Of a stretch of 64,000 nt of DNA, positions 1-64,000 are shown one piece after another. The stretch is from Tomitella biformata AHU 1821 (GTDB lineage Bacteria; Actinomycetota; Actinomycetes; Mycobacteriales; Mycobacteriaceae), in contig NZ_BAVQ01000013.1 of assembly GCF_000524475.1 (NCBI RefSeq), positions 1 through 64,000 of the forward strand. The letters run 5' to 3'. The notes below the pieces were generated by a model. That model ran no database searches. It saw only the letters and a list, made by a program, of their open reading frames with translations, and was not told the DNA's origin. The position numbers and the translations under genes are program-made. Position 1 is the first letter of the stretch, and every line of letters starts with the position of its first letter.

Positions 1-2
1 GT

Positions 3-42
3 GGGAATTTCTTACATTCCCTTCCTTGCACCTCCGGAGGTG
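3..42. repeat. Two short inverted repeats at the window edge
   Basis: Positions 3-8 (GGGAAT) and 16-21 (ATTCCC) form a perfect 6-bp stem. Positions 29-42 (CACCTCCGGAGGTG) are a perfect palindrome. They lie downstream of the minus-strand hydrolase stop at 86, so either could be a transcription terminator for it or for a gene outside the window. No T-run follows on the minus strand. No gene is visible in 1-85. Confidence 0.3.
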
Positions 43-85
43 TTTGTGAAGGCCTACTCGATATATATCAGCTCGGCACGGCAAG

Positions 86-1102
86 TTAGCTCGTCACCTC
101 GACGAGGTGCCGCAGTTCCGCGTTGAACTCGAAGGGCGCCTCGACGGGGGTCATGTGCCCCGCGCCGTCGAGCACCACATAGCGCTCTAGGGCGCCGGTC
201 GCCCGCAGCATCTCGGCCATCCGCTCCGAGTGCACGGCCGGGGTCAGCCTGTCCGCAGAGCCGACGATCACGGTGGTGGGCGCGGTGATGGCCGCCAGGC
301 CTACCCGCACGTCGACGTCGCTGAGCGCCACGCCCCAGCGGCCGCGGTTGCGGGCCCGGCAACTGCCCACGATGGCCCGGCTGAACGCCACCTGCGCGCG
401 AGTGGAGCCCCCGCCCATCGAGGCATATTGGAAGCCCCAGGCCGGCAGCAGGCCCGCGGCCAGCGGGGCGGAGAGCGCGACCCGGCCCACCGCGTACGCG
501 CCGGGCAGTCGTGTGGGGAAGGGCAGCACGCCGAAATCGTTGAGTAGGCGGTCCGTCGCGGTGCTGGCCAGCACGACGCCACGGCACTGCTCGGACACCA
601 GGCCCGGGTACCGCCCCGCCCAGGCGCTGATCGTCATGCCGCCCATGCTGTGGCCGACCAGGATCGCGCGCTGCCCGCCGGCTACCGCGGCCCGTACGAC
701 GGCGGCGAGATCGTCGCCGAGGGTAGCGATGGTGGGCTCGCTGAGGCCGCTGGGAGTGCGTCCGTGCCCGCGCTGGTCGTAGACGATCACCCGGTGGCTC
801 TGCGCCAAATCGTTGATCTGCGCGTTCCACACCCGCGAGTGGCAGGACCAGCCATGGCTGAGGACGATGGGGACGCCGTCGGCCGGGCCGCGCGCCTCCG
901 TGTAGATGGCCGTGCCGTCATCGGCGACCACCTCGAGGATCTCCGGATCGATGGTCGGATCGCGCAGCAGCAAATCCATCGCGCGACGGCGATCGTGGGT
1001 GTCCGAGGCCGAGGGGACTCGTCGGCCGCCGCCCCCGAATCGCGTGAGAGCCAGCGCGGTTGCTGGCCGCAAGGGCAGATTGGTGCCTGGAATATTGACC
1101 AT
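86..1102 (-). CDS. alpha/beta hydrolase
   Basis: A 338-residue alpha/beta-hydrolase-fold protein. The oxyanion-loop motif LSHGWS is followed by the nucleophile elbow GHSMGG, with Ser near residue 152. A later Asp in VGSADRLTP and a His in GAGHMTPVEAP complete a Ser-Asp-His triad. This is typical of esterases and C-C hydrolases; the substrate cannot be read. The start at 1102 is preferred over an upstream in-frame ATG because an AGAAGGA-like ribosome site precedes it and the extra N-terminal residues look non-coding. It lies downstream of the diiron oxygenase on the same strand, separated by a hairpin, so it probably has its own promoter. No signal peptide is evident. Confidence 0.85.
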   Translation of the reverse strand: MVNIPGTNLPLRPATALALTRFGGGGRRVPSASDTHDRRRAMDLLLRDPTIDPEILEVVADDGTAIYTEARGPADGVPIVLSHGWSCHSRVWNAQINDLAQSHRVIVYDQRGHGRTPSGLSEPTIATLGDDLAAVVRAAVAGGQRAILVGHSMGGMTISAWAGRYPGLVSEQCRGVVLASTATDRLLNDFGVLPFPTRLPGAYAVGRVALSAPLAAGLLPAWGFQYASMGGGSTRAQVAFSRAIVGSCRARNRGRWGVALSDVDVRVGLAAITAPTTVIVGSADRLTPAVHSERMAEMLRATGALERYVVLDGAGHMTPVEAPFEFNAELRHLVEVTS

Positions 1103-1146
1103 CAGCCCGATCCTTCTCCGCTCCCACATATCTACCCGCACACGCA

Positions 1147-1175
1147 GGTGTCCCCCGCGAGAACGCGGGGACACC
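1147..1175 (-). terminator. Hairpin between diiron oxygenase and hydrolase
   Basis: GGTGTCCC...GGGACACC forms a 12-bp stem with one bulged C and a GAGAA loop. It lies after the stop of the oxygenase gene (1227) and before the hydrolase start (1102), both minus strand. No U-tract follows on that strand, as is common for actinobacterial terminators. An operator role is the alternative. Confidence 0.45.
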
Positions 1176-1226
1176 GTTGTAGCGTAGAACTTTTTCGACC
1201 GCGCCGCAGCAATAAAATCCCAGCGC

Positions 1227-2144
1227 CTAGGCGATGTGCGCCCGGCGCAGCAGCAGTGCGGACGGCCCGCCGATCAAGCCGATTGAGTCCAGGAATTCCA
1301 CCGTCCCCGCGCAGCCCTCGTGGAGCATCGCGGAATAGTGCCGGTTGTGGCGCGCCGCGCGTCGCGCCTGCTTCGGGTCGAGGCCGACGGCCCGGTACAC
1401 CTCGGGGCTGACCAGTGTGCGGACGATGAAGAACGCGACACCGCCGAGCGACAGCCGGACATACCAACGTTGCAGCCGAGTGAGCTCCGCCGCCTTGCGG
1501 ATGGCCTCCTCGCGGGCGAAGCGGATGTGGCGGGCCTCCTCGGTCACGTGGATCTTGCTGACCTCCCGGGTGATCGGCTGGATGCGGGCATCGCGCATGA
1601 AATCGCGCTGCATCATGTCCAGGATCTCCTCCGCGAACAGGGTGCCGCCGTAGGCCAGCGAGCCGGTGGACGTGGACTTGAAGAACGTGCCCAGCCACAT
1701 CAACACCCGACCGGGCTTATAGCTGGGGATCCCGTAGGTTTGCGCCGCGCGGGCGAACATCGCGGAGTGCCGGCACTCGTCGCCGATCTCGGTCAGCGCG
1801 AACCGCACATGGGCGCTGGCGAAGTCCTGCCAGTAGATATCCCGCAGGAGCATCTGCATCAGGATCATCTCGAACCAGATGCCGGTGGAGCTGATGCTCG
1901 CAGCCTCGTGCGCGGTCAAGGCCACGCGCTGCTCCTGCGACATCGATTCCCACAGTTCGGTGCCGTACAGGCTGCACCACTCCGGCGTCATGCCGTACAG
2001 GGCGGGGTCGAGGGGCTGGTCCCAGTCGATCTCGACATTGGGGTCGAAGGATTTACGTGCGGAGGAGTTCAGCAGCCGGGCGGCGGTCTCTTGCCGAGGC
2101 GGCCGCGGCGCTGGCGGCTGGACACGATTTCCGGTGATCGACAT
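1227..2144 (-). CDS. AurF-like diiron oxygenase
   Basis: A 305-residue all-helical protein with the carboxylate/histidine motifs of the AurF/p-aminobenzoate N-oxygenase family: ALTAHEAAS, EIGDECRHSAMF, FAEEILD and VTEEARHIRFA. Together these supply the Glu and His ligands for a non-haem diiron site. Known members oxidise aryl amines or hydroxylate other substrates with O2; this substrate is unknown. The C-terminus carries a hydrophobic stretch (GGVAFFIVRTLV). There is no biosynthetic cluster around it, so it may be a stand-alone housekeeping member of the kind common in Mycobacteriales. The start at 2144 (ATG) is preceded by a weak GAGCGGG. Confidence 0.85.
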   Translation of the reverse strand: MSITGNRVQPPAPRPPRQETAARLLNSSARKSFDPNVEIDWDQPLDPALYGMTPEWCSLYGTELWESMSQEQRVALTAHEAASISSTGIWFEMILMQMLLRDIYWQDFASAHVRFALTEIGDECRHSAMFARAAQTYGIPSYKPGRVLMWLGTFFKSTSTGSLAYGGTLFAEEILDMMQRDFMRDARIQPITREVSKIHVTEEARHIRFAREEAIRKAAELTRLQRWYVRLSLGGVAFFIVRTLVSPEVYRAVGLDPKQARRAARHNRHYSAMLHEGCAGTVEFLDSIGLIGGPSALLLRRAHIA

Positions 2145-2218
2145 GATCGACCCGCTCTCGCGAAATGTAGCCAGGACTTCCGGTTACATACATCCAGTAT
2201 GGCACCGGGCCCGCGAAG

Positions 2219-2500
2219 TCACCAGGACTTTGGCTGCTGGATCTCGTCGACCTTGGGGCGGACATCGGCCATGTACACGCCGATGGCGACCACGCCGATG
2301 ACTCCAAACAGGCTCACCGGCCCCATCAGGAAGATCACGATAGTCGACACCGCGAGGATGCCGAGCCAGATGGGCTTGGTCAACTTGCCCACGGCTGGGA
2401 ACGCGTCCGCACGCTGCCGGATCGCATGAACCACCGCCACGGCCCCGAAAGCGAGGGCGGCGAGCTTAAGGGCGAAGAACAACCACGATACGGTTTGCAC
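2219..2500 (-). CDS. DUF2516 family membrane protein
   Basis: A 93-residue protein with two or three predicted membrane helices (VSWLFFALKLAALAFGAVAV and a central GILAVSTIVIFLMG...VIGVVAIGVYMA). It ends in a short charged tail, DVRPKVDEIQQPKSW. Length, topology and its place directly downstream of hbhA match the small membrane protein I recall as Rv0476 in M. tuberculosis. The function is unknown. The start is GTG with only a weak ribosome site. It is probably co-transcribed with the HbhA and XRE genes upstream. Confidence 0.75.
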   Translation of the reverse strand: MQTVSWLFFALKLAALAFGAVAVVHAIRQRADAFPAVGKLTKPIWLGILAVSTIVIFLMGPVSLFGVIGVVAIGVYMADVRPKVDEIQQPKSW

Positions 2501-2588
2501 CCCGTCAGTCTACGGATAGCAGACGCCCTGGCCACCATTACGGTGTCCAGGGCGTCCGATAACGCTATTCGGCAAGTGCCGAGCTAAT

Positions 2589-3362
2589 TCAGGCCTTCTT
2601 GCCCGGGGCCCGCTTGGCGGCGGGAGCAACCGGAGCAGCCTTGGCAGCCGGGGTGGCCGGGGTGGCCTTGGCGGCCGGCTTGCTCGGGGCGGCCGGAGCA
2701 GCCCTCTTCGCGGCCGGGGCCTGCTTCTGCGCCGCCTCGGAAACCTTCGCGGCAGCCTCGGTGGCGGACTTCTTCGCCTTGTCGGCGATCTCGGTCACCT
2801 TGTCGGCAGCGTCGGCGCCGGCGTCGACCACACGGTCAGCAGCCTCGTTGAGCTCCTCGCCGGCATCGATGCTGGCATCGCCGATGCGGTTGGAGACCAG
2901 GCCGCCCAGCTTGGCGGCGCGCTCGCCGACCTCACGGGTACGGGCCGCCACGGTGCCGAGGGCCTCCTCGGTCAGCTCGCGGGCGTCGGCGACATAGGCC
3001 TCGGCGCGCTCCAGGTTCTCCTCGACCAGCGGCTGGTGGCGGAGGCGCTCGACGGCCCCCTCGCCGCGCTCTGCGAGGGAGTTGTACAGGTCGGTCGCGA
3101 CCTGGACGTACGCCTCGGCGACCTTGCGGAGCTCCTCGGGGGTGAACTTCTCGCGGAGGTCGGAGATCTGGGTGGGGACATCCTCGGGCAGCCCCTGCAG
3201 ACGCTCACGGGTCTCCTCCGCCTTGGCCTGCCAGTCCGCGGTGCGGGCCTCGGCACGCTCGCGCAGCTTGGTGGCGACCTCAGTCACGGCCTGCAGCGCG
3301 TAGTCGCCTGCACCGACGGCGGCGAACAGCGGGGTCTTTACATTCTCGATCGGGTTGGACAT
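2589..3362 (-). CDS. hbhA: Heparin-binding hemagglutinin (HbhA-like)
   Basis: A 257-residue protein. The N-terminus begins MSNPIENVKTPLFAAVGAGD and leads into a long coiled-coil region of about 150 residues (KLRERAEARTADWQAKAEE onward). The C-terminal third is rich in Lys, Ala and Pro with repeated KAAPVAPAAK-type units. This layout is diagnostic of HbhA, the surface adhesin of mycobacteria whose Lys/Ala/Pro tail binds sulphated glycans and which has also been linked to lipid bodies. The start at 3362 is chosen because AGGGAG lies just upstream and the domain begins there; the longer ORF adds 16 implausible residues. It follows the XRE regulator gene and was probably transcribed with it. Confidence 0.9.
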   Translation of the reverse strand: MSNPIENVKTPLFAAVGAGDYALQAVTEVATKLRERAEARTADWQAKAEETRERLQGLPEDVPTQISDLREKFTPEELRKVAEAYVQVATDLYNSLAERGEGAVERLRHQPLVEENLERAEAYVADARELTEEALGTVAARTREVGERAAKLGGLVSNRIGDASIDAGEELNEAADRVVDAGADAADKVTEIADKAKKSATEAAAKVSEAAQKQAPAAKRAAPAAPSKPAAKATPATPAAKAAPVAPAAKRAPGKKA

Positions 3363-3406
3363 GTCACGCTCCCTGAATGGGTAGATTTCGGTCGGTCGAC
3401 CGGTGG

Positions 3407-3856
3407 TCAATTGACCGGTGCCGTCACCTTGGGATCGGCTCCGGCTGCCTCGACGGCTGCGGTTGCAGCCGCCACGGCGACGTTCTCTCGACAGAAGGAC
3501 TCGTAGACCTCAAGGACCACTTGCCGCTGCCGCTCCGTCAAAGCGGGGTCACTGAGCACGGCGTCTCGCACCGGGCTCGGCTCACGCTGCTCGAGGATTC
3601 CCGCGCGGACATACAGCGCCTCCGCGGACATCCTCAGCCCCTTGGCGATCTGGCCCAGGACCTCGGCTGAGGGCTTGCGCAGCCCCCGCTCGATCTGACT
3701 CAAGTACGGATTACTCACCCCCGCACGTTCAGCCAACTGCCGCAGGGAGAACTGCGCGGTCTCGCGCTGCGACCGGATGAAGCTGCCGATGTCCTGCGCG
3801 GTGTTGACGACCTTTTCCGTGCCGATCGCAACCGCATTCTCTACGTTCTCAGTCAT
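3407..3856 (-). CDS. XRE-family transcriptional regulator (Rv0474-like)
   Basis: A 149-residue regulator. Residues about 27-85 form a Cro/CI helix-turn-helix (FSLRQLAERAGVSNPYLSQI, then RKPSAEVLGQIAKGL). The rest is an Ala-rich helical tail that may mediate dimerisation. The start ATG is preceded by GGAGG. It is the first gene of the run XRE-hbhA-DUF2516, the order I recall for M. tuberculosis Rv0474-Rv0476. Two perfect inverted repeats lie 30-67 bp upstream of its start and are likely its operators. I recall a report that Rv0474 responds to copper; whether that holds here is unknown. Confidence 0.88.
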   Translation of the reverse strand: MTENVENAVAIGTEKVVNTAQDIGSFIRSQRETAQFSLRQLAERAGVSNPYLSQIERGLRKPSAEVLGQIAKGLRMSAEALYVRAGILEQREPSPVRDAVLSDPALTERQRQVVLEVYESFCRENVAVAAATAAVEAAGADPKVTAPVN

Positions 3857-3885
3857 GGCATCCTCCGTTGGCTACGAACCCAGAA

Positions 3886-3923
3886 TAGCAGATCTGCTAA
3901 CTATTGCAAGCACGTTGCTTGCA
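3886..3923. promoter_or_regulatory. Paired palindromic operators upstream of XRE-hbhA
   Basis: Two perfect dyads lie in the promoter region of the XRE gene: TAGCAGATCTGCTA at 3886-3899, and TGCAAGCA-N3-TGCTTGCA at 3905-3923. Their centres are about 21 bp apart, two helical turns. This would place two dimers on one face of the DNA and suggests autoregulation by the XRE protein or control by a second regulator. Confidence 0.6.
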
Positions 3924-3981
3924 CTGGGGTAATTTTCCCTGTGCGATCGATCACGCTGGTCCAGACTGTTTTAATGCTCAA

Positions 3982-5244
3982 CTACCCGCCGACGATGACT
4001 TGCGAAACAACGTGAATCACCAAGCCAGCTAGCGCTCCGACCACCGTTCCGTTGATCCGGATGAACTGCAAATCCCGCCCGGCCTGCACCTCGATCTTGC
4101 GGCTGGCCTCCTCCCCGTCCCACCGCGCGACGGTGTCGGTGATGACGCTGGTGATCTCGCCGGAGTAGTTCTCCACCACGTATCGCGCGCCGTCTGAGAG
4201 CCAGCGGTCGACCTTGCCGCGTGCCGCCGGATCGTCCCGCAGGCGCTCGCCGATACGGATGCTGTACTCGACGAACTTTGTCCGCAATGTGCTCGACGGG
4301 TCCCGGACCGAGTCCTCGATCAACTTCTTGGCGATCCGCCACGCCGCCTCCGCCGCCGTCGCGATCTCCTTGCGCCCCATCAGCTCGGCCTTGACCTTCT
4401 CCGCCTTGGCCATCGTCGCGGGATCGTTCTGGAGGTCCCGCGCGAAGTCGACGAGGAACGCGTTCATCGCCTGCCGAATCTCATGCTGCGGGTCCGAGCG
4501 CACCTTCCAGGTGAACTCGACGATCTCTCGGTGGATCTTCTCCCCCACCATCATGTCGACGAACTTCGGCGACCAGGTCGGCGAATCGCGCGTGATGACC
4601 CGGTCGATGGTCTCCTGCGAGCCCAGCGCCCACTCGTACGCCCGCTCGCACAGCATCTCGATGATCGGCAGCTGGCGGTCCTCCTTGAGCAGCTCCTCGA
4701 GGACCTTGCCGATCGGTGGGCCCCACGCCGGCTCGGCGAGGCGGCGCACGATGGTCGCGTCGATGATCTGCTGGACGTCGTCGTCCTTGAGCACCGTCAC
4801 CAATCCCAGCGCCAGCGTCGACGCCTCCGCCGCCACCCGCTCGGCATTGCGCGGCTGTGCCATCCACGTGCCGACCCGCTCGGGGATGCGCGCCGACTCG
4901 AGCTTGCCCAGCACCGCCTCCGGCGCCAGGAAGTTCTCGCCGACGAACGAGCCGAGGCTCTCCCCGATCTGATCCTTCTTCTTTCGGATGATGGCGGTGT
5001 GCGGGATCGGGATCCCCAGCGGATGCCGGAACAGCGCCGTGACGGCGAACCAGTCCGCGAGCCCGCCGACCATGCCCGCCTCAGCCGCGGACTTCACATA
5101 GGACACCCAGCCGTGCTCACCGCCGCCCTCCGAGAGGAGGCACAGCAGGTACACCAGCGTCACGCCCACCAGGAAACCCGTGGCCACGAGTTTCATGCGG
5201 CGCAGATCCTTGACCTTCGCAGCGTCGTCAAATGTTGTCAGCAC
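3982..5244 (-). CDS. DUF445 family membrane-anchored protein
   Basis: A 420-residue protein with an N-terminal membrane helix (MKLVATGFLVGVTLVYLLCLL), a short loop with GGLADWFAVTALFRHPLG (characteristic of DUF445), a long helical middle, and a C-terminal hydrophobic segment (VGALAGLVIHVVSQVIVGG). The family is widespread, probably inner-membrane, and of unknown function. Its position beside the XRE/hbhA genes and divergent from a TetR gene matches M. tuberculosis Rv0473/Rv0472c as I recall it. The start is GTG at 5244 with no strong ribosome site. Confidence 0.85.
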   Translation of the reverse strand: MLTTFDDAAKVKDLRRMKLVATGFLVGVTLVYLLCLLSEGGGEHGWVSYVKSAAEAGMVGGLADWFAVTALFRHPLGIPIPHTAIIRKKKDQIGESLGSFVGENFLAPEAVLGKLESARIPERVGTWMAQPRNAERVAAEASTLALGLVTVLKDDDVQQIIDATIVRRLAEPAWGPPIGKVLEELLKEDRQLPIIEMLCERAYEWALGSQETIDRVITRDSPTWSPKFVDMMVGEKIHREIVEFTWKVRSDPQHEIRQAMNAFLVDFARDLQNDPATMAKAEKVKAELMGRKEIATAAEAAWRIAKKLIEDSVRDPSSTLRTKFVEYSIRIGERLRDDPAARGKVDRWLSDGARYVVENYSGEITSVITDTVARWDGEEASRKIEVQAGRDLQFIRINGTVVGALAGLVIHVVSQVIVGG

Positions 5245-5393
5245 CTAGCCATTGTCGCCGCCGCACGCCCGCCGCGCGCGCTATCGGGGGCCAACGTCAC
5301 ATTCGCGGGAAGGATGACCCGCCACCGCATGCCACCGCATTCCTGGCACCACATACAGTTGCTAGAGACAGAAATCGGCAGAGTTGACAGGCA

Positions 5394-6107
5394 ATGTGGA
5401 GCACGGTGACGGACAGCAAGCAATCGGCAGCCCCGGTGATCGATGGCCGGAAGCGGCGCTGGCAGGAACATAAGCTCGCCCGCAGGTCGGAACTGGCCGA
5501 CGGCGCGCTGGCCGCTATCCGGCGCCGCGGAAGCGACATCGGCATGGACGAGATCGCCAGCGAGATCGGCGTGTCCAAGACCGTGCTCTACCGCTACTTC
5601 GAGGACAAGAGCGACCTCACCAGTGCCGCGACGCTCCGCTTCATGGAGAACCGGCTAGCACCCGCCCTCGCTGAGGCCTTCTCCCAGGACTTGGACGAGT
5701 TCGGGCTGGCCGAGGCCGCCATCTCCGTCTATGTCCGCACGGTCGCCGACGAGCCGGAGATCTACCCGTTCGTGATGGGAATGAAGGCCACCGGGCCGGG
5801 TGTCCGCGACGCCGTCGCGGCGAGCGAGCAGATCGTCGCCGACATGCTCGCCGAGGTCCTGCGCCTGCACCTCGCGCAGCGCGGCCTCGCCACCGAGGGC
5901 TCGAGCACCTGGGCATACGGCGTCGTGGGCGCGGTGCAGGTGGCCACCCACCGCTGGATGTCGCATCGCACGACGGACGTCGACGAGCTGATCGAGCACC
6001 TGCTGATGCTGGCCTGGGGCGCCATCGAGGCGATCGTCAAGGCTAATGGCTCCCGCGCCCAGTTCATGGCGGCAAACCACATCCTGCCCACGCCTGACCA
6101 GAGCTGA
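5394..6107 (+). CDS. TetR-family regulator (Rv0472c-like)
   Basis: A 237-residue regulator. Residues about 25-75 hold the TetR DNA-binding domain, with the recognition region MDEIASEIGVSKTVLYRYFE. The remainder is an alpha-helical ligand-binding domain. It is divergent from the DUF445 gene with 149 bp between starts, so it may control that gene. An in-frame GTG 12 bp downstream is an alternative start. The stop codon directly abuts the stop of the convergent DUF167 gene. Confidence 0.85.
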   Translation: MWSTVTDSKQSAAPVIDGRKRRWQEHKLARRSELADGALAAIRRRGSDIGMDEIASEIGVSKTVLYRYFEDKSDLTSAATLRFMENRLAPALAEAFSQDLDEFGLAEAAISVYVRTVADEPEIYPFVMGMKATGPGVRDAVAASEQIVADMLAEVLRLHLAQRGLATEGSSTWAYGVVGAVQVATHRWMSHRTTDVDELIEHLLMLAWGAIEAIVKANGSRAQFMAANHILPTPDQS

Positions 6108-6332
6108 CTACTCGGACACCTCGAACCGTTTGTGCCGCGAGGTGTGGCCCGAGACCAGCTCCACACGGCTCTTCGACACGCCGTAGTGCTTGGCCAGCAC
6201 CTCGATCGCGGCCTTGTTCGCCTTGCCCTCCACCGCCGGCGCGCGCACGAAGACCACCAGGGTCCCGTCGTCCTGCCGCTCGACGAGGGGGCCCTTCTTG
6301 CTGTTCGGCTTGATCTGCGCGCTGACGATCAT
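6108..6332 (-). CDS. DUF167 (YggU-like) protein
   Basis: A 74-residue protein with the DUF167 signature: an N-terminal strand (VSAQIKPNSKK), the motif FVRAPAVEGKANKAAIEVLAK, and the basic segment SGHTSRHKRFEV. The family fold is a small alpha/beta protein of unknown role. The start at 6332 is chosen because the domain begins there; the upstream extension runs into the AT-rich regulatory region of the neighbouring gene. It is convergent with the TetR gene, with no bases between the stop codons. Confidence 0.82.
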   Translation of the reverse strand: MIVSAQIKPNSKKGPLVERQDDGTLVVFVRAPAVEGKANKAAIEVLAKHYGVSKSRVELVSGHTSRHKRFEVSE

Positions 6333-6398
6333 GCGGCCAGTATCCCGCACTAGTGGCCACTGCGGCGGACGCCGCCCCCAGACCCTGATTCGATACCT

Positions 6399-6420
6399 AT
6401 CTATATTGATATTTCTAGAT
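6399..6420. promoter_or_regulatory. AT-rich imperfect dyad upstream of CadI/ArsI-like gene
   Basis: ATCTATA (6399-6405) and TCTAGAT (6414-6420) form a 6/7-match inverted repeat inside a markedly AT-rich stretch. ArsR/SmtB-type metal sensors bind such AT-rich dyads, and the downstream gene is of a metal/arsenical-induced family. No regulator gene of that type is adjacent. Confidence 0.4.
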
Positions 6421-6476
6421 TCAGAGCGCAAGATGGCATCGACAGTTATCAATACAACGCCATTGGAGTGACCGTC

Positions 6477-6896
6477 ATGTCCCGCGCCCAGCTCGCCCTC
6501 AATGTCGCCGACCTCGAAGGCTCGGTGACCTTCTACTCCAAGCTATTCGGCGTCGAGCCCGCCAAACGCCGACCCGGTTACGCGAACTTCGTGATCGCAA
6601 ATCCGCCACTCAAGCTCGTCCTGATCGAGGGCGAGCCCGGCCAGGCCACCCGCCTGGACCACCTCGGCATCGAGGTGGAGACCGCCGAGGAGGTCGCCGC
6701 GGCCACCACCCGACTCAAGGCCGCCGAGCTCGCCACCTTCGAGGAGAATGACACGTCCTGCTGCTACGCGCTGCAGGACAAGGTCTGGGTGCACGGTCCC
6801 GGACAGGAGCCGTGGGAGGTCTACGTCGTGAAGGCCGACGCCGAGCAGATGGGCGAGAGCCCCGCCATCGACGGTCCTGCCTGCTGCGCAGGCTGA
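6477..6896 (+). CDS. CadI/ArsI-family glyoxalase-fold protein
   Basis: A 139-residue vicinal-oxygen-chelate protein. MSRAQLALNVADLEGSVTFY starts the fold; DHLGIEV (His62) and EPWEVYVVKAD (Glu about 114) are likely metal ligands. A vicinal Cys pair (DTSCCYALQ, Cys95-Cys96) and a C-terminal CCAG are typical of the cadmium-inducible CadI proteins and of ArsI, which cleaves the C-As bond of trivalent organoarsenicals using that Cys pair. Either role fits. The ATG at 6477 is preferred over the in-frame GTG at 6468 because GGAG (6465-6468) gives correct spacing. It is an orphan: no arsR, arsM or efflux gene lies nearby. Confidence 0.85.
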   Translation: MSRAQLALNVADLEGSVTFYSKLFGVEPAKRRPGYANFVIANPPLKLVLIEGEPGQATRLDHLGIEVETAEEVAAATTRLKAAELATFEENDTSCCYALQDKVWVHGPGQEPWEVYVVKADAEQMGESPAIDGPACCAG

Positions 6897-6900
6897 CCTC

Positions 6901-9900
6901 CTACTGGTAGTTCCGCGACTTCACCGCCATCCTCAGGTCCAGGGGCTCGAGCCGCTCGGCGACCACGCTGACCGCGCCCGTCGCGTTCTGCACCTGCCCG
7001 CGCACCAGCAGCGCCGTCGCGGTGTGTGCCAGCTGTTTGTGCCGCGCCCACAGCCCCACCGAGCACACGACGTTGACCATCCCCGTCTCGTCCTCGAGGT
7101 TGATGAACGTCACCCCGCCCGCGGTGGCCGGGCGTTGGCGGTGCGTGACGGCGCCGGCGATAAGAACCCGGGAGCCGTCGCGCACCCCGAGCAGCCCGTT
7201 GGCCGGCACCACACCGAGCGAGTCCAGGTGCGCGCGCAGGAACTCGGTGGGATAGCTGTCCGGGGAGATGCCGGTGGCCCACACGTCCGCCGCCGCCAGC
7301 TCGAGCTTGCTCATACCCGGCAGCGACGGCGCGTTGGCCAGGGTGCCCAGTCCCGGCAGCTTGTCCGGGCGCTCGGCCGCCGCCGCACCCGCCGACCACA
7401 GGGCCTGGCGGCGGGTGGCCCCAAAGCAGTCGAAGGCGCCCGCCGTGGCGAGGGCCTCGGCCTGCGCGGTCGAAAGTTCCACCCGGCCGGTCAGATCCAG
7501 CATCGACGTGAAGTCGCCATCCGCGCGTCGGGCATCCTCTATCTCCTGTGCCTTGTCCGCCCCGAGGCTGCGGATCCCCGCCAGGCCCAGGCGCAACTGA
7601 AGACCGTCGCCCTCGAGGGTGGCCTCGGCCAGGCTCGCGTTGACGTCGACGCCGTGGACCACGACGCCATGCCGGCGGGCATCGGCGACGAGGGACTGCG
7701 GGGAGTAAAAACCCATCGGCTGCGCCCGCAGCAGCGCCGCGCAGAATGCCGCCGGGTGGTGCAGCTTAAACCACGCGGAGTAGAACACCAGCGCGGCGAA
7801 GGACTGCGAATGGCTCTCGGGGAAACCGAAATTGGCGAAGGCGTAGAGCTTCTCGTAGATCCGGTCCGCCTTCTCGCCGGTGATGCCGTGGAGCTGGCGC
7901 ATGCCGTCATAGAAGCGCCCGCGCAGCCGGTCCATCTTCTCCGGCGAGCGCTTGGAACCCATGGCCCGGCGCAGCTGGTCCGCCTCGGCCCCGCTGAACC
8001 CGGCGACGTCCACCGCCAGCTGCATCAGCTGCTCCTGGAACAGCGGGATGCCGAGGGTCCGGGCCAGCGCGGGCTCCATCGACGGGTGCTCAAAGCTCAC
8101 CGGCTCCGCACCGTTGCGCCGCCGGATATACGGGTGCACCGAGCCGCCCTGGATGGGGCCGGGGCGGATCAGCGCGACCTCCACGACAAGGTCGTAGAAG
8201 TTGCGGGGCTTGAGCCTGGGCAGTGTCGCCATCTGCGCGCGGGACTCCACCTGGAACACCCCGACGGTGTCCGCGCGCTGGAGCATCTCGTAGACGGCCG
8301 GCTCGGCGAGGTCGAGCTGCGCGAGGTCCACGGTGAGGCCCTTGTGCTCGGCAACGAGGTCGATCACGTAGTGCAGCGCGGACAGCATGCCTAGTCCCAG
8401 CAGGTCGAACTTCACCAGACCCACTGCCGCGCAATCGTCCTTGTCCCACTGCAGGACGCTGCGGTTCGCCATGCGGGCCCACTCGACGGGGCATACGTCG
8501 GCGACGGGCCTATCGCAGATCACCATGCCGCCGGAGTGGATGCCCAGGTGGCGGGGGAAGTCCTCGATCTGGCCGGCGAGGTCCAGGACGGCGGCGGGGA
8601 TGTCATGATGCTCGTCTTTCTGGCCGCCGACTCGGCCCCAGCGGCTGACCTGCTTGCTCCACGCATCTTGCTGGCCCGGCGAGAACCCGAGCGCGCGCGC
8701 CATGTCCCGCACCGCCGAGCGCCCCCTGTAGGTGATGACGTTGGCGACCTGCGCGGCGTGGGTGCGGCCGTACTTTTGGTAGACGTACTGGATGGCCTCC
8801 TCGCGGCGGTCGGACTCGATGTCCACGTCGATATCGGGCGGGCCGTCGCGGTCCGGGGACAGGAACCGCTCGAACAGCAGCCCGTTGCGGACGGCGTCGA
8901 CCGCCGTGATTCCCAGGGCATAGCAGACGGCGGAGTTCGCGGCCGAGCCCCGGCCCTGGCAGAGGATGTCGCTGCGCCGGCAGAACTCTACGATGTCCCA
9001 GACCACGAGGAAGTAGCCGGGAAAGTCCAGCTGCTCGATCACGGCTAGCTCGTGCTCAATCTGCTTGTACGCCTTGGGGTTCTCCCGCGCGCTGCCGTAG
9101 CGCCGGGCCGCGCCGCGCATGGTCAGCTCGCGGAGCCAGCTGCGCTCGTCGTGCCCGGTCGGCACATCGAACGGTGGCAGCTTGGGCGCGATCAGCCGCA
9201 GGTCGAACGCCAGCTCGCGGCCCAGCTCCGCCGCGTGCTCGACAGCCCCCGGGTACCGCGCGAACAGCGCCGCCATCTCCGCCCCCGAGCGCAGGTGGCC
9301 CCCGCCCGTCGGCGGCAGCCAGCCCGCGGCGTCGTCGAGGCTGCGCCGGGCCCGCACCGCCGCCATCGCCATCGCTAGGCGGCCGTTCTTGGGCGCCGCG
9401 TAGTGCGCGGCGGTGGAGGCGATCACGCCGAGGCGGTGGCGGCGGGCCAACTCGAACAGCGCGTCGTTGCGCTCGTCGTCCTCGGGCACGCCGTGCCGGG
9501 TGAGCTCGACGGTGACGTGCTCGCGGCCGAAGCGCTCGATCAGCTCCCCCAGCGCCGCCTCCGCCGCGGCGATCCCGCCGGCCGACTGTAGTGCCTTGCG
9601 CACGTGGCCTTTTCGGCAGCCGGTGAGAATCTGCCAGTGCCCGCCCGCCGCGTCGGCGAGCCCGTCGAGGTCGTAGCGGGTGTGCCCCTTCTGCCCGCCG
9701 GCCAGGTGCGCGGCGGAGATCTCGCGGGAGAGCCTGCGGTAGCCCTCCTGCCCGTGGGCGAGCACCAGCAGATGAGTGCCATCGGGATCCGGCCCGCCGC
9801 TGGCCCCGGCACGCTCTCCCGACGCGCCCAAGTTCAGTTCCGCCCCGAACACGGTCCGCATGCCGAGGCCCATCGCGGCCTCGGCAAAGCGGACCACGCC

Positions 9901-10188
9901 GTAGAGCCCATCGTGGTCGGTGAGCGCGATCGCCTCCAGGCCCAGCCTCGCAGCCTCCTCGATCAGGGCCTCCGGCTGGCTGGCCCCGTCGAGGAAGCTG
10001 AACGCCGAGTGGGCGTGCAGCTCCGCGTAGGGCACCGTCGTGCGCGGCGGCGCCACCTCGGGGGCCAGGTACTCCCCGCGTTTGCGGGACCAGGCGGGGC
10101 CGTCGCCGCCATCCCCCACCACGGGCGCACGGCCCGAGAGCACCCGCTCCATCTCCGACCAGGTCTGCGGGCCATCGCTCCAACGCAT
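6901..10188 (-). CDS. dnaE2: Error-prone DNA polymerase III alpha subunit DnaE2 (ImuC)
   Basis: A 1095-residue DnaE2, the catalytic polymerase of the actinobacterial ImuA'-ImuB-DnaE2 mutasome for SOS mutagenesis and damage tolerance. The N-terminal PHP domain begins at about residue 50 (YAELHAHSAFSFLDG, ALTDHDGLYGV). The palm carries the catalytic acidic motif GPPDIDVDIES. Then come the polymerase fingers (GSKRSPEKMDRLRGRF), helix-hairpin-helix and a C-terminal OB fold (VLIAGAVTHRQRPATAGG). The start at 10188 (MRWSDGPQTWSEMERVL) matches mycobacterial DnaE2 and has GGAAGGGG upstream; the upstream TTG is rejected. A LexA box lies about 60 bp upstream. The partners imuA'-imuB are 15 kb away in the same orientation. 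Confidence 0.95.
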   Translation of the reverse strand: MRWSDGPQTWSEMERVLSGRAPVVGDGGDGPAWSRKRGEYLAPEVAPPRTTVPYAELHAHSAFSFLDGASQPEALIEEAARLGLEAIALTDHDGLYGVVRFAEAAMGLGMRTVFGAELNLGASGERAGASGGPDPDGTHLLVLAHGQEGYRRLSREISAAHLAGGQKGHTRYDLDGLADAAGGHWQILTGCRKGHVRKALQSAGGIAAAEAALGELIERFGREHVTVELTRHGVPEDDERNDALFELARRHRLGVIASTAAHYAAPKNGRLAMAMAAVRARRSLDDAAGWLPPTGGGHLRSGAEMAALFARYPGAVEHAAELGRELAFDLRLIAPKLPPFDVPTGHDERSWLRELTMRGAARRYGSARENPKAYKQIEHELAVIEQLDFPGYFLVVWDIVEFCRRSDILCQGRGSAANSAVCYALGITAVDAVRNGLLFERFLSPDRDGPPDIDVDIESDRREEAIQYVYQKYGRTHAAQVANVITYRGRSAVRDMARALGFSPGQQDAWSKQVSRWGRVGGQKDEHHDIPAAVLDLAGQIEDFPRHLGIHSGGMVICDRPVADVCPVEWARMANRSVLQWDKDDCAAVGLVKFDLLGLGMLSALHYVIDLVAEHKGLTVDLAQLDLAEPAVYEMLQRADTVGVFQVESRAQMATLPRLKPRNFYDLVVEVALIRPGPIQGGSVHPYIRRRNGAEPVSFEHPSMEPALARTLGIPLFQEQLMQLAVDVAGFSGAEADQLRRAMGSKRSPEKMDRLRGRFYDGMRQLHGITGEKADRIYEKLYAFANFGFPESHSQSFAALVFYSAWFKLHHPAAFCAALLRAQPMGFYSPQSLVADARRHGVVVHGVDVNASLAEATLEGDGLQLRLGLAGIRSLGADKAQEIEDARRADGDFTSMLDLTGRVELSTAQAEALATAGAFDCFGATRRQALWSAGAAAAERPDKLPGLGTLANAPSLPGMSKLELAAADVWATGISPDSYPTEFLRAHLDSLGVVPANGLLGVRDGSRVLIAGAVTHRQRPATAGGVTFINLEDETGMVNVVCSVGLWARHKQLAHTATALLVRGQVQNATGAVSVVAERLEPLDLRMAVKSRNYQ

Positions 10189-10249
10189 GACGGACCCCTT
10201 CCCTGACAACTACGCACGGTCCCCGCCGCAGGGAAGGAGCGGCGGAGAA

Positions 10250-10265
10250 TAGAACGTTCATTCGA
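10250..10265 (-). promoter_or_regulatory. LexA (SOS) box of dnaE2
   Basis: Read on the minus strand, TCGAAT-GAAC-GTTCTA matches the actinobacterial LexA consensus TCGAAC-N4-GTTCGA at 10 of 12 defined positions. It is 62 bp upstream of the dnaE2 start, as expected for damage-inducible dnaE2. The divergent esterase gene starts 78 bp away on the other side and may also be affected. Confidence 0.75.
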
Positions 10266-10342
10266 ATGATACTTTCGCGTGCCCGCCCCGTCAAGACAGC
10301 CCGCGTGGAACACTGGGCGGCGCCCTACGACAAGGAGACCCC

Positions 10343-11239
10343 TTGAACCTTGAGATGGCCATCGTCTCGGTGTATCTGCGCCGCACCCGCAAACCCGTCT
10401 GGTCCGATGTCGACCACTTCGCCAAGCAGCTTCGTGCCCCGAAAGCCGACCCGGCGCCCCCGCGCCGGCTGCGGTCCCGACACCTGGTCGAAGAGTCGAC
10501 GGTGCGGGGCTTCCGCCTCTTCACGGTGACGCCGCGGGCGGGCGCGACCGGCCGCGGCGTGCTGTATCTGCACGGAGGCGGGTATGTGAACTCGATCGCC
10601 CCGCAGCACTGGGCGCTGATCTCGAAGCTCGCCGATCAGGGCGCGACGGTGCGCGTGCCGCTGTACGGGCTGGCCCCGCAGCACACGTTCACCGAGGCCT
10701 ACGAGCTGCTCGACAAGGTCTACGACGGCCTGGCCGCCGACTCGGATGAGCTGGTCATCATGGGCGACTCCGCGGGCGGCGGCCTCGCTCTGGGCTTCGC
10801 CCAGACCCTGCGCGACGCGGGCCGGCCGCTGCCCCGGTCCCTGACGCTGATCGCGCCGTGGCTGGACATCGCGTGCCGCAATCCCGAGATCGACGCGCTA
10901 GAGCCGCTGGACCCATGGCTGGCCAGGCCCGGCGCGATCCTCGCCGGCCAGACGTGGGCCGCCGGCACCGACCGCGACAACCCGCGGCTGAGCCCCGTGT
11001 TCGGGGACATGACCGGGCTGCCGCCGCTGCACGTGTACTGCGGAACCCTCGACATCGTGTACCCGGACGTCAAGGTGCTGGCGCGGCGGGCGCGAGAGGC
11101 CGGCGTCGAAGTGGACCTGACCATCGCCGAGGGCGCCTGCCACGTGTATCCGCTGGTGCCGACGAGGGAGGGCCGGAGGGCGCGCGAGCGGATCGTGGCG
11201 ATGGCGGCGGGGGCAGATGATCAGTACAAACCAAGCTGA
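10343..11239 (+). CDS. alpha/beta hydrolase, hormone-sensitive-lipase type
   Basis: A 298-residue esterase of the HSL/acetyl-esterase family. The hallmark oxyanion motif HGGGY follows YLH, and the nucleophile elbow is GDSAGGG. A late Asp (CGTLDIVYPD) and His (ACHVYPL) complete the triad. Family members cleave short acyl esters or act on lipids; the substrate is not evident. The start is a TTG at 10343 with AAGGAG five bases upstream; the next ATG (10355) is too far from that site. The C-terminus overlaps the end of the convergent HEPN gene by 19 bp. It is divergent from dnaE2. Confidence 0.85.
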   Translation: MNLEMAIVSVYLRRTRKPVWSDVDHFAKQLRAPKADPAPPRRLRSRHLVEESTVRGFRLFTVTPRAGATGRGVLYLHGGGYVNSIAPQHWALISKLADQGATVRVPLYGLAPQHTFTEAYELLDKVYDGLAADSDELVIMGDSAGGGLALGFAQTLRDAGRPLPRSLTLIAPWLDIACRNPEIDALEPLDPWLARPGAILAGQTWAAGTDRDNPRLSPVFGDMTGLPPLHVYCGTLDIVYPDVKVLARRAREAGVEVDLTIAEGACHVYPLVPTREGRRARERIVAMAAGADDQYKPS

Positions 11240-11676
11240 CCGATGATGTTCTCCGCCGCCGTGACGATCGCCTGAGCGTGTTTGATTGCCACATCCGCCT
11301 CATCGACGGCGGCGTCGTCGCCGGGCCGCTCCGGATACTCCAACTCGTTGCGCCGTCTACGCAAAGCGCCGAACTGTCGAAAGCCCGGACCGAATTGTCC
11401 ACGCACGGCTTCCTCGACAGCGTAGTGCCCCCCTTTCGTCGTGGGCCGCAGTCCTTGATGTGCGAGCAGAGCGGTCACTGCCTGACGTGCCGCGTCATAG
11501 GCGAGTACAAAGGCCGAGTCTGGATCCCGCTTCACGGCTATCCTTGCCGTCTCCAGCGTGACCGCCGCCTTCTTCAGGAGCCGCTCGCCGCTAGCGGTCT
11601 CACCAGTGAGCTTCTGCAAAGCCCCGGACGCGACGAGCGCGTTGATCTCGTCTTCGCCACGCCTCCAGCGAGCCAT
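11221..11676 (-). CDS. HEPN-domain protein, partner of upstream nucleotidyltransferase
   Basis: A 151-residue helical protein with HEPN features: AYDAARQAVTALLAHQGLRP, then RGQFGPGFRQFGALRRRRNELEYPER. In HepT-type RNase toxins the motif is RX4HXY. Here the equivalent region reads RNELEYP, which keeps Arg, Asn and Tyr but has no His, so classical RNase activity is doubtful. The ATG overlaps the TAA of the nucleotidyltransferase gene by 1 bp, showing translational coupling. The pair resembles MNT/HEPN (HepT/MntA, type VII) toxin-antitoxin modules. The alternative is a two-subunit nucleotidyltransferase without toxin function. Confidence 0.75.
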   Translation of the reverse strand: MARWRRGEDEINALVASGALQKLTGETASGERLLKKAAVTLETARIAVKRDPDSAFVLAYDAARQAVTALLAHQGLRPTTKGGHYAVEEAVRGQFGPGFRQFGALRRRRNELEYPERPGDDAAVDEADVAIKHAQAIVTAAENIIGQLGLY

Positions 11677-12251
11677 TATGCCTCGAACACGACTGTGAAC
11701 GCCGACGCCCTGATCTGGGCGACGAGCACATCAGCGGGATCCTGATACTGCTGAGCAGTACGCACAACCGGATTGACCTCGATACCGAGCCGCGCCTGCG
11801 CCCGGTCGGCCGCATCGTATACATCGGCCCGGTCGACCTTGCCGACCACCAGCACATCGATGTCCCGCGGCGGAGGTCCGGCCGCGCCGGCATACCGTGC
11901 CGCCCATGACCCGAAGATCAGCACCTGCTCGACGCCGTCGACTGCGAACTCTTCGGCGATCACCACCTTCGGCCCGAAGGTTATCTCCAGCAACTGGGTG
12001 AGGGCTGGAGCAGCGGGGTGGCTGGTGTTGGCCCGCACCAGCCGGTTTCGCCCCAGCGTCCGACTAGTCACAAGGTCCGCTTCGTCAAGACGGACCACCT
12101 CGCGATGCAAAGTGGATAGCGGCACCTTCAAGCGCGCAGCAAGATCGCTCACACCGAACTCCTGGTCAGGGTGCAGCATGAGCCACATCAGCAACTCCGC
12201 CTGATGTTGCGACCGGAACACTGGCAGCAACGCAGGACCAACACTACGCAT
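11676..12251 (-). CDS. winged-HTH/nucleotidyltransferase (MNT-like) protein
   Basis: A 191-residue two-domain protein. Residues about 10-75 form a winged helix-turn-helix (FGVSDLAARLKVPLSTLHREV). Residues about 95-180 form a minimal nucleotidyltransferase with the active-site pattern GS(W)...DIDVLVVG. The spacing between GS and DxD is 14 residues, longer than the usual 10, because of a GAAGPPP insert. In HepT/MntA systems this enzyme AMPylates and neutralises the HEPN toxin; the fused wHTH suggests it also represses its own promoter. The start at 12251 sits about +1 from a strong promoter, so the mRNA is probably leaderless; the longer ORF start at 12296 lies upstream of the -35 and is rejected. 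Confidence 0.82.
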   Translation of the reverse strand: MRSVGPALLPVFRSQHQAELLMWLMLHPDQEFGVSDLAARLKVPLSTLHREVVRLDEADLVTSRTLGRNRLVRANTSHPAAPALTQLLEITFGPKVVIAEEFAVDGVEQVLIFGSWAARYAGAAGPPPRDIDVLVVGKVDRADVYDAADRAQARLGIEVNPVVRTAQQYQDPADVLVAQIRASAFTVVFEA

Positions 12252-12257
12252 AACTGA

Positions 12258-12287
12258 AAGATATCTCCCACTTAAAGGGATTGTCAA
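12258..12287 (-). promoter_or_regulatory. Leaderless promoter and dyad for the MNT/HEPN operon
   Basis: On the minus strand there is TTGACA (12287-12282), an 18-bp spacer, and TATCTT (12263-12258), with the ATG six bases after the -10. The transcript would start at or next to the start codon. The spacer contains TCCC-N7-GGGA with a partly paired interior (12266-12280), well placed for autorepression by the wHTH domain. Confidence 0.65.
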
Positions 12288-12295
12288 TGGTGGCA

Positions 12296-13636
12296 TCAGA
12301 TCCGCTCCGAGATCCGCTCCCGATGCCCCGTCAGATCCGCGAGCTCCGCCGCCACCTGCCCCGCACGCCAGCCAGCCCCGTTGGTGACGGCGGTCGACGT
12401 CTGGCCCACCTCAGGAAATTGCCGCTCGAACACCTCTCCTACCGCTTCGGCCCGGGCCGCCATGATCGGCACCAGTTGCGTCCCATACTGGACCTCCGCC
12501 TCCCGGCTGGCCCCCTCCTTCGCCTCCAGCAACCGCTCCCCGATCCGGTGGGCGAAACCGATCAGGAAGGACCGTCGAAAGCTCGGCGCACGGTTCAATC
12601 GCTGCCCGCCGCCGGCCTCCGCCATCGCGTTCGATGCCTGCACCAGCAAGGAGGTGTAGAGCAATTCGCACAGGTCCAGGTCCACGGGCAGGCCGACGCA
12701 GCTGGCCAGGCCCAGCCCGCCATGCCAGAGCGCCTGAATGCCGTTCGCATTGGCGACGCTATTGAGCAGCTGCATCTTCGCTTCCGGATACGGGTTGTCG
12801 ATGAGCAGTCGACGCGTGCGCACCTCATCGACGAGCGAGGCGCCATCATCCGCGTCGACGACCGCGCTGTCGAGCGCATAGCGGGTCATCAGGTCCTGGG
12901 CCTTCGCGGAGAGCGACTCGGCCTCCGCGGCGAACGTCGTCGACTCCGCCTTCGCCAGCAGTCCGCGGATCCTGGCGAGCACACGCGGATCCGCCCCGCT
13001 ACGACCTGAGGGCCGGGCGCTCGCGCGGCCCCACTTCGAGGGGACCGGGATCAGAGGCTCCATCCTCGGTAGCCGGCCGCAGTGCCCGAGGACCTGCAGG
13101 ATCGCCGTCCATGCCTTTGCGGGGTCGCCGCCCTCTGATTGCCGCCAGTGCGTCACCATTGCCTGAGTGGGGAGGAAGGCGGGCAGCTTCATTTCCTCGA
13201 GCTGTTCTCGCCACTGTGCCGGAGCCGTCGTGTGGGCGCTGGTGCGCGAGGCGTGATAGCCGACTGCGGTGGTCACCAGGCGCGTAGCCCGCGCATCGAA
13301 CTCCCTGCGCACACAGTGCACCGCCTCCGCAGGCTGCCATCCGTTCGCGAAAAGACCGTCGAGGGTCAGGTCGAACATTTCCGACAGCCGGGCATCCGCA
13401 ATCGCGCGATCCGGGTGGGTGTCCCGCTCCGTCAGCTCCGCCACCACGTTGCTCAGATACGCCGCGTGGGAGCTGCCGCGCGCCGCGTAGTCGATCCCGG
13501 CATATACCAACTCCTCCACCTCGGAGAGCCAGTTCCCAGCGCCTCCCCCACTGCGACCCCGACCGGACTGCCGCTGATCACGCCGCTGTTGCTTCCGCTT
13601 GCGGGCGGCCCGATTCTGCTGGTTGTTGCGGCTCAT
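12296..13636 (-). CDS. DUF2786 domain-containing protein
   Basis: A 446-residue protein. It begins with a very basic tail (MSRNNQQNRAARKRKQQRRD) suggestive of nucleic-acid binding. The DUF2786 motif is at about residues 235-275 (DPRVLARIRGLLAKAESTTF, then LSAKAQDLMTRYALD). A helical C-terminal region includes SFRRSFLIGFAHRIGERL, a segment typical of DUF2786 proteins. The function is unknown. The start at 13636 has AAGGGGA upstream; the ORF continues 150 codons further back through the promoter and opposite strand of the CMD gene, which is rejected as shadow. Confidence 0.82.
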   Translation of the reverse strand: MSRNNQQNRAARKRKQQRRDQRQSGRGRSGGGAGNWLSEVEELVYAGIDYAARGSSHAAYLSNVVAELTERDTHPDRAIADARLSEMFDLTLDGLFANGWQPAEAVHCVRREFDARATRLVTTAVGYHASRTSAHTTAPAQWREQLEEMKLPAFLPTQAMVTHWRQSEGGDPAKAWTAILQVLGHCGRLPRMEPLIPVPSKWGRASARPSGRSGADPRVLARIRGLLAKAESTTFAAEAESLSAKAQDLMTRYALDSAVVDADDGASLVDEVRTRRLLIDNPYPEAKMQLLNSVANANGIQALWHGGLGLASCVGLPVDLDLCELLYTSLLVQASNAMAEAGGGQRLNRAPSFRRSFLIGFAHRIGERLLEAKEGASREAEVQYGTQLVPIMAARAEAVGEVFERQFPEVGQTSTAVTNGAGWRAGQVAAELADLTGHRERISERI

Positions 13637-13704
13637 GATCGTCCCCTTCGATCGGCGTTTGAGCGAGATCTTATTCCTGCCCTCTGACATCGGCGACACA
13701 AGCC

Positions 13705-13731
13705 GGTCACATTCCGAGCCGCCGCCTCGTC
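13705..13731 (+). promoter_or_regulatory. Candidate ECF41-type promoter of the CMD gene
   Basis: GGTCACA (13705-13711), exactly 16 bp, then CGTC (13728-13731). As I recall it, the ECF41 promoter consensus is TGTCACA-N16-CGTC; this site differs at one base. It lies 50 bp upstream of the CMD-family gene whose convergent neighbour encodes an ECF41-type sigma factor, the usual pairing in this group. Confidence 0.65.
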
Positions 13732-13780
13732 CCATTTGCAGGAGGCCCCACCGCGGCCTCCCCGAGCACAGGAGTCCACC

Positions 13781-14386
13781 ATGGCGCGCATCCCCGCAGT
13801 CTCCCCCGCCGACGCCGGGCCGATGACGAAGCTGTCCTACCGCATCGCGGCCCGCAAGTACGGCGAAGTGCCCGAGCCGTTCGCCGTGACCCTGCACCAC
13901 CCCGGCCTCGCCCGCGCTAGCACCGTCCATGAGTTGATGGCTGAGCGCGCGTCGAAAGTGCTGCCCGCCAATATCCGCGACATCGCCGTGTACCGCACCG
14001 CCTGGACCATTGGCTGCTCGTGGTGCGTGGATTTCGGCACCATGCTCCAGCGACTCGACGGCCTCGACACCGAGCGGCTCGCCCACATCGCCGACTACTC
14101 GACCTCCGAGCTCTACAGCGAGGACGAGCGGGCCGCGATCGCCTACGCCGATGCCATGACCGGGGACGTCGCCACGGAGGTGACGGACGCACAGGTGGCG
14201 GACCTCGAACGGCGCTTCGGCCGGGACGGACTAATAGAGCTGACCTATCAGATCGGGCTCGAGAACCTGCGGGCGCGCATGAATTCGGCGCTGGGCATCC
14301 ATGAGCAGGGGTTCAGCGCTCAGGATTCCAGCACAGGCGCGTGCCGAGTGCCGTGGGCGGATCAGGACGTGACAGAGCAGGGCTAA
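13781..14386 (+). CDS. Carboxymuconolactone decarboxylase/AhpD-family protein
   Basis: A 201-residue protein of the CMD/AhpD fold. The motif AVYRTAWTIGCSWCVDFG supplies a CxxC pair. The His that follows the pair in AhpD peroxidases is absent here (CSWCVDFG), so activity may differ from AhpD. CMD proteins are the classic genomic partners of ECF41 sigma factors, where they may process the signal or be the main target. The start at 13781 has AGGAG at 13770-13774. The stop abuts the stop of the convergent sigma gene with no spacer. A matching ECF41 promoter lies upstream. Confidence 0.85.
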   Translation: MARIPAVSPADAGPMTKLSYRIAARKYGEVPEPFAVTLHHPGLARASTVHELMAERASKVLPANIRDIAVYRTAWTIGCSWCVDFGTMLQRLDGLDTERLAHIADYSTSELYSEDERAAIAYADAMTGDVATEVTDAQVADLERRFGRDGLIELTYQIGLENLRARMNSALGIHEQGFSAQDSSTGACRVPWADQDVTEQG

Positions 14387-15301
14387 TCACAGCCGGACGC
14401 CGCCGAGCTTCGCGGGATTGACCATGTCGTAGCCGGCCCACACGACGCCATCGCGCACGGCGCAGGCGACGACGCGGCGAGTGATCTCGCGTCGCCCGGT
14501 GGCGGGATCCCCCAGACGCCCCCGGTGCAGCAAACCGAGTTGCCCGTTGACCAGCACCGGTTCCAAGGCCAGCAGGTCGTCCGCGCCGTACATGCGTGTG
14601 AGGCCCAGCAGGAATCGCCCGACGTGGTCGGGGCCGGTGAGGATGTTGGGCGCGGTGCGACTGGTGCCGCCGGCGTCGCCGATGAACCGGGCGTCCGGGT
14701 GCAGTGCCCGCACTACGGCGGCCACCTCGCCCGACGCGACCGCGGCCAGCAACGCCTGCACCCCCGCGTCGTGCTCGGCTTTAGGCGCGAGCACTGGCGC
14801 CGCCTCCGCGATCCTCCGTGCGCGGGAGGCAGACTGCCGCGCCGCCGCCGCGGAGATTCCCAGCACGGCGGCGATCTCGGCGAAGGGCACACCGAACCCG
14901 TCATGCAGCACAAACGCCACCCGCTGGTCCGGGCCCAGCGTGTCCAGGACGACCAGTGCGGCCAGACGGTTGTCCTCGTCGCGCACCACCGCGTCCAGTG
15001 GGTCCTGCGGGCGGGCGCCGGACAGCGGGGTGACGATCGGCTCCGGCAGCCACTGGCCCACGTACTTCTCGCGTCGGACGGCCGCCGACCGCAGATGGTC
15101 CAGGCACAGCCGGCCGACCACCGTCGTCAGCCAGGCCCGCAGGTCCTCGATCTCGGCGGGATCGCCTGCCCGGTCCAGCCGCAGCCAGGCATCCTGCACC
15201 GCATCCTCCGCGTCGGCGACGCTGCCCGTGAGCCGGTACGCCACCGACAGCAGATGCGGCCGATGCCCCTCGAAGCACCTGGCCAGAGTGTCTGCGTCCA
15301 T
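14387..15301 (-). CDS. ECF41-type RNA polymerase sigma factor
   Basis: A 304-residue ECF sigma factor. Region sigma2 lies at about residues 10-75 (LLSVAYRLTGSVADAEDAVQ) and sigma4 at about 110-160 (FAEIAAVLGISAAAARQSAS). A SnoaL-like C-terminal extension of about 110 residues follows. The linker WLPEP and the terminal VNPAKL match the conserved WLPEP and NPDKL motifs of the ECF41 group (M. tuberculosis SigJ is the relative). In this group the extension acts in place of an anti-sigma factor. The neighbouring CMD gene is its likely target. It may be transcribed with the membrane-protein gene 22 bp upstream. Confidence 0.9.
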   Translation of the reverse strand: MDADTLARCFEGHRPHLLSVAYRLTGSVADAEDAVQDAWLRLDRAGDPAEIEDLRAWLTTVVGRLCLDHLRSAAVRREKYVGQWLPEPIVTPLSGARPQDPLDAVVRDEDNRLAALVVLDTLGPDQRVAFVLHDGFGVPFAEIAAVLGISAAAARQSASRARRIAEAAPVLAPKAEHDAGVQALLAAVASGEVAAVVRALHPDARFIGDAGGTSRTAPNILTGPDHVGRFLLGLTRMYGADDLLALEPVLVNGQLGLLHRGRLGDPATGRREITRRVVACAVRDGVVWAGYDMVNPAKLGGVRL

Positions 15302-15323
15302 TCCGCGATTCTACGGTTTCAGC

Positions 15324-15818
15324 TCAGCGCGGCGAGCGCGCTAGCCCTTGCGCGATGTACCCGAGGGAGCCCAGGGCCAGCGCCCATTTGGCGGTGCTGA
15401 TCGCGGACACGACCCGGGTGCCGGTGTCGGTGATGTGCTGGCGGTTGTCGATCAGGTGCCAGCCCACCACGTTCTCGATGTAGTCCCCGGCGGCGGAGGC
15501 CACCGGCGCGATCTCGAGGAATCTCCTCGTCCGCGGCGACAGCGGGGACCGGGAGCCCAAGGCCCGCGCCCCGGCCCGCAGCGCCAGCGCGTAGATCACC
15601 GGGTGGACCATGTCCAGGGGATAGTGCGCCCGGTATCCGGCCAGCTCGCGCGTGTCCATGCCTTCCAAGACCGCCCGATAGGACTCCGCGGAGGTGGCTG
15701 TCTGGATCTTCAGCAGCTTGGGTCCGGCCGGTCCCAATGTGCGGAGGATGTTGGCCTGCGAGACGACATAGGCCGCCGCCCAGCCGAGGAAGACGCCGTC
15801 TGACTTTGTGAATGCCAT
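15324..15818 (-). CDS. Hypothetical membrane-associated protein
   Basis: A 164-residue protein not recognised. It has hydrophobic stretches (GVFLGWAAAYVVSQANIL near the N-terminus, VIYALALRAGARALG in the middle, AISTAKWALALGSLGYIAQG at the C-terminus) compatible with two to four membrane helices. A conserved-looking GDYIENVVGWHLIDN lies between. The 5' end overlaps the 3' end of the next gene upstream by 109 bp in another frame, which is unusual. It lies 22 bp upstream of the ECF41 sigma gene on the same strand. Confidence 0.6.
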   Translation of the reverse strand: MAFTKSDGVFLGWAAAYVVSQANILRTLGPAGPKLLKIQTATSAESYRAVLEGMDTRELAGYRAHYPLDMVHPVIYALALRAGARALGSRSPLSPRTRRFLEIAPVASAAGDYIENVVGWHLIDNRQHITDTGTRVVSAISTAKWALALGSLGYIAQGLARSPR

Positions 15819-16333
15819 TGGGCGAGGCTAACAACGATCGGCCGGTTTCGGGCCCGACGCCACCAGAGCCGCACGGCCACCCACACATTCGCAACGACCA
15901 TCGCGCCGTACGGGATCGCGAACACGACGAGGCTGCCGAGGGTGGTCGCCGGCGCGAAAGCGTACGGGTCGCGATGCTCGGGGTGGAGTAGCTCGGCCAC
16001 CATGCCAAAGAGCAGAAGCCCGATGAATCCAACCGTCGCGGCGTTCACGGCGGACACGATCGACCGCCCCACCCAGAAGCTCCTCTGGAAGCACACTCCG
16101 CCGCCACAGGCGATCGCCATCAGCGGCAGGAATACCACCATCCCGAAAACGCTAACCAAGCCGAATCCCGCCAGCACGTCAGGAAGCGGCAGGTCCAGGA
16201 GGCCGCAAACGAGCATCAACGCCACCGTGAGGAACCCCAGTGCGACCGGCGCCGACGCCACCCACACCGCCCTGGCGAAGTCCCCTGGGTGCGGCTGTGG
16301 CGAGGTGGCAGAGGGAAGTCCGAAGTCGGTCAC
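15710..16333 (-). CDS. Hypothetical multi-pass membrane protein
   Basis: A 207-residue protein with about four hydrophobic helices (VALGFLTVALMLVCGLL, FGMVVFLPLMAIACGGG, GFIGLLLFGMVAELL, FAIPYGAMVVANVWVAV) and basic loops (RLWWRRARNRP). The last 36 residues, rich in Ser and Arg, are read over the start of the following gene and look non-coding, so a frameshift or degraded 3' end is possible. No family is recognised. The spacing to the ABC permease upstream is 25 bp, so it may be the last member of that operon. Confidence 0.5.
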   Translation of the reverse strand: MTDFGLPSATSPQPHPGDFARAVWVASAPVALGFLTVALMLVCGLLDLPLPDVLAGFGLVSVFGMVVFLPLMAIACGGGVCFQRSFWVGRSIVSAVNAATVGFIGLLLFGMVAELLHPEHRDPYAFAPATTLGSLVVFAIPYGAMVVANVWVAVRLWWRRARNRPIVVSLAQWHSQSQTASSSAGRRPMSSRRPTSSAHWDRPDPSC

Positions 16334-16358
16334 CGGGCCATACTCCCACGCCCGCGGA

Positions 16359-17960
16359 TCAGGAGGCGCCCGCGATATCCCGCTTGCCGTATCCGGCGAA
16401 ACCGATGGCGACCAGCGCCGCCGCGATCACGATCAGCACCACCGATCCCACCCAATCCACACCTGGCACAAGCACATTCGGGGTGAACCATAGCGGGCTG
16501 ATCGCCAGCACCCAATCCCACAACCGGAACATTGGGCCCAGGATCGTCAGCGCGAAGGTACTCACCACCCCCAGCCAGGCGAGTTCCCGAAACCTCGGCG
16601 CCGCGCCCACAAACGCCACGCCGAAGCCAGTGAGCAGCCACACCGACGGCACGGTCGCGACTGCCTGGAGCACCACGTCGCCAACCCCGATCCCGGCGGT
16701 CCCCCGCGCCGCCGCGATCGCCCCGATCCCCACCCCGCCCACCACCATCGCCAGCGCCGGACCGACCAGGGCCAGCACCACGTGGGTGGCAAAGTACCGG
16801 GTCCGCGTCACCGCCCCAGCGAGGACCAGCTCACCGCGCCCGGCCACCTCCTCCTCGCACACGCGAAGGACGAGCTGCAGGCCGTAGGCGGCGGCGAGGA
16901 TCGCGAGGATCTTGAGTAGCGTGCGGATGTACTCGAAGGTGAGGTTCGACGACGCCCCGCCGGCGGTGAGCAGCCGCACCAGCTCGGCGTTCCCGGTGAA
17001 CAGGTCTGCTATCGAGCCGAACAGGAAGCCGAACACGACGCCCAGCACCACGAACCCGGCGGTCCATGCGCACACCGTGCCCCGCTGGAGGCGCAGCGCG
17101 AACCCCCACACGCTGGTGACGATCCCCCCGCGGCCTCGGCCTGGGGTGGAAGGGAGCAGGCCCATGCCAAAATCTCGCCGGGCGAGCAACGCGGTGGACA
17201 CGGCCACGAGCACCACAGCCAGCGCCAGGCACAGCAGCAGCGGCCACAGGTTGCTCTCCGCGGCCGGGCGTACCCGCTGGGTCCACCCGAAGGGCGTGAG
17301 CCAAGTCGCCCACCCCGCGCTGCCACTCGCGTCGACATAGCCGCGGACCAGGTATGCCGCGCCGATGGTGGAGACGACGATGGTGGTGGCGGTGCGCGCG
17401 TCGGACGCGAGCTGCGCGGCGACCGCGCCGAGGCCCGCGCCCATCAGCCCGCACGCGGTGAAGGTCAGCGCCAGGGCTAGCGTGGCGGTGACTCCACCGC
17501 CCGCGGCGCAGGTGACGGCCAGGCAGACGAGCCCGAGGACCACAGACGCGAGCCCCGCCAGCCCGACCGCGACCAGCAGCCTCGTGTGCCGGCCCACGAC
17601 GCCCGACGCGATCAACTCGTCGCGCCCGGAATCCTCGCTGGCCCGGGTGTTGCGCACCACGATCAGACCGCCCATGACCGCGGCGAACAGCCCGCCGAGC
17701 GCCAAAGCCCGCCAGGTGTTGAAGCCGTCTGCCGTGTCCAGGTTCCCGGCCGGGCCGAACAGGAGGCTGAACACCGGATTCGAGCCGAGGGTGATGGAGA
17801 GAGCCTTGCGCTGGGCCGGCGTCGTGAAGATCCAGTTGTAGCCGAGGATGGAGCTGGCCGAGAGCGCTGTGATCAGCACGATCCAGGGTGCGATGCGTCG
17901 AATGTCCTGGCGCGCCGTGACTTTGAGCAGTGGCTGGAAGCCCGCCAGCAGGCTGCTCAC
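16359..17960 (-). CDS. ABC transporter permease (tetronasin/polyketide exporter type)
   Basis: A 533-residue integral membrane protein with about 12 helices arranged as two homologous halves. A leading segment ([25 protein letters not shown]) and a repeated RTRY/RNTR-type loop following [14 protein letters not shown] and [12 protein letters not shown] are visible. This is the layout of exporters such as M. tuberculosis Rv1217c, annotated as tetronasin-like export and linked to drug efflux. Its start overlaps the stop of the ATPase gene by 4 bp (ATGA), so the two form one unit. The substrate is unknown. Confidence 0.85.
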
Positions 17961-18850
17961 CCGGCCAACTCCTCGCCGTAATGTCTCAAGAACAGCTCCT
18001 GCAGTGAGGGCGGCTCCACGGTCAGCGCCGTGATGCCGCGGGCGCTGAGCTCCGCGATCACCGGCCCGAGGTGCTCGACGTCGACCGACATCCGCACCCG
18101 CTCCCCGTCCACCCGCAGTTCCCGCACCCCGGGCAGCCCGTCGAGCCCGGCGTTGCCTGCGCCCAGCACCGCGGTCACCGTCGTGCGTGTGTGCTTGCGC
18201 ATCTGGGCCAGCGATCCGGTCTCCACCACGACGCCGTCACGGATGATGCTCACCCGGTCTGCGAGCGCCTCAACCTCGCTGAGGATGTGACTCGAGAGCA
18301 ATACCGTGCGCCCACGGGCCTTCTCCGCGAGGATCTCCTCCTGGAAGACGGCCTCCATCAGCGGGTCCAGGCCGGCGGTGGGCTCATCGAGGATCAGCAG
18401 TTCCACGTCCGAGGACAGCGCCGCGACGATCGCGACCTTCTGCCGGTTGCCCTTCGAGTACGTGCGGCCGCGCTTGGTGGGGTCCAGCTCGAAGCGCTCA
18501 AGGAGCTCTGCACGCCGGGACTCGTCGAGCCCGCCGCGCAGCGCGCCGAGCAGGTCGATGGCCTCTCCGCCGGACAGATTCGGCCACAGGCTGACATCGC
18601 CCGGCACGTAGGCCAGCCGGCGGTGTAGCGCGACGATGTCCCGCCAGGGGTCACCGCCGAGCAGCTCGACGTGGCCGGCGTCGGCGCGCAGCAGCCCCAG
18701 CAGCACGCGCAGGGTGGTCGATTTCCCGGACCCGTTCGGCCCGAGGAAGCCGTGCACCTCGCCGGGCTTGACCTCCAGGTCCAGCCCGTCGAGCGCCGTG
18801 AACTTGCCGAAGCGCTTGACGAGCCCCTCTATCTGGATCACGGGTTCCAT
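17957..18850 (-). CDS. ABC transporter ATP-binding protein
   Basis: A 297-residue ATPase: Walker [10 protein letters not shown] at about residues 38-46, LSGGEAID-like region before the signature, [12 protein letters not shown] as the ABC signature region, and Walker [16 protein letters not shown], followed by [12 protein letters not shown]. The C-terminal 80 residues form an extra domain typical of drug-exporter ATPases (Rv1218c-like). The start at 18850 begins the conserved domain ([14 protein letters not shown]). It is downstream by 10 bp of a small membrane-protein ORF and overlaps the permease gene. Confidence 0.88.
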
Positions 18851-18860
18851 GGCTGTGACG

Positions 18861-19013
18861 CTACGAGCTTGACCCACCGGGCGTCGCCGGTATCGGAGAA
18901 CCACGCTGGTCGATGCGTTGGGCCGAGAAAAGGCCGAACACGATCAGGCTCAGGCTCAGGAATGCCGCCAGCACGCACCAGAGGGACGAGTAGTCGGCGG
19001 CCTCGAGGAGCAC
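18861..19013 (-). CDS. Small single-pass membrane protein
   Basis: A 50-residue ORF with a GTG start, AGGAG nine bases upstream, one strong hydrophobic helix ([20 protein letters not shown]) followed by basic and Pro/Gly/Ser residues. It ends 10 bp before the ABC ATPase start on the same strand. Position, ribosome site and topology argue that it is real and belongs to the exporter operon, perhaps as a small accessory subunit. No family is recognised and there is no homology check. Confidence 0.5.
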
Positions 19014-19103
19014 CTGATCGGGCTCCTGCGCCGCGTAGGATTGCCCGCGGGACGCGCCCGACGGACCGAATCTACCTGCGCGTCCAGGACACTAAGGAGC
19101 GTC

Positions 19104-19427
19104 ATGATCTTCATCGTCGTCAACTTCCAGGTGAAGCCCGAGCTGGCCGACACCTGGCTGGACCTAGTTGCGCCGTTCACCGCCGCCACCAGGGCTGAGG
19201 ACGGCAACTTGTGGTTCTACTGGTCACGCGCCGTCGAGGACCCCAACCTGTTCGTGCTCGTCGAGGCGTTCCGCGACGAGGCCGCCGCGGTCACGCACGT
19301 GCAGGGGCAGCACTTCATCGACGCGATGCGGGACTTGCAGCCGGCCCTCACCGAGACGCCGCGGATCATCAACACCGTTATCGAAGGCACCGAGTGGTCG
19401 CTGATGGGCGAGCTCACCGTCGACTGA
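19104..19427 (+). CDS. Antibiotic biosynthesis monooxygenase-fold (YgiN-like) protein
   Basis: A 107-residue dimeric alpha/beta ferredoxin-like (ABM) protein: MIFIVVNFQVKPELADTWLD opens the fold, WFYWSRAVEDPNLFVLVEAF forms the central strands and HVQGQHFIDAM the second helix. Family members act as quinol monooxygenases or haem/flavin-free oxygenases of small aromatics. ATG 19104 is preceded by AAGGAG; the long upstream extension of the frame is rejected. It is divergent from the small membrane protein/ABC operon. Confidence 0.85.
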   Translation: MIFIVVNFQVKPELADTWLDLVAPFTAATRAEDGNLWFYWSRAVEDPNLFVLVEAFRDEAAAVTHVQGQHFIDAMRDLQPALTETPRIINTVIEGTEWSLMGELTVD

Positions 19428-19537
19428 CGGCTCCGCCAGGGAGTACAACACGAAGTTCGACGCGTCACTGCCCGGCGACACGAGGCCGGGACCCTCAGCT
19501 ACCTGAAGCGGCTCGCGGCCAAGATCGCCCCGCTGCG
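19428..19537 (+). pseudogene. Possible 3' remnant of an unidentified gene
   Basis: Between the ABM gene and the convergent TetR gene, the frame that ends in TAG at 19540 reads AGTLSYLKRLAAKIAPLR, and another frame reads EYNTKFDASLPGD. Both have coding-like composition, as if one reading frame had been broken by a small indel near 19490. No start or family can be assigned. Confidence 0.25.
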
Positions 19538-20107
19538 CTAGGTGCCTGTGTGCCGCTCGATCAGCTCCACCAGGTGCCCACTGACCCGGTCGAGCGGGTC
19601 GGTGGACTGCCCGGCGAGCGAGAGCATGACAGCGCCCTCGATCGATGAGATAGCCAGCGTCGCAAGTGATTCCGCGATGGCGTCGTCCGCCCCGTCGCGC
19701 CGCAGGCTCGCCGTGAGCACCCGCTCCCAATCCGCGATGGCCGTTCCCGCCTCGTCCGCGGCCCCGGGCGCCTCCGAGCGGCCGAGCGCGGCGCCGACGA
19801 CGGGGCATCCGGACTCGTAGCCGCTGCCGGCGATGACCCCCTTCCACTGCTCTACGAACGCCCGCATCGCGTCCGCGGTGGGCCGGCCGTCGACCAGCGC
19901 GGCCAACCGGGCGGTCATGAACTCGCCCGCGGTGCGGGTGGAGACCTCGATCAGCTCGGCCTTGCCGTGCGGGAAGTGCTGGTAGATCGAGCGCCGGGCC
20001 GCCCCGCTGTGCTCGAGCAGCTCCGTGAGCCCGGTGCCCGCCACTCCTTTGCGCCGCACCAGCTCGATCGCGCTCATGACCAGCCGCTCGCGCGGACCTG
20101 CCGTCAT
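19538..20107 (-). CDS. TetR-family regulator
   Basis: A 189-residue regulator: DNA-binding domain at residues 5-50 (GLTELLEHSGAARRSIYQHF), then a ligand domain with a conserved Cys (YESGCPVVGAAL), as in the LmrA/YxaF-type TetR proteins that sense small hydrophobic compounds. The start at 20107 is chosen for the GGGAGG five bases upstream. It is divergent from a thioesterase gene with 48 bp between starts; the shared region holds a TetR-like operator. Confidence 0.88.
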   Translation of the reverse strand: MTAGPRERLVMSAIELVRRKGVAGTGLTELLEHSGAARRSIYQHFPHGKAELIEVSTRTAGEFMTARLAALVDGRPTADAMRAFVEQWKGVIAGSGYESGCPVVGAALGRSEAPGAADEAGTAIADWERVLTASLRRDGADDAIAESLATLAISSIEGAVMLSLAGQSTDPLDRVSGHLVELIERHTGT

Positions 20108-20118
20108 CGGACCTCCCG

Positions 20119-20145
20119 TTGCCAATATACCGATCAGTCTACTAT
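20119..20145 (+). promoter_or_regulatory. Shared promoter/operator of TetR and thioesterase genes
   Basis: TTGCCA (20119-20124) and TACTAT (20140-20145) could serve the thioesterase gene, whose ATG follows 10 bases later, giving a near-leaderless transcript. Between them ATACCGATCAGTCTA resembles typical TetR half-sites (ACCGA and AGTCT) around a GATC core. The symmetry is imperfect. Confidence 0.45.
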
Positions 20146-20155
20146 CGTCACCGCC

Positions 20156-20611
20156 ATGACCTCGCAGACATTAAACCCCGCCTCCATGTCCGGCCTCGAA
20201 CTCCTGCGTTGGATGACCACGCAGGAGGATCCCCGCCCCGGCATCGGCAAGCTCCTCGGCATGGTCCCGCGGACCATCGAGCACGGCGAGGTCTCGTTCG
20301 CGATCACGCCGCGCGCCGATTTCTCCAACCCTCTCGGCTCCGTGCACGGCGGCATCTGCGCGACACTGCTGGACTCCGTGATGGGCTGTGCCGTGCACTC
20401 GACGCTGCCGGCCGGCGTCGGCTACACGACGCTGGAGCTCAAGCTCAATTACATCCGCACCGTTCCCCTGGACGCCGAGGAGATCACCGGGCACGGGACC
20501 GTCATCCACGTCGGCCGCACCACTGCCACGGCCGAGGGCAAGGTCTTCGACAGCGCGGGCCGCCTCGTCGCGCACGGCACCACGACGTGCCTGATCATGC
20601 GGCCGAACTGA
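20156..20611 (+). CDS. PaaI-family hotdog thioesterase
   Basis: A 151-residue hotdog-fold acyl-CoA thioesterase: the conserved NPLGSVHGGICATLLDS with the HGG(I/M) motif, then LELKLNYIRTVP and AEGKVFDSAGRLVAHGTTTC, all typical of the PaaI/YdiI group. It hydrolyses acyl- or aryl-CoA thioesters; the acyl group is unknown. There is no ribosome site before ATG 20156, in line with a near-leaderless mRNA. It is likely repressed by the divergent TetR. Confidence 0.88.
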   Translation: MTSQTLNPASMSGLELLRWMTTQEDPRPGIGKLLGMVPRTIEHGEVSFAITPRADFSNPLGSVHGGICATLLDSVMGCAVHSTLPAGVGYTTLELKLNYIRTVPLDAEEITGHGTVIHVGRTTATAEGKVFDSAGRLVAHGTTTCLIMRPN

Positions 20612-20615
20612 CGCC

Positions 20616-20643
20616 CTAGTTCGGAGCCACGCCCATCAGCGGC
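20616..20643 (-). pseudogene. Remnant of a DUF4262 gene 3' end
   Basis: On the minus strand the sequence encodes QPLMGVAPN followed by a stop. The DUF4262 gene at 24237-24707 ends QPLMGVAPDVT, and about 25 bp around this point match at 24 positions. Nothing upstream continues the homology, so it is a leftover of a second, deleted copy. Confidence 0.4.
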
Positions 20644-20799
20644 TGCGGCGCGCGAACTGGTCGGCGTATCGTTTAGGTCACCAATTGCCGGACCGCCGAC
20701 AATCTCCACGTCCCCTCACAAGCTCCCGTACTCCCCGACGGCCCGACCCTCCTTTCACTGGCGTGGGCGGCCGATGCGGAAGCACGGAAGGTGGTTGTC

Positions 20800-21525
20800 A
20801 TGCGGGTATTTGTGGCAGGTGACGCGGGGGTTGTGGCGCGGTATCTGGTGCCCAGACTGGTCGACCGGGGCCATCAGGTGACGGCCACGACGACGGATGC
20901 CGCCAAACTCGACTCCCTGCGGCAACTCGGTGCCGACGCCGTCGTGATGGACGGGCTCAACGCGTCGTCGGTCAGCGCGGCGGTCGTCGCGGCCCGGCCG
21001 GAGGTGATCATCCACGAGATGACGGCCATCTCCGACAAGCCCGACATCAAACACATGGACCGCTGGTTCGCCACGACGAATCTGCTGCGCACCGCGGGGA
21101 CGGACCACCTGCTGGCCGCCGCAGTCCTCGAGGCCGGCGACGCGGACGACCAGCTCGAGCTCGTCCGCAAGCGCCAGTTCCCACTGGTGGGGCAGGGCAC
21201 CGGCCACAGCTCGTGGGTGCATCTCGACGACGCCGCGAATGCGACCGTGCTCGCGGTGTAGCAGCATGCCACCGGCGTGTTCAACGTCGTCGACGACGAG
21301 CCCGCCCCCGCCCGCGAATGGCTCCCCTACCTGGCCTCGTGCGCCGGAGCGAAGCCGCCGATCCATGTGCCCGCATGGATCGCCCGGATGCTCGCCGGCG
21401 ACGCGGCGGTGACCATGATGACCGAGGGCCGCGGCTTCTCCAATGCCAGGGCGAAGCGGGAGCTCGGCTGGGAGCTGCGCTGTCCCTCCTGGCGCCAGGG
21501 CTTCAAGGAGGGCATCGCCGCATAA
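20800..21525 (+). pseudogene. Broken NAD-dependent epimerase/dehydratase
   Basis: The reading frame from ATG 20800 encodes a Rossmann-fold epimerase-like protein (MRVFVAGDAGVVARYLVPRL, GHQVTATTTDAAKLDSLRQL), but it carries two defects. An in-frame TAG at 21259-21261 interrupts it, and the frame continues unchanged with QHATGVFNVVDDEPAPAREW to a normal C-terminus ending at 21525. In addition, the middle jumps from NLLRTAGTDHLLAAA straight to DDQLELVRKRQFPLVG, where homologues I recall have about 70 more residues with the active-site Tyr. One base change (GAG to TAG) would explain the stop. It is probably non-functional. Confidence 0.75.
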
Positions 21526-21590
21526 CCTCATGCACTCCCCACCACCTCGGCGAATCCGCTACCGTGGCCAGATGCCGACACGTCGAAAGT

Positions 21591-23012
21591 ATGTCCAGGC
21601 CCGCTGAGCCCGGCGGCGCGCTTGACCGCTCCGCTATGACCAGACTCCTGACCACACAGTTCGCCGATCGCATCGCCGTCTACCGGGAACTGCTGAACCA
21701 TGTCGCCGCCACTGGTTGGCCCTCGCACCCGGATCCGCGGTGGCCCGTCGACACCGACACTGTCGAGGGTCCGTCGCTGACCACACCACATCTGCGGATC
21801 CACGTCGCTCACAGCTATCAGGATGGCGCGGACGTGGGCTCGTTCCCGGCGGGCGTGGAGCCTGTGTGCCTGCGGATCCACGTGCAGGGATATTCCGACC
21901 AGTACCCCGATCGCGAGGCCGCGGGAACCGACCTCGCGGACGCGGTCCCAGAGGAAGAGGGTGAGGCCTGGGCCCGCGCGTTGCTGGGGCAATGGTCGGA
22001 CTACGCGTACGAGCTGACTCGGCAGGCCGACGCGGGCGAAGCACGCAGCAGAATGTGGTTCAAGCAGCGGATCTACGTGTTGTTCCTGGCGCCCGACGGC
22101 ACACCGCTACTCGCGCCGGACAACACCGCATGGCCCCGGATCTGGGAAAGGAACACTGGCGCGCGGAAACTCGACCCAGACCCGTCGTCGACCGAATTGC
22201 TCGCGCATATCGCGCAGTTCGGCCCGTATGCGGTGACCGAGGGGATCCGGGATCCCCACACCGAGCCCGACGGCGGTTGGCGGTTAGCGATGACCGGCCT
22301 GCCCCTCGACGGACTCACCGACACCTCGGCCGCCACGGCGCGGCAATTGCGAGATGCCGTCCGGGTCCGCGGCGCGGTGGACTCGAAGTTCCGTCCGATC
22401 CGAGTGCACCTCGAGCGCGCTACCGCCGTCGTGCACTTCCGGTGGGCCCGCAATCCGAACACCTTCGCCGTGACCTTGCGGTTGCCCCAGACCCGGGGCG
22501 AACTACCTGGTCCACCCATGGACACTCCCCGCGGAGTCGCCTACGAGGCATTGGGGCGCTGGCAGGAAGGTCTGCGCACGGGGTTCCTCGTCAGGGGCAC
22601 CCGACGTCGAATCTACGGAGTGATCCACCTATCGGCGCCGCCTCACACACCCGGTCCACGCTCGCGTGAGTTCGGCATTGCCGAGGTCCTCCCGCTCGCA
22701 TGGGGTAACGCCGAGGTTCTCGCGGTGTGGCTTGAGGCCTACGTGAACAACGAACAGGGACTGCCGTTTGTCGGGCAGGCCGCGGCCCGCTGGTCGGACG
22801 AGACCACCGCGCACGTGGAGGTGCTCGAGGTGACGGCTGGGACTCCGGACACGGTCGTCGCGCAGCTCGCGCACGCCATCACCCACCGCCTGGCGGACCT
22901 CGGCGCGGAGACGATCGAGACCCCCTTCCGCGACGAGCACCTTGTCGCGCTCGGCTATGTGGCGCGGCCCGACGGACAGGGCATGGCGCTAGACGTCACC
23001 TCGATGCCGTGA
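21591..23012 (+). CDS. Hypothetical protein, about 473 residues
   Basis: Not recognised. The protein is acidic, soluble and rich in Trp and aromatic residues (WPSHPDPRWP, EAWARALLGQWSDYAYEL, GVAYEALGRWQEGLRTGF), with several beta-rich segments such as AVVHFRWARNPNTFAVTLRL. The C-terminal half (HLSAPPHTPGP, EVLAVWLEAYVNNEQGLPF) seems a separate domain. There is no signal peptide or membrane helix. ATG 21636 is an equally possible start; the frame is open further upstream but overlaps the broken epimerase. It stands alone between a pseudogene and the DJ-1/MarR operon. Confidence 0.7.
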   Translation: MSRPAEPGGALDRSAMTRLLTTQFADRIAVYRELLNHVAATGWPSHPDPRWPVDTDTVEGPSLTTPHLRIHVAHSYQDGADVGSFPAGVEPVCLRIHVQGYSDQYPDREAAGTDLADAVPEEEGEAWARALLGQWSDYAYELTRQADAGEARSRMWFKQRIYVLFLAPDGTPLLAPDNTAWPRIWERNTGARKLDPDPSSTELLAHIAQFGPYAVTEGIRDPHTEPDGGWRLAMTGLPLDGLTDTSAATARQLRDAVRVRGAVDSKFRPIRVHLERATAVVHFRWARNPNTFAVTLRLPQTRGELPGPPMDTPRGVAYEALGRWQEGLRTGFLVRGTRRRIYGVIHLSAPPHTPGPRSREFGIAEVLPLAWGNAEVLAVWLEAYVNNEQGLPFVGQAAARWSDETTAHVEVLEVTAGTPDTVVAQLAHAITHRLADLGAETIETPFRDEHLVALGYVARPDGQGMALDVTSMP

Positions 23013-23057
23013 CCGGCAGACCCGGCCAATGCCCGCCTCCCTGATGCCGTCGGCCTA

Positions 23058-23092
23058 TTGACAACATGTTGTCACAGTGACAGCATGTTGTC
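23058..23092 (+). promoter_or_regulatory. Tandem MarR-type operators over the promoter
   Basis: A perfect 14-bp palindrome GACAACATGTTGTC (23060-23073) and a near-copy GACAGCATGTTGTC (23079-23092) are centred 19 bp apart, with GTCACAGTGAC between them. TTGACA at 23058-23063 overlaps the first site and the second ends two bases before ATG 23095, so the transcript is probably leaderless. The MarR protein encoded in this operon is the obvious ligand. Confidence 0.72.
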
Positions 23093-23094
23093 TT

Positions 23095-23703
23095 ATGGAA
23101 ACCGTGCATGTAGCCCTCTATGACACCTTCGTGGATTGGGAGATCGGTCTCGCCATCGACCACCTCAACAAGCCGACCTGGCATAAGCGCCCCGGCCGAT
23201 TCACCGTCCAGACGGTGGGGCTGACCCGCGATCCGGTCGTGACGATGGGCGGCCTGCGGGTGCTCCCCGACCTCACGCTGGACGAGCTGCAGCCCCGGGA
23301 CAGCGCGATGCTCATCCTCACGGGCAACGACATCTGGCCCACCGAGCAGTTCGCACCCTTCGCCGCGAAGGCCCGGGATTTCCTCGACGCAGGCGTCCCG
23401 GTGGCCGCGATCTGTGGCGCCACCGGCGGACTCGCCCTGGCCGGGCTGCTCGATGACCGCGAGCACACCAGCAACGCCGCCGAGTTCCTCAACGGCGTCG
23501 GCTACGCCGGCGCGCACTTGTACCGCGACCGGCCCGCCGTCACCGACCGCGACCTCATCACCGCCTCCGGCACCGCGCCAGCCCACTTCGCACGAGAGGT
23601 CCTCGAGCGCCTCGACGTGTTCGAGCCGCACGTGCTCGCTTCGTGGTTCAAGCTCTACGGCGACCGCGACCCGGCCGGATTCTTCGAGTTGATGGCGGAG
23701 TGA
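23095..23703 (+). CDS. DJ-1/PfpI-family glutamine-amidotransferase-like protein
   Basis: A 202-residue DJ-1/PfpI-fold protein: N-terminal VHVALYDTFVDWEIGLAI, the nucleophile elbow VAAICGATGGLALAG with Cys near residue 106, and a later SGTAPAHFAREVLE. These enzymes include glyoxalase III/deglycase-type proteins, peptidases and stress proteins. The first gene of an operon with a MarR regulator, its stop overlaps the MarR GTG start by 4 bp. Confidence 0.86.
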   Translation: METVHVALYDTFVDWEIGLAIDHLNKPTWHKRPGRFTVQTVGLTRDPVVTMGGLRVLPDLTLDELQPRDSAMLILTGNDIWPTEQFAPFAAKARDFLDAGVPVAAICGATGGLALAGLLDDREHTSNAAEFLNGVGYAGAHLYRDRPAVTDRDLITASGTAPAHFAREVLERLDVFEPHVLASWFKLYGDRDPAGFFELMAE

Positions 23704-24161
23704 GCGCACGTGCCAAACAGGATCGGGCTGAGCAGGATCTCCTCAGTGGCCTCGCCCTGGGCGCGTTCCGGCTCAACGGCCAGTTTCTGGAGATCGCGGA
23801 GGACCTCGCGCGGCCGGCCGGTCTGACCGCGGCGTGGTGGCAAGTCCTCGGCGCAGTCCTCGACCGGCCGCTGCCCGTTGCGGATATCGCCCGCACGATG
23901 GGCATCACCCGACAGAGCGTGCAGCGCATCGCCAACCTTCTCGTAGAGAAGGGCCTCGCCGAGTATCAGCCCAATCCCGCGCATCGCCGCGCCAAGCTCG
24001 TCGCGCCCACCGAGCAGGGATTTGAGGCGATCGCCAAGATCAACCCCACCCACTCCGCATTCGCCGGCCGACTCGCCCAGGCGATGGACCCAGCGGAGCT
24101 GGCGGATGCGCTGTCCGCGATCCACCGGCTGTCCGCCGCGCTCGAGAGGCTGGCCGACTAG
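23700..24161 (+). CDS. MarR-family regulator
   Basis: A 153-residue MarR protein: helical dimerisation arms and a winged helix-turn-helix (LPVADIARTMGITRQSVQRIANLLVEKGLAEYQPNP is split by the recognition helix TRQSVQRIANLL). The start is GTG at 23700 within GTGA, overlapping the DJ-1 stop. It probably represses the operon through the two palindromes upstream of the DJ-1 gene. Confidence 0.88.
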   Translation: MSARAKQDRAEQDLLSGLALGAFRLNGQFLEIAEDLARPAGLTAAWWQVLGAVLDRPLPVADIARTMGITRQSVQRIANLLVEKGLAEYQPNPAHRRAKLVAPTEQGFEAIAKINPTHSAFAGRLAQAMDPAELADALSAIHRLSAALERLAD

Positions 24162-24236
24162 GAAAACCTACGTGCAAGGTCCTCGCTAGGGGGCGATATC
24201 CTCGCGGGTCACCTCGATGCCAAACCCGAGACACGC

Positions 24237-24707
24237 TCACGTCACGTCCGGAGCCACTCCCATCAGCGGCTGCACATTTGCCGGAAACCCGTAACCGGCC
24301 TGCCATGGGAAGCGCCCCTCCTTGTCCGGCCACACCAGCTGGATCGCACGGACCTGGCCGTATATCTGTGCCGCCACCCTCAGGTCGATCGGCAGCAGAA
24401 CCTCGATCGCCACCATGTCGAAGCGCTTGATCAACCTGCCAACCTCCTGGCCGGCGGCGAATTCGCCCCGCTCGATCATCTGCGTGGCGGCCGAGTTCAC
24501 GATATTCCCCGCAAGCCCGACATCGAGCCCGTAAATCACGAGCTCCGGCAGCCTCTTCGCGGTCAGCCCGACGGTGTACGCGAACGGCGCCGCCTCGGTC
24601 TCAGCGTCGCCGAACACCCCCTGCACCGCCCAACCGTGCTTGGCGATCTTGTCGAGCATGTCCTGTAGCTCTGCTTCTTGCCACTTGCGCAGCTGTTCAG
24701 CATTCAT
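24237..24707 (-). CDS. DUF4262 domain-containing protein
   Basis: A 156-residue protein with DUF4262 motifs: GWAVQGVFGDAETEAAPFAYTVGLTA is the opening, followed by LPELVIYGLD and the C-terminal VWPDKEGRFPWQAGYG. The function of the family is unknown. Start 24707 has GGAAGGGA upstream. It lies downstream of imuB on the same strand but with 60 bp between, so co-transcription is uncertain. Confidence 0.82.
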   Translation of the reverse strand: MNAEQLRKWQEAELQDMLDKIAKHGWAVQGVFGDAETEAAPFAYTVGLTAKRLPELVIYGLDVGLAGNIVNSAATQMIERGEFAAGQEVGRLIKRFDMVAIEVLLPIDLRVAAQIYGQVRAIQLVWPDKEGRFPWQAGYGFPANVQPLMGVAPDVT

Positions 24708-24767
24708 GATCGTTCCCTTCCTCGTGATGTGTCCGCCCGCTCCCCGGCCCATGACCACGGCCGACGA

Positions 24768-26357
24768 TCACTCGTACCTCCCCTCCACCGTCCAGGCCCC
24801 GCCCCGGCAGATCAGCAGCAGCGCGGGTGCGGGGCTTTCCCCGTCAGAATCACGAGACCCCGGCAGCACCTGCGCCCGCGCCGCGCGGAGGCCCAGCACC
24901 GGATCCCACCAGCTCTCATCCACCGGCCACGGCCCCGCCCACCGCTCCACCCGCCAGGCCTTCTTCAACCAGCGCAGGGTCCGCGGGTCCGCGCTGAACA
25001 TCCCGCGGGCGGTCACGAACACTGGATGGCCCACGCCATCCAGCAGCTCCACCGGAGTCCGCTCCCCCTCTGTGCTGAGCACCGACGGCGCGGGCGCGGG
25101 CAGCTGTCCGGGCCAGGGCGCCGACGGATCGGCCCGAGGCAGAAGCTGATCGCCCCACGGCAGCAGCGTGATCTGCTCCGCGGGCCCGCGCCCGCCGCTG
25201 CGCACCCCGATCTGCACGGCATCGCCGCCGAGCAGACCCTGCACCCGGGAGACGGCGCGTCGGGCACGGTCCTGCCCCTCCCCCGCGCCGCCGAACAATC
25301 CCAGCTGCAGCGAGCCCGAGGAGACGACCTCCACGGGCTCGAGCCGCAGCACGGCGATGCCGGCGCTGGGCTTCGCGGCGTTCTTGCCGGAGAGCCAACC
25401 GTCCATCTGCCAGCGCACCCGATCCGCCGTGCCCGCGGGGGTGAGTGGCTCGGCGCAGCGCCAGGTGCGGCTGTGCTCCTCCCCCGCCTCGGTAACCGCG
25501 TGGATCAGCAGCCGGGTGCAGGCCACGCCCGCCGCGGCGAGCCCGGCGTGCAGCCGCTCCGCGAGCTCGCGCCCGGCAAACGCGGCCATGTCCACGCGGT
25601 TGATCGGCGGCTCGCACACCTTCTCCACCGCCAGCTCCACCGCGACCCCACGCGGGGCGGGTGCCCGCTCTGGCTCCCCGCACGCCAGCCTGTGCGCGCG
25701 CACCGCGTCCGCGCCGAACCGAGAGGCGACGTCCACCCGCGACAGCCCGGCGAAAGCCCCGAGCGTGCGAATCCCCATGCGCCGCAACAGGTCCACTAAG
25801 TCCGCACGCCCCGGACCGGCCAAGCTGGGCTCATCCACCAGCGCGGACAGCGGCAACGGCGCCAGAAACGACGGCCCATCGCCCGGCGCCACTAGGCGGG
25901 CGACCTTGGCCGCGACGACAGCCGTCGACAGCTCGTCGGCGATGCCCACCTGGCACTCGACGCCCACCGAGGCGGCGGCGTCGATCAGCGGCTCGGCCAC
26001 CGCGTGCTCGTCGCCGAAGTAACGGCTGGCCCGGTTCGCGGAGAGCACCAGCAGACCCGGGCGCAGGATCTCCACGCCCGGGACGATCTCCTCGACCGCG
26101 CTCACCACGGGCTCGAAGAGCCGGGCGTCGCGGTCCTCGTCCGCCGCCAGGACCATCAGCTCCGGACAGCGCGATTGCGCCTCGCGCCGCCGCAGGCCCC
26201 GCCGCACCCCGGCCGCCCGAGCCACCGCAGTGCACGCCAGCACCCGGTTCGCCGCGGTCACCGCGACGGGCAGCGCGGGCGAGAGGTCCTTATCCGCGGC
26301 CGCGGCCACCGCGGGCCAGTCCGGGCACCACAAGGCCAGGATCCGACGGCCGCTCAT
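24768..26357 (-). CDS. imuB: ImuB, inactive Y-family polymerase-like mutasome subunit
   Basis: A 529-residue ImuB. The Y-family fold is visible (ILALWCPDWPAVAAA, SRYFG, GIADELSTAVVAAKVA, LRRMGIRTLGAFAGL), but the catalytic acidic motifs are replaced (WCPDWP instead of VDMDAF; LVLSANRASRYFG instead of SIDEAF). It therefore acts as an adaptor and not as a polymerase. The sequence LQLGLFGG after residue 355 fits the beta-clamp-binding consensus QLxLF and corresponds to the clamp motif of mycobacterial ImuB. The C-terminal region binds ImuA' and DnaE2 in M. tuberculosis. Its ATG overlaps the ImuA' stop (ATGA). Confidence 0.93.
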   Translation of the reverse strand: MSGRRILALWCPDWPAVAAAADKDLSPALPVAVTAANRVLACTAVARAAGVRRGLRRREAQSRCPELMVLAADEDRDARLFEPVVSAVEEIVPGVEILRPGLLVLSANRASRYFGDEHAVAEPLIDAAASVGVECQVGIADELSTAVVAAKVARLVAPGDGPSFLAPLPLSALVDEPSLAGPGRADLVDLLRRMGIRTLGAFAGLSRVDVASRFGADAVRAHRLACGEPERAPAPRGVAVELAVEKVCEPPINRVDMAAFAGRELAERLHAGLAAAGVACTRLLIHAVTEAGEEHSRTWRCAEPLTPAGTADRVRWQMDGWLSGKNAAKPSAGIAVLRLEPVEVVSSGSLQLGLFGGAGEGQDRARRAVSRVQGLLGGDAVQIGVRSGGRGPAEQITLLPWGDQLLPRADPSAPWPGQLPAPAPSVLSTEGERTPVELLDGVGHPVFVTARGMFSADPRTLRWLKKAWRVERWAGPWPVDESWWDPVLGLRAARAQVLPGSRDSDGESPAPALLLICRGGAWTVEGRYE

Positions 26358-27139
26358 CCCACTCGCCCGATCACAGGGACGGCCGCGGCGGTGGTCAGCC
26401 CACGCCACTGCATTGCCTGGCCCTCGCCGTGCCCCAGGCCGAGCCTGGCGCTGCGCAGCGGGAAGGACCGCCCCCGCGCCCGGACCGAGAGCTCCAGCCC
26501 GCGCAGCCGCCCGCAGCCCACGCCGAGCCCCTCATAGTTGCCGACCTGCGAGTCGATGCGCGTCTCCGCGCCCTCCCAATCCCCATCTGTGACCACCAGC
26601 GCGGTACCGCGATTTCGGGCGCGGGCCACCACCGCCCGAGAGCGGCTGGGTGGCACCACCAGCCCGCCCAAGTCCAGCACCACCAAATCCATGCCGTCGA
26701 GCAGCACTGCGGCCACCCCGACCCGGTCCACGCCCGGATCGGGGACCAGCGCCACCCTGCTCAGGTCCGCACCCATCTCCACAGCCGCGAGCAGCCCCAG
26801 GCCCTTGTGCCCGATCACCGCCGCGTGCCCGCCGTCGGCCGTGACCGACGCGAGCATGCCGAGCAGCAGGGACGTCGAGCCCGTGACCGAGGTGACCGAG
26901 CCGCGGGCGAGCCCCCCATCCGGCAACAGCGCGGCGAGGCCCGGCGGGGCCGCGAGCACCCCGCGGACACTGGCAGGACTCCGCTCGGGCTCCTCCGACG
27001 CTGGCGGCCCCTGCGCGACGGGGAGGGTTCGGAGCATGGGCCGCGCCTCCTCGGCCCGCTCGACCCGAGCCGGGACCGCGGCCATCTTCCGCCGCAACGC
27101 CTCAATTTGCTCCCCCCGAGAGAGCGATTCCAAACCCAT
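26354..27139 (-). CDS. imuA': ImuA' RecA-like mutasome subunit
   Basis: A 261-residue ImuA'. RecA-like core strands are visible, but the Walker A region reads VTGSTSLLLGML without the GK(S/T) residues, as in actinobacterial ImuA' proteins that probably do not hydrolyse ATP. Further motifs are ALVPDPGVDRVGVAAVLLDG and VVLDLGGLVVPPSRSR. GGAGGTGGG eight bases upstream of ATG 27139 decides the start; the ATG at 27178 is rejected. It is the first gene of imuA'-imuB, with a LexA box 64 bp upstream. Confidence 0.92.
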   Translation of the reverse strand: MGLESLSRGEQIEALRRKMAAVPARVERAEEARPMLRTLPVAQGPPASEEPERSPASVRGVLAAPPGLAALLPDGGLARGSVTSVTGSTSLLLGMLASVTADGGHAAVIGHKGLGLLAAVEMGADLSRVALVPDPGVDRVGVAAVLLDGMDLVVLDLGGLVVPPSRSRAVVARARNRGTALVVTDGDWEGAETRIDSQVGNYEGLGVGCGRLRGLELSVRARGRSFPLRSARLGLGHGEGQAMQWRGLTTAAAVPVIGRVG

Positions 27140-27202
27140 ACAACCCACCTCCGCCCCCAGGTCCGCCAGCATGATCACGGGGAAGGCGTGATCTCACATT
27201 AT

Positions 27203-27218
27203 TAGAATGATTGTTCGA
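27203..27218 (-). promoter_or_regulatory. LexA (SOS) box of imuA'-imuB
   Basis: TAGAAT-GATT-GTTCGA: one half matches the LexA half-site GTTCGA exactly and the other matches TCGAAC at 4 of 6 positions. It is 64 bp upstream of imuA'. With the dnaE2 box it would place the whole mutasome under SOS control. Confidence 0.7.
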
Positions 27219-27417
27219 TAACTCAAGTAAACCCGACCGTGGATAGCCCGTCAACCGCCCAGATCAGCGCCGACAAACCCTTCGATCCGCACGCGTCCCA
27301 GCACCCGAGAACCTCTGCGAGGAGGCACCCTCTCATCCACCACTGACATCGGCAGCCCAGCCCCGATACCGACGGCAGCACGCAGGCAAGACTGACCCGA
27401 AACCGCCTAGTCTCCGG

Positions 27418-29223
27418 CTATTCCCGTTTTGGTGGGGGTTGCGGTGACGCTGTCGGTGGCGGCTCCTGGCCGCCGGGCACCCTGCGAGCCTTGGGGATAT
27501 AGCCGGGTGGGCCGGGGAACTCCTCCTGCGGTTCCAGGTACTCCTCGGGGAACAGGTAGTGATTGACCCGTCCCCGCCGCTCCGGGTCGATGCACGCCGG
27601 CGGGTGCCAGACCGTGCGGAACGGATACCGGCTCGTGGGCGGGGCGATGGTGGTGGCCCAGTCGTGCTCGCCGGGCCCGACCAGTCCGTGGTGTTCCGGG
27701 CAGGCGAAGGCCAAAAGCTCGATATCGGTGTTCCCGTTCTCGGCCCACTCGTCGGTGTGGTGGACCTGGCAGGAATAGCCCGGCCGGGTGCACCCGGGGT
27801 GGGTGCAGCCGCGGTCCCCGGCGTAGAGCACGATCCGCTGATCCGCCGACGCCAACCGTTTCGAGCGGCCCAGATGCAGTGGCCGGCCCTCACCGTCGTA
27901 GATCACGAGATAGTGGTGGGAGTGGGAGGCCATGCGGATGGCCTCACGGATCGGGATCATGGTGCCGCCCCCGGTCATGGCGTTGCCTGTGGCGGTCTCG
28001 AGCTGTTCGAGGGTCATGGTGATGATCGCGGTGACGGGCAGTCCGTTGTGCTGACCGAGGCCGGGTGCGCCGAGTGCCCAGCGGAAGAGTCGTTTCAACG
28101 CGTCGTGGTAGATCTGGCCTTGGCTGCGGCGGTCCCGGCTGGCGGCCGCGGACGAGTCCGCAGTGTCGGCCGCATCGGCATCGTGTGGCGCATCGGCGGC
28201 ATCTGATTCAGTGGCGTCCGGGGTGGGCGTGGATGGTTCCGGTGAATCGGCGGGCTCGTCGGGAGACGGGCTGGGTTCTGCGGGGCGGGGCTGCTCCGAC
28301 GGTTCAGCGGCCGCGGCGGCCTCGGCGAAGTAGTCGAACAAGTCCTGCTGAGCTGGGGTTGGGTCTGATGGGCAACCCCGACCGCCCGCACCTGAACCTC
28401 CACCCGCGCCCGGGCCCCCAGTTGTCGGCGCGGCCCGGTCTGCCCGGTCGTCACCTGTGCCGAGGTCCGCGGCGTCGAAGATCGGGTGCTCATCGTCAGG
28501 GTTCCCCACCCCGGGCTGCCCGGCCTTCGCCAAATACGCCTCCACATAGGACCGTGTCTCCGCGTCGATGCAGAAGGAGCCGCGGGTGAGCTTGTCCCTA
28601 CCCTGCCGGCCCATTCGGAAATACGTTTTGCCTTTCCGCTCCTCCTCGTCGGGGAGATCGCCGTCGGGGTTGAGGTGGGCCTCGATCTGCCGGGCCGCGG
28701 CATCGACCTCGTCGGGGTCCGTCTGCTTAGCCAAATCGACCAGCTGCTTCTCGGCCTTGCCCTTCTCCTCCGCAGGGATGTCGGTGGGGAGGCGCTTGAA
28801 GAATTTGAGGATCACGTCGGCGTGCTCGGTGTTGATGTCGCCGTCGCGCTGGGCATCCCCGGTGGGTGCGTGCTCCCCGTGGATGGGCTGACCACCGATC
28901 CCCACACCGGGGCCCAACAGGACCGCGCTGGCGATGCGTCGTTTCGCGTCGGCGGTGGTGATGTGGAGACGCTTCGACAGCACGATGTAGAGGTGCGTGG
29001 CGCCAAGTTCGGTGGCGGCGTTTTGTTGGCCGAGTTGGTTGATCAGCTCGTGGCTGATGCCGGGGATGGTGCGGCTGATCCGCTCGAACCCCTCCACGAC
29101 GTCGAGGCGGGTGAGGTTGTCGAGATGGTCGAACTGCCGGGTCGCCAACTCCTTGACGGAGGCGTGGGCGAGGTCGAGGAGTTCCGCGGCGGAGAGGCCG
29201 TCGAGTTGCCATTGATGAGACAT
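27418..29223 (-). CDS. DUF222/HNH endonuclease-family protein (13E12 repeat family)
   Basis: A 601-residue member of the actinobacterial 13E12/DUF222 family. An N-terminal DUF222 domain (FERISRTIPGISHELINQLGQ, ATELGATHLYIVLSKRLHI, DAKRRIASAVLL) is followed by a Gly/Pro/Glu/Asp-rich linker (residues about 290-390) and a C-terminal HNH nuclease motif (YAGDRGCTHPGCTRPGYSCQ, VHHTDEWAENGNT, ACPEHHGLVG). The Cys pairs bind zinc, and the two His plus Asn form the HNH site. These genes are present in many copies in mycobacteria and often behave like mobile or repetitive DNA; their role is unknown. The start at 29223 has GGAGGGAGGGG upstream. Confidence 0.88.
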   Translation of the reverse strand: MSHQWQLDGLSAAELLDLAHASVKELATRQFDHLDNLTRLDVVEGFERISRTIPGISHELINQLGQQNAATELGATHLYIVLSKRLHITTADAKRRIASAVLLGPGVGIGGQPIHGEHAPTGDAQRDGDINTEHADVILKFFKRLPTDIPAEEKGKAEKQLVDLAKQTDPDEVDAAARQIEAHLNPDGDLPDEEERKGKTYFRMGRQGRDKLTRGSFCIDAETRSYVEAYLAKAGQPGVGNPDDEHPIFDAADLGTGDDRADRAAPTTGGPGAGGGSGAGGRGCPSDPTPAQQDLFDYFAEAAAAAEPSEQPRPAEPSPSPDEPADSPEPSTPTPDATESDAADAPHDADAADTADSSAAASRDRRSQGQIYHDALKRLFRWALGAPGLGQHNGLPVTAIITMTLEQLETATGNAMTGGGTMIPIREAIRMASHSHHYLVIYDGEGRPLHLGRSKRLASADQRIVLYAGDRGCTHPGCTRPGYSCQVHHTDEWAENGNTDIELLAFACPEHHGLVGPGEHDWATTIAPPTSRYPFRTVWHPPACIDPERRGRVNHYLFPEEYLEPQEEFPGPPGYIPKARRVPGGQEPPPTASPQPPPKRE

Positions 29224-29423
29224 CGCCCCTCCCTCCGTGGGATCAAAGATTCGTAGTTCTTTGAGATACCTGGAGGCTATCTGGACCCTCTGACATTCCC
29301 CGGCCCCAGACAGCCAAAAATCACCCCCATTCGATAACGGTACGGTAACGATTGCGGCATCACTCGGCGCGCCGTCGGAGGAAAAGGCCATAGCCAAGAT
29401 TCCTACCCCTGGCACCGGCGACC

Positions 29424-29868
29424 TCGTATCGTCAGCACCTCCACCCGCCGCCGCTCCCTTGGGTCTGCTGTTCGACCTGGTCTTCGTCGTCGCCGTCAGT
29501 CTGGCCTCGGCGGGCTGCACCGCGAGATGCTGCCCGAGTTCCCCCGCCCTACCTCGGGTCGATCCCCTTGTGCTCGGCCTGCGGCTCGGGTGGACGTCCC
29601 GCCGGGCGAACCGCGCCGACACCAAGCCTGCGGCAGGCCGGGCAGCTCCCGGGATCCTCGCCGTCACCGCGATCGCCGTGTCCAACGGCGGCGACAACGG
29701 GATGCCGGTGGTCCTCATCGCCATCGGCCTCACGATCATGATCGGCGTCGTGGCGTTCGGCCTCTGGCCGGGGCCGCGGTGCCCATGGCCCCCATCCGCG
29801 CTGCGCGCCGCCCCGAACGGTCGTATCGTCAGCACCCTCCACCCGCCCAGGCGAAGGGACCGACCGCT
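29424..29868 (+). pseudogene. Decayed fused remnant: partial ltrA copy plus CadD-like fragment
   Basis: Positions 29459-29517 encode LLFDLVFVVAVSLASAG, identical to the first helix of the intact LtrA protein. The similarity then breaks, and after about 130 bp the same frame encodes LAVTAIAVSNGGDNGMPVVL, which resembles the first helix of the CadD cadmium-resistance transporter family (VTxxxxANGGDN). The upstream 26 bp (29424-29449) are repeated almost exactly in front of the intact gene (29821-29847). A 137-residue ORF spans it but is unlikely to make a functional protein. It looks like a tandem duplication followed by deletions. Confidence 0.55.
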
Positions 29869-31047
29869 GTGATCACCTCCATGCGCCCGCGCGACCCCGC
29901 CGAGGAGCACCGCGCCGCCACTCCCCTGGAGCTGCTGTTCGACCTGGTCTTCGTCGTCGCGGTCAGCCTCGCCTCCGCCGGAGTCCACCACGAGATCTCG
30001 GCGGGCCACGTGGCGAGCGGGCTCGTGGGCTTCGGGATGGTGTTCTTCGCGATCTGGTGGGCGTGGATGAACTTCAGCTGGTTCGCCAGCGCCTATGACT
30101 GCGACGACGCGCTCTACCGCGTCACCACCCTGGTGCAGATGTCCGGCGTGCTGATCCTCGCCGCCGGCATCTCGGATGTGTTGGAGCACCGCAGCTTCAC
30201 CCTCGTCGTCGTCGGCTATGTGGTGATGCGCGTGGCGATGGTCAGCCAGTGGGTCCGCGCGGCGCGGGCCGACCCGCCCCGCCGCCGCGTCGCGCTCGGG
30301 TACGCGGCCGGTATCGCCGTCGTGCAGATCGGCTGGGTCGCGTGGCTGGCCGTGCCCGAGCCGTGGCAGCCGTGGACCTTCCTGGCGCTGATGCTGTGCG
30401 AGCTGGCGGTGCCCGCCGTCGCGGAACGCCAGGGCCCGACGACGCCGTTCCATCCCGAGCACATCGCCGAACGCTATGGCTCGTTCACCCTGATCGTCCT
30501 GGGCGAGTCGGTGCTGGCCTCGACCACTGCGATCATCGCCGCCCGGCACGAGGTGGAGCACCTGGGCGCGCTGGTCGTGATCGCCGCCAGCGCCATGGTG
30601 ATCGTGGCCAGCATGTGGTGGCTGTACTTCGACCGGCCCCAGCACCACCTGCTCGGCGGAATCGGAGCCTCGCTGCGCTGGGGCTACGGGCACTACCTGG
30701 TGTTCGCCGCCGCGGCCGCGGTATCCGTCGGGGTGGAGATGGCGCTCGACGTTCGCAGCCCCGGTGCCACGGTCTTGGGCACGAGCCAAGCCGCCGCCGT
30801 CGCCACCGTGCCGATCGCCGTGTTCATCGTGATGTTCTGGTTCCTGGCTCTGCGGTCGGTGCGGGACGGGGTGCTCGACGCGATCGCGCTCGGCGGGGCC
30901 ACCGCAGTCGGGGCCTCGACGTTCCTGCCCGAGTCCCTGCCCATAGCTGCGGGGCTGACCGTCCTCACGGTGCTGGCGGTGTCCGTCCGCCGCCGAGGCC
31001 TGGAGTCGGCCTCCAGCTCAGGCCAGGCCCCCAGCGCCACTGCGTAA
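29869..31047 (+). CDS. ltrA: Low-temperature requirement A (LtrA)-family membrane protein
   Basis: A 392-residue protein of the LtrA family with about 12 hydrophobic helices. It starts HRAATPLELLFDLVFVVAVS, the family signature, followed by FFAIWWAWMNFSWFASAYD, and has ERYGSFTLIVLGESVLA in the middle, which is the second hallmark. The function of LtrA is unknown (named for cold growth in Listeria). The start is GTG 29869 with GAAGGGA ten bases before; ATG 29881 is an alternative. A degraded partial copy lies directly upstream. Confidence 0.87.
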   Translation: MITSMRPRDPAEEHRAATPLELLFDLVFVVAVSLASAGVHHEISAGHVASGLVGFGMVFFAIWWAWMNFSWFASAYDCDDALYRVTTLVQMSGVLILAAGISDVLEHRSFTLVVVGYVVMRVAMVSQWVRAARADPPRRRVALGYAAGIAVVQIGWVAWLAVPEPWQPWTFLALMLCELAVPAVAERQGPTTPFHPEHIAERYGSFTLIVLGESVLASTTAIIAARHEVEHLGALVVIAASAMVIVASMWWLYFDRPQHHLLGGIGASLRWGYGHYLVFAAAAAVSVGVEMALDVRSPGATVLGTSQAAAVATVPIAVFIVMFWFLALRSVRDGVLDAIALGGATAVGASTFLPESLPIAAGLTVLTVLAVSVRRRGLESASSSGQAPSATA

Positions 31048-31301
31048 TGAGATCGACGGCTAGCTCAATTCAGTTCTTGTGCTGTCGTCTATTTTCACCA
31101 AGATAATGATCTATCAATTCCGAAACACCAGTCATCCCTCCGAAACCTTGGCATGCAGAAAATGAGGATGTAGTTACCATTGCGAACTAGATTAGAGCGA
31201 ATGTCCATATAAATTCAGAATTTCTATTATGTTCGTCGAGTATGGCTAATTCTATGGCCGCCCCGCGCCGGACGCGGAATACTCGAAATGGAAACATCAC
31301 C
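31048..31301. other. AT-rich intergenic region before the secreted beta-propeller gene
   Basis: About 250 bp between ltrA and the propeller gene, visibly more AT-rich than the rest of the window (for example TATAAATTCAGAATTTC near 31208). No ORF or hairpin stands out. Such islands often mark transferred DNA silenced by Lsr2-type proteins and contain the promoter of the following gene. Confidence 0.4.
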
Positions 31302-32600
31302 ATGTCCATAATTGAACGGTTCCCCTCGAGCGCACGACGATCTCGGATATCGGCGGCCCTCGGCGGCGCGATATTGATCGTCGGTGCCATCCTCACCGCC
31401 GCAGGACCCGCATCCGCCGCCAGCGTCATCACCGAGGTGACCGTCGGGGAAATGCCGATCAGGGTGGCGATCGCACCCGACGGCCAACGCGCCTACGTCA
31501 CCAACCGGGGCAGCAACACCGTGTCGGTGATTAACACAGAGGCCAATGAAGTCATCGCCACCATTGACGTTGGCCGGACTCCGTACGGGGTGGCGGTCAC
31601 CCCAGACGGATCGCGCGCCTACGTCACCAACCACGGCGGCCACTCGGTGTCGGTGATCGACACAGAGGCCAATAGTGTCGCGACCACCGTCCAGCTCCCG
31701 ACCGGTTCAATTCCCCGTGCCGTGGCAATCACCCCCGACGGGCAATATGCCTATGTCGTCCATCAGTCCGGAGCCACTGTTTCGGTGATCGACACCGACA
31801 CCAATACCGTCGTTGGCACCATCCGTGTCGGCGCGGGCCCACGGGAGGTGGCGATCGCGCCCGACGGCCTGCATGTCTATGTCACCGACAATATCGATAA
31901 CACGGTGTCGCAGATCAGCACGGAAACTAACACGGTTGTCGACACAATCTCCGTCGGCACGGACCCATTGGGCGTGGCAGTCACGCCCGACAGCCTCGGT
32001 GTCTACGTCGTCAACAACACCGATAACACGGTGTCCCAGATTGATGTGGCCACGGGAATAGCCACCGCCATCCCCGTCGGCGCGAAGCCCATGAACGTGG
32101 CAATCACCCCGGACGGCCAACAGGTCTATGTCACGAACCACAGCGACAGCACCATGTCTGTGATCGACGCCGGATCCAGCGCCGTCACCAGCACGTTTCT
32201 TGTGGGGAAAGGCCCTGAGGGGTTTGCGATCACCCCCGACGGCCTAGGCGCCTACGTCGCCCAGTCTGGCAGCGGCCTGGTGTCGGTCATCGCATTCGAT
32301 CAGGCGCCGACCATCAGCGGCACACCGCCCGCCGGCGGCGTCGGGCAATCCTACGACCACACCTTCACCCTCACCGGAGAGCCGATCCCGACCACCCACG
32401 TCACCAGCGGCGCTCTACCCGAAGGCATGGAACTCTCGCTCGACGGCGTCTTGTCCGGCACCCCCACCGAACCCGGGCAGTTCGCGTTCACCGTCACCGC
32501 GTCCAACGACGTAGGCGCCGACGTGGGGCTGCCCGTCGTCCTCGACATCACCACCGACACCCCGACGCCCGCGCTCGGCTCACTCGGGAGCGTCGGCTGA
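31302..32600 (+). CDS. Secreted YVTN-type beta-propeller with Ig-like domain
   Basis: A 432-residue exported protein. Residues 1-45 are a signal peptide (RRSRISAALGGAILIVGAIL, cleavage probably after GPASAA). Then come seven repeats of about 42 residues of the type PDGxxAYVTNxxxNTVSVIDT, forming a beta-propeller (YVTN/YncE family). Residues about 330-415 form a He_PIG/immunoglobulin-like domain (PPAGGVGQSYDHTFTLTGEP, LPEGMELSLDGVLSGTPTEPG). The tail is GSLGSVG, with no sortase or membrane anchor. The start at 31302 has GGAA upstream and leaves out the first 20 codons of the frame. The binding target is unknown; surface adhesion is possible. Confidence 0.85.
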   Translation: MSIIERFPSSARRSRISAALGGAILIVGAILTAAGPASAASVITEVTVGEMPIRVAIAPDGQRAYVTNRGSNTVSVINTEANEVIATIDVGRTPYGVAVTPDGSRAYVTNHGGHSVSVIDTEANSVATTVQLPTGSIPRAVAITPDGQYAYVVHQSGATVSVIDTDTNTVVGTIRVGAGPREVAIAPDGLHVYVTDNIDNTVSQISTETNTVVDTISVGTDPLGVAVTPDSLGVYVVNNTDNTVSQIDVATGIATAIPVGAKPMNVAITPDGQQVYVTNHSDSTMSVIDAGSSAVTSTFLVGKGPEGFAITPDGLGAYVAQSGSGLVSVIAFDQAPTISGTPPAGGVGQSYDHTFTLTGEPIPTTHVTSGALPEGMELSLDGVLSGTPTEPGQFAFTVTASNDVGADVGLPVVLDITTDTPTPALGSLGSVG

Positions 32601-32626
32601 CGGAATGTCGGCTGACGGAATAGCGC

Positions 32627-33271
32627 CTACCGCCCCTGCGCCATGATCGCCGCCTGGATCCGGGACTGCAGCCCCAGCTTCCTCAGCACCCGCGCCACAT
32701 GGGTCTTGGCGGTGGTCTCCCCAATCTCGAGCCGACGCGCGATCTGCCGGTTCGAGAGCCCCTCGCCAAGGCAGTCGAAGACCTCCCGCTCCCGCTCGGT
32801 CAGCTCGTCGAGGCCCTCCGGAGTCGGCACCTCGGCAGCGAAAGGCACCGAGGCCGAGGCGAATCCGGCGATAACGGCGCGGGTGACCTCCGGGGCGAGA
32901 ACGCCGTCGCCGTCGTGGACCGCGCGCACAGACCGGATCAACTCGTCCGCGGAGACGGTCTTGAGCAGGTAGCCCGACGCGCCCGCCCGCAGGCTGCCGA
33001 ACACGTACTCGTCCACCTCGAAGCTCGTCAGCACCAAGACCCGCGCGCCCGACTCCGCCGTGATCGCCCTCGTCGCGACGAGGCCGTCGACCCCCGGCAT
33101 CCGGATGTCCATCAGCACCACGTCGGGCCGCAGGGCCCGTGCCTGGGCGATCGCGACCGCGCCGTCGGCCGCCTCCCCCACGACCTCGATGCCGTCATCG
33201 GACTCGAGGATCATCCGCAGGCCGGCGCGGATCGCGGCGTGATCATCGGCGAGCAGCACACGAATGCTCAT
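32627..33271 (-). CDS. NarL/LuxR-type response regulator
   Basis: A 214-residue two-component regulator: receiver domain (MSIRVLLADDHAAIRAGL, with the phospho-acceptor Asp near residue 55 in VVLMDIRMPG) and a C-terminal LuxR-type helix-turn-helix (LTEREREVFDCLGEGLSNRQ, IARRLEIGETTAKTHV). The upstream histidine kinase overlaps by 4 bp, so they form one operon. The targets are not known. Confidence 0.92.
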   Translation of the reverse strand: MSIRVLLADDHAAIRAGLRMILESDDGIEVVGEAADGAVAIAQARALRPDVVLMDIRMPGVDGLVATRAITAESGARVLVLTSFEVDEYVFGSLRAGASGYLLKTVSADELIRSVRAVHDGDGVLAPEVTRAVIAGFASASVPFAAEVPTPEGLDELTEREREVFDCLGEGLSNRQIARRLEIGETTAKTHVARVLRKLGLQSRIQAAIMAQGR

Positions 33272-34428
33272 CGGGCGCCCGCGATCGGCAGCGCGGCCTC
33301 GATAGTCCACTGCCCGTCCGACGCCTGCCACGACGCCCTGCCGCCGACTGCCAGCGCCCGCTCGCGGATGTTGCGCAGCCCATGCCCAGTGCCCGGATGG
33401 GGCCGGTCCCCGAGCGCATTCTGCGAGGTGATCACCAGCTCGTCGACCGCCGCGGAAAACCGCAGCTCCACGTCTCGTCCGGACGCATGCCTCGTCGCGT
33501 TGGTCAGAATCTCCTGCACGATGCGGTATCCCGTCAGGTCGGTGTCGGTGTCCAAGCCTTGCGGCGGCGCTCCGACGACCGCCACGGGCGACCCGCTGGC
33601 CCGCGCCGAGTCCACGAGGACCGCGATGTCCCCCAGCCGCCCTGCCGTGGTGGGCGCGTCGGACTCGCTCTGGAGCAGCCCGATCATCGTCTGCATCTCG
33701 CCGAGGGCCTCGACGCTGTTCGCGCGCACCGAGGCCAACACCGCGATCGCGCGCGCCGGATCCTTGTCCCCCAGCCGCAGCGCCGCCTCGCTCTGGATCG
33801 CGATGGCGGACAGGTGCCCGGCGATCACGTCGTGCAGGTCTCGGGCGAGCCGCTGCCGCTCGGAGCCGACGGCGGCCACCTGGTCAAGCTCCGCGACGCG
33901 GGCGAGCGCAGCGAACTTGACACGCTCGGCGTCGGCCGCGTCACGCTGGGTGCGTAGCGAGCCAGCCCACCAGATGGGGGTCAACACCAGCAGGGTCCCG
34001 ACGCCAGCGACCAGCACCCCGGCCGCGACATCCGCCATGTCGATCGCCGCCCACACCGCGACGGCCGCGACCACGGTGACGCCGCCGCGCTCGAGCACCC
34101 GCCGCACCAGCGGCGTGCCGCCGAGAACTGCCGCATAGAGCAGGTCGCCATACGCCAACCACGCCGAGACCGACGGTCCCAGTGCGGCGTCGACGACCAG
34201 GGGGATGGTGCCGAGGATCAGCCCGAGCAAGGGATGGGAGCGTCGTAAGAGGATGGCGCAGCAGATCGCGGCGAGGACGACCAGCCGCGGCCACCAGCCG
34301 ACGTCGCTGTAGCCACTAACCAGCGCCGACAGGTCCAGCAGATACAGCAGCGCCCCGCCGGCGAAGTAGCCGAGCGCGATAAGCGCAGATGTGTACCGGG
34401 TGCTCACCGATCCATTCGACCACACCAC
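33268..34428 (-). CDS. Sensor histidine kinase (HisKA_3 type)
   Basis: A 386-residue kinase. Five to six N-terminal membrane helices (residues about 14-155) are followed by a HisKA_3 dimerisation domain with the phospho-acceptor His near residue 199 (ERQRLARDLHDVIAGHLSA) and a HATPase_c domain (YRIVQEILTNATRHASGRDV, GTGHGLRNIRERALAVGG). The extracellular sensor part is minimal, so it probably senses in the membrane, as in DesK-type kinases. GTG 34407 is an alternative start. The response regulator follows immediately. Confidence 0.92.
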   Translation of the reverse strand: MVWSNGSVSTRYTSALIALGYFAGGALLYLLDLSALVSGYSDVGWWPRLVVLAAICCAILLRRSHPLLGLILGTIPLVVDAALGPSVSAWLAYGDLLYAAVLGGTPLVRRVLERGGVTVVAAVAVWAAIDMADVAAGVLVAGVGTLLVLTPIWWAGSLRTQRDAADAERVKFAALARVAELDQVAAVGSERQRLARDLHDVIAGHLSAIAIQSEAALRLGDKDPARAIAVLASVRANSVEALGEMQTMIGLLQSESDAPTTAGRLGDIAVLVDSARASGSPVAVVGAPPQGLDTDTDLTGYRIVQEILTNATRHASGRDVELRFSAAVDELVITSQNALGDRPHPGTGHGLRNIRERALAVGGRASWQASDGQWTIEAALPIAGAR

Positions 34429-34515
34429 AGGACTGGCCGCGTCCTCCGAAGTGATGACGCCCTTCAGTCCCGACGGCGGACGCGGGCACGCGCGATCGCG
34501 TCAAGGGTGAATGGC

Positions 34516-35073
34516 ATGAACAGTCACATCACCGCCGTCATCATCGGCTGCGAGCTCGGGTTCTGGCTCCTGATCGCTGTCGGACTCTCCGCCCGCTATC
34601 TGATCCGCCAGCCCCGGTTAGGCGCGATCGTGCTGGCGCTGGTGCCAGTGCTCGACGTCGTCCTGATCGCCGCGGTAACCGTGGACCTGCACGGCGGTGC
34701 CGAGGTCACCACCGTGCACCGGATCGCCGGTCTCTATCTGGGGATCAGCGTCGCGTTCGGGGCATACTTGGTGCGCTGGGCGGACGTGCGGTTCGCGTAC
34801 CTGTTCGCGGACGGCCCCGCGCCGGTGAAGCTGCCGAAGCACGGCCCGGAGGCCTTTCGCCACGAGTGCGCGCTGTTCTTCCGGTGGCTGGTGGCGGCCG
34901 CGATCACCGCCGTCGCGGTGCTCGCGCTGACGCTCACCGTCGCCGACGACGCCCAATCCACGGCGCTGTGGGAGGTGTTCCCCACGATCGGCGTCGTGAC
35001 GGTGATCTGGCTGATCACCGGCCCGGTGTGGGAGCTGGGCGCGGCGCGCTCGGACGCGGAGGCGCGGAGCTGA
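34516..35073 (+). CDS. Hypothetical multi-pass membrane protein
   Basis: A 185-residue protein with about five helices (ITAVIIGCELGFWLLIAVGL, IVLALVPVLDVVLIAAV, IAGLYLGISVAFGAYLV, FRWLVAAAITAVAVLALTL, FPTIGVVTVIWLITGPVW). No family is recognised with certainty; similar small membrane proteins are common in actinobacteria. AAGGG eight bases before ATG 34516 supports that start over the GTG at 34507. It is divergent from the kinase gene. Confidence 0.65.
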   Translation: MNSHITAVIIGCELGFWLLIAVGLSARYLIRQPRLGAIVLALVPVLDVVLIAAVTVDLHGGAEVTTVHRIAGLYLGISVAFGAYLVRWADVRFAYLFADGPAPVKLPKHGPEAFRHECALFFRWLVAAAITAVAVLALTLTVADDAQSTALWEVFPTIGVVTVIWLITGPVWELGAARSDAEARS

Positions 35074-35080
35074 GCTGCGC

Positions 35081-36094
35081 CTACGACTCCCGAATCCACG
35101 TGTCGTCGGCGCCGTCGAGACGCCAATCCTGCCGCGGGCCGTCAGACTCGGCGACAGCATCCGTGAGCCAGATCGTGCTGCCCGGGTCCCAGCCGGCAAT
35201 GACCGAGGAGGTGTCGGCGTCGATCTGAAGGGCGCGCGTGGCGCTGCTGAGATAGGCCATGACCGTGAGGTGCACGGCGTCCCACTCGTGCGCGACACGT
35301 GCCCAATCGGGGATCACCCATCGGCCGTCACGGCCGGTCGTGCGGAACCAATCGTGCCGTCGGGACGCGGTGACCTCAAGTGGAAAGTCCCGGCACAGAT
35401 AAACCCAGTCCGCTTCCGAGCGGACCTCGAACGTGCGGCCGGACCCGCGGACGGGGATCGCCGTCGCCTGCTCCCACCCGAGGGAGTCCTCCACCAGGCC
35501 AAGTGCGGCGGGCAGGTGGCCGACGGTCTGGACGAGCCCAAGCGGAATCGACCACCAGTGCCCAGTCCAACTCGCGTGGGGGCCGCCTGGCCGTCCACGC
35601 ACTGCCGATTCCTCCTCGACGCGTGCATCGCGCACCCACTTCGCCAGAGTGTGTTGCGGATCCTTCGGCAGCGGCGGCCGGGCGTTCTCCGATCGCCAAT
35701 CGATGGCCCACTGCTCGGCCCGGCGAGGCTCCCAGAACCACTGGGTGCTGGGATCCGACGCGAGCCGCTCCGAGAGTGGCTCCAATGCGGACCGGATAAC
35801 CGGGTGTTCCGCGAGCACGTCTGCCTCCTCGGGTGGCTGCCAATATCTGGCGGAGTCCACCGCCTGTCCCAGCGCGGCCAGTATCCGGTGGTCGTCGAGA
35901 TCGGACAGATCGAGGGCCAAGATTCTCGCGGAGAGCCGATCCAGCGCGGAGACGAGGTGGGGTCGGGGCGGCTCACGGCCGTACTCAAGCCCGAAGGCGG
36001 CGCTGTGAATAGCCGGGTCCAAATCCCTGACGAGCTCCAGGCAAAGACGTCGGCCGCGTGGCCCTGCCAGGAGCGATTCCCCACGTGGAGTCAC
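35081..36094 (-). CDS. Hypothetical protein, 337 residues
   Basis: Not recognised. Soluble, acidic, helical in the first half (LCLELVRDLDPAIHSAAFGL, ARYWQPPEEADVLAEHPVIR), with a Trp-rich middle (TQWFWEPRRAEQWAIDWR, SWTGHWWSIPLG) and a C-terminal region (AHEWDAVHLTVMAYLSSATR, AGWDPGSTIWLTDAV) similar to other actinobacterial proteins of unknown role. The start is GTG 36094. The stop is 8 bp from the stop of the convergent membrane-protein gene. Confidence 0.65.
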   Translation of the reverse strand: MTPRGESLLAGPRGRRLCLELVRDLDPAIHSAAFGLEYGREPPRPHLVSALDRLSARILALDLSDLDDHRILAALGQAVDSARYWQPPEEADVLAEHPVIRSALEPLSERLASDPSTQWFWEPRRAEQWAIDWRSENARPPLPKDPQHTLAKWVRDARVEEESAVRGRPGGPHASWTGHWWSIPLGLVQTVGHLPAALGLVEDSLGWEQATAIPVRGSGRTFEVRSEADWVYLCRDFPLEVTASRRHDWFRTTGRDGRWVIPDWARVAHEWDAVHLTVMAYLSSATRALQIDADTSSVIAGWDPGSTIWLTDAVAESDGPRQDWRLDGADDTWIRES

Positions 36095-36137
36095 TTAGCC
36101 ATCCACCAAATCACCCGCAGCCCAGTCATTTTCGCGG

Positions 36138-37007
36138 TCACAATGCCGCCGCACCGCCTCGATTCTCGGCGACCTGCCGCCGGATCGCCGGGATGACCTC
36201 CCCGGCCAGCCGGCGCAGCTCGTCGTCGTCCGCGGCGTCGAGGACGAAGGTGTCGATGCCGTGCTCGACGGCGAGCCCCGCGCATAACCGCACCAGCTCG
36301 GCGGTCTCAGCCTTGCCATTGATGTTGAGGATGCGGCGGATGGCCGAGGGTTCGCGGCCGGCCTCGCCCGCGGCGTCGTCAATGCGGGCGCTGGCCTCCG
36401 CGATGCCCTTGTGGTCGATGTAGCCGAGGGAGGGCAGCCAGCCGTCAGCCTGCACGCCGACCAGCCGCAGCATCCTGGGCTTGTAGCCGCCGATCCAGAT
36501 GCCGATCGGGTGCGCGGGCGCGGGGCCGGGGTGGACTCCAGCAAGCGAATAGAACTCACCGTCGTGGGAGACGGCGCGCTCGTCGGACCACATCAGCCGC
36601 AGCACCTCGATGGCGTCCGTGAGCGCGCCGACGGCCTCGCCGGGTGTGCGCCGAGGCCCGCCCATCGCGGCGATGGCGTCCCAGAACGCGCCGGCGCCGA
36701 GGCCGAGCTCGACGCGGCCACCGGTCAACACGTCCAGGCTCGCCGCGGCCTTGGCGAGCATCGCGGGCGTGCGCAGCGGCAGGCTCGCCACATCCGGGAA
36801 CAGGGCCACGCGGGTGGTGCGCGCGCCGAGCACGGACAGCAGCGTCCATGCGTCGAGGAAGCGCCGCTGGTAGGGGTGGTCCTGCACGCCGATCAGGTCG
36901 AAGCCCAGCTCGTCGCACAAAATCCCGGAGCGGAGCACCGCCGCGGGGTCCGCCGCGGTTGGTGTCAGGAAGTATCCGAACTGCAACTCACGCCCGTAGT
37001 CAGCCAT
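36138..37007 (-). CDS. LLM-class F420-dependent oxidoreductase
   Basis: A 289-residue luciferase-like TIM-barrel enzyme: LQFGYFLTPTAADPAAVLRS, the conserved GLGAGAFWDAIAAMGG, and the family motif HPIGIWIGGYKPRMLRLVG. Mycobacteriales enzymes of this group use coenzyme F420 to oxidise or reduce alcohols, hydrocarbons or sugars. The start at 37007 begins the conserved fold; upstream in-frame ATGs are rejected because they lie over a direct repeat and the divergent gene. The substrate is unknown. Confidence 0.86.
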   Translation of the reverse strand: MADYGRELQFGYFLTPTAADPAAVLRSGILCDELGFDLIGVQDHPYQRRFLDAWTLLSVLGARTTRVALFPDVASLPLRTPAMLAKAAASLDVLTGGRVELGLGAGAFWDAIAAMGGPRRTPGEAVGALTDAIEVLRLMWSDERAVSHDGEFYSLAGVHPGPAPAHPIGIWIGGYKPRMLRLVGVQADGWLPSLGYIDHKGIAEASARIDDAAGEAGREPSAIRRILNINGKAETAELVRLCAGLAVEHGIDTFVLDAADDDELRRLAGEVIPAIRRQVAENRGGAAAL

Positions 37008-37030
37008 CGATCCACTGTCCCACGGCGCCG

Positions 37031-37060
37031 GGTCACGCGCCGAGGAATCTGCGGGTCGCC
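37031..37060. repeat. Direct repeat copy 1 flanking fcs-like gene
   Basis: 30 bp identical at 28 positions to 38994-39023. The second copy is the 3' end, including the stop codon, of the isomerase-like gene; this first copy is a detached duplicate that reads ATRRFLGA-stop on the minus strand. The two copies bracket the feruloyl-CoA-synthase-like gene. Confidence 0.75.
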
Positions 37061-37149
37061 ACCTCGACCCCAAAGTAGACTGCTGGACGTGACGCGCGCC
37101 ACTGACTGGACGTCCGACACCGTGCGCGGCTAGCGAGAAGGGATTGACC

Positions 37150-38961
37150 ATGACCCACCCCCTGTTCTCCTCGCCGTCGATCAGTGTCGACCAGCACGAC
37201 GACGGAAGCATTGTGATCGCCTCCCGAGACCCCTTGCGCCCCTATCCGACCAGCGTCGTCCACACATTCCGAGCCCTCGCCGCAGCACATCCCGAACGGG
37301 TCCTGATTGGTCAGCGGGGCTCGGATGGGCAGTGGCGCACGTGTACCTGGTCGCAAGCGCGCCGCCGCGCAGACCGGATCGCCCAAGGCCTGCTTGATCG
37401 TGGACTGGCTGATCAGCCCATCATGATCTTGTCGGGTAACAGCATCGACCACCTGATCCTCACGCTCGCGGCCTATACCGTGGGAGCACCGGTGGTCCCG
37501 ACCAGCGTCGCCTACGCCCTGCAGAGCGAGGACCACCACAAACTGAAGGCCGTGGCCGAAGTGGCCCATCCCGCGATGATCTTCGCGGAGGATTCCGCCT
37601 ATCGCGGCGCGGTGGAGGCAATCGGGGTCCAATCCACAGTCGTCTCGGCGACCGGAGATCTCCCCGGCTCCCTCGCCCTGACCGGACTGGAGGCGACGCC
37701 CGGGGACGGCGTCGAGGCCCGGTTCAGCTCGATCACGCCGGACACCGTCGCCAAGATCATGTTCACCTCGGGCTCCACCGGGACGCCGAAGGGCGTGCTC
37801 AACACGCACGGCATGCTGAGCGCGAACCAGCAGCAGATGCGCCAGGTATGGCCCTTCATCGCGGCCGAACCCCCGATCCTGCTCGATTGGCTGCCGTGGA
37901 GCCACACCTTTGGCGGCAACCACAACCTCAACCTGGTGCTGACCAACGGGGGCAGCCTATGGATCGACGACGGCCGGCCCAGCGCCAGCGGCATCACCCA
38001 AACCGTCGCCAATCTCGCGGATGTCCAACCCACTATCTACTTCAACGTGCCTGCGGGGTACGCCGCCCTGATCCCCATCCTGGAACGCGATGACGCCGTC
38101 GCCGCGTTGTTCTTCAAGAATCTTCGCCTCGGCTTCTTCGCCGCGGCCGCACTCCCCCAATCCCTCTGGGAGCGGCTGACCGCCCTCGCCGCAGCACACG
38201 ATTCCGCGATGCAGATGACAACCTCGTGGGGAATGACCGAGACGGCTCCCGCCGCCACCAGCACCCACTTCCCCATCACCCGCAGCAACAGCATCGGAGT
38301 GCCGTTGCCGGGGGTCGAGCTCAAGCTTCAGCCACACGGCGAGAAAATCGAGTTGCGGCTTAAAGGGCCCAACGTCACGCCGGGGTTCTTCGGACGCCCC
38401 GACCTGACCGCCAGCGAATTCGACAGCGAAGGCTATCTCCGGACCGGTGACGCGGTGGCCTTCGTCGACCCCGCAAATCCCGCGCTGGGGCTGACCTTCA
38501 ACGGACGGATCGCGGAGGATTTCAAGCTCGACACCGGCACCTTCGTCAGCGTCGGCACGCTGCGCCCGAACCTGTTGTCCGCGATGGGAGGACTCCTGAC
38601 CGACGCCGTCATCTGCGGACAGGACAACACCTATGCGGCGGCGCTCATTTGGCTCCACCCCGAATACGCGGGACACTGCTCGGCGGAGGGCATGCCCGAC
38701 GATTGGCTCCGCGAGCGTCTCACCGTCGGCCTTGACACGCTCGCATCCACCGGCACGGGATCATCCGGCCGCGTCGAACGCCTTCTCATCCTCCCCGAGC
38801 CGCCCAATCTTGATGCCGGCGAGATCACCGACAAGGCCTATGTGAACCAGCAAGCGTGCCGGGATCTGCGGCACACGGATGTGTCCCGGCTGCTTAGTGT
38901 GAACCCCGAGAGCGCCGTGATCCTGCGGCGCACAACAGAACTGCCGCCTCGCTCGCACTGA
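37150..38961 (+). CDS. Feruloyl-CoA-synthase-like acyl-CoA ligase
   Basis: A 603-residue ANL-superfamily ligase: AMP-binding motif IMFTSGSTGTPKGVLNTHG, the adenylation motif MTTSWGMTETAPAATSTHFP, GYLRTGDAVAF and the C-terminal IAEDFKLDTGTFVSVGTLRP, which is characteristic of feruloyl-CoA synthases (Fcs). It would activate a hydroxycinnamate or related aryl acid to its CoA ester. There is no enoyl-CoA hydratase/lyase (Ech) or vanillin dehydrogenase beside it, as normal Fcs operons have. AAGGGA before ATG 37150 supports the start. It lies between two 30-bp direct repeats, suggesting insertion. Confidence 0.82.
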   Translation: MTHPLFSSPSISVDQHDDGSIVIASRDPLRPYPTSVVHTFRALAAAHPERVLIGQRGSDGQWRTCTWSQARRRADRIAQGLLDRGLADQPIMILSGNSIDHLILTLAAYTVGAPVVPTSVAYALQSEDHHKLKAVAEVAHPAMIFAEDSAYRGAVEAIGVQSTVVSATGDLPGSLALTGLEATPGDGVEARFSSITPDTVAKIMFTSGSTGTPKGVLNTHGMLSANQQQMRQVWPFIAAEPPILLDWLPWSHTFGGNHNLNLVLTNGGSLWIDDGRPSASGITQTVANLADVQPTIYFNVPAGYAALIPILERDDAVAALFFKNLRLGFFAAAALPQSLWERLTALAAAHDSAMQMTTSWGMTETAPAATSTHFPITRSNSIGVPLPGVELKLQPHGEKIELRLKGPNVTPGFFGRPDLTASEFDSEGYLRTGDAVAFVDPANPALGLTFNGRIAEDFKLDTGTFVSVGTLRPNLLSAMGGLLTDAVICGQDNTYAAALIWLHPEYAGHCSAEGMPDDWLRERLTVGLDTLASTGTGSSGRVERLLILPEPPNLDAGEITDKAYVNQQACRDLRHTDVSRLLSVNPESAVILRRTTELPPRSH

Positions 38962-38993
38962 CCGCGTGCAGCGCCAAGGGGGAAGGCCGGCAT

Positions 38994-39023
38994 GGTCACT
39001 CGCCGAGGAATTTGCGGGTCGCC
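38994..39023. repeat. Direct repeat copy 2 (3' end of isomerase-like gene)
   Basis: Matches 37031-37060 at 28 of 30 positions. It encodes the last codons (ATRKFLGE) and stop codon of the isomerase-like gene, so the target of the duplication is a gene 3' end, as in site-specific integration or a partial gene duplication. Confidence 0.75.
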
Positions 39024-39817
39024 GCGGCCAGGTGCGCCACCCGCCGATCCATCTCGCCCCGCTCCGCGGTGAAGACCTCCAGGCCGAGAACCAGGTCCGG
39101 CTCCGCCGCGCGCAACGCGCGCACCAGCTCCGCGACCGGCGCATCCCCGTCCCCGGGGGCGAGCCGGCCCGTCATCGGCGCATAGACCTCGCCGGGCGCT
39201 GGCGTCCTGCGGCCGCTGATCTGCGCCTCGAGTATCTGGCCGGGCTCGAGCCCGGCCAGATCGGCGCCGGTGCCGCCGCCTCGGAGGTGGTGCCACGTGT
39301 CGAACAGGACCCCCGCGGCCGGCGAGCCCGCCCGCTCTACGATCCGCAAGGCGGTGGCCAAGTCCGGCAGCGCGGTGCCGGGGAGGAACTCCATGCTGAT
39401 GCGGGTCCCCGCCTGTGCCGCGCGGTCGGCGATCTCCCGGACCTCCGCAGCCATCACGGCCTCCTCGACGGCGGGGTCGCCGAGGTAGTGCGCCACGTTC
39501 AGAGTGCGGGCGCCCAGGTCAACCGTGGCCTCGAGACAGCCATCGAGGCTCGCGTGGCGCTCCGCGTCTGCGGCGGCCCCGTCGGAGCCGGGCAGATAGC
39601 CCACCAGTCCGTCGACGACCCCGATCGAAACCCCGGTCCCCGCGAGCTGCTCGCGCCAGCCCGATTCCCGTCGGGCGCGGAAGTACTGCGCGGGCCGCAC
39701 CGAGATCTCCGGGAATCCATGCCTGGCCGCCAGCGTCGCGAGCTCGACCAGCCCTGCCTCCGGCACGCAGCCCCAGCACAGGGCAGTGCCCACCAAACTC
39801 TCCCGCGACTGCGTCAT
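38996..39817 (-). CDS. Sugar-phosphate isomerase/epimerase-like TIM-barrel protein
   Basis: A 273-residue xylose-isomerase-like barrel: VGTALCWGCVPEAGLVELAT, FPEISVRPAQYF, then the metal-binding Glu and His region TRISMEFLPGTALPDLATAL and GVLFDTWHHLRGG, and LGLEVFTAERGEMDRRV. Such proteins isomerise or epimerise sugars, or act in unrelated aldol reactions; the substrate is unknown. It is downstream of the sulfatase gene by 54 bp on the same strand, so the two probably form one unit of the organosulfur island. Confidence 0.8.
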   Translation of the reverse strand: MTQSRESLVGTALCWGCVPEAGLVELATLAARHGFPEISVRPAQYFRARRESGWREQLAGTGVSIGVVDGLVGYLPGSDGAAADAERHASLDGCLEATVDLGARTLNVAHYLGDPAVEEAVMAAEVREIADRAAQAGTRISMEFLPGTALPDLATALRIVERAGSPAAGVLFDTWHHLRGGGTGADLAGLEPGQILEAQISGRRTPAPGEVYAPMTGRLAPGDGDAPVAELVRALRAAEPDLVLGLEVFTAERGEMDRRVAHLAAATRKFLGE

Positions 39818-39870
39818 CCTGATCCGCCTCCGTCTGCCGGGTTCCCGTCCTGGACAGACTCCCAGAGAGC

Positions 39871-42192
39871 TCAGTCCGCCCATGCCTCGGCGGCCCGCTC
39901 CGTCTCCGCGATGACGAGGGCGGCGACGCCCTCGGGACCCGGCGTGTAGGTCACGGCACGCAGCCCGCCAGTGTAGCGAAACACGCCGCGGCGCGCCCGC
40001 AGGTCACAGGAGACCGGCCCGCGGGCGTCCACGCCAACCGAGATCCCCGTCCACGGCGCCATCCCGACGAGCTGCGGCACGCGCAGAGCACCTCCGGTCG
40101 GCTCCCCGTCCACGAACACGTCCAGGTCCCATCGCACATGCGGCGCCACCGCCGCGGACAGCTCCACCAGCCGCGCGCCGACTGCCAGCGGCCCGCAGTC
40201 CAGCTCGGTGTAATCACCAAAGGCGTTGTAGCCCAGCCAGAGCCGGCCGCTCTCGACGAATAGCAGGTAGCCGCCCTGCGGGTCACCGTGGGCCAGCAGC
40301 ACGCCCTCGTCGCCGCGCTCGAAGCCCGTCAGCTCCACGGCGGCGTCCCAGTCCCGGTAGGCGATCAGCCGCGAGCTGCGGTAGCGCTCCAGGACCGGAC
40401 TGCCGGCGAGGATGCGGACGGGGCGGGCCAGTCGCTGCTCGTCCGGTCGCCGACGCTGCCCCACCCTGTTGCCCAACAGCGGGAAAACGGTGTTCGCCCA
40501 GGCCGCCTCGTCCCACGCCTGGGCCAGCTCGGCCACCAGCTCGGGGTGCTCGGCGGCGAGGTCGCGCAGCTCCGTGGGGTCCTGGAGCACGTTGAACAGC
40601 TGCCAGCGCGGCTCGTCCAGGCTCGCGGCGGGGTCGAGCAGGGTCGGGTTGAGCGCCAACAGCTTCCAGCCGTCGCGGTAGTAGCCGCGGTTGCCGGTCA
40701 TCTCGGTGTACTGCTCGTTGTGCGCGGTCACCGCTGACCGGTCCCGCAGGAACCCCGCGGCGGAGACCCCGTCGAACCCCTTCGCGACCAGCCCGTGGCG
40801 GGCGGAAGGCCGCGCGACCCCGGCCAGGTCCAGCAGGGTGGGGGCGAGGTCAGTGACGTAGGCGAACTGGTCGCGGATTCCGTTGTCCCCCTCCGCCGTC
40901 GACAAGCCGGCGGGCCAGGACAGCAGGAACGGCACGCGCACCCCGCCCGCGTAGGACTGGCCCTTGTAGAACCGGAAGGGCGTGTTCGACGCCTGCGCCC
41001 AGCCGCGCGGGTAGTGCACGCCCAGGCGGGCTGAGCCGATCAGCGCCGGGTCGTGCGGGACGTCGCCGACCCACGCCGGGTCGTCCACGCGGGCGAACTC
41101 CGCGAGGTAGCTGCGGGTGCCCTCCGGCCCGCCCTCCGCGGTGCCGCCGTTGTCGGTGGTGAACACGATGATGGTGTTGTCGGCCTCCCCCAGCTCGTCG
41201 AGAGTGTCGAGGATGCGGCCCACGGACTGGTCGACCGAGTCGACCATCGCCGCGTACACCTCCTGGTAGCGGGCAAAGCGGTCCTGCTGGTCCGCGGTGA
41301 GCGAGTCCCAGGCGGGAACATCGAAGCCGCCCAGCACGTTTCGCGCGTCCTCGGTGCCCGCGGGGAAAAGCCCGGCCGCGAGTTGGCGGGCGAACCGGGA
41401 CTCGCGCACCTCGTCCCAGCCGGCCGCGTACTTCCCCCGGTGCCTGGCGATATCGCTCTCCTTCGCTTGCAGCGGCCCGTGCATGGCCACGTGCGCGAAG
41501 TAGAGGAAGAACGGCTTGTCCGCGTCGTGCGCCCGGAGATCCTTGATGTAGGAGACGGCCTTGTCGGTGAGGTCATCGGTCAGGTAGTAGCCCTCCGGGT
41601 ACTCGTCGGTGTCTACCGCCGAGTTGTCCGAGACCAGCTGGTTGGGGTGGAAGAAGGAGTTGAGGCCCTCGAGGGAGCCGTAGTACCGGTCGAAGCCGCG
41701 CTGCGTGGGCCAGGAGTCCCGCGAGCGCCCGGGCCCCAGGTTCGCGTCGCGGACCAGGTGCCATTTGCCGACGGCGTAGGTGGCGTAGCCGCCGTCTCGG
41801 AGGATCTCTGGCAGGGTCAGCACGTCGTCGGCGAGCTCCAGCCGCAGGCCGGGGTAACCGGGGTCGGCGTTGGCGACGAATCCGTAGCCCGCCCGGTGCG
41901 GGTTGAGCCCCGTTAGCAGCGCCGCGCGGGACGGGGAGCACAGCGGCGTGGTGTGGTAATTCGTCAGCCGCACACCGGAGTCCGCGATCCGGTCCAGGTT
42001 GGGCGTGGGGATCTCGGAGCCGAAGGGTCCGATGTCGGAAAAGCCCATATCGTCGATGAGCACCACCACGATGTTGGGTGCGCCGGCTGGGGCGGTGGCC
42101 ACGGCGGGCCAGCTTGGGGTGGACGCAGCAGCGGTGCGGCCGACCGTGCCGCCGAAACCTTCGTAGCCGCGGGCATTCTCGGGAATGGGCAT
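39871..42192 (-). CDS. Type I sulfatase (arylsulfatase family)
   Basis: A 773-residue alkaline-phosphatase-superfamily sulfatase. The metal ligands Asp47-Asp48 are in VVLIDDMGFSDIG; the catalytic Cys85 in LCSPSRAALLTG matches C-x-P-x-R/C-x-S-x-R, which must be converted to formylglycine by FGE; no FGE gene is in the window. Further active-site motifs are GKWHL, FAHVAMHGP and TTDNGG. A C-terminal 130-residue beta domain follows. It hydrolyses sulfate esters. There is no clear signal peptide, so the enzyme may be cytoplasmic, acting on imported esters, consistent with the divergent ABC importer. It is preceded by a possible 27-codon upstream ORF. Confidence 0.9.
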   Translation of the reverse strand: MPIPENARGYEGFGGTVGRTAAASTPSWPAVATAPAGAPNIVVVLIDDMGFSDIGPFGSEIPTPNLDRIADSGVRLTNYHTTPLCSPSRAALLTGLNPHRAGYGFVANADPGYPGLRLELADDVLTLPEILRDGGYATYAVGKWHLVRDANLGPGRSRDSWPTQRGFDRYYGSLEGLNSFFHPNQLVSDNSAVDTDEYPEGYYLTDDLTDKAVSYIKDLRAHDADKPFFLYFAHVAMHGPLQAKESDIARHRGKYAAGWDEVRESRFARQLAAGLFPAGTEDARNVLGGFDVPAWDSLTADQQDRFARYQEVYAAMVDSVDQSVGRILDTLDELGEADNTIIVFTTDNGGTAEGGPEGTRSYLAEFARVDDPAWVGDVPHDPALIGSARLGVHYPRGWAQASNTPFRFYKGQSYAGGVRVPFLLSWPAGLSTAEGDNGIRDQFAYVTDLAPTLLDLAGVARPSARHGLVAKGFDGVSAAGFLRDRSAVTAHNEQYTEMTGNRGYYRDGWKLLALNPTLLDPAASLDEPRWQLFNVLQDPTELRDLAAEHPELVAELAQAWDEAAWANTVFPLLGNRVGQRRRPDEQRLARPVRILAGSPVLERYRSSRLIAYRDWDAAVELTGFERGDEGVLLAHGDPQGGYLLFVESGRLWLGYNAFGDYTELDCGPLAVGARLVELSAAVAPHVRWDLDVFVDGEPTGGALRVPQLVGMAPWTGISVGVDARGPVSCDLRARRGVFRYTGGLRAVTYTPGPEGVAALVIAETERAAEAWAD

Positions 42193-42209
42193 GGGCGGGG
42201 AACCTCATC

Positions 42210-42293
42210 TCATGGGAATCGCCGCGAGACTCGCGCGGCACGTCCACCAGTAGAACACCGGAGAGCGCCCCAGTACACACAAATAATCACCAT
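42210..42293 (-). CDS. Short upstream ORF before the sulfatase gene
   Basis: A 27-codon ORF beginning MVIICVYWGALRCSTGG with two Cys, ending 17 bp before the sulfatase start. In mycobacteria cysteine-rich upstream ORFs can act as cysteine-responsive attenuators of sulfur genes; this is a candidate only. There is no clear ribosome site. Confidence 0.3.
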   Translation of the reverse strand: MVIICVYWGALRCSTGGRAARVSRRFP

Positions 42294-42310
42294 GATTGAA
42301 ACCAATAAAA

Positions 42311-42343
42311 TCAGCGTGACGCGAATAGATCGAATCACGCTGA
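42311..42343. promoter_or_regulatory. Inverted repeat in the sulfatase/ABC intergenic region
   Basis: TCAGCGTGA (42311-42319) and TCACGCTGA (42335-42343) form a perfect 9-bp inverted repeat with a 15-bp spacer. The spacer also holds ATCGAATC, a motif seen again at 42701 and 42743. It lies about 120 bp upstream of the sulfatase start and is a likely operator for the divergent arms. Confidence 0.55.
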
Positions 42344-42696
42344 CGGAATGTTCCCGCAGGCAAGGAGCCCGCGTCCATCCCCAAGTCCCGCTACCAGCCA
42401 AGTCCGACGATCGCGGGCATTTGGTGGTCACGGCGCCGGCCGCTACTTTGATCCTCATGCCCAGCAACCTCCCCGCCGCGACGCAGACCACTCAGGTGGC
42501 CCGCGCGTCGAGTGCTGGTCGAGGCCGAATGCTAGGGCTATATTGCCACGGGCACTGTCAGCGGCGACCCATGTGCCGTCAGTCCTGACCCAACACCCGC
42601 ACTAGCGCAGCCTGTTCGGCCAGCACGCCACGCCCTGCCTGGCTCACCGAATCACCAGCACCCCGCTATGGGCAGCACCCCAGCCATACACCGGCT

Positions 42697-42753
42697 ACAC
42701 GATTCGATTTTCTCCTCGGACGATTCTTCGCCGAGGCCGAGGTCGAATCATGT
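42697..42753. promoter_or_regulatory. Long inverted repeat with nested hairpin upstream of the ABC operon
   Basis: ACACGATTCGA (42697-42707) and TCGAATCATGT (42743-42753) pair at 10 of 11 positions. The interior contains CCTCGG...CCGAGG, able to form a smaller hairpin. It could be an operator for the ROK regulator or an RNA structure in the leader. The remaining bases 42344-42696 hold no recognisable gene. Confidence 0.5.
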
Positions 42754-42860
42754 TTCCTCATTTCTGCGCAATTGAGTTTCCCCACTTAATTGCCCCGAAC
42801 CGTGCATTTGATATCGCCCGATCGGACGAATGCATTGTCATCGCCACTGCCATCTCCTAA
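42750..42860 (+). CDS. Short upstream ORF (possible leader peptide) before the ABC operon
   Basis: A 36-codon ORF starting MFPHFCAIEF and ending RSDECIVIATAIS-stop; the TAA is 10 bp before the GTG of the binding protein and its last bases form part of that gene's ribosome site (TAAAGGAAAA). The internal segment RAFDIARSDEC loosely resembles the R-x-x-D-L-x-R pattern of actinobacterial sulfur-gene leader peptides with a late Cys. Translation is unproven. Confidence 0.35.
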   Translation: MFPHFCAIEFPHLIAPNRAFDIARSDECIVIATAIS

Positions 42861-42870
42861 AGGAAAACTT

Positions 42871-44463
42871 GTGAGCATCTTCTCGTCGTCCGCCGCCAGT
42901 CGGCGCACTCTTGTGCGGTTCGCCGCGCTAGCCGCCGTCGCCACCGCAACCATCGCGGGCTGCAGCAACGCCGCTGGCGAATTGCGCTCGGGCGGAGCCA
43001 CTTCGGGCTCTGAGACCCCGGTGGACGGCGGCACTCTCAAGGTGGGCGTCCTGCAGGACCTGACCGCCGGCGGGCTCATGACAGGGACCACCAGCACCCA
43101 GATCCTCAACTCCGGACTGGTTTACGACCGCCTGGTGGAGTACTCGGCCGGCACGCTCGAGCCGCAGCCCTCCGTGGCCACCGGCTGGGCCGTCGCCGAG
43201 GACGGGCTGACCTACACGCTCACGCTGCGCGACGACGTGAAGTACCACTCCGGCCGCACGCTGACCTCGGCCGACGCCGAGTTCTCGCTGCGCGCATACA
43301 CCGATCCCGTGTGGAACGCCCAACTGCGCAGCACCGCCGCCGCGATCACCGGATATAACAGCAGCGACCCCACCACGCTGGTCCTCACCCTCGATCAGCC
43401 CATTGGCAACCTGTTCGACCTGCTCTCGATGGTCCCACTCATCGACTCCGAGACCGTCGACCAGCTACGCGCCGGCGAGGCGTACATCGGCACCGGGCCG
43501 TTCGTGCTCGACTCACGGACCCCGAACTCCACCATCGTCTACAAGGCGAACGACGCCTACTGGGCCGAGGGCCAGCCGCATCTGGACGGTATCGAGGCGC
43601 AGATCATTCCTGACACGAACAGCCTGCTGGCCAACCTGCGTGCCGGCCAGATCGACGTGAGCGGCGAGCTGACGAGCCGCGATGTGAACACCGTCGGCGG
43701 GCTGGGCGGCTTCGAGGTGCTCGAGAACGACGCCGCCGCCGCGAACTCCTATATCGGGATCAATGTGACCGCCCCGGGCCTGAGCGATGCGCGGGTGCGC
43801 CAGGCCATCGCCTACGCCGTGGACCGGGACCGCATCGTCGACGAGGTCTACCGCGGCGCCGCCTACCCGGCCGTGCTGCCGTGGCCCAGGCGCTCGCCCG
43901 CCTATGACGAGGCCGCGAATCAGGCCTACGCCCGAGACCTCGACACCGCCCGCAAGCTCATCGCCGAGGTCGGCGAGATCCCGTCGATCCCGCTGAGCTA
44001 CCCCACGGGCAACCCGACGTATGAGCTGGCGGCGCAGATCGTCCAGGCGAACCTCGCGGAGGTCGGCATCACCGTCGATCTCGTCCCAGTCGAGTACAGC
44101 GTCGCCATCAGCAAGCTCATCGCCGGCGAGTTCCCCGGGATGTGGCTGCTGACCCACGGCTTCGCCCAGTACACCCCGTCCACGCTGACCGTGAGCGCCT
44201 TCCCGTTCAACGCCAGCCGCAACGCCTCGAACTACGAGTCGGCGAGCTACCGCGCGGCGGCCGAGGCCGCCTGGCACGTCGCCGACGGTGCCAGCCCCGA
44301 GGCGCTCGAGCGCTACAAGACGCTCAACTCGGAGTTGCTGGACGGACTCTTCGTCATCGAGCTGGCCTCCATCGTGCCGCGCACCGTGACCTCCGCGCGA
44401 GTGCACGGCTACGCGCAGAACCGGCGCGGCGAACCACTGCTCGCCGGCACCTACCTGAGCTGA
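42871..44463 (+). CDS. ABC-importer substrate-binding lipoprotein (family 5, oligopeptide/nickel type)
   Basis: A 530-residue binding protein. The N-terminal signal SSAASRRTLVRFAALAAVA... ends in a lipobox TIAGC with Cys31. The body shows the family-5 fold: YDRLVEYSAGTLEPQPSVAT, GWAVAEDGLTYTLTLRDDVK, GTGPFVLDSRTPN, and ARVRQAIAYAVDRDRIVDEV. Such proteins bind peptides, but also opines, nickel chelates or other organics; here the neighbouring sulfatase and TauD-type enzyme suggest an organosulfur ligand. GTG 42871 is preceded by AAAGGAAAA; the longer frame is rejected. Confidence 0.88.
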   Translation: MSIFSSSAASRRTLVRFAALAAVATATIAGCSNAAGELRSGGATSGSETPVDGGTLKVGVLQDLTAGGLMTGTTSTQILNSGLVYDRLVEYSAGTLEPQPSVATGWAVAEDGLTYTLTLRDDVKYHSGRTLTSADAEFSLRAYTDPVWNAQLRSTAAAITGYNSSDPTTLVLTLDQPIGNLFDLLSMVPLIDSETVDQLRAGEAYIGTGPFVLDSRTPNSTIVYKANDAYWAEGQPHLDGIEAQIIPDTNSLLANLRAGQIDVSGELTSRDVNTVGGLGGFEVLENDAAAANSYIGINVTAPGLSDARVRQAIAYAVDRDRIVDEVYRGAAYPAVLPWPRRSPAYDEAANQAYARDLDTARKLIAEVGEIPSIPLSYPTGNPTYELAAQIVQANLAEVGITVDLVPVEYSVAISKLIAGEFPGMWLLTHGFAQYTPSTLTVSAFPFNASRNASNYESASYRAAAEAAWHVADGASPEALERYKTLNSELLDGLFVIELASIVPRTVTSARVHGYAQNRRGEPLLAGTYLS

Positions 44464-44500
44464 CCACGGCCGCTCCGGCCCGCATCTAAGGACGATCACC

Positions 44501-45457
44501 ATGTATCGATATTTGGTCAGCAGGCTCCCGTCGACCCTGCTCGTGCTGTTCCTGGCGTCGGTGGCGATATTTCTGCTGCTGCGACTGGTCCCCGGCGATC
44601 CCGCCACCACCCTCGCAGGCGCCGACGCCACGCCCGAGTCCATCGCCGCCATCCGCCACCAGTTGGGCCTCGACACGTCGACTTTCAGCCAGTACATCTC
44701 CTGGATTGGCGGGGTCCTCACCCTGGACCTGGGCCAGAGCTTCCAGTTGGGCGGCTCCATCAACGACCTGCTCGGCGCCGCATTGCTCAACACCGTGGTG
44801 CTCGCCGGCGCGGCCATGCTCTTCGCGGTGATCGTGGCCCTGGTCCTGTCGTTGTCGTCGGTGATCTGGCCGCGCCGCTGGCTGACCACGCTGGCCAGCT
44901 CCGTGAACACCCTCGCGGTCGCACTGCCGCCGTTCGTCACCGGCGTGCTGCTGGTCCTGGTGTTCGCCGTGCTCACCCCCCTGCTGCCGGCCGGCGGCGT
45001 GCCCCCGGACGGTTTCCTGGCCCGCCCGGACATCACCTTCCAATATCTGCTGTTGCCGACCATCTGCCTCGGCCTGCCCAGCGCCGCCGCGCTGACCCGG
45101 TTCCTCACGGAGTCGCTGCGCACCGAGATGCGCCAGCCCCACGTCCTCACGCAGGAGGCGCTCGGCATCTCCCGCGCCCACATCGTCACCCACGGCGCGC
45201 TGCGGGCCGCGCTGCCGCCGGTGGTGACGGTGCTCGGCCTGCAGGTGGGCCACCTGCTGGCAGGCGCCGTGCTGGTCGAGGCGATCTTCACCTGGCCGGG
45301 CCTGGGCCTGCTGGTCCAGCAGGCCATCAACGGCCGCGACTACCCGGTGGTGCAGGCGGTGCTGCTGTTCTCCGTCGCCGTGTTCGTCATCGCGCAACTG
45401 GCCACCGACCTCGTCCACGCCAAACTCGACCCCCGCATCCGCATCGGAGCCCGCTGA
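44501..45457 (+). CDS. ABC-importer permease (DppB type)
   Basis: A 318-residue DppB/OppB-type permease: MYRYLVSRLPSTLLVLFLAS, the binding-protein-dependent loop LVPGDPATTLAGADATPESI, and the EAA motif around TEMRQPHVLTQEALGISRAH. Six helices fit the family. The gene starts at ATG 44501 with AAGGACG upstream and ends overlapping the next permease by 1 bp (TGATG). It is part of a four-gene importer. Confidence 0.9.
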   Translation: MYRYLVSRLPSTLLVLFLASVAIFLLLRLVPGDPATTLAGADATPESIAAIRHQLGLDTSTFSQYISWIGGVLTLDLGQSFQLGGSINDLLGAALLNTVVLAGAAMLFAVIVALVLSLSSVIWPRRWLTTLASSVNTLAVALPPFVTGVLLVLVFAVLTPLLPAGGVPPDGFLARPDITFQYLLLPTICLGLPSAAALTRFLTESLRTEMRQPHVLTQEALGISRAHIVTHGALRAALPPVVTVLGLQVGHLLAGAVLVEAIFTWPGLGLLVQQAINGRDYPVVQAVLLFSVAVFVIAQLATDLVHAKLDPRIRIGAR

Positions 45458-46320
45458 TGAGCACCCTGAGCCTCGCCCCCGCCCCAGCCAGTCGCTCCCG
45501 CATCCGAATCCCGGCCTTCGGCCGCTCGTTCGGCCAGGGCCAGGGCCTGGTCGGCCTGATCCTCGTCGTCGCCGTGGTGCTGCTCGGCATCGCGGCGCCG
45601 CTGCTGACCAAGTACGGGCCGCTGGAGCAGATCCCCGGCGCCAACCTCGTCGGCCCCAGCTCGACGCACTGGTTCGGGACCGACGAGGTCAACCGGGACG
45701 TCTTCACCCGCACCTTGTATGGGATCCGGATCAACCTCGTGATCGTGTTCGTCTCGGTGGCCATCGGGGCCACGATCGGCACGGCGCTCGGCCTGCTCTC
45801 CTCCCTCAACAGGTGGGCGGACGTGGCCGCTCAACGGGCCTTCGACGTCGTGCTCGCCTTCCCCGCACTGATCCTGGCCATTGCGCTCGCCGCGGTCATC
45901 GGCACCGGGGCGGTCACCGTCGGCATCGTCATCATTGTCGTGGAGATCCCCGCCTTCGGCCGTCTTGCCCGCGCGTCCGCGCTGCGGATCCGCGAGCTGC
46001 CCTATGTCGAGTCGGCCGAGGTGATCGGCGCGGGGCGCTGGTGGACACTGCGCTCGCACGTCCTGCCCAACGCCGCCGAGCCGCTGGGCGTGCAGATCGC
46101 GCTGGCGCTGTCGGTCGCGGTGTTCGTCGAGGGCGCGATGAGCTTCATCGGCATCGGGGTGCAGCCGCCGAGCCCATCGCTTGGCGCCATCATCTCCGGC
46201 TCCGTCGCCAACCTCGACGCAAACTCCATGTACGCGGTCGGCCCGCTGCTGGTCGTCACCGCACTGGTGCTCGGCTTCCTGCTCATCGCCCAGGCCCTCG
46301 GCCACAGCCGCCGGACCTAG
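45457..46320 (+). CDS. ABC-importer permease (DppC type)
   Basis: A 287-residue DppC/OppC-type permease: N-terminal basic segment, helix GLVGLILVVAVVLLGIAAPL, the typical HWFGTDEVNRDVFTRTLYG, and the EAA loop LRIRELPYVESAEVIGAGRW. It is translationally coupled to the DppB-type gene (TGATG). The partner ATPase begins 35 bp downstream. Confidence 0.9.
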   Translation: MSTLSLAPAPASRSRIRIPAFGRSFGQGQGLVGLILVVAVVLLGIAAPLLTKYGPLEQIPGANLVGPSSTHWFGTDEVNRDVFTRTLYGIRINLVIVFVSVAIGATIGTALGLLSSLNRWADVAAQRAFDVVLAFPALILAIALAAVIGTGAVTVGIVIIVVEIPAFGRLARASALRIRELPYVESAEVIGAGRWWTLRSHVLPNAAEPLGVQIALALSVAVFVEGAMSFIGIGVQPPSPSLGAIISGSVANLDANSMYAVGPLLVVTALVLGFLLIAQALGHSRRT

Positions 46321-46354
46321 AACTCCGCCTGAGAAGACAAAGGAGAACACGATC

Positions 46355-48097
46355 ATGACTGTGCTCGAGATCCAAGACCTGGTAGTCCAGTTCGACGGAC
46401 GCCCCGGCCCCGTCGTGGACCACGTCGACCTCACGGTGCACGCTGGCGAGATCGTCGCGCTGGTCGGCGAGTCCGGGTCCGGCAAGTCGCTGACGGCCCG
46501 CAGCATCCTCGGGCTCCTGCCCGACGGCGCCCGCACGCGGGGCTCGGTGCGCCTCGGCGGCGTCGAAGTCCTCGGCGCGGACGCCGCCACGCTGCGCGGA
46601 GTGCGCGGCACCGGCGCCGCCATGGTGTTCCAGGAGCCGCAGACCGCCCTGAACCCGGTGCAGACCATCGGCACCCAGTTGGCCACCGCGCTGCGGGCGC
46701 AAGCGAAGGGCACCAGCGCCCAAGGCTCCAACGCCAAGCTGTCGCGCGCCGAGGCCCGAGGGCAGGCCATCGAGCTGCTGCGCCGGGTCGAGATCCCCGA
46801 CCCTGCGACGCGGATCGGCTGGTACCCCCACCAGCTCTCCGGCGGGCAGAAGCAGCGCGTGGTGATCGCTCTCGCCCTCTCCGGCAAGCCCCGGCTGCTG
46901 ATCGCGGACGAGCCCACCACAGCGCTTGATGTGACCGTGCAGGCCGAGATCCTCGACCTGCTGCGCGGCCTCGGCCGGGAGACCGGCGCGGCCGTGCTGC
47001 TGATCACCCACAACATGGGCGTCGTCGCGGACATCGCCGACCGCGTCGTGGTGCTGCGGGCCGGACGCGTGGTCGAGAAGCGCGGCGTGTTCGACATCTT
47101 CGCCACGCCGCACGTGGACTACACGCGGCATCTGCTCGCCGTCATCCCCCAGCTGCCCGAATCCGCCCAGGTGGCCCCCCGGAATGTCGTCCGCGCGGTC
47201 GCGGACCTCCCGGCGCCGGACGCGGATCTAGCTCCGGTGCTCGAGCTCGAGAACGTGGGAGTGTGCTATCCGGCGCGCGGCGGCGCGGCGGCGTTCGATG
47301 CTGTGCAAGGCGCCAACCTGATCCTCGCTCCCGGCGAGACCGTCGGCCTCGTGGGCGAGTCCGGCTCAGGTAAAACGACGCTCGGCCGCGCGGCCCTAGG
47401 GCTGGAGAAGGCCACCGGCGGGCGGGTGCTGATCTCCGGTGTGGACCTCGCGACCGCGGATCGGGCGCAGCTTCGACTGCTCCGCAAGGGCATCGCGCTG
47501 GTGCACCAGGATCCGCAGGCCTCCCTCGACCCACGGTGGAGCGTGGGCCAGTCCGTCGCGGAGTCGCTGCGCGTGCACCGGGTCGCGACGGGGGCCGCCG
47601 CGCGGGCACGGGTGGCCCAGGTCCTCGACTCCGTGCGGCTGCCCCGGGACTTCGCCGAGCGCCGCCCCGCCGAGCTCTCCGGCGGCCAGCGCCAGCGGGT
47701 GGCCCTGGCCCGCGCCCTGGTCCTGGCCCCGCGTGTGCTCGTGGCCGATGAGCCGACCAGCGCCCTGGACGTGTCCGTCCAGGCCGAGGTCCTCGACCTG
47801 TTCGAGGACCTGCGCGCCGAGTACCAGTTCGCGTGCTTGTTCATCAGCCACGATCTGGCCGTGGTGCACCGCGTGGCCGATCGCGTCGCCGTGATGAATG
47901 CCGGCCGGATCGTCGAGCTGGGCCCCGCCGACAACGTCCTGCTCGCCCCCGAGCACGACTACACCCGGCGGCTGATCGCCGCCGTGCCCATCCCAGACCC
48001 GGTGCGCCAACGCGCGCGCGCCGCATCCGCAGCCCTGCTCGACCCGGCTGTGGAGAACACCGACCGCCACCCGGACGCCATCCGCGTCGCGGTCTAA
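46355..48097 (+). CDS. ABC-importer fused double ATPase (DppD-DppF type)
   Basis: A 580-residue protein with two ATPase domains in one chain. The first half has Walker A GESGSGKSLT (residues about 38-47), the signature LSGGQKQRVVIALALS and Walker B LLIADEPTTALDVT; the second has GESGSGKTTLGRA, LSGGQRQRVALARALVLAPR and VLVADEPTSALDVS. Fused DppD-DppF proteins are common in actinobacterial peptide-type importers. ATG 46355 follows AAAGGAG. The fused ATPase would power uptake through the two permeases. Confidence 0.92.
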   Translation: MTVLEIQDLVVQFDGRPGPVVDHVDLTVHAGEIVALVGESGSGKSLTARSILGLLPDGARTRGSVRLGGVEVLGADAATLRGVRGTGAAMVFQEPQTALNPVQTIGTQLATALRAQAKGTSAQGSNAKLSRAEARGQAIELLRRVEIPDPATRIGWYPHQLSGGQKQRVVIALALSGKPRLLIADEPTTALDVTVQAEILDLLRGLGRETGAAVLLITHNMGVVADIADRVVVLRAGRVVEKRGVFDIFATPHVDYTRHLLAVIPQLPESAQVAPRNVVRAVADLPAPDADLAPVLELENVGVCYPARGGAAAFDAVQGANLILAPGETVGLVGESGSGKTTLGRAALGLEKATGGRVLISGVDLATADRAQLRLLRKGIALVHQDPQASLDPRWSVGQSVAESLRVHRVATGAAARARVAQVLDSVRLPRDFAERRPAELSGGQRQRVALARALVLAPRVLVADEPTSALDVSVQAEVLDLFEDLRAEYQFACLFISHDLAVVHRVADRVAVMNAGRIVELGPADNVLLAPEHDYTRRLIAAVPIPDPVRQRARAASAALLDPAVENTDRHPDAIRVAV

Positions 48098-48135
48098 CCA
48101 TCCAAATAATCACCACAGAGCGAAAAGGAAATTTC

Positions 48136-49140
48136 ATGACTATCCTCGACGTCCGACCCGACCTCGACACGAACATCGCCGCAGCGGAGATCGCCGCGGA
48201 CATCTACGCAGCCGGCGGCATCACCGTCCACAAGCATGGCCAGCACATCGGCGCTGTCATCGACGGCGTTGCCCTCTCGGGAGACATCTCCGACGAGACC
48301 GCCTACGCGATCCAGTACGCCCTCGCTGCGCACCGGGTGATCTTCTTCCGCGGCCAGCATCACCTGACCGATGAGATCCAGTACGCCTTCGGCGGCCGAT
48401 TCGGCTCCCAGACCACAACCCACCCGACGCTCCGCTCAGACGACAACAAGACCCTGGTCCTCGAGGGTGCCGCCAGCAGCTGGCACACGGACGTCACGTT
48501 CATCGACCGCATCCCGAAAGCCTCGATCCTGCGTGCGGTGACCGTGCCGCCTTACGGCGGCGCCACCACCTGGGCCTCGACCATCGCGGCCTACGACCAG
48601 CTGCCAGCCCCGCTAAAGGCACTGGTGGAGAACCTGTGGGCGGTGCACTCGAACGCGTACGACTACACCGAGGTGCTCAGCGCGCGCCAGGGCAATCCAA
48701 ACCTCGCCGGCAAGGGCCAGAACTACGTGAACGAGTTCACCCGGACTGTCTTCGAGACCGAGCACCCGGTGGTGCGGATCCACCCGGAGACCGGCGAGAA
48801 GTCGCTGCTGCTGGGCCACTTCGTCAAGGAGTTCATCGGGCTCAAGCCCGCCGAGTCCGCGGCACTGTTCCAGCTGCTGCAGAACCGGGTCACCAAGCTC
48901 GAGAACACCACGCGCTGGGCCTGGCAGCTCGGGGACGTCGCCATCTGGGACAACCGCTCCACCCAGCACTACGGCATCTCCGACTACGGCGACAGCCCCA
49001 GGAAGATCCACCGCACGACCCTCGCCGGCGACGTGCCCGTGAACGTCAACGGCGAGTCCAGCCGCATCCGCACGGGCGACGCGTCGCACTTCTCCGTCAT
49101 CGACCAGCCAGCCCGGCTGCCGGGCTTCGCCGCGAACTGA
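48136..49140 (+). CDS. TauD/AtsK-family Fe(II)/2-oxoglutarate dioxygenase
   Basis: A 334-residue dioxygenase. Facial triad: His117 and Asp119 in SWHTDVTFID, His near 278 in STQHYGISDYG; Arg near 293 (RKIHRTTLAGD) binds 2-oxoglutarate. The family oxidises C-H bonds next to sulfonate or sulfate groups, releasing sulfite (taurine dioxygenase) or sulfate (alkylsulfatase AtsK). RFGSQTTTHPTLRSDDNK resembles AtsK more than TauD. It follows the importer by 38 bp and has AAAAGGAAA before ATG 48136. It fits sulfur scavenging from alkyl sulfates or sulfonates. Confidence 0.88.
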   Translation: MTILDVRPDLDTNIAAAEIAADIYAAGGITVHKHGQHIGAVIDGVALSGDISDETAYAIQYALAAHRVIFFRGQHHLTDEIQYAFGGRFGSQTTTHPTLRSDDNKTLVLEGAASSWHTDVTFIDRIPKASILRAVTVPPYGGATTWASTIAAYDQLPAPLKALVENLWAVHSNAYDYTEVLSARQGNPNLAGKGQNYVNEFTRTVFETEHPVVRIHPETGEKSLLLGHFVKEFIGLKPAESAALFQLLQNRVTKLENTTRWAWQLGDVAIWDNRSTQHYGISDYGDSPRKIHRTTLAGDVPVNVNGESSRIRTGDASHFSVIDQPARLPGFAAN

Positions 49141-49156
49141 TGTGTGCCTGTAAGAC

Positions 49157-49196
49157 GGCGGCGGGGCTGATATTCTCGGCGACATGCCCCGCCGCC
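49157..49196 (+). terminator. Hairpin after the TauD-type gene
   Basis: GGCGGCGGGGC (49157-49167) and GCCCCGCCGCC (49186-49196) pair perfectly over 11 bp with an 18-nt loop. It starts 17 bp after the dioxygenase stop, in the position of a terminator for the importer operon. No U-tract follows. Confidence 0.5.
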
Positions 49197-49387
49197 GCAC
49201 TGCCGCACCGCGCGCCACACGCGCAGCCGGCGCGCTCAGCCGCCAAGCGTTGTGTCCGGGCGAGCCATGTCATGGCTGTCGAATTCTCACGCCCTAATTG
49301 ACCGACCCGCGCCAGCGTCACAGCTGATCACCGCGGCACGGTCTACGCCGCCTCGCCCGCAATGGGCGAAATCGCAAGGACCACACC

Positions 49388-50653
49388 GTGTTTGCCGCCA
49401 CTGATCTTCCCCTCCCCTCCGCCCGCGCAGTCCCGTGGACGCCGGCAATCGTGCCGCCCACGTTCGCCATCGCCGGCATCCCCTCCGCGGCTGTATTCCG
49501 CGTGCTCACCAGGCGGGGACCGTTGTCTCGGGATGAGATCGCGAAGGCCACCGGCCTGTCCTCCGCCACAGTCAACCGGCAGGTCTCCGCGCTGCTCACC
49601 GGTGCCCTGGTCCGAGAGCGGCCAGAGCTCGTCGCGCATGGCGCCATCGGTCGCCCGCCCGTCCCCGTCGACGTCTCCCACGAGTCCTATCTGACCATTG
49701 GCATTCACATCGGCGCCCTCGTCACCGCCCTCGTGGCCAGCGACCTGCGTGGCCGCATCATCGGCGCCGCCGACATCCCCACCCCGCGGCAGATCCCCGA
49801 CCTCGCGCTCGCGCGGATCGCAGCCGGGGCCCGCGCGCTCGCGGCACGTTGGCCCCAACGCGTGCCACTGTGGGTGGGAGTGGCTCTGGGCGGCTCAGTG
49901 GACTCCGGCACCGGCGTCGTGCAGCATCCTCGGCTGGCATGGACCGGCGCCCAGGTTGGGCCGGTGCTCAGCCGCGAACTCGTCTTGCCCGTGTCGGTCT
50001 CCGGCCATGTGGAGGCGATGGCCGCCGCCGAACTACTGCTGGCCAGAGAACAAGAGAACCGTGAGTTCCAAGGCTCCACGCTGTATTTCTACGCCCGGGA
50101 GACCGCCGGCATGGCGCTCAGCTTCGACGGCCAGGTACGGATCCCCACTGCTGGGTCTGGCACCATCGCGCACTTCCCCACCGGATCGGACGCCGTCTGC
50201 GCCTGCGGGCGGACCGGCTGCCTGGAGGCCACCGTCGCAGACCACGCGATGCTCGCGCGCGCGCACGGGGAGGGCATCCTCGGCCGCCAAGCCGCCACCA
50301 TCGACGAGCTGTACCAGGCCGCCCGCCAGGGCTCGGCCGCCGCACGGGAGCTGCTGGCCCGTCGCGCCGAAGCGCTCGGCCGCACAGTGGCGGTGCTCAG
50401 CGATACCTTCCGGCCCGACCGCGTGATCCTCGGCGGCCAGGCCTTCACCGAGTATCCGGAGGCCATCGGCCGCGTGGCCGAGGCCATCAAGGGCTCCGCG
50501 TCCCTGTCCCACCAGGACATCCGGATCACGGGGTTCGGCGGGCGGGTGCAGGCCCACGCAGCAAGCGTCGTCTCGCTCAGCGCCCTGTACAACGACCCCC
50601 TGGGCGCACTGCGGCAATTGGGGGGCGCGCCTAGCCTCAGGCTTTCACGCTGA
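49388..50653 (+). CDS. ROK-family transcriptional regulator
   Basis: A 421-residue ROK regulator. An N-terminal winged helix (residues about 35-90, LSRDEIAKATGLSSATVNRQ) precedes a ROK sugar-kinase-like fold with IGIHIGALVTALVASDLRG, the zinc motif CACGRTGCLEA and VILGGQAF at the C-terminus. In Corynebacterium a ROK protein, SsuR, activates sulfonate and sulfonate-ester genes, so this one may regulate the adjacent importer/dioxygenase/sulfatase genes. The start is GTG 49388 with AAGGA upstream. The 247 bp before it hold the hairpin above and no gene. Confidence 0.88.
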   Translation: MFAATDLPLPSARAVPWTPAIVPPTFAIAGIPSAAVFRVLTRRGPLSRDEIAKATGLSSATVNRQVSALLTGALVRERPELVAHGAIGRPPVPVDVSHESYLTIGIHIGALVTALVASDLRGRIIGAADIPTPRQIPDLALARIAAGARALAARWPQRVPLWVGVALGGSVDSGTGVVQHPRLAWTGAQVGPVLSRELVLPVSVSGHVEAMAAAELLLAREQENREFQGSTLYFYARETAGMALSFDGQVRIPTAGSGTIAHFPTGSDAVCACGRTGCLEATVADHAMLARAHGEGILGRQAATIDELYQAARQGSAAARELLARRAEALGRTVAVLSDTFRPDRVILGGQAFTEYPEAIGRVAEAIKGSASLSHQDIRITGFGGRVQAHAASVVSLSALYNDPLGALRQLGGAPSLRLSR

Positions 50654-50814
50654 GTGAGCGGCACGCCGGCCTGCGCGGGGAAGGATCCGGGTTCGGCGCT
50701 CCGAGTCATTCGGCCAGCCCTTCCTCACGTGCCCTCCTCGATGTCAGACAAAGTATGTACCGTCGTACGCAGATCCAAATAGCCCCTAACGGTCAGTGTC
50801 CCCAGGAGGACGAT

Positions 50815-51168
50815 ATGCAGGGCGACACACTCCATCAGCACGCCCGTGACATCGCGGTGTCGCTCGAGGACGTGACCAATGGGCGCCCGTTCACTCCGCA
50901 CCTCGAAGCGTGGAAGGTGCATAACAAGGTTTTCCTCATCGTCACCGACCATGATCCGGACCTGCAGATCATTACTTTGAAAGTTAATCCCCACGAGGGG
51001 GATGCGCTCCGCCGTGCCGTCGACACGATGACGAGCGGTCGCTATTTTGACAAGCGGCATTGGATCTCTATCGGGCCCGGCGCCGGGATCACGAAGCAGC
51101 TGATCGAGTACCTAGTGCACGCATCCTACGACCTCGTCGGCGACCGTGCGCTGAGGCGGAAATCGTGA
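50815..51168 (+). CDS. MmcQ/YjbR-family DNA-binding-like protein
   Basis: A 117-residue protein of the YjbR/MmcQ (DUF419) fold: TPHLEAWKVHNKVFLIVTDH, LQIITLKVNPHEGDALRRAV, GRYFDKRHWISIGPGAGI and QLIEYLVHASYDLV. The fold resembles DNA-binding modules, but no biochemical role is established. AGGAGG six bases before ATG 50815 fixes the start. Its stop overlaps the RarA GTG start by 4 bp, so the pair is translationally coupled. Confidence 0.85.
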   Translation: MQGDTLHQHARDIAVSLEDVTNGRPFTPHLEAWKVHNKVFLIVTDHDPDLQIITLKVNPHEGDALRRAVDTMTSGRYFDKRHWISIGPGAGITKQLIEYLVHASYDLVGDRALRRKS

Positions 51169-52487
51169 GCGAGGTGCCGTCACTCTTCGACATCGACGAC
51201 GACTCACGGCCGCTGGCTGATCGGCTCCGGCCGCGCACCCTGCACGATGTCGTCGGGCAGAGCCATATTCTCGGGGCGGACGCGCCGATCGGGCGCATGG
51301 TCGACGCTCAGAGACTTGTATCGATGGTGCTGTGGGGACCGCCCGGGTGCGGGAAGACCACGATCGCGCGGCTTCTCGCCGAGCAGACCGACCTGGCGTT
51401 CGAACCGCTTTCCGCCACCTTCGCTGGCGTCGCGGACCTCCGGAAAGTGTTTCAAGCAGCGCAGCGCCGGCGCGAGGTCGGTCAGGGCACGCTGCTGTTC
51501 GTCGACGAGATCCACCGCTTCAACCGCGCCCAGCAAGACTCGTTCCTTCCCTACGTCGAAGACGGCACCGTAGTCCTCGTCGGCGCAACCACGGAGAACC
51601 CCAGCTTCGAACTCAACGGTGCGCTGCTGTCCCGCACCCAGGTCTTCGTTCTAAAGCGCCTCGATGATGTCGCGCTCAGCACCCTCATCACCCGCGCCGA
51701 AGCGCTCATCGGTCAGCCGCTACCGCTGACTGATGAGGCTCACCAGGCGCTGATCGCGATGGCGGACGGTGACGGCCGGTACTTGCTGAACATGATCGAG
51801 CAGGTGCACGCCCTGCCCGCACCCGTCGACTCGGCCGTCCTCACCGCCGCCGTGCAGAAACGGGTTCCGCTGTACGACAAATCGCAGGAAGGCCACTACA
51901 ACCTCATCTCCGCGCTTCACAAGTCGATGCGCGGCTCCGACCCTGACGCCGCACTGTACTGGCTGGCACGGATGCTCGACGGCGGTGAAGACCCCCTGTT
52001 CATCGCCCGCCGCATCACCCGATTCGCCACCGAGGACATCGGCATGGCCGACCCGAACGCCGTTCAACAGGCCCTCGCCGCCTGGGATGTCTATGACCGC
52101 CTCGGTTCACCCGAGGGAGAACTCGCCATCGCGCAAGCTGTCATCTATCTAGCAACCGCGCCGAAGTCGATCGGCGTGTATCGCGGATTCAACAAGGCGC
52201 GCGCCGCCGCGAAACGGACTGGATCACTAATGCCGCCCGCGCACATCCTGAACGCCCCGACCCGCCTCATGAAAGACCTCGGCTACGGCGACGGCTACCA
52301 GTACGACCCTGACACCGAGAACGGGTTCTCAGGCGCGAACTTTTTCCCCGAAGGCATCCCCCGACAAACCTTCTACGAACCCTCCACCGAGGGATATGAG
52401 CGAACCATCTCCGCACGGTTACACCACTGGGCCCAGCTCCGGGACAAGGACGTCAGTGGCCCCACTCTCGAATCCGATGCAGACTGA
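51165..52487 (+). CDS. rarA: Replication-associated recombination protein A (RarA/MgsA)
   Basis: A 440-residue clamp-loader-like AAA+ ATPase: N-terminal LADRLRPRTLHDVVGQSHIL, Walker A GPPGCGKTT (residues about 58-66), Walker B LLFVDEIHRFNRAQQDSFLP, sensor 1 LVGATTENPSFELNGALLSR, and the C-terminal tetramerisation domain (LISALHKSMRGSDPDAALYW, RRITRFATEDIGMADPNAV). RarA acts at stalled replication forks and binds SSB. It lacks an N-terminal ubiquitin-binding domain. The start is GTG within GTGA, overlapping the YjbR-type gene. Confidence 0.93.
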   Translation: MSEVPSLFDIDDDSRPLADRLRPRTLHDVVGQSHILGADAPIGRMVDAQRLVSMVLWGPPGCGKTTIARLLAEQTDLAFEPLSATFAGVADLRKVFQAAQRRREVGQGTLLFVDEIHRFNRAQQDSFLPYVEDGTVVLVGATTENPSFELNGALLSRTQVFVLKRLDDVALSTLITRAEALIGQPLPLTDEAHQALIAMADGDGRYLLNMIEQVHALPAPVDSAVLTAAVQKRVPLYDKSQEGHYNLISALHKSMRGSDPDAALYWLARMLDGGEDPLFIARRITRFATEDIGMADPNAVQQALAAWDVYDRLGSPEGELAIAQAVIYLATAPKSIGVYRGFNKARAAAKRTGSLMPPAHILNAPTRLMKDLGYGDGYQYDPDTENGFSGANFFPEGIPRQTFYEPSTEGYERTISARLHHWAQLRDKDVSGPTLESDAD

Positions 52488-52585
52488 CTCCCTCTGGCCT
52501 TGTCCCCGGACGTGTCCTCCAACCATTCCCGTGACCCGGCCACTCGCAGCCAATAAGTCGACAGGAGGCCAGATATCATCGCCGC

Positions 52586-53068
52586 ATGCATTCTCATCGC
52601 ACGTTTCGCCGCCCATCCACCCTGCTCGTCACAGTGGCAGCGCTCTCCGCGCTCGCACTGACCGCGTGCAGCAACAGCGAGCGCGCCTCGACCGAGACCA
52701 CTACCGCAAAGCCGACGACATCGACGACCACAACGGCCGCTGGCGCCTCGCTCGGCGGCAAGACGTTCACCGCCACCGAGATCACCGGCCACACGCTCGT
52801 CGAGGGCAGCGAACTGACGATCGCGTTCGAGGACGAGACGATCGCGGTGCGGGCCGGCTGCAACAGCATGCACGGCGGCTACACCTTCGACGAGGCCACG
52901 CTCGCGGCGCCGATGTTGGCGGGCACCATGATGGCCTGCGAGCCTGAGCTGATGGACCAGGACCAGTGGGTCGGCGCATTCCTCGCCGCCGCGCCCGACG
53001 CCGAACTGTCCGGCAAGACGCTGACCCTGACCTCCGGCGAGACCGCCATCGTGCTCACCCAGGATTAG
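52586..53068 (+). CDS. META-domain lipoprotein (HslJ-like)
   Basis: A 160-residue lipoprotein: signal peptide STLLVTVAALSALALTAC with the lipidated Cys28, a Thr-rich linker (ETTTAKPTTSTTTTAAG), and a META/HslJ domain (LGGKTFTATEITGHTLVEG, IAVRAGCNSMHGGYTF, GTMMACEPELMDQDQ). META proteins are envelope-stress-linked; the two Cys of the domain may form a disulfide. It ends 7 bp before a strong hairpin. AGGAGG lies 20 bp upstream, rather far from ATG. Confidence 0.87.
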   Translation: MHSHRTFRRPSTLLVTVAALSALALTACSNSERASTETTTAKPTTSTTTTAAGASLGGKTFTATEITGHTLVEGSELTIAFEDETIAVRAGCNSMHGGYTFDEATLAAPMLAGTMMACEPELMDQDQWVGAFLAAAPDAELSGKTLTLTSGETAIVLTQD

Positions 53069-53074
53069 CTCCAC

Positions 53075-53119
53075 GATGAATGGGAGGGTCCGCCGAATTC
53101 GGCGGACCTCCCATTCATC
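53075..53119. terminator. Bidirectional terminator between convergent genes
   Basis: A 22-bp stem with one bulged G (GATGAATGGGAG... paired with ...CTCCCATTCATC) and an AATT centre. It lies between the META lipoprotein stop (53068) and the SHOCT gene stop (53136), which converge, so it can serve both. Confidence 0.8.
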
Positions 53120-53135
53120 TGAAGTTCTAGCGCGG

Positions 53136-53435
53136 CTATCCGAGAAGTTTGGCCTTCTGCGCCACGAATTCCTCCTCGGTCAGGATTCCCGCGTCCCGCA
53201 ATTCTGCGAACTTCTTCAATTGCGCGATCACGTCATCCGCAGAAGGCGCGGCTGGCGCGGCAGGCTCCGCGGGGGGCAGGTATACCGGCGGCGCGACCGG
53301 CGGCGGTTGTAGCGCGGCCCGTTTCGCCTCGGCCCTGGCCGCCTCGTTATGCGCGACCCTGGTCGCAGTCTTCGTGATCACCGCGGTGCGGGCCACCGAT
53401 CCCAGCAAACTTCCCCGACGTCGACGACCTGGCAT
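53136..53435 (-). CDS. SHOCT-domain protein
   Basis: A 99-residue protein. The C-terminal 32 residues are a SHOCT motif (IAQLKKFAELRDAGILTEEE then FVAQKAKLLG), a short oligomerisation module. The N-terminus is basic (MPGRRRRGSLLGSVARTAVI) and the linker is Pro/Ala-rich (PPPVAPPVYLPPAEPAAPAA). The role of stand-alone actinobacterial SHOCT proteins is unknown. Confidence 0.82.
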   Translation of the reverse strand: MPGRRRRGSLLGSVARTAVITKTATRVAHNEAARAEAKRAALQPPPVAPPVYLPPAEPAAPAAPSADDVIAQLKKFAELRDAGILTEEEFVAQKAKLLG

Positions 53436-53524
53436 GATTTCTCCCCTCGTCGGCCGCGAACACGGCCGCTAATGATCCCAATCTAGCCGTCAACTCCCGG
53501 ACGGGACAGAGCGGCGGAACGAGG

Positions 53525-54157
53525 TTAGGCCGGAGCCGACTGCCACTGCTGGCGCATGGAGCGCTCCCGGTCGATCATCCGGGACTGCGCCAGCCCACCC
53601 GCGATGATCAGCACGATGTACAGCGCATACCACCACCAGTCCACATTGACCGACGTGACGGTGACGTCGTCGAACTCCACCGTGTTGATCTGGTTGAACA
53701 GCAGCATCACACCGCCGACAATCGCGACCGCGCCGCCCAGCGCGCTGAGGATCACGAGCAGCACCGACGGCAAGTCCACGGCCAGAGTCAGGATCGCCAG
53801 CAGGACGCCGATGACGACGCCGACCAGCACGATCACCCAGTCCCACGTGACGCCCAGCGCGGCCATCGCGCCCGCGCCGAGGGCGAAGCCCACCGACGAC
53901 ATCGCCAGCACCACCGCCACCGCGTAATACAGGTAGGCCAGCACGGAGAAGACGACCGCCAGAACAATGCCGGCGGTCCAGCCCATCGCGGTCGCGAAGA
54001 ATCCGTCGCCGCTGATCGCCGCGACCAGAGCGGCCCCCAGGTTCAGGCCCACGAAAGCGCCCCAGATGGCAATGACGAACCGCATTGCGATGATCCCGCG
54101 GAAACAGAAGACGGCGCCGACCAATATGGCCAGGATTCCAATCACGATGTCAGACAT
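53525..54157 (-). CDS. Multi-pass membrane protein (DUF4203-like)
   Basis: A 210-residue protein with seven or eight hydrophobic helices: IVIGILAILVGAVFCFRG, GAFVGLNLGAALVAAI, TAGIVLAVVFSVLAYLYYAV, VLVGVVIGVLLAILTLAV and WWWYALYIVLIIAGGLA, and a basic C-terminus (QSRMIDRERSMRQQW). The pattern of Gly-rich helices resembles DUF4203/TMEM198-type proteins. The function is unknown. Start 54157 begins the first helix; the longer frame upstream is rejected. The ribosome site is weak. Confidence 0.72.
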   Translation of the reverse strand: MSDIVIGILAILVGAVFCFRGIIAMRFVIAIWGAFVGLNLGAALVAAISGDGFFATAMGWTAGIVLAVVFSVLAYLYYAVAVVLAMSSVGFALGAGAMAALGVTWDWVIVLVGVVIGVLLAILTLAVDLPSVLLVILSALGGAVAIVGGVMLLFNQINTVEFDDVTVTSVNVDWWWYALYIVLIIAGGLAQSRMIDRERSMRQQWQSAPA

Positions 54158-54298
54158 GCGGAAACAGTACCTCGCTGCATTTCCCGATACCCACGAATGC
54201 CCGTCGCCACTCAGGCCGGAAGATAGCGTCCCCAATAGGAACTCCAGTGCACAGCAATCAATGTCACCGCCGCCGGAATGGGAGCAGCCCATCGTCTC

Positions 54299-55234
54299 CT
54301 AGGACGTGAGCGTCGCGGACAGGGTCCACAGGGCTTCGGCGGTCTCGGGGTCTGTCGCGTGCTCGGCGGCCACCCCCAATGCGCAGTCGGCGAGGTATGC
54401 GCCGCCGAGGGTGTCGAGCTCGGGTGCGGTGGCGCCCCACACGGACGTCGCCGCGGCCTCGGGGATGGCCTTGAGATTGGCGAGCGAGTTCTTGGTGTCC
54501 GCGGCCATGCGCTTCATCTCGGCCATGTCATCGCGGGACATGTGGCGCGCGATCCCGGTGGCGCACACGCCGGGATGCACCGCGAACGCGCGTAGTCCCT
54601 GGTCCCCGAACCTCCGTTGCAGCTCAACGGTCATCAGCGCGTTCGCGGACTTGGACTGCCCGTAGGCCACGAACTTGTTGTACTCGCGCTCCACGAAGTT
54701 CGGGTCCGCGAGGTCTACGGGGTGCGCCTTGTGCGCGTCCGAGGACAGCGTGATCACCCGGGCGGGGACGCCCGATCTTTCCGCCGCCGCGATCAGCGCG
54801 GGCAGCAGCGCCGTGGTGAGTGCGAAGTGGCCCAGGTGGTTGACGCCGAACTGCAGCTCGAAATCGTCCCGAGTGCGCGCGAAGGGCGTGTACATCACCC
54901 CCGCGTTGTTGATCAGTATGTCGATCGGGAGGCCGCGATCGGCGATCCGATCACCAAGCGCGCGAACGCAATCTAGATCGGCCAGGTCGACGCCGAGTAT
55001 GTCCAGCTCCGCGCCGGGGTGCGCGTCCCAGATCCGGGCCGCGACGGCCTCCGCCGCGGAGATCGCGCGCGCGGCGAGAATCACGCGTGCGCCGGCGGCG
55101 GCCAGGGCCCGCACGGTCTCCGTGCCGAGGCCGCCGGCCGGGCCGGTGACCAGGGCCGTGCGGCCACCCAGGTCGACGCCGTCCAAGACTTCGTCGGTAG
55201 TCATCGGGGGCGTGCTTATTGCGGGCCGGCTCAT
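54299..55234 (-). CDS. Short-chain dehydrogenase/reductase
   Basis: A 311-residue SDR of the retinol-dehydrogenase-like group: Rossmann motif TGPAGGLGTETVRALAAAGA, IDILINNAGVMYTP, and the catalytic Ser (VITLSSDAHKAHP) with YGQSKSANALM as YxxxK. The glycine motif is TGPAGGLG rather than TGxxxGIG, a small deviation. The gene overlaps the enoyl-CoA hydratase gene by 4 bp, so it is the last gene of a three-gene operon. The substrate is unknown, probably a lipid or steroid-like alcohol/ketone. Confidence 0.87.
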   Translation of the reverse strand: MSRPAISTPPMTTDEVLDGVDLGGRTALVTGPAGGLGTETVRALAAAGARVILAARAISAAEAVAARIWDAHPGAELDILGVDLADLDCVRALGDRIADRGLPIDILINNAGVMYTPFARTRDDFELQFGVNHLGHFALTTALLPALIAAAERSGVPARVITLSSDAHKAHPVDLADPNFVEREYNKFVAYGQSKSANALMTVELQRRFGDQGLRAFAVHPGVCATGIARHMSRDDMAEMKRMAADTKNSLANLKAIPEAAATSVWGATAPELDTLGGAYLADCALGVAAEHATDPETAEALWTLSATLTS

Positions 55235-56058
55235 TGCGGGTCGATCTCCTGCCAGTCGGTGGATAATCTCGAATCCCATTGGGGTGCACGGCGGTCCATG
55301 AATGCTCGGACTCCCTCTGCGGCATCGTGCGTGCCCATCACCCGCAGGTGCAGCTCGGTTTCCAGCTCCGCTACCCGATCCGGCGAATATCCGCGGGCCG
55401 CGCCCTGCCACAGCAGCCGCTTGGACAGCGCGGCCGACATCGGGGAGACATTGATCGCGATGTCCCGGGCGGCCTCGAGCGCGGCGGGCAGCACCTCCTC
55501 CGCCGAGAGGCAGCGGCTGGCCAAACCCAGCCGCACCGCCTCGACGCCGTCGAAGGTGCGCCCCGTCAGCAGCACGTCGGCGGCCACCGCGAGCCCGGCG
55601 ATGTGCGGAACAGTCCAGTGCGACATGGCGTCTGGAATCACGCCGCGGCGAACCTGAGGGATCGAGTACTTGGCGTCGGCGGCGAGGATCCGGATGTCGG
55701 CCTGCATCGCGATAGTCAGCCCGATGCCGATGGCGTGCCCGTTCACCGCCGCGATGACCGGCTTGCGCAGGTCGAACGCCGGCGGGTTGATCGGCGAGGC
55801 AGTGAACGTGTCGGCGGCAGGGGCATCGAAAACATCCTCCGGCCCGGCCCCCTTCCCTCCGCCCAGGTCCGCCCCCGCGCAGAAGGCGGGCGGCGTGCCG
55901 GTCAAGACGATGGCCCGGACCGCGTCGTCCGCGTCAAGGTTCCGATACGCCTCCCCCAGCGCCCGGCCCATCTCCTTCGTGAACGCGTTGCGACGCTCCG
56001 GCCGGTCGAGGGTGATCAGCGCGACGCCGTCGCCGACCTCCACCCGCAGTCCGCTCAT
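55231..56058 (-). CDS. Enoyl-CoA hydratase/isomerase-family protein
   Basis: A 275-residue crotonase-fold protein: MSGLRVEVGDGVALITLDRP, AFCAGADLGGGKG (oxyanion-hole loop), AVNGHAIGIGLTIAMQADIR, then YSIPQVRRGVIPDAMSHWTV. The oxyanion hole is present, and the Glu of true hydratases is not obvious at the usual place (RRGVIPDA), so the reaction could be isomerisation or hydrolysis. Middle gene of the LLM-crotonase-SDR operon, with 4-bp overlaps on both sides. Confidence 0.88.
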   Translation of the reverse strand: MSGLRVEVGDGVALITLDRPERRNAFTKEMGRALGEAYRNLDADDAVRAIVLTGTPPAFCAGADLGGGKGAGPEDVFDAPAADTFTASPINPPAFDLRKPVIAAVNGHAIGIGLTIAMQADIRILAADAKYSIPQVRRGVIPDAMSHWTVPHIAGLAVAADVLLTGRTFDGVEAVRLGLASRCLSAEEVLPAALEAARDIAINVSPMSAALSKRLLWQGAARGYSPDRVAELETELHLRVMGTHDAAEGVRAFMDRRAPQWDSRLSTDWQEIDPQ

Positions 56059-57068
56059 GACGCGGCCTGCAGCGCCGAGATCAGCTCTGCGATATTGACA
56101 TCCGACACCGGATAACCGGGGAAGTAGCAGCACACCCGGTCCGCGTGGTCACCGAATCGGGCGACGATCTGCGCCGCGCACTCCTCGGGGGTGCCGTGTA
56201 CCGCGAGCTCGCTCACCATGTCGGCGTCGATCAGCTCCGCCATCGCTGCGAACTCGCCGCGCTTGGACAGCGCGTTCAGCTCCGGCTGCACGTCCACCCA
56301 GCCCTCGACCTCGAGCACCGGCCGATACGCGGGGGTGGAGCCGTAGAACCCGAGCAGGCCCCGCACACCCCGCGCGGCCGCGTCGAGCTCCTCGGCCGTG
56401 CGGCCCACCCCCACGATGACCTGCGGGTAGATCGCGAAGTCATCCCGGGTCCGGCCGCCGCGCGCGAGGCCCTCCTCGATTGCGGGCAGGGTCCGCTCCT
56501 GGAAATGCCGGGCCGAGTTGAACGGCATGACGAGCAGCCCGTCCGCGACCTCCGCGGCGGCCCGCGTCATCAGCGGGCCCAGTGCGCCGAGGCAGATCTC
56601 CGGCGGCCCATAGGGATTGGGGCCGGGGTTGAAGGTGGGCGGCATCAGGGTGTGCGTGCTGAACTCGCCCTGGAACTTGAGCGGGGCCTGCCCCTCCCAC
56701 GCGGCGAAGATCGCCTTGATGGCGAGCACCGTCTCGCGCATGCGGGCCGCCGGCTTCGACCACTGCGATCCGTACCGCTTCTCGATGTGCGGCTTGATCT
56801 GCGAGCCGAGGCCGAGGCGGAACCGTCCGCGGGTGAGCGACTGCAGATCGTAGGCGGTGTGCGCCAGGTGCAACGGGCTGCGGGGCAGCGCAATCGCCAC
56901 GTTGGTCATCAGGTCCGCCTCCACTGCGCCCGCCGCCGCGGCCAGCGGCAGGAACACGTCATGCGCACCCTCGAACGTGAACAGCCCGTCCGCGCCCAAC
57001 GCGACCAGTTCCCGCGCCCGCTCAGCCGCGTTTTCGGGCCGGCCGTTCAATTGCACGTCGACCTTCAT
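56055..57068 (-). CDS. LLM-class F420-dependent oxidoreductase (TIGR03617-like)
   Basis: A 337-residue luciferase-like enzyme: MKVDVQLNGRPENAAERARE, GADGLFTFEGAHDVFLPLAA, LGLGSQIKPHIEKRYGSQWS, and LGALGPLMTRAAAEVADGLL. The opening motif matches a group of probable F420-dependent enzymes common in Mycobacteriales and found with acyl-CoA genes. GGGAGGT precedes ATG 57068. It leads the operon with the crotonase and SDR genes, suggesting a route for degrading an acyl-CoA or sterol-derived compound. Confidence 0.88.
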   Translation of the reverse strand: MKVDVQLNGRPENAAERARELVALGADGLFTFEGAHDVFLPLAAAAGAVEADLMTNVAIALPRSPLHLAHTAYDLQSLTRGRFRLGLGSQIKPHIEKRYGSQWSKPAARMRETVLAIKAIFAAWEGQAPLKFQGEFSTHTLMPPTFNPGPNPYGPPEICLGALGPLMTRAAAEVADGLLVMPFNSARHFQERTLPAIEEGLARGGRTRDDFAIYPQVIVGVGRTAEELDAAARGVRGLLGFYGSTPAYRPVLEVEGWVDVQPELNALSKRGEFAAMAELIDADMVSELAVHGTPEECAAQIVARFGDHADRVCCYFPGYPVSDVNIAELISALQAAS

Positions 57069-57080
57069 CGCCGTACCTCC

Positions 57081-57209
57081 CTAGCTAGTGTCGGTAACCG
57101 CAGCGATGTCCGCAACCTCGGCCCGCTGCGCGATGGCGGCGACCGTCGTCTGCTGGCAGCGCACCGCCGCGAGCAGACGCCGAGTGGTGGCTAGGTTCTC
57201 AGTCTGCAC
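57081..57209 (-). CDS. Possible small leaderless ORF ahead of the LLM operon
   Basis: A 42-residue ORF (MQTENLATTRRLLAAVRCQQ, then TTVAAIAQRAEVADIAAV) with GTG start, a -10-like TAGCAT six bases upstream, and its TAG forming part of the ribosome site of the LLM gene. It looks helical and has no recognised family. It could be a leader or a small protein. Evidence is positional only. Confidence 0.35.
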   Translation of the reverse strand: MQTENLATTRRLLAAVRCQQTTVAAIAQRAEVADIAAVTDTS

Positions 57210-57343
57210 AATTGCATGCTAGGTCGTTACTCAGGCCCGCAGCTCGTCCAGAACACGAAGACTTGAGGCGTGCGGCGATTAGCCGAGGCATCGCCCGTCG
57301 TAGACAAAGACTTGGGGACGCGCACACGCTGTTACCGTTCCGT

Positions 57344-58309
57344 ATGGCCATCACCAGAGACAATGTCTTGGCGCGCCGCGCAGCACAGGCCGCCGGCGTC
57401 GCTGGCATCACGATCGGCATTGTCGCCGTCGTCGCGATGTATTCCACCGGCCCGATCAACCCGTTGATCGCCGCGGCCTCGTTTGTCCCGTTTCTGCTCG
57501 CGGTGACACTCCTCGCCGCACTGATCTGCCTGGCGTTCCGGCGCTGGATCCTGCTGGGAATCTCAGTGGCTCTGCTGGGGGTCGGCGCATCCGCGATCAG
57601 CCCAATGTATGTGGCGAACGGCGCTCGCGCCGAGGGTACGACGGTGCGGGTGATGCAGGCGAACCTGCTGTTCGGTCAGGCGGATCCCGACAGCCTGACC
57701 AGGACCGTGCGCGAGCGGTCGATCGACGTGCTCACCGTCCAGGAGTTGACTGAGACCCTGGCGGCATCGCTGCGGGCCGCGGGCCTTGAGCAGCTGCTGC
57801 AATACCAATACCTGATACCGGATGAGCGCGGCGGTGGCGGTGCCGGGATCTACAGCCGCTACCCGCTGACAGATACCCGCGAGCTGGACGGTTACGGACC
57901 CACGAATCTTGGGGCCGAGGTGGGGTTCTCCACCCCTTTCACCCTGTTGGCGGTACACCCTGGGCCGGCGTACGTGACTCCGCCCGATATCTGGACAAAC
58001 GAGCTGCGCAACCTGCGCGCCGCGCTTGAGACGGCTGCCGCGAGCGACACCATCATCGTCAGCGGCGATTTCAACACCACCTACCTGCACAAGCAGTTCC
58101 GCGACCTGCTCGCTGTCGGATACTCCGACGCCGCAGAACAATTGGGCGCCGGCATAGTGCGGACGTACCCTGCGGACAAGCGTTACCCGGCCGTCATCGG
58201 CATCGACCACGTGCTCCTGAGGGGCGCGCAGGCGCAGACGCTTGAGCGCGTCGAGATCGAAGGCTCAGATCACCACGGCCTGATCGTCGATGTGGTGATC
58301 CCGAGCTAA
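57344..58309 (+). CDS. Endonuclease/exonuclease/phosphatase-family membrane protein
   Basis: A 321-residue protein. Three N-terminal helices (residues about 17-90: GVAGITIGIVAVVAMYS, FVPFLLAVTLLAALICLAF, ILLGISVALLGVGASAI) anchor a C-terminal EEP domain: VRVMQANLLFGQADPDSLTR, VLTVQELTETLAASL, FTLLAVHPGPAY, VSGDFNTTY, IDHVLLRG, and SDHHGLIVDV. The catalytic Asn, Glu, His and Asp of the DNase I-like fold are present, so it probably cleaves phosphodiesters or phosphomonoesters outside the membrane. The substrate is unknown. Confidence 0.87.
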   Translation: MAITRDNVLARRAAQAAGVAGITIGIVAVVAMYSTGPINPLIAAASFVPFLLAVTLLAALICLAFRRWILLGISVALLGVGASAISPMYVANGARAEGTTVRVMQANLLFGQADPDSLTRTVRERSIDVLTVQELTETLAASLRAAGLEQLLQYQYLIPDERGGGGAGIYSRYPLTDTRELDGYGPTNLGAEVGFSTPFTLLAVHPGPAYVTPPDIWTNELRNLRAALETAAASDTIIVSGDFNTTYLHKQFRDLLAVGYSDAAEQLGAGIVRTYPADKRYPAVIGIDHVLLRGAQAQTLERVEIEGSDHHGLIVDVVIPS

Positions 58310-58329
58310 CCGGCGCGGATCATCTGCTC

Positions 58330-59295
58330 CTACGCTGGAGCATTGTGCCTGCGGGTGATTTCCGCGGCGAGCCGCCCGATGAGCTGGCGGGCCTGGGGCG
58401 GATCGACGACCTCGATGTGGTCGGTGAACTGCATCAACTGCCGCACACCGTCGAGATGGTCGTAGCCGACCACGATCCGGACTTGATCGGCATCGCTTGT
58501 CGGCTCGACCGACAGCAGCCGCTTGCCGAGGATGCGGCGGGCAAGGTCCTCCGTCGTCGCGTCGAGCAGGGCCGTCACGCGAACGCCGCCCCGCCCCTCA
58601 AGCGCGCCCACGAGGCTGGCCGCCACCTCCTCGAGGGTGACGTCGGCGCGGATTGACCGGTCCTCATCGAGCAGCGTCCAGGACCGGAGCCGGGTGAGCG
58701 CGTACATGCGCGTCGCGCCTTCCGCGTCGGCAATCAGGTACCAGCGACTCCCCCGGCTGAGCAGGCCATAGGGGTCCACGACGCGCTCGCGCCAGGCCCT
58801 TTCCCCACTGGGCCGATAATCGATCCGTAGACGTTTTCCCCGACGCAGGTCACGGGCCAGCGCGGACACGTCGATCTCCGTATCGGGCTCGAACCAGCCG
58901 GAATTGTCGATGGCGACGACGTCGCTCAGTGTCAGCAGCCCCGCGTCGGACTTGGGCCTCCAGGGTTTCCGGGCGGAGAGCTTCTGGGTGGCGCTGCGCG
59001 CGGCCGCCTCAATTCCGAGCTGCCGGGCCCGCGCCAGGTCGACGCCGATCAGCTCCAGCACCTCCGCCTCGCTCCCCGTCAGGCGGCTCACGTCCACCTC
59101 GGCGCCGGGCAGGAGCGCGATTCCGCCGTATCGGCCCCGCTCCGTGACCACGGGAACGTCCGCGGCCGCCAGCGCATCGATGTCGCGCAAGATCGTGCGC
59201 GTGGAGACGCCGAACTGCTCCGCCAGGTCCGCTGCCGTCATCCGCCTGTTCGCCTGCAGTGCCACGAGGATCGCCAACAGCCGTTGTGGGCGCAC
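58330..59295 (-). CDS. WYL-domain transcriptional regulator (YafY-type)
   Basis: A 321-residue regulator: N-terminal HTH_11 domain (MTAADLAEQFGVSTRTILRD), a WYL domain in the middle (RLRIDYRPSGERAWRERVVD, PYGLLSRGSRWYLIADAEG; here the signature reads WYL), and a WCX C-terminal domain (VRIVVGYDHLDGVRQLMQF). Such proteins bind nucleic-acid or nucleotide ligands and often respond to DNA damage. The start is GTG 59295. It is divergent from a VOC-protein gene; 12-bp inverted repeats in between look like its operators. Confidence 0.88.
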   Translation of the reverse strand: MRPQRLLAILVALQANRRMTAADLAEQFGVSTRTILRDIDALAAADVPVVTERGRYGGIALLPGAEVDVSRLTGSEAEVLELIGVDLARARQLGIEAAARSATQKLSARKPWRPKSDAGLLTLSDVVAIDNSGWFEPDTEIDVSALARDLRRGKRLRIDYRPSGERAWRERVVDPYGLLSRGSRWYLIADAEGATRMYALTRLRSWTLLDEDRSIRADVTLEEVAASLVGALEGRGGVRVTALLDATTEDLARRILGKRLLSVEPTSDADQVRIVVGYDHLDGVRQLMQFTDHIEVVDPPQARQLIGRLAAEITRRHNAPA

Positions 59296-59308
59296 TTTTC
59301 AACTCCTC

Positions 59309-59374
59309 GCGGATAAGTGGACATGGATTGTCATCTATAGGTGGCATCGTAGAAGACGCCCACCACTTATCCGC
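59309..59374. promoter_or_regulatory. Widely spaced 12-bp operators between WYL regulator and VOC gene
   Basis: GCGGATAAGTGG (59309-59320) and CCACTTATCCGC (59363-59374) are a perfect inverted repeat separated by 42 bp. Each is close to one of the divergent start codons (59295 and 59397). Binding at both could loop the region and control both genes. Confidence 0.65.
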
Positions 59375-59396
59375 ACACTTCGAGGAGGCTGCGACG

Positions 59397-59762
59397 ATGA
59401 GCGCACCCAACCTGTTTCTGGTCTACGTGACCGACATCGAGCGATCCACCACGTTCTACCAGGACCTTTTCAACATCGAGCCTGTCATGCTCACACCGCG
59501 CTACGTGCCGTTCGAGGTCGCGCCCGGCGTCCTTTTCGCGCTGTGGAGCGGCCGGCCCGAGAACGCCGCGCGGACCACACCGCGCACCTCCGAGGTCGGA
59601 CTAATGGTGCCGGGCTCGGCCGCCGCGGTCGACGCCGTGCACGCCACCTGGACGGCGCAGGGCGTGACCGTCATCGAGGAGCCCCACGACGAGGTCTTCG
59701 GGCGGACCTTCGTCGTGGCCGACCCGGACGGGAACCTGATCCGCGTCTCGCCCGTCGACTGA
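59397..59762 (+). CDS. VOC (glyoxalase/bleomycin-resistance) family protein
   Basis: A 121-residue vicinal-oxygen-chelate protein: MSAPNLFLVYVTDIERSTTF, YQDLFNIEPVM, EVGLMVPGSAAAVDAVHATW, FGRTFVVADPDGNLIRVSPV. The usual first His ligand is not at the first position (NLFLVYV), so a metal-independent binding role is possible. GAGGAGG precedes ATG 59397 by 8 bp. It is divergent from the WYL regulator, its probable controller. Confidence 0.86.
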   Translation: MSAPNLFLVYVTDIERSTTFYQDLFNIEPVMLTPRYVPFEVAPGVLFALWSGRPENAARTTPRTSEVGLMVPGSAAAVDAVHATWTAQGVTVIEEPHDEVFGRTFVVADPDGNLIRVSPVD

Positions 59763-59814
59763 TCCCTGCCTTCTCGCAGTAGGCTGGCCAGCACCGACGA
59801 GACGGGAGGCTCGC

Positions 59815-60486
59815 ATGGCCGCGACGGGCACGACGGCTGCCGAGGTGCTGGCCGAGTTGGCCACGCTCGAGGAGCCGAAGGCGCGGGCGATCAATGAGCG
59901 CCACGGCGACGACCACGGCGTGAACTTGACCAAGCTGCGCGCCATCGCGAAGCGGCTCAAGGCCGCGCCCGAGCTCTCCCGCGAACTGTGGGCCGCCGGC
60001 GACACCGCGGGGCGGCTGGTCGCGATCCTGATTTGCCGGCCGAAGGCCCTGGGGCTCGAGGAGCTCGACGCGATGCTCCGCGACGCGCGCACGCCCAAAG
60101 TCCACGATTGGCTCGTGAGCTACGTGGTGAAGAAGAGTCCGCACGCCGAGGAGTTGCGCGTGGCCTGGACAGCCGATCCCGACCCGGTGGTCGCGAGCGC
60201 CGGATGGGCGTTGACCAGCGAGCGTGTCGTGAAGAAGCCTGCTGGACTTGAGCTTTCAGGAATCTTGGACATCATCGACGCTGAGATGACGGACGCGCCG
60301 GAACGGCTGCAATGGGCGATGAACAACGTGCTGGCGCAAATCGGGATCGAGCACCCCGATCTGCGCGACCGGGCCATCGACATCGGCGAGCGCCTCGAGG
60401 TGTTCAAGGACTACCCGACGCCCCCGAATTGCACCTCGCCGTTCGCGCCCATCTGGATCGCGGAGATGGTGCGGCGGCGGAGCTAG
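59815..60486 (+). CDS. DNA alkylation repair (AlkD-like) HEAT-repeat protein
   Basis: A 223-residue helical-repeat protein of the AlkD family: GVNLTKLRAIAKRLKAAPEL, REDARTPKVHDWLVSYVVKK (as DARTPKVHDWLVSYVVKK), ERLQWAMNNVLAQIGIEHPD. AlkD excises bulky N3/N7-alkyl purines; the catalytic Asp and Trp of AlkD were not located with certainty, so it may be a paralogue without glycosylase activity. Starts at ATG 59815 with GGGAGG upstream. No operon partner. Confidence 0.75.
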   Translation: MAATGTTAAEVLAELATLEEPKARAINERHGDDHGVNLTKLRAIAKRLKAAPELSRELWAAGDTAGRLVAILICRPKALGLEELDAMLRDARTPKVHDWLVSYVVKKSPHAEELRVAWTADPDPVVASAGWALTSERVVKKPAGLELSGILDIIDAEMTDAPERLQWAMNNVLAQIGIEHPDLRDRAIDIGERLEVFKDYPTPPNCTSPFAPIWIAEMVRRRS

Positions 60487-60665
60487 CCCGCGGCCAGGCT
60501 AATCGTGAGCTGAGGCCCTGCTATCGGCCAACTCCCTGTCCCGCACAGAATCCAAGAACTCCATGCCGCTTAGCTCAGCGACCGCCGGGTTCGCCCCGAG
60601 AGTCTTTGCCAGGCGCCGTCGTGTCCGTCCGACCGGATCACGAAGAGCCAGGTCTGCACGGCGTA

Positions 60666-61814
60666 TTAGCCCCGCAGCAGCGCGTTCAAGCGTGCGGCCT
60701 GGCGCGTGAGGTGATCGCGTTCGGGGACGCTCGACGCCGCGCGGCCAGCCTCCGCGTAGAGCCGAGCCGCAGCCTCCAATTCTCCGGCCCGCTCGCGCAG
60801 GTACGCCTCCACGGCCGCGTATCGGGGAAGTGCAGGATCGAGTTCTGCCAGCGCGGCGAGACCCCCGCGCGGGCCATCTGCCTCACCCACTGCGACGGCG
60901 CGATTGAGGCGGACCACTGGGCTGTCATTGAGCCGCGTCAGCTCGTCGTACCACTCGACGATCTGCACCCAGTCTGTCTCCTCGGCCGTCTGCGCATCGG
61001 CGTGCAGGGCCGCAATCGCAGCCTGAGTTTGATACTCCCCCAAGCGGTCTCGCGAAAGAGTCGCCTGCAAGATCGCGATGCCCTCGACGATCATCTCCGT
61101 GTCCCACAGGCTGCGGTCCTGCTCGGCGAGCGGGACGAGCGCGCCATCTGCCGAGGTCCGCGCCGGCCGTCGGGCATGGTGGAGCAACATGAGAGCGAGT
61201 AGGCCCGCAACCTCCGCGTGGTCGATCGCGGCCGACAACTGCCGGGTGAGCCGGATCGCCTCAGCGGCGATGTCGACGTCGCCGGAGTAGCCCTCGTTGA
61301 ACACGAGATACAGCACCCGCAGCACCGTGGCAATGTCCCCGGGCGCATCAAGCCGGACGCCCGCGACAGTCCTCTTGGCACGCGAGATGCGTTGGGCCAT
61401 CGTCGGCTCCGGCACGAGGTACGCCTGCGCGATCTGCCGCGTCGTTAGGCCGCCGACCGCGCGCAGCGTCAACGCGACGGCCGAGGCCGGGGTCAGCGAC
61501 GGGTGCGCGCACAGAAAATACAACCGCAGGGTGTCGTCGCCCGTCGCGGCGGGGCCGGGCGTGGTCTCGGCGCCGAACTTCTCCTCGCGGCGCCGTCGGG
61601 CATTATCTGCGCGGATAGCGTCGAGTGATTTGCGCCAGGCGACGGCGACCAGCCAGGCCTTCGGGTCCCGGGGCGGACTATCCGGCCAGATCCGCCAGGC
61701 CTCGACCAGAGCCTCCTGGACGGCGTCCTCGGCCAGCGCGAAATCTGCCCCGCGGCGAACCAGGATCCCGATCACCGAGGGAACCAGTGTCCGCAGCAGG
61801 GCCTCGTCCATCAT
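60666..61814 (-). CDS. ECF42-type RNA polymerase sigma factor
   Basis: A 382-residue ECF sigma factor with a long C-terminal TPR-like extension. The sigma2 region (LAEDAVQEALVEAWRIWP) and sigma4 region (LTTRQIAQAYLVPEPTMAQR) are clear; after it, the conserved YLVFNEGYSGDVDIAAEAIRL and LARLNDSPVVRLNRAVAVGE identify the ECF42 group. These are encoded with YCII/DGPF-domain proteins, as here (3 bp after the YCII stop). The C-terminal domain is required for activity in Streptomyces. ATG 61811 is an alternative start. Confidence 0.92.
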   Translation of the reverse strand: MMDEALLRTLVPSVIGILVRRGADFALAEDAVQEALVEAWRIWPDSPPRDPKAWLVAVAWRKSLDAIRADNARRRREEKFGAETTPGPAATGDDTLRLYFLCAHPSLTPASAVALTLRAVGGLTTRQIAQAYLVPEPTMAQRISRAKRTVAGVRLDAPGDIATVLRVLYLVFNEGYSGDVDIAAEAIRLTRQLSAAIDHAEVAGLLALMLLHHARRPARTSADGALVPLAEQDRSLWDTEMIVEGIAILQATLSRDRLGEYQTQAAIAALHADAQTAEETDWVQIVEWYDELTRLNDSPVVRLNRAVAVGEADGPRGGLAALAELDPALPRYAAVEAYLRERAGELEAAARLYAEAGRAASSVPERDHLTRQAARLNALLRG

Positions 61815-61817
61815 CCG

Positions 61818-62225
61818 TCAGTGCTCGAACTCCGGGGGCGCACCCAGGAACGGGCGCACCTCGAGCCACTCATGGATCGGCTTCCCGCCCGCGCCCGGGG
61901 CCGCCGACAACTCGCCCGCCAACTCCACCGCACGGTCATAGTCCTCGACGTCGATTACCATCCAGCCCGCGATCAGGTCCTTCGTCTCCGCGAACGGGCC
62001 GTCGGTGACCGGGGGCTTCCCCTCCCCGCCGTAGCGGACCCAAGAGCCCTCCGGCGCGAGCGCCTGGCCGTCGACGAACTCGCCGGTGGACTCGAGCCGG
62101 CCGGCGAAATCATTCATGTACTTGATGTGCGCCGAGACCTCCGCCGGCGTCCACTGGTCCATCGGCACATCGTTGACCGCCGCCGGCGCGCCGCGGTAGT
62201 GCTTGAGCAAAAGGTACTTGGTCAT
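61818..62225 (-). CDS. YCII/DGPF-domain protein
   Basis: A 135-residue protein of the DGPF/YCII family: MTKYLLLKHYRGAPAAVNDV, the signature GGEGKPPVTDGPFAETKDLI, and GWMVIDVEDYDRAVELAGEL. It is the usual partner of ECF42 sigma factors; YCII proteins are thought to be small enzymes or ligand binders. AAGGAGG decides for ATG 62225 over 62228. It is the first gene of the YCII-ECF42 operon and has an ECF42-like promoter. Confidence 0.9.
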   Translation of the reverse strand: MTKYLLLKHYRGAPAAVNDVPMDQWTPAEVSAHIKYMNDFAGRLESTGEFVDGQALAPEGSWVRYGGEGKPPVTDGPFAETKDLIAGWMVIDVEDYDRAVELAGELSAAPGAGGKPIHEWLEVRPFLGAPPEFEH

Positions 62226-62274
62226 CATGTCCTCCTTGGAGAGTCAGACCCCATTGTGGGCGTCTCACTACGGG

Positions 62275-62301
62275 GACGCAGCCGGTAGCGGGTTCTCGAC
62301 A
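62275..62301 (-). promoter_or_regulatory. Candidate ECF42 promoter of the YCII-sigma operon
   Basis: On the minus strand TGTCGA (62301-62296), 17 bp, then CGTC (62278-62275). As I recall, ECF42 promoters in Streptomyces are TGTCGA at -35 and CG(A/T)C at -10, so this matches fully. The start point would be near 62267, giving a leader of about 40 nt and implying autoregulation. Confidence 0.65.
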
Positions 62302-62353
62302 TCGCGGCACTGCCGTCGCCGCGGCTCGACCGTGAGGATGGGCGCGAAGGTGG

Positions 62354-63196
62354 TCACGCGCGGTGCGGCAGCTCCGCCTCCAGCAGCCTCGCGAGGTCGC
62401 CGAGGCGCGAGCGCTCCGGAACGCTCGTCGGTACGTCGAGGATCGTCAGCGGTGCGGCGGTGACGATCCCGACGCAGGCCGCCAGCACGGGCCCGCGCAG
62501 CGCGGCGAGCATCGGCTCCAATCGGCCAGTGTCCTGCGCCCGGGTCAGCAGGGACGCGACGGCAGGGGCGCTGGTGAACGTCACCGCGTCCAACTCGCCG
62601 GCGCAGATCTGCCCGACCATCGCGTCGAGCCCCTCAGGGCTGGTCGGCGGCATCCAGCGGTAGACGGGCACGGGGACGACGTCGGCACCGGCTTTCGAGA
62701 GCTCCCCGCACAGGTCGACGGTCGGCTCCCAGACGGTGGGCGTGCCGTGCAGCTGCACCGCGATCCGCACGCCCCCGACGCCCTCCGCCACCAGGTGCTC
62801 GAGGACCTCGCTGGAGGACTCCGAGGCGGGCGACCAGCTCTCTCGCAGGCCCGATGCCCGCGCCGCGCCCTTCGCCTTGGGTCCGCGGACGATCAGACGG
62901 GCAGGCTTGAGCGCCTCGACCAGCCTGAGCCCCTGTGCCTCGGCGTACTCCACCCACCCCCGGAAGCCGATCGCGGTGGTGGCGACCACGACCTGCGGCG
63001 GGTTCGCGAGCACCGATGCCGTGGCCAAAGCCAGCCCGGCGTCGTCCTCGAGCGGGATGACGCGGATGGCGGGCGTGTGGACGACCTTCGCGCCGCGCCG
63101 GGTCAGCAGGTTCGCGAACTCCTCGGCCCGGCGGGCGGCGGTGACACCGATAGTGAAACCGGCCAGGGGCTGTGACACTTCGCGCTCGATTGCCAT
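62354..63196 (-). CDS. Uroporphyrinogen-III synthase (HemD)-like protein
   Basis: A 280-residue HemD-fold protein: LAGFTIGVTAARRAEEFANL, LTRRGAKVVHTPAIRVIPLE, and the two-domain arrangement with VVVATTAIGFRGWVEYAEAQ and LDAVTFTSAPAVASLLTRAQ. Relatives such as Rv0260c carry an additional C-terminal winged helix and are called regulators; here the protein ends after the HemD part (LGDLARLLEAELPHRA). So it is either a true synthase or a shortened regulator. Start 63196 is decided by the beginning of the domain. It is not next to other haem genes. Confidence 0.8.
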   Translation of the reverse strand: MAIEREVSQPLAGFTIGVTAARRAEEFANLLTRRGAKVVHTPAIRVIPLEDDAGLALATASVLANPPQVVVATTAIGFRGWVEYAEAQGLRLVEALKPARLIVRGPKAKGAARASGLRESWSPASESSSEVLEHLVAEGVGGVRIAVQLHGTPTVWEPTVDLCGELSKAGADVVPVPVYRWMPPTSPEGLDAMVGQICAGELDAVTFTSAPAVASLLTRAQDTGRLEPMLAALRGPVLAACVGIVTAAPLTILDVPTSVPERSRLGDLARLLEAELPHRA

Positions 63197-63278
63197 GTCG
63201 CTGACCCTACCGAGGAGGCCGCGTAGACCCCGCCACGGAATCTGGTGGCAGGGTGGAGGTGATGTCGCCATCGCGACG

Positions 63279-63900
63279 ATGGCGACCGACAGGGCTGGAG
63301 CGCTCATAGGCCTCATTTGCATCGACCTGTTCACCACGCTCGACGGCGTCGAGCAAGCACCTGGCGGACCAGAAGAGGATGCCGACGGCGCCTTCGCGTT
63401 CGGCGGCTGGCAGGCCCCGCTGATCGACGAGGTCGTCGGCGACCAGATCTCCGCCGGAATGGCGACGATGGACGCGCTGCTGCTCGGGCGCCGCACCTAC
63501 GACATCTTCGCCGCGTACTGGCCCCGCCCGCATCCCCAAATACGTGGCCTCCCGCCAGGCTCCCGCTCTCGAGTGGGACCGCTCGGCGCAGCTCGGGCCG
63601 GATGTTGCCTCCGCGGTCCACGAGCTGCGCGACCGACACGAGGAAACCCACGTCATCGGCAGCCTCAACTTCGCCCAGACCCTCTTCGCGCGGAGGCTCT
63701 TCGATCGGCTCACGCTCTGGGTGTATCCCATCGTCCTCGGCGGCGGTAAAAGGGTCTTCGACGACGGCGTGCTGCCCGTGAACTTTCGGCTCCTCGAGCC
63801 GGCCATCACTTCTCCCCGCGGCGCGGTGCAACTGCGCTACGCGCTGGCGGCTAGCCCCAATCGTCAGCTACCGTCCGACACCCGCCCACCGGCGGTGTAG
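63279..63900 (+). pseudogene. Frameshifted RibD/dihydrofolate-reductase-family gene
   Basis: The first frame encodes GLICIDLFTTLDGVEQAPGG, PEEDADGAFAFGGWQAPLID and LLLGRRTYDIFAAYWP, and the second frame continues with IPKYVASRQAPALEWDRSAQ, ETHVIGSLNFAQTLF and LTLWVYPIVLGGGKRVFDDG to the stop at 63900. The join near 63530 is shifted by one base class and about 10-15 residues expected between YWP and PKYVAS are missing. Both halves are clearly of the RibD C-terminal/DHFR-like family. A sequencing error is the alternative. Confidence 0.7.
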
Positions 63901-64000
63901 GGAACGAAGACACCGGTATTGCGTCCGAGATGGTCGAGCATCCAGCCCAACCGTTTGACCTGGCGCAAAATCACCGCGGAGTCCACAACCTGGAGTGGGG
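63864..64000 (-). CDS. 3' end of an unidentified gene, cut by the window edge
   Basis: The minus strand is open from 64000 to a TGA at 63866-63864 and encodes DSAVILRQVKRLGWMLDHLG, followed by RNTGVFVPYTAGGRVSDG. The composition is coding-like. It overlaps the last 37 bp of the convergent broken reductase. Too little is present to name a family. Confidence 0.4.
   Translation of the reverse strand, partial: PLQVVDSAVILRQVKRLGWMLDHLGRNTGVFVPYTAGGRVSDGS

Follow-up and report, generated by a model that had tools for sequence, protein, structure and literature searches.

Small variable segments with short flanking direct repeats are common in bacteria and have been attributed largely to illegitimate recombination; in comparisons between bacterial species, 10–18% of small variable segments are flanked by direct repeats, mostly shorter than 30 bp (PMC2884548). 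In Mycobacterium avium, linear DNA is inserted by illegitimate recombination, with deletions in 13 of 13 sequenced cases, and the word "duplication" is absent from the paper (PMC3511198). Direct repeats in M. smegmatis favor the precise deletion of the segment lying between them (PMC3519483). Integrative elements that use the 3′ end of a protein-coding gene as attB leave a direct repeat of this end, which restores the gene.

The locus described here lies in a 64,000-nt stretch of DNA (hereafter, the window) and consists of a feruloyl-CoA synthase-like (fcs-like) gene between two 30-bp direct repeats that correspond to the 3′ end of a neighboring isomerase gene. Like the microdiversity loci of PMC2884548, it comprises a single small segment at one locus, with short direct repeats and no mobile-element genes; it differs from them in that the ~1.9-kb insert carries a whole enzyme gene, the 30-bp duplication is of a coding 3′ end, a second, templated patch is present at one junction, and no empty allele was found in the genomes searched. 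With the mycobacterial integration of linear DNA (PMC3511198) it appears to share a non-homologous, one-off insertion of ~2 kb in a related actinobacterial group, whereas a 30-bp duplication stands in place of the 2–669 bp deletions of the experimental insertions. Integrative elements resemble the locus in that a gene 3′ end is repeated directly and the gene thereby restored, but the insert has neither an integrase nor an element backbone. Finally, in a sister species the aerobic benzoyl-CoA (box) cluster includes a member of this ligase family, placed between boxB and a cupin gene, whereas in the present genome the ligase lies on another contig, apart from the cluster.

Structure of the locus

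The LLM, isomerase and sulfatase genes of the locus are all on the minus strand, and the fcs-like gene is the sole plus-strand gene among them. The features, in window coordinates, are the following:

36138–37007, minus strand: LLM-class oxidoreductase gene (luciferase-like, F420/FMN type), with a start at 37007 supported by aligned relatives
37031–37060, minus strand: left 30-bp copy, a detached isomerase 3′ end (ATRRFLGA, TGA and 2 nt), its TGA 25 nt ahead of the LLM start codon
37061–37149, plus strand: 5′ leader of the insert, with a GAAGGGA ribosome-binding-like site just before the fcs ATG
37150–38961, plus strand: fcs-like gene, intact, 603 aa, a predicted AMP-forming acyl/aryl-CoA ligase with motifs TSGSTGTPKG, RTGD and GEITDK
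38947–38972, plus strand: 26-nt patch at the right junction, identical to 52647–52672 at 25 of 26 positions and holding the fcs stop codon
38994–39023, minus strand: right 30-bp copy, the authentic isomerase 3′ end including the stop codon
38996–39817, minus strand: xylose-isomerase-like TIM-barrel protein gene (AP_endonuc_2), intact
39871–42192, minus strand: sulfatase gene, upstream of the isomerase on the same strand
52647–52672, plus strand: sequence from which the patch was apparently copied, lying in a META-domain lipoprotein gene (52586–53068) and encoding part of its signal peptide (LALTACS)

The two 30-bp copies are direct repeats identical at 28 of 30 positions, exactly as the initial annotation had described them in coordinates, orientation and identity. 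They bound the insert (37061–38993) precisely, a feature expected of an insertion that duplicates its target site. The right copy encodes the isomerase C-terminus ATRKFLGE, followed by TGA (38998–38996, minus strand) and 2 nt more, and is thus the true gene end that the annotation took it to be. Its description of the left copy as detached was equally accurate: upstream of this copy the reading is FGVEV, where the isomerase has HLAA, and we found no further isomerase sequence there, identity being limited to the 30 bp. Both mismatches between the copies alter an amino acid, with no synonymous difference. The same annotation had considered that the left repeat might be the coding end of a real gene finishing at 37033; we rejected this gene, as the minus-strand ORF ending there runs antisense to fcs and has no match in Pfam.

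The match between the two copies is far beyond chance. Only one other direct pair in the 64 kb reaches 28 of 30 positions (29460/29927), and it lies within a gene, in a 69-nt repeat (29446–29514 and 29913–29981) of 87% identity. None of 60 order-3 Markov windows contained such a pair, and the best match to the 30-mer in other long loci was 20/30. When the 30-mer was compared with the whole 4.7-Mb genome, the partner copy was the sole other good match (E 5e-6), the next ones being at chance level. Hairpins at the repeats were no more stable than those of shuffled sequences. A YncE/lactonase-like beta-propeller gene elsewhere in the window (31242–32600) has internal repeats of ~126 nt.

The right junction carries a second copied stretch. 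Within the patch pair, an exact 23-mer at 38950 recurs at 52650, 13.7 kb away, and no exact repeated 23-mer was present in 100 Markov windows of order 3 or 5; the best match to the 26 nt in the other sequence scanned (816 kb counting both strands) was 19/26. This patch suggests patchy end repair; with a copied stretch at either edge of one insert, patchy repair synthesis is a better fit than a defined element. The 26 nt also resemble a common signal-peptide motif, so that their origin could be partly convergent. The C-termini of the fcs family vary, so that a native fcs 3′ end was not necessarily lost.

The fcs-like ligase

The fcs-like protein contains an AMP-binding domain (PF00501, 1.5e-51), and its closest NCBIfam model is PRK12582, for which it scores 677 bits, under the cut-off of 777. 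It matches plasmid-borne annotated feruloyl-CoA synthases at 42–44% over 96% of the length. A full-length alignment and the AMP-binding motifs are common to the window ligase and to the feruloyl-CoA synthase-like/PRK12582 acyl-CoA synthetases, whereas the window ligase falls below the NCBIfam cut-off and has no ech or vdh neighbors. We regard the product as a putative ligase that activates plant-type aromatic acids and is related to feruloyl-CoA synthase.

The distribution of fcs is sporadic: at E < 1e-60, it was present in 6 genomes of the family (401 searched) and 3 of the class (395 searched). Codon use, which the initial annotation had proposed as a check, is ordinary, fcs ranking 26th of 43; because it is not unusual, a recent foreign origin is not indicated. 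No sigma-70 promoter was found.

Probable mode of insertion

Removal of the insert (37061–38993) leaves the isomerase stop codon ~25 nt before the LLM start, and isomerase and LLM were thus probably once adjacent, in tandem. The arrangement in which isomerase adjoins LLM was not found in the genus genomes, in 301 family genomes per protein, or in the fetched neighborhoods. Genus genomes showed no DNA-level synteny at the locus, the window genes matching scattered places; the named genome contigs searched for the isomerase gave two distant matches only, and nothing in the plasmid collection matched across the locus. Since the empty site was not found in any searched genome, we infer both the ancestral order and the target duplication.

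The reading we favor, at about an even chance of being right, is a single illegitimate insertion of fcs at the isomerase 3′ end, with a 30-bp target duplication, a templated right patch and presumed service to the box pathway. The starting point would have been a minus-strand tandem of sulfatase, isomerase and LLM. The fcs gene would have entered once, exactly at the isomerase 3′ end, by illegitimate recombination that was neither site-specific nor transposon-borne, and staggered-break fill-in, or copying during repair, would have doubled 30 bp of the target. After this duplication, the isomerase would have retained its stop codon and LLM its own start. The right junction would have been patched with 26 nt copied from the lipoprotein gene 13.7 kb off, the fcs stop codon now falling within the patch. 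The repair mechanism is what we infer in this scheme, and the main argument against it is that illegitimate insertions in M. avium came with deletions, a 30-bp duplication being atypical there. Given the repeat-driven deletion known from M. smegmatis, the insertion may revert at a low rate.

End repair might instead have filled both junctions, copying 30 nt of the isomerase 3′ end into the left one and 26 nt of the lipoprotein gene into the right one, in which case a prior isomerase–LLM adjacency is unnecessary. Two independent patches with sources within 14 kb, both edging the same insert, fit this scenario; we nonetheless consider it unlikely, as it needs the direct orientation and a stop codon at an operon-like distance from the LLM start to have arisen by coincidence, whereas target duplication needs neither coincidence.

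The geometry of the locus also recalls a site-specific element that integrated at the isomerase 3′ end, as the attachment site of its tyrosine or serine recombinase, so that the gene end was restored and fcs remained as cargo: the insert sits at a gene 3′ end, the stop codon is restored, and the 30-bp direct repeats differ by two mismatches, as between attL and attR. Such a relic has nothing positive in its favor beyond this geometry, and we judge it improbable. Integrase, transposase or other recombinase families were absent from the 24 gene products scanned (31–59 kb), the genome holds no third copy of the 30-mer, and the viral contigs searched with it contained no exact core; in addition, the insert is 1.9 kb with a single gene, and one of its ends is patched. 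The initial proposal of integration into a gene 3′ end with target duplication therefore survives as an insertion with duplication, for which the 25-nt LLM spacing and the repeat of exactly 30 bp make the best case, and is not supported as a site-specific element. We rejected tRNA-linked integration, as no tRNA is present in the window. We also rejected an IS or transposon insertion, as no transposase family is represented at 31–59 kb and comparison of the insert ends by eye showed them not to be inverted copies of one another.

A second isomerase copy that once lay between isomerase and LLM, with fcs replacing all but its last 30 bp, recalls the duplicated isomerase of the sister genome G003 (a full copy and a 5′ fragment 1.4 kb away), but is very unlikely, because the shared codons, including the stop, lack synonymous change and the similarity ends abruptly upstream, unlike that of a diverged paralogue. 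In G003 (locus L056), the isomerase gene occupies 7697–8545 and the second, 5′ partial copy 9944–10261, so that the genus offers a further example of partial duplication in this gene family. ORFs resembling tyrosine recombinases, as judged by eye, lie near this duplicated isomerase (11144–13455).

Under the favored insertion reading, the scar resembles that of a common single insertion and not a mobile element, an event of a type already known. The locus is a readable case of a lone catabolic gene found at a distance from the cluster of its pathway, with no mobile element involved; it is of value for its clean scar, for the second templated patch and for the comparison with the sister species' box cluster. 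Because the laboratory insertions in M. avium gave deletions rather than duplications, the 30-bp duplication and the 26-nt patch turn the route of repair into a testable question.

The box cluster and possible sources of fcs

A search with BoxB from the sister genome G002 gave an 86% match on another contig of the present genome, C111. The genes of this region follow the G002 order: boxC, boxB, cupin, semialdehyde dehydrogenase, enoyl-CoA hydratase and amidohydrolase, the names cupin and amidohydrolase being judged from sequence with no family search behind them. BoxB (TIGR03225, 768 bits) and BoxC (TIGR03222, 852 bits) both score above the curated cut-offs, and the dehydrogenase is of the PRK11903/PaaZ type. 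The earlier view that fcs stands alone, with no pathway partners, thus holds for the interval between the repeats, which contains the fcs-like gene only, and not for the genome. From its remote locus, the ligase presumably serves the box (benzoyl-CoA) pathway on C111, acting in trans.

The fcs-like gene of G002 is flanked by boxB and the cupin gene. The box cluster of G003 is ~90% identical and lacks fcs at this site, where it retains a 62-bp internal fcs fragment from around the nucleotide-binding loop (L133, ~3142–3204; 79% identity, E 4e-11; protein FASGFTGAPKGVINARGTLTA, E 4e-8). The G002 gene and the G003 relic together place fcs next to boxB in the common ancestor of the two, with a later loss in G003; the relic shows that the same gene has also been lost from a box cluster. 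In the present genome, fcs occurs at the window locus only, and the C111 cluster contains no fcs or fcs relic above background.

The window gene may have moved here from the box cluster of the same genome, or it may be a separate acquisition; we keep both readings in view of the 61% identity to the G002 gene, a tree without clear order and the ordinary codon use. Separate acquisition, for example from a thiolase–fcs type of cluster as in genomes G220 or G404, is compatible with the favored insertion reading, and we put it a little short of an even chance. It is consistent with the identity between the window and G002 fcs, 61% as against 70–86% for the box neighbors; with the fcs tree, which groups the window, G002 and G220 genes (82/88) with no clear order within the group and hence no firm placement of the window gene with that of G002; and with a 13-nt stretch of the fcs leader that matches the thiolase 3′ end upstream of the G220 fcs at 12 of 13 positions, a weak match (E 0.23). 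Against it stand the codon use of fcs, ordinary for the window, and the absence of fcs from the genome's own cluster exactly where the sister species have or had it.

A broader view, in which fcs is a one-gene nomad of the genus, gained and lost at separate loci (the box cluster and the isomerase–LLM junction) through a process that is repeatable, needs no element, duplicates ~30 bp and patches junctions with nearby sequence, strikes us as highly improbable.

Around the G002 fcs, we found no flanking direct repeats like the window pair. A palindrome-like site (TCTACA...TGTAGA) precedes boxB and some of the fcs genes (L125, ~13100; L062, ~8250; L133, ~3100; L145; L146) and is possibly a candidate common operator; the leader of the window fcs has no clear copy of it. 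In G002, a 17-bp tandem repeat array (L062, 10280–10398) separates the fcs-like gene from the cupin gene.
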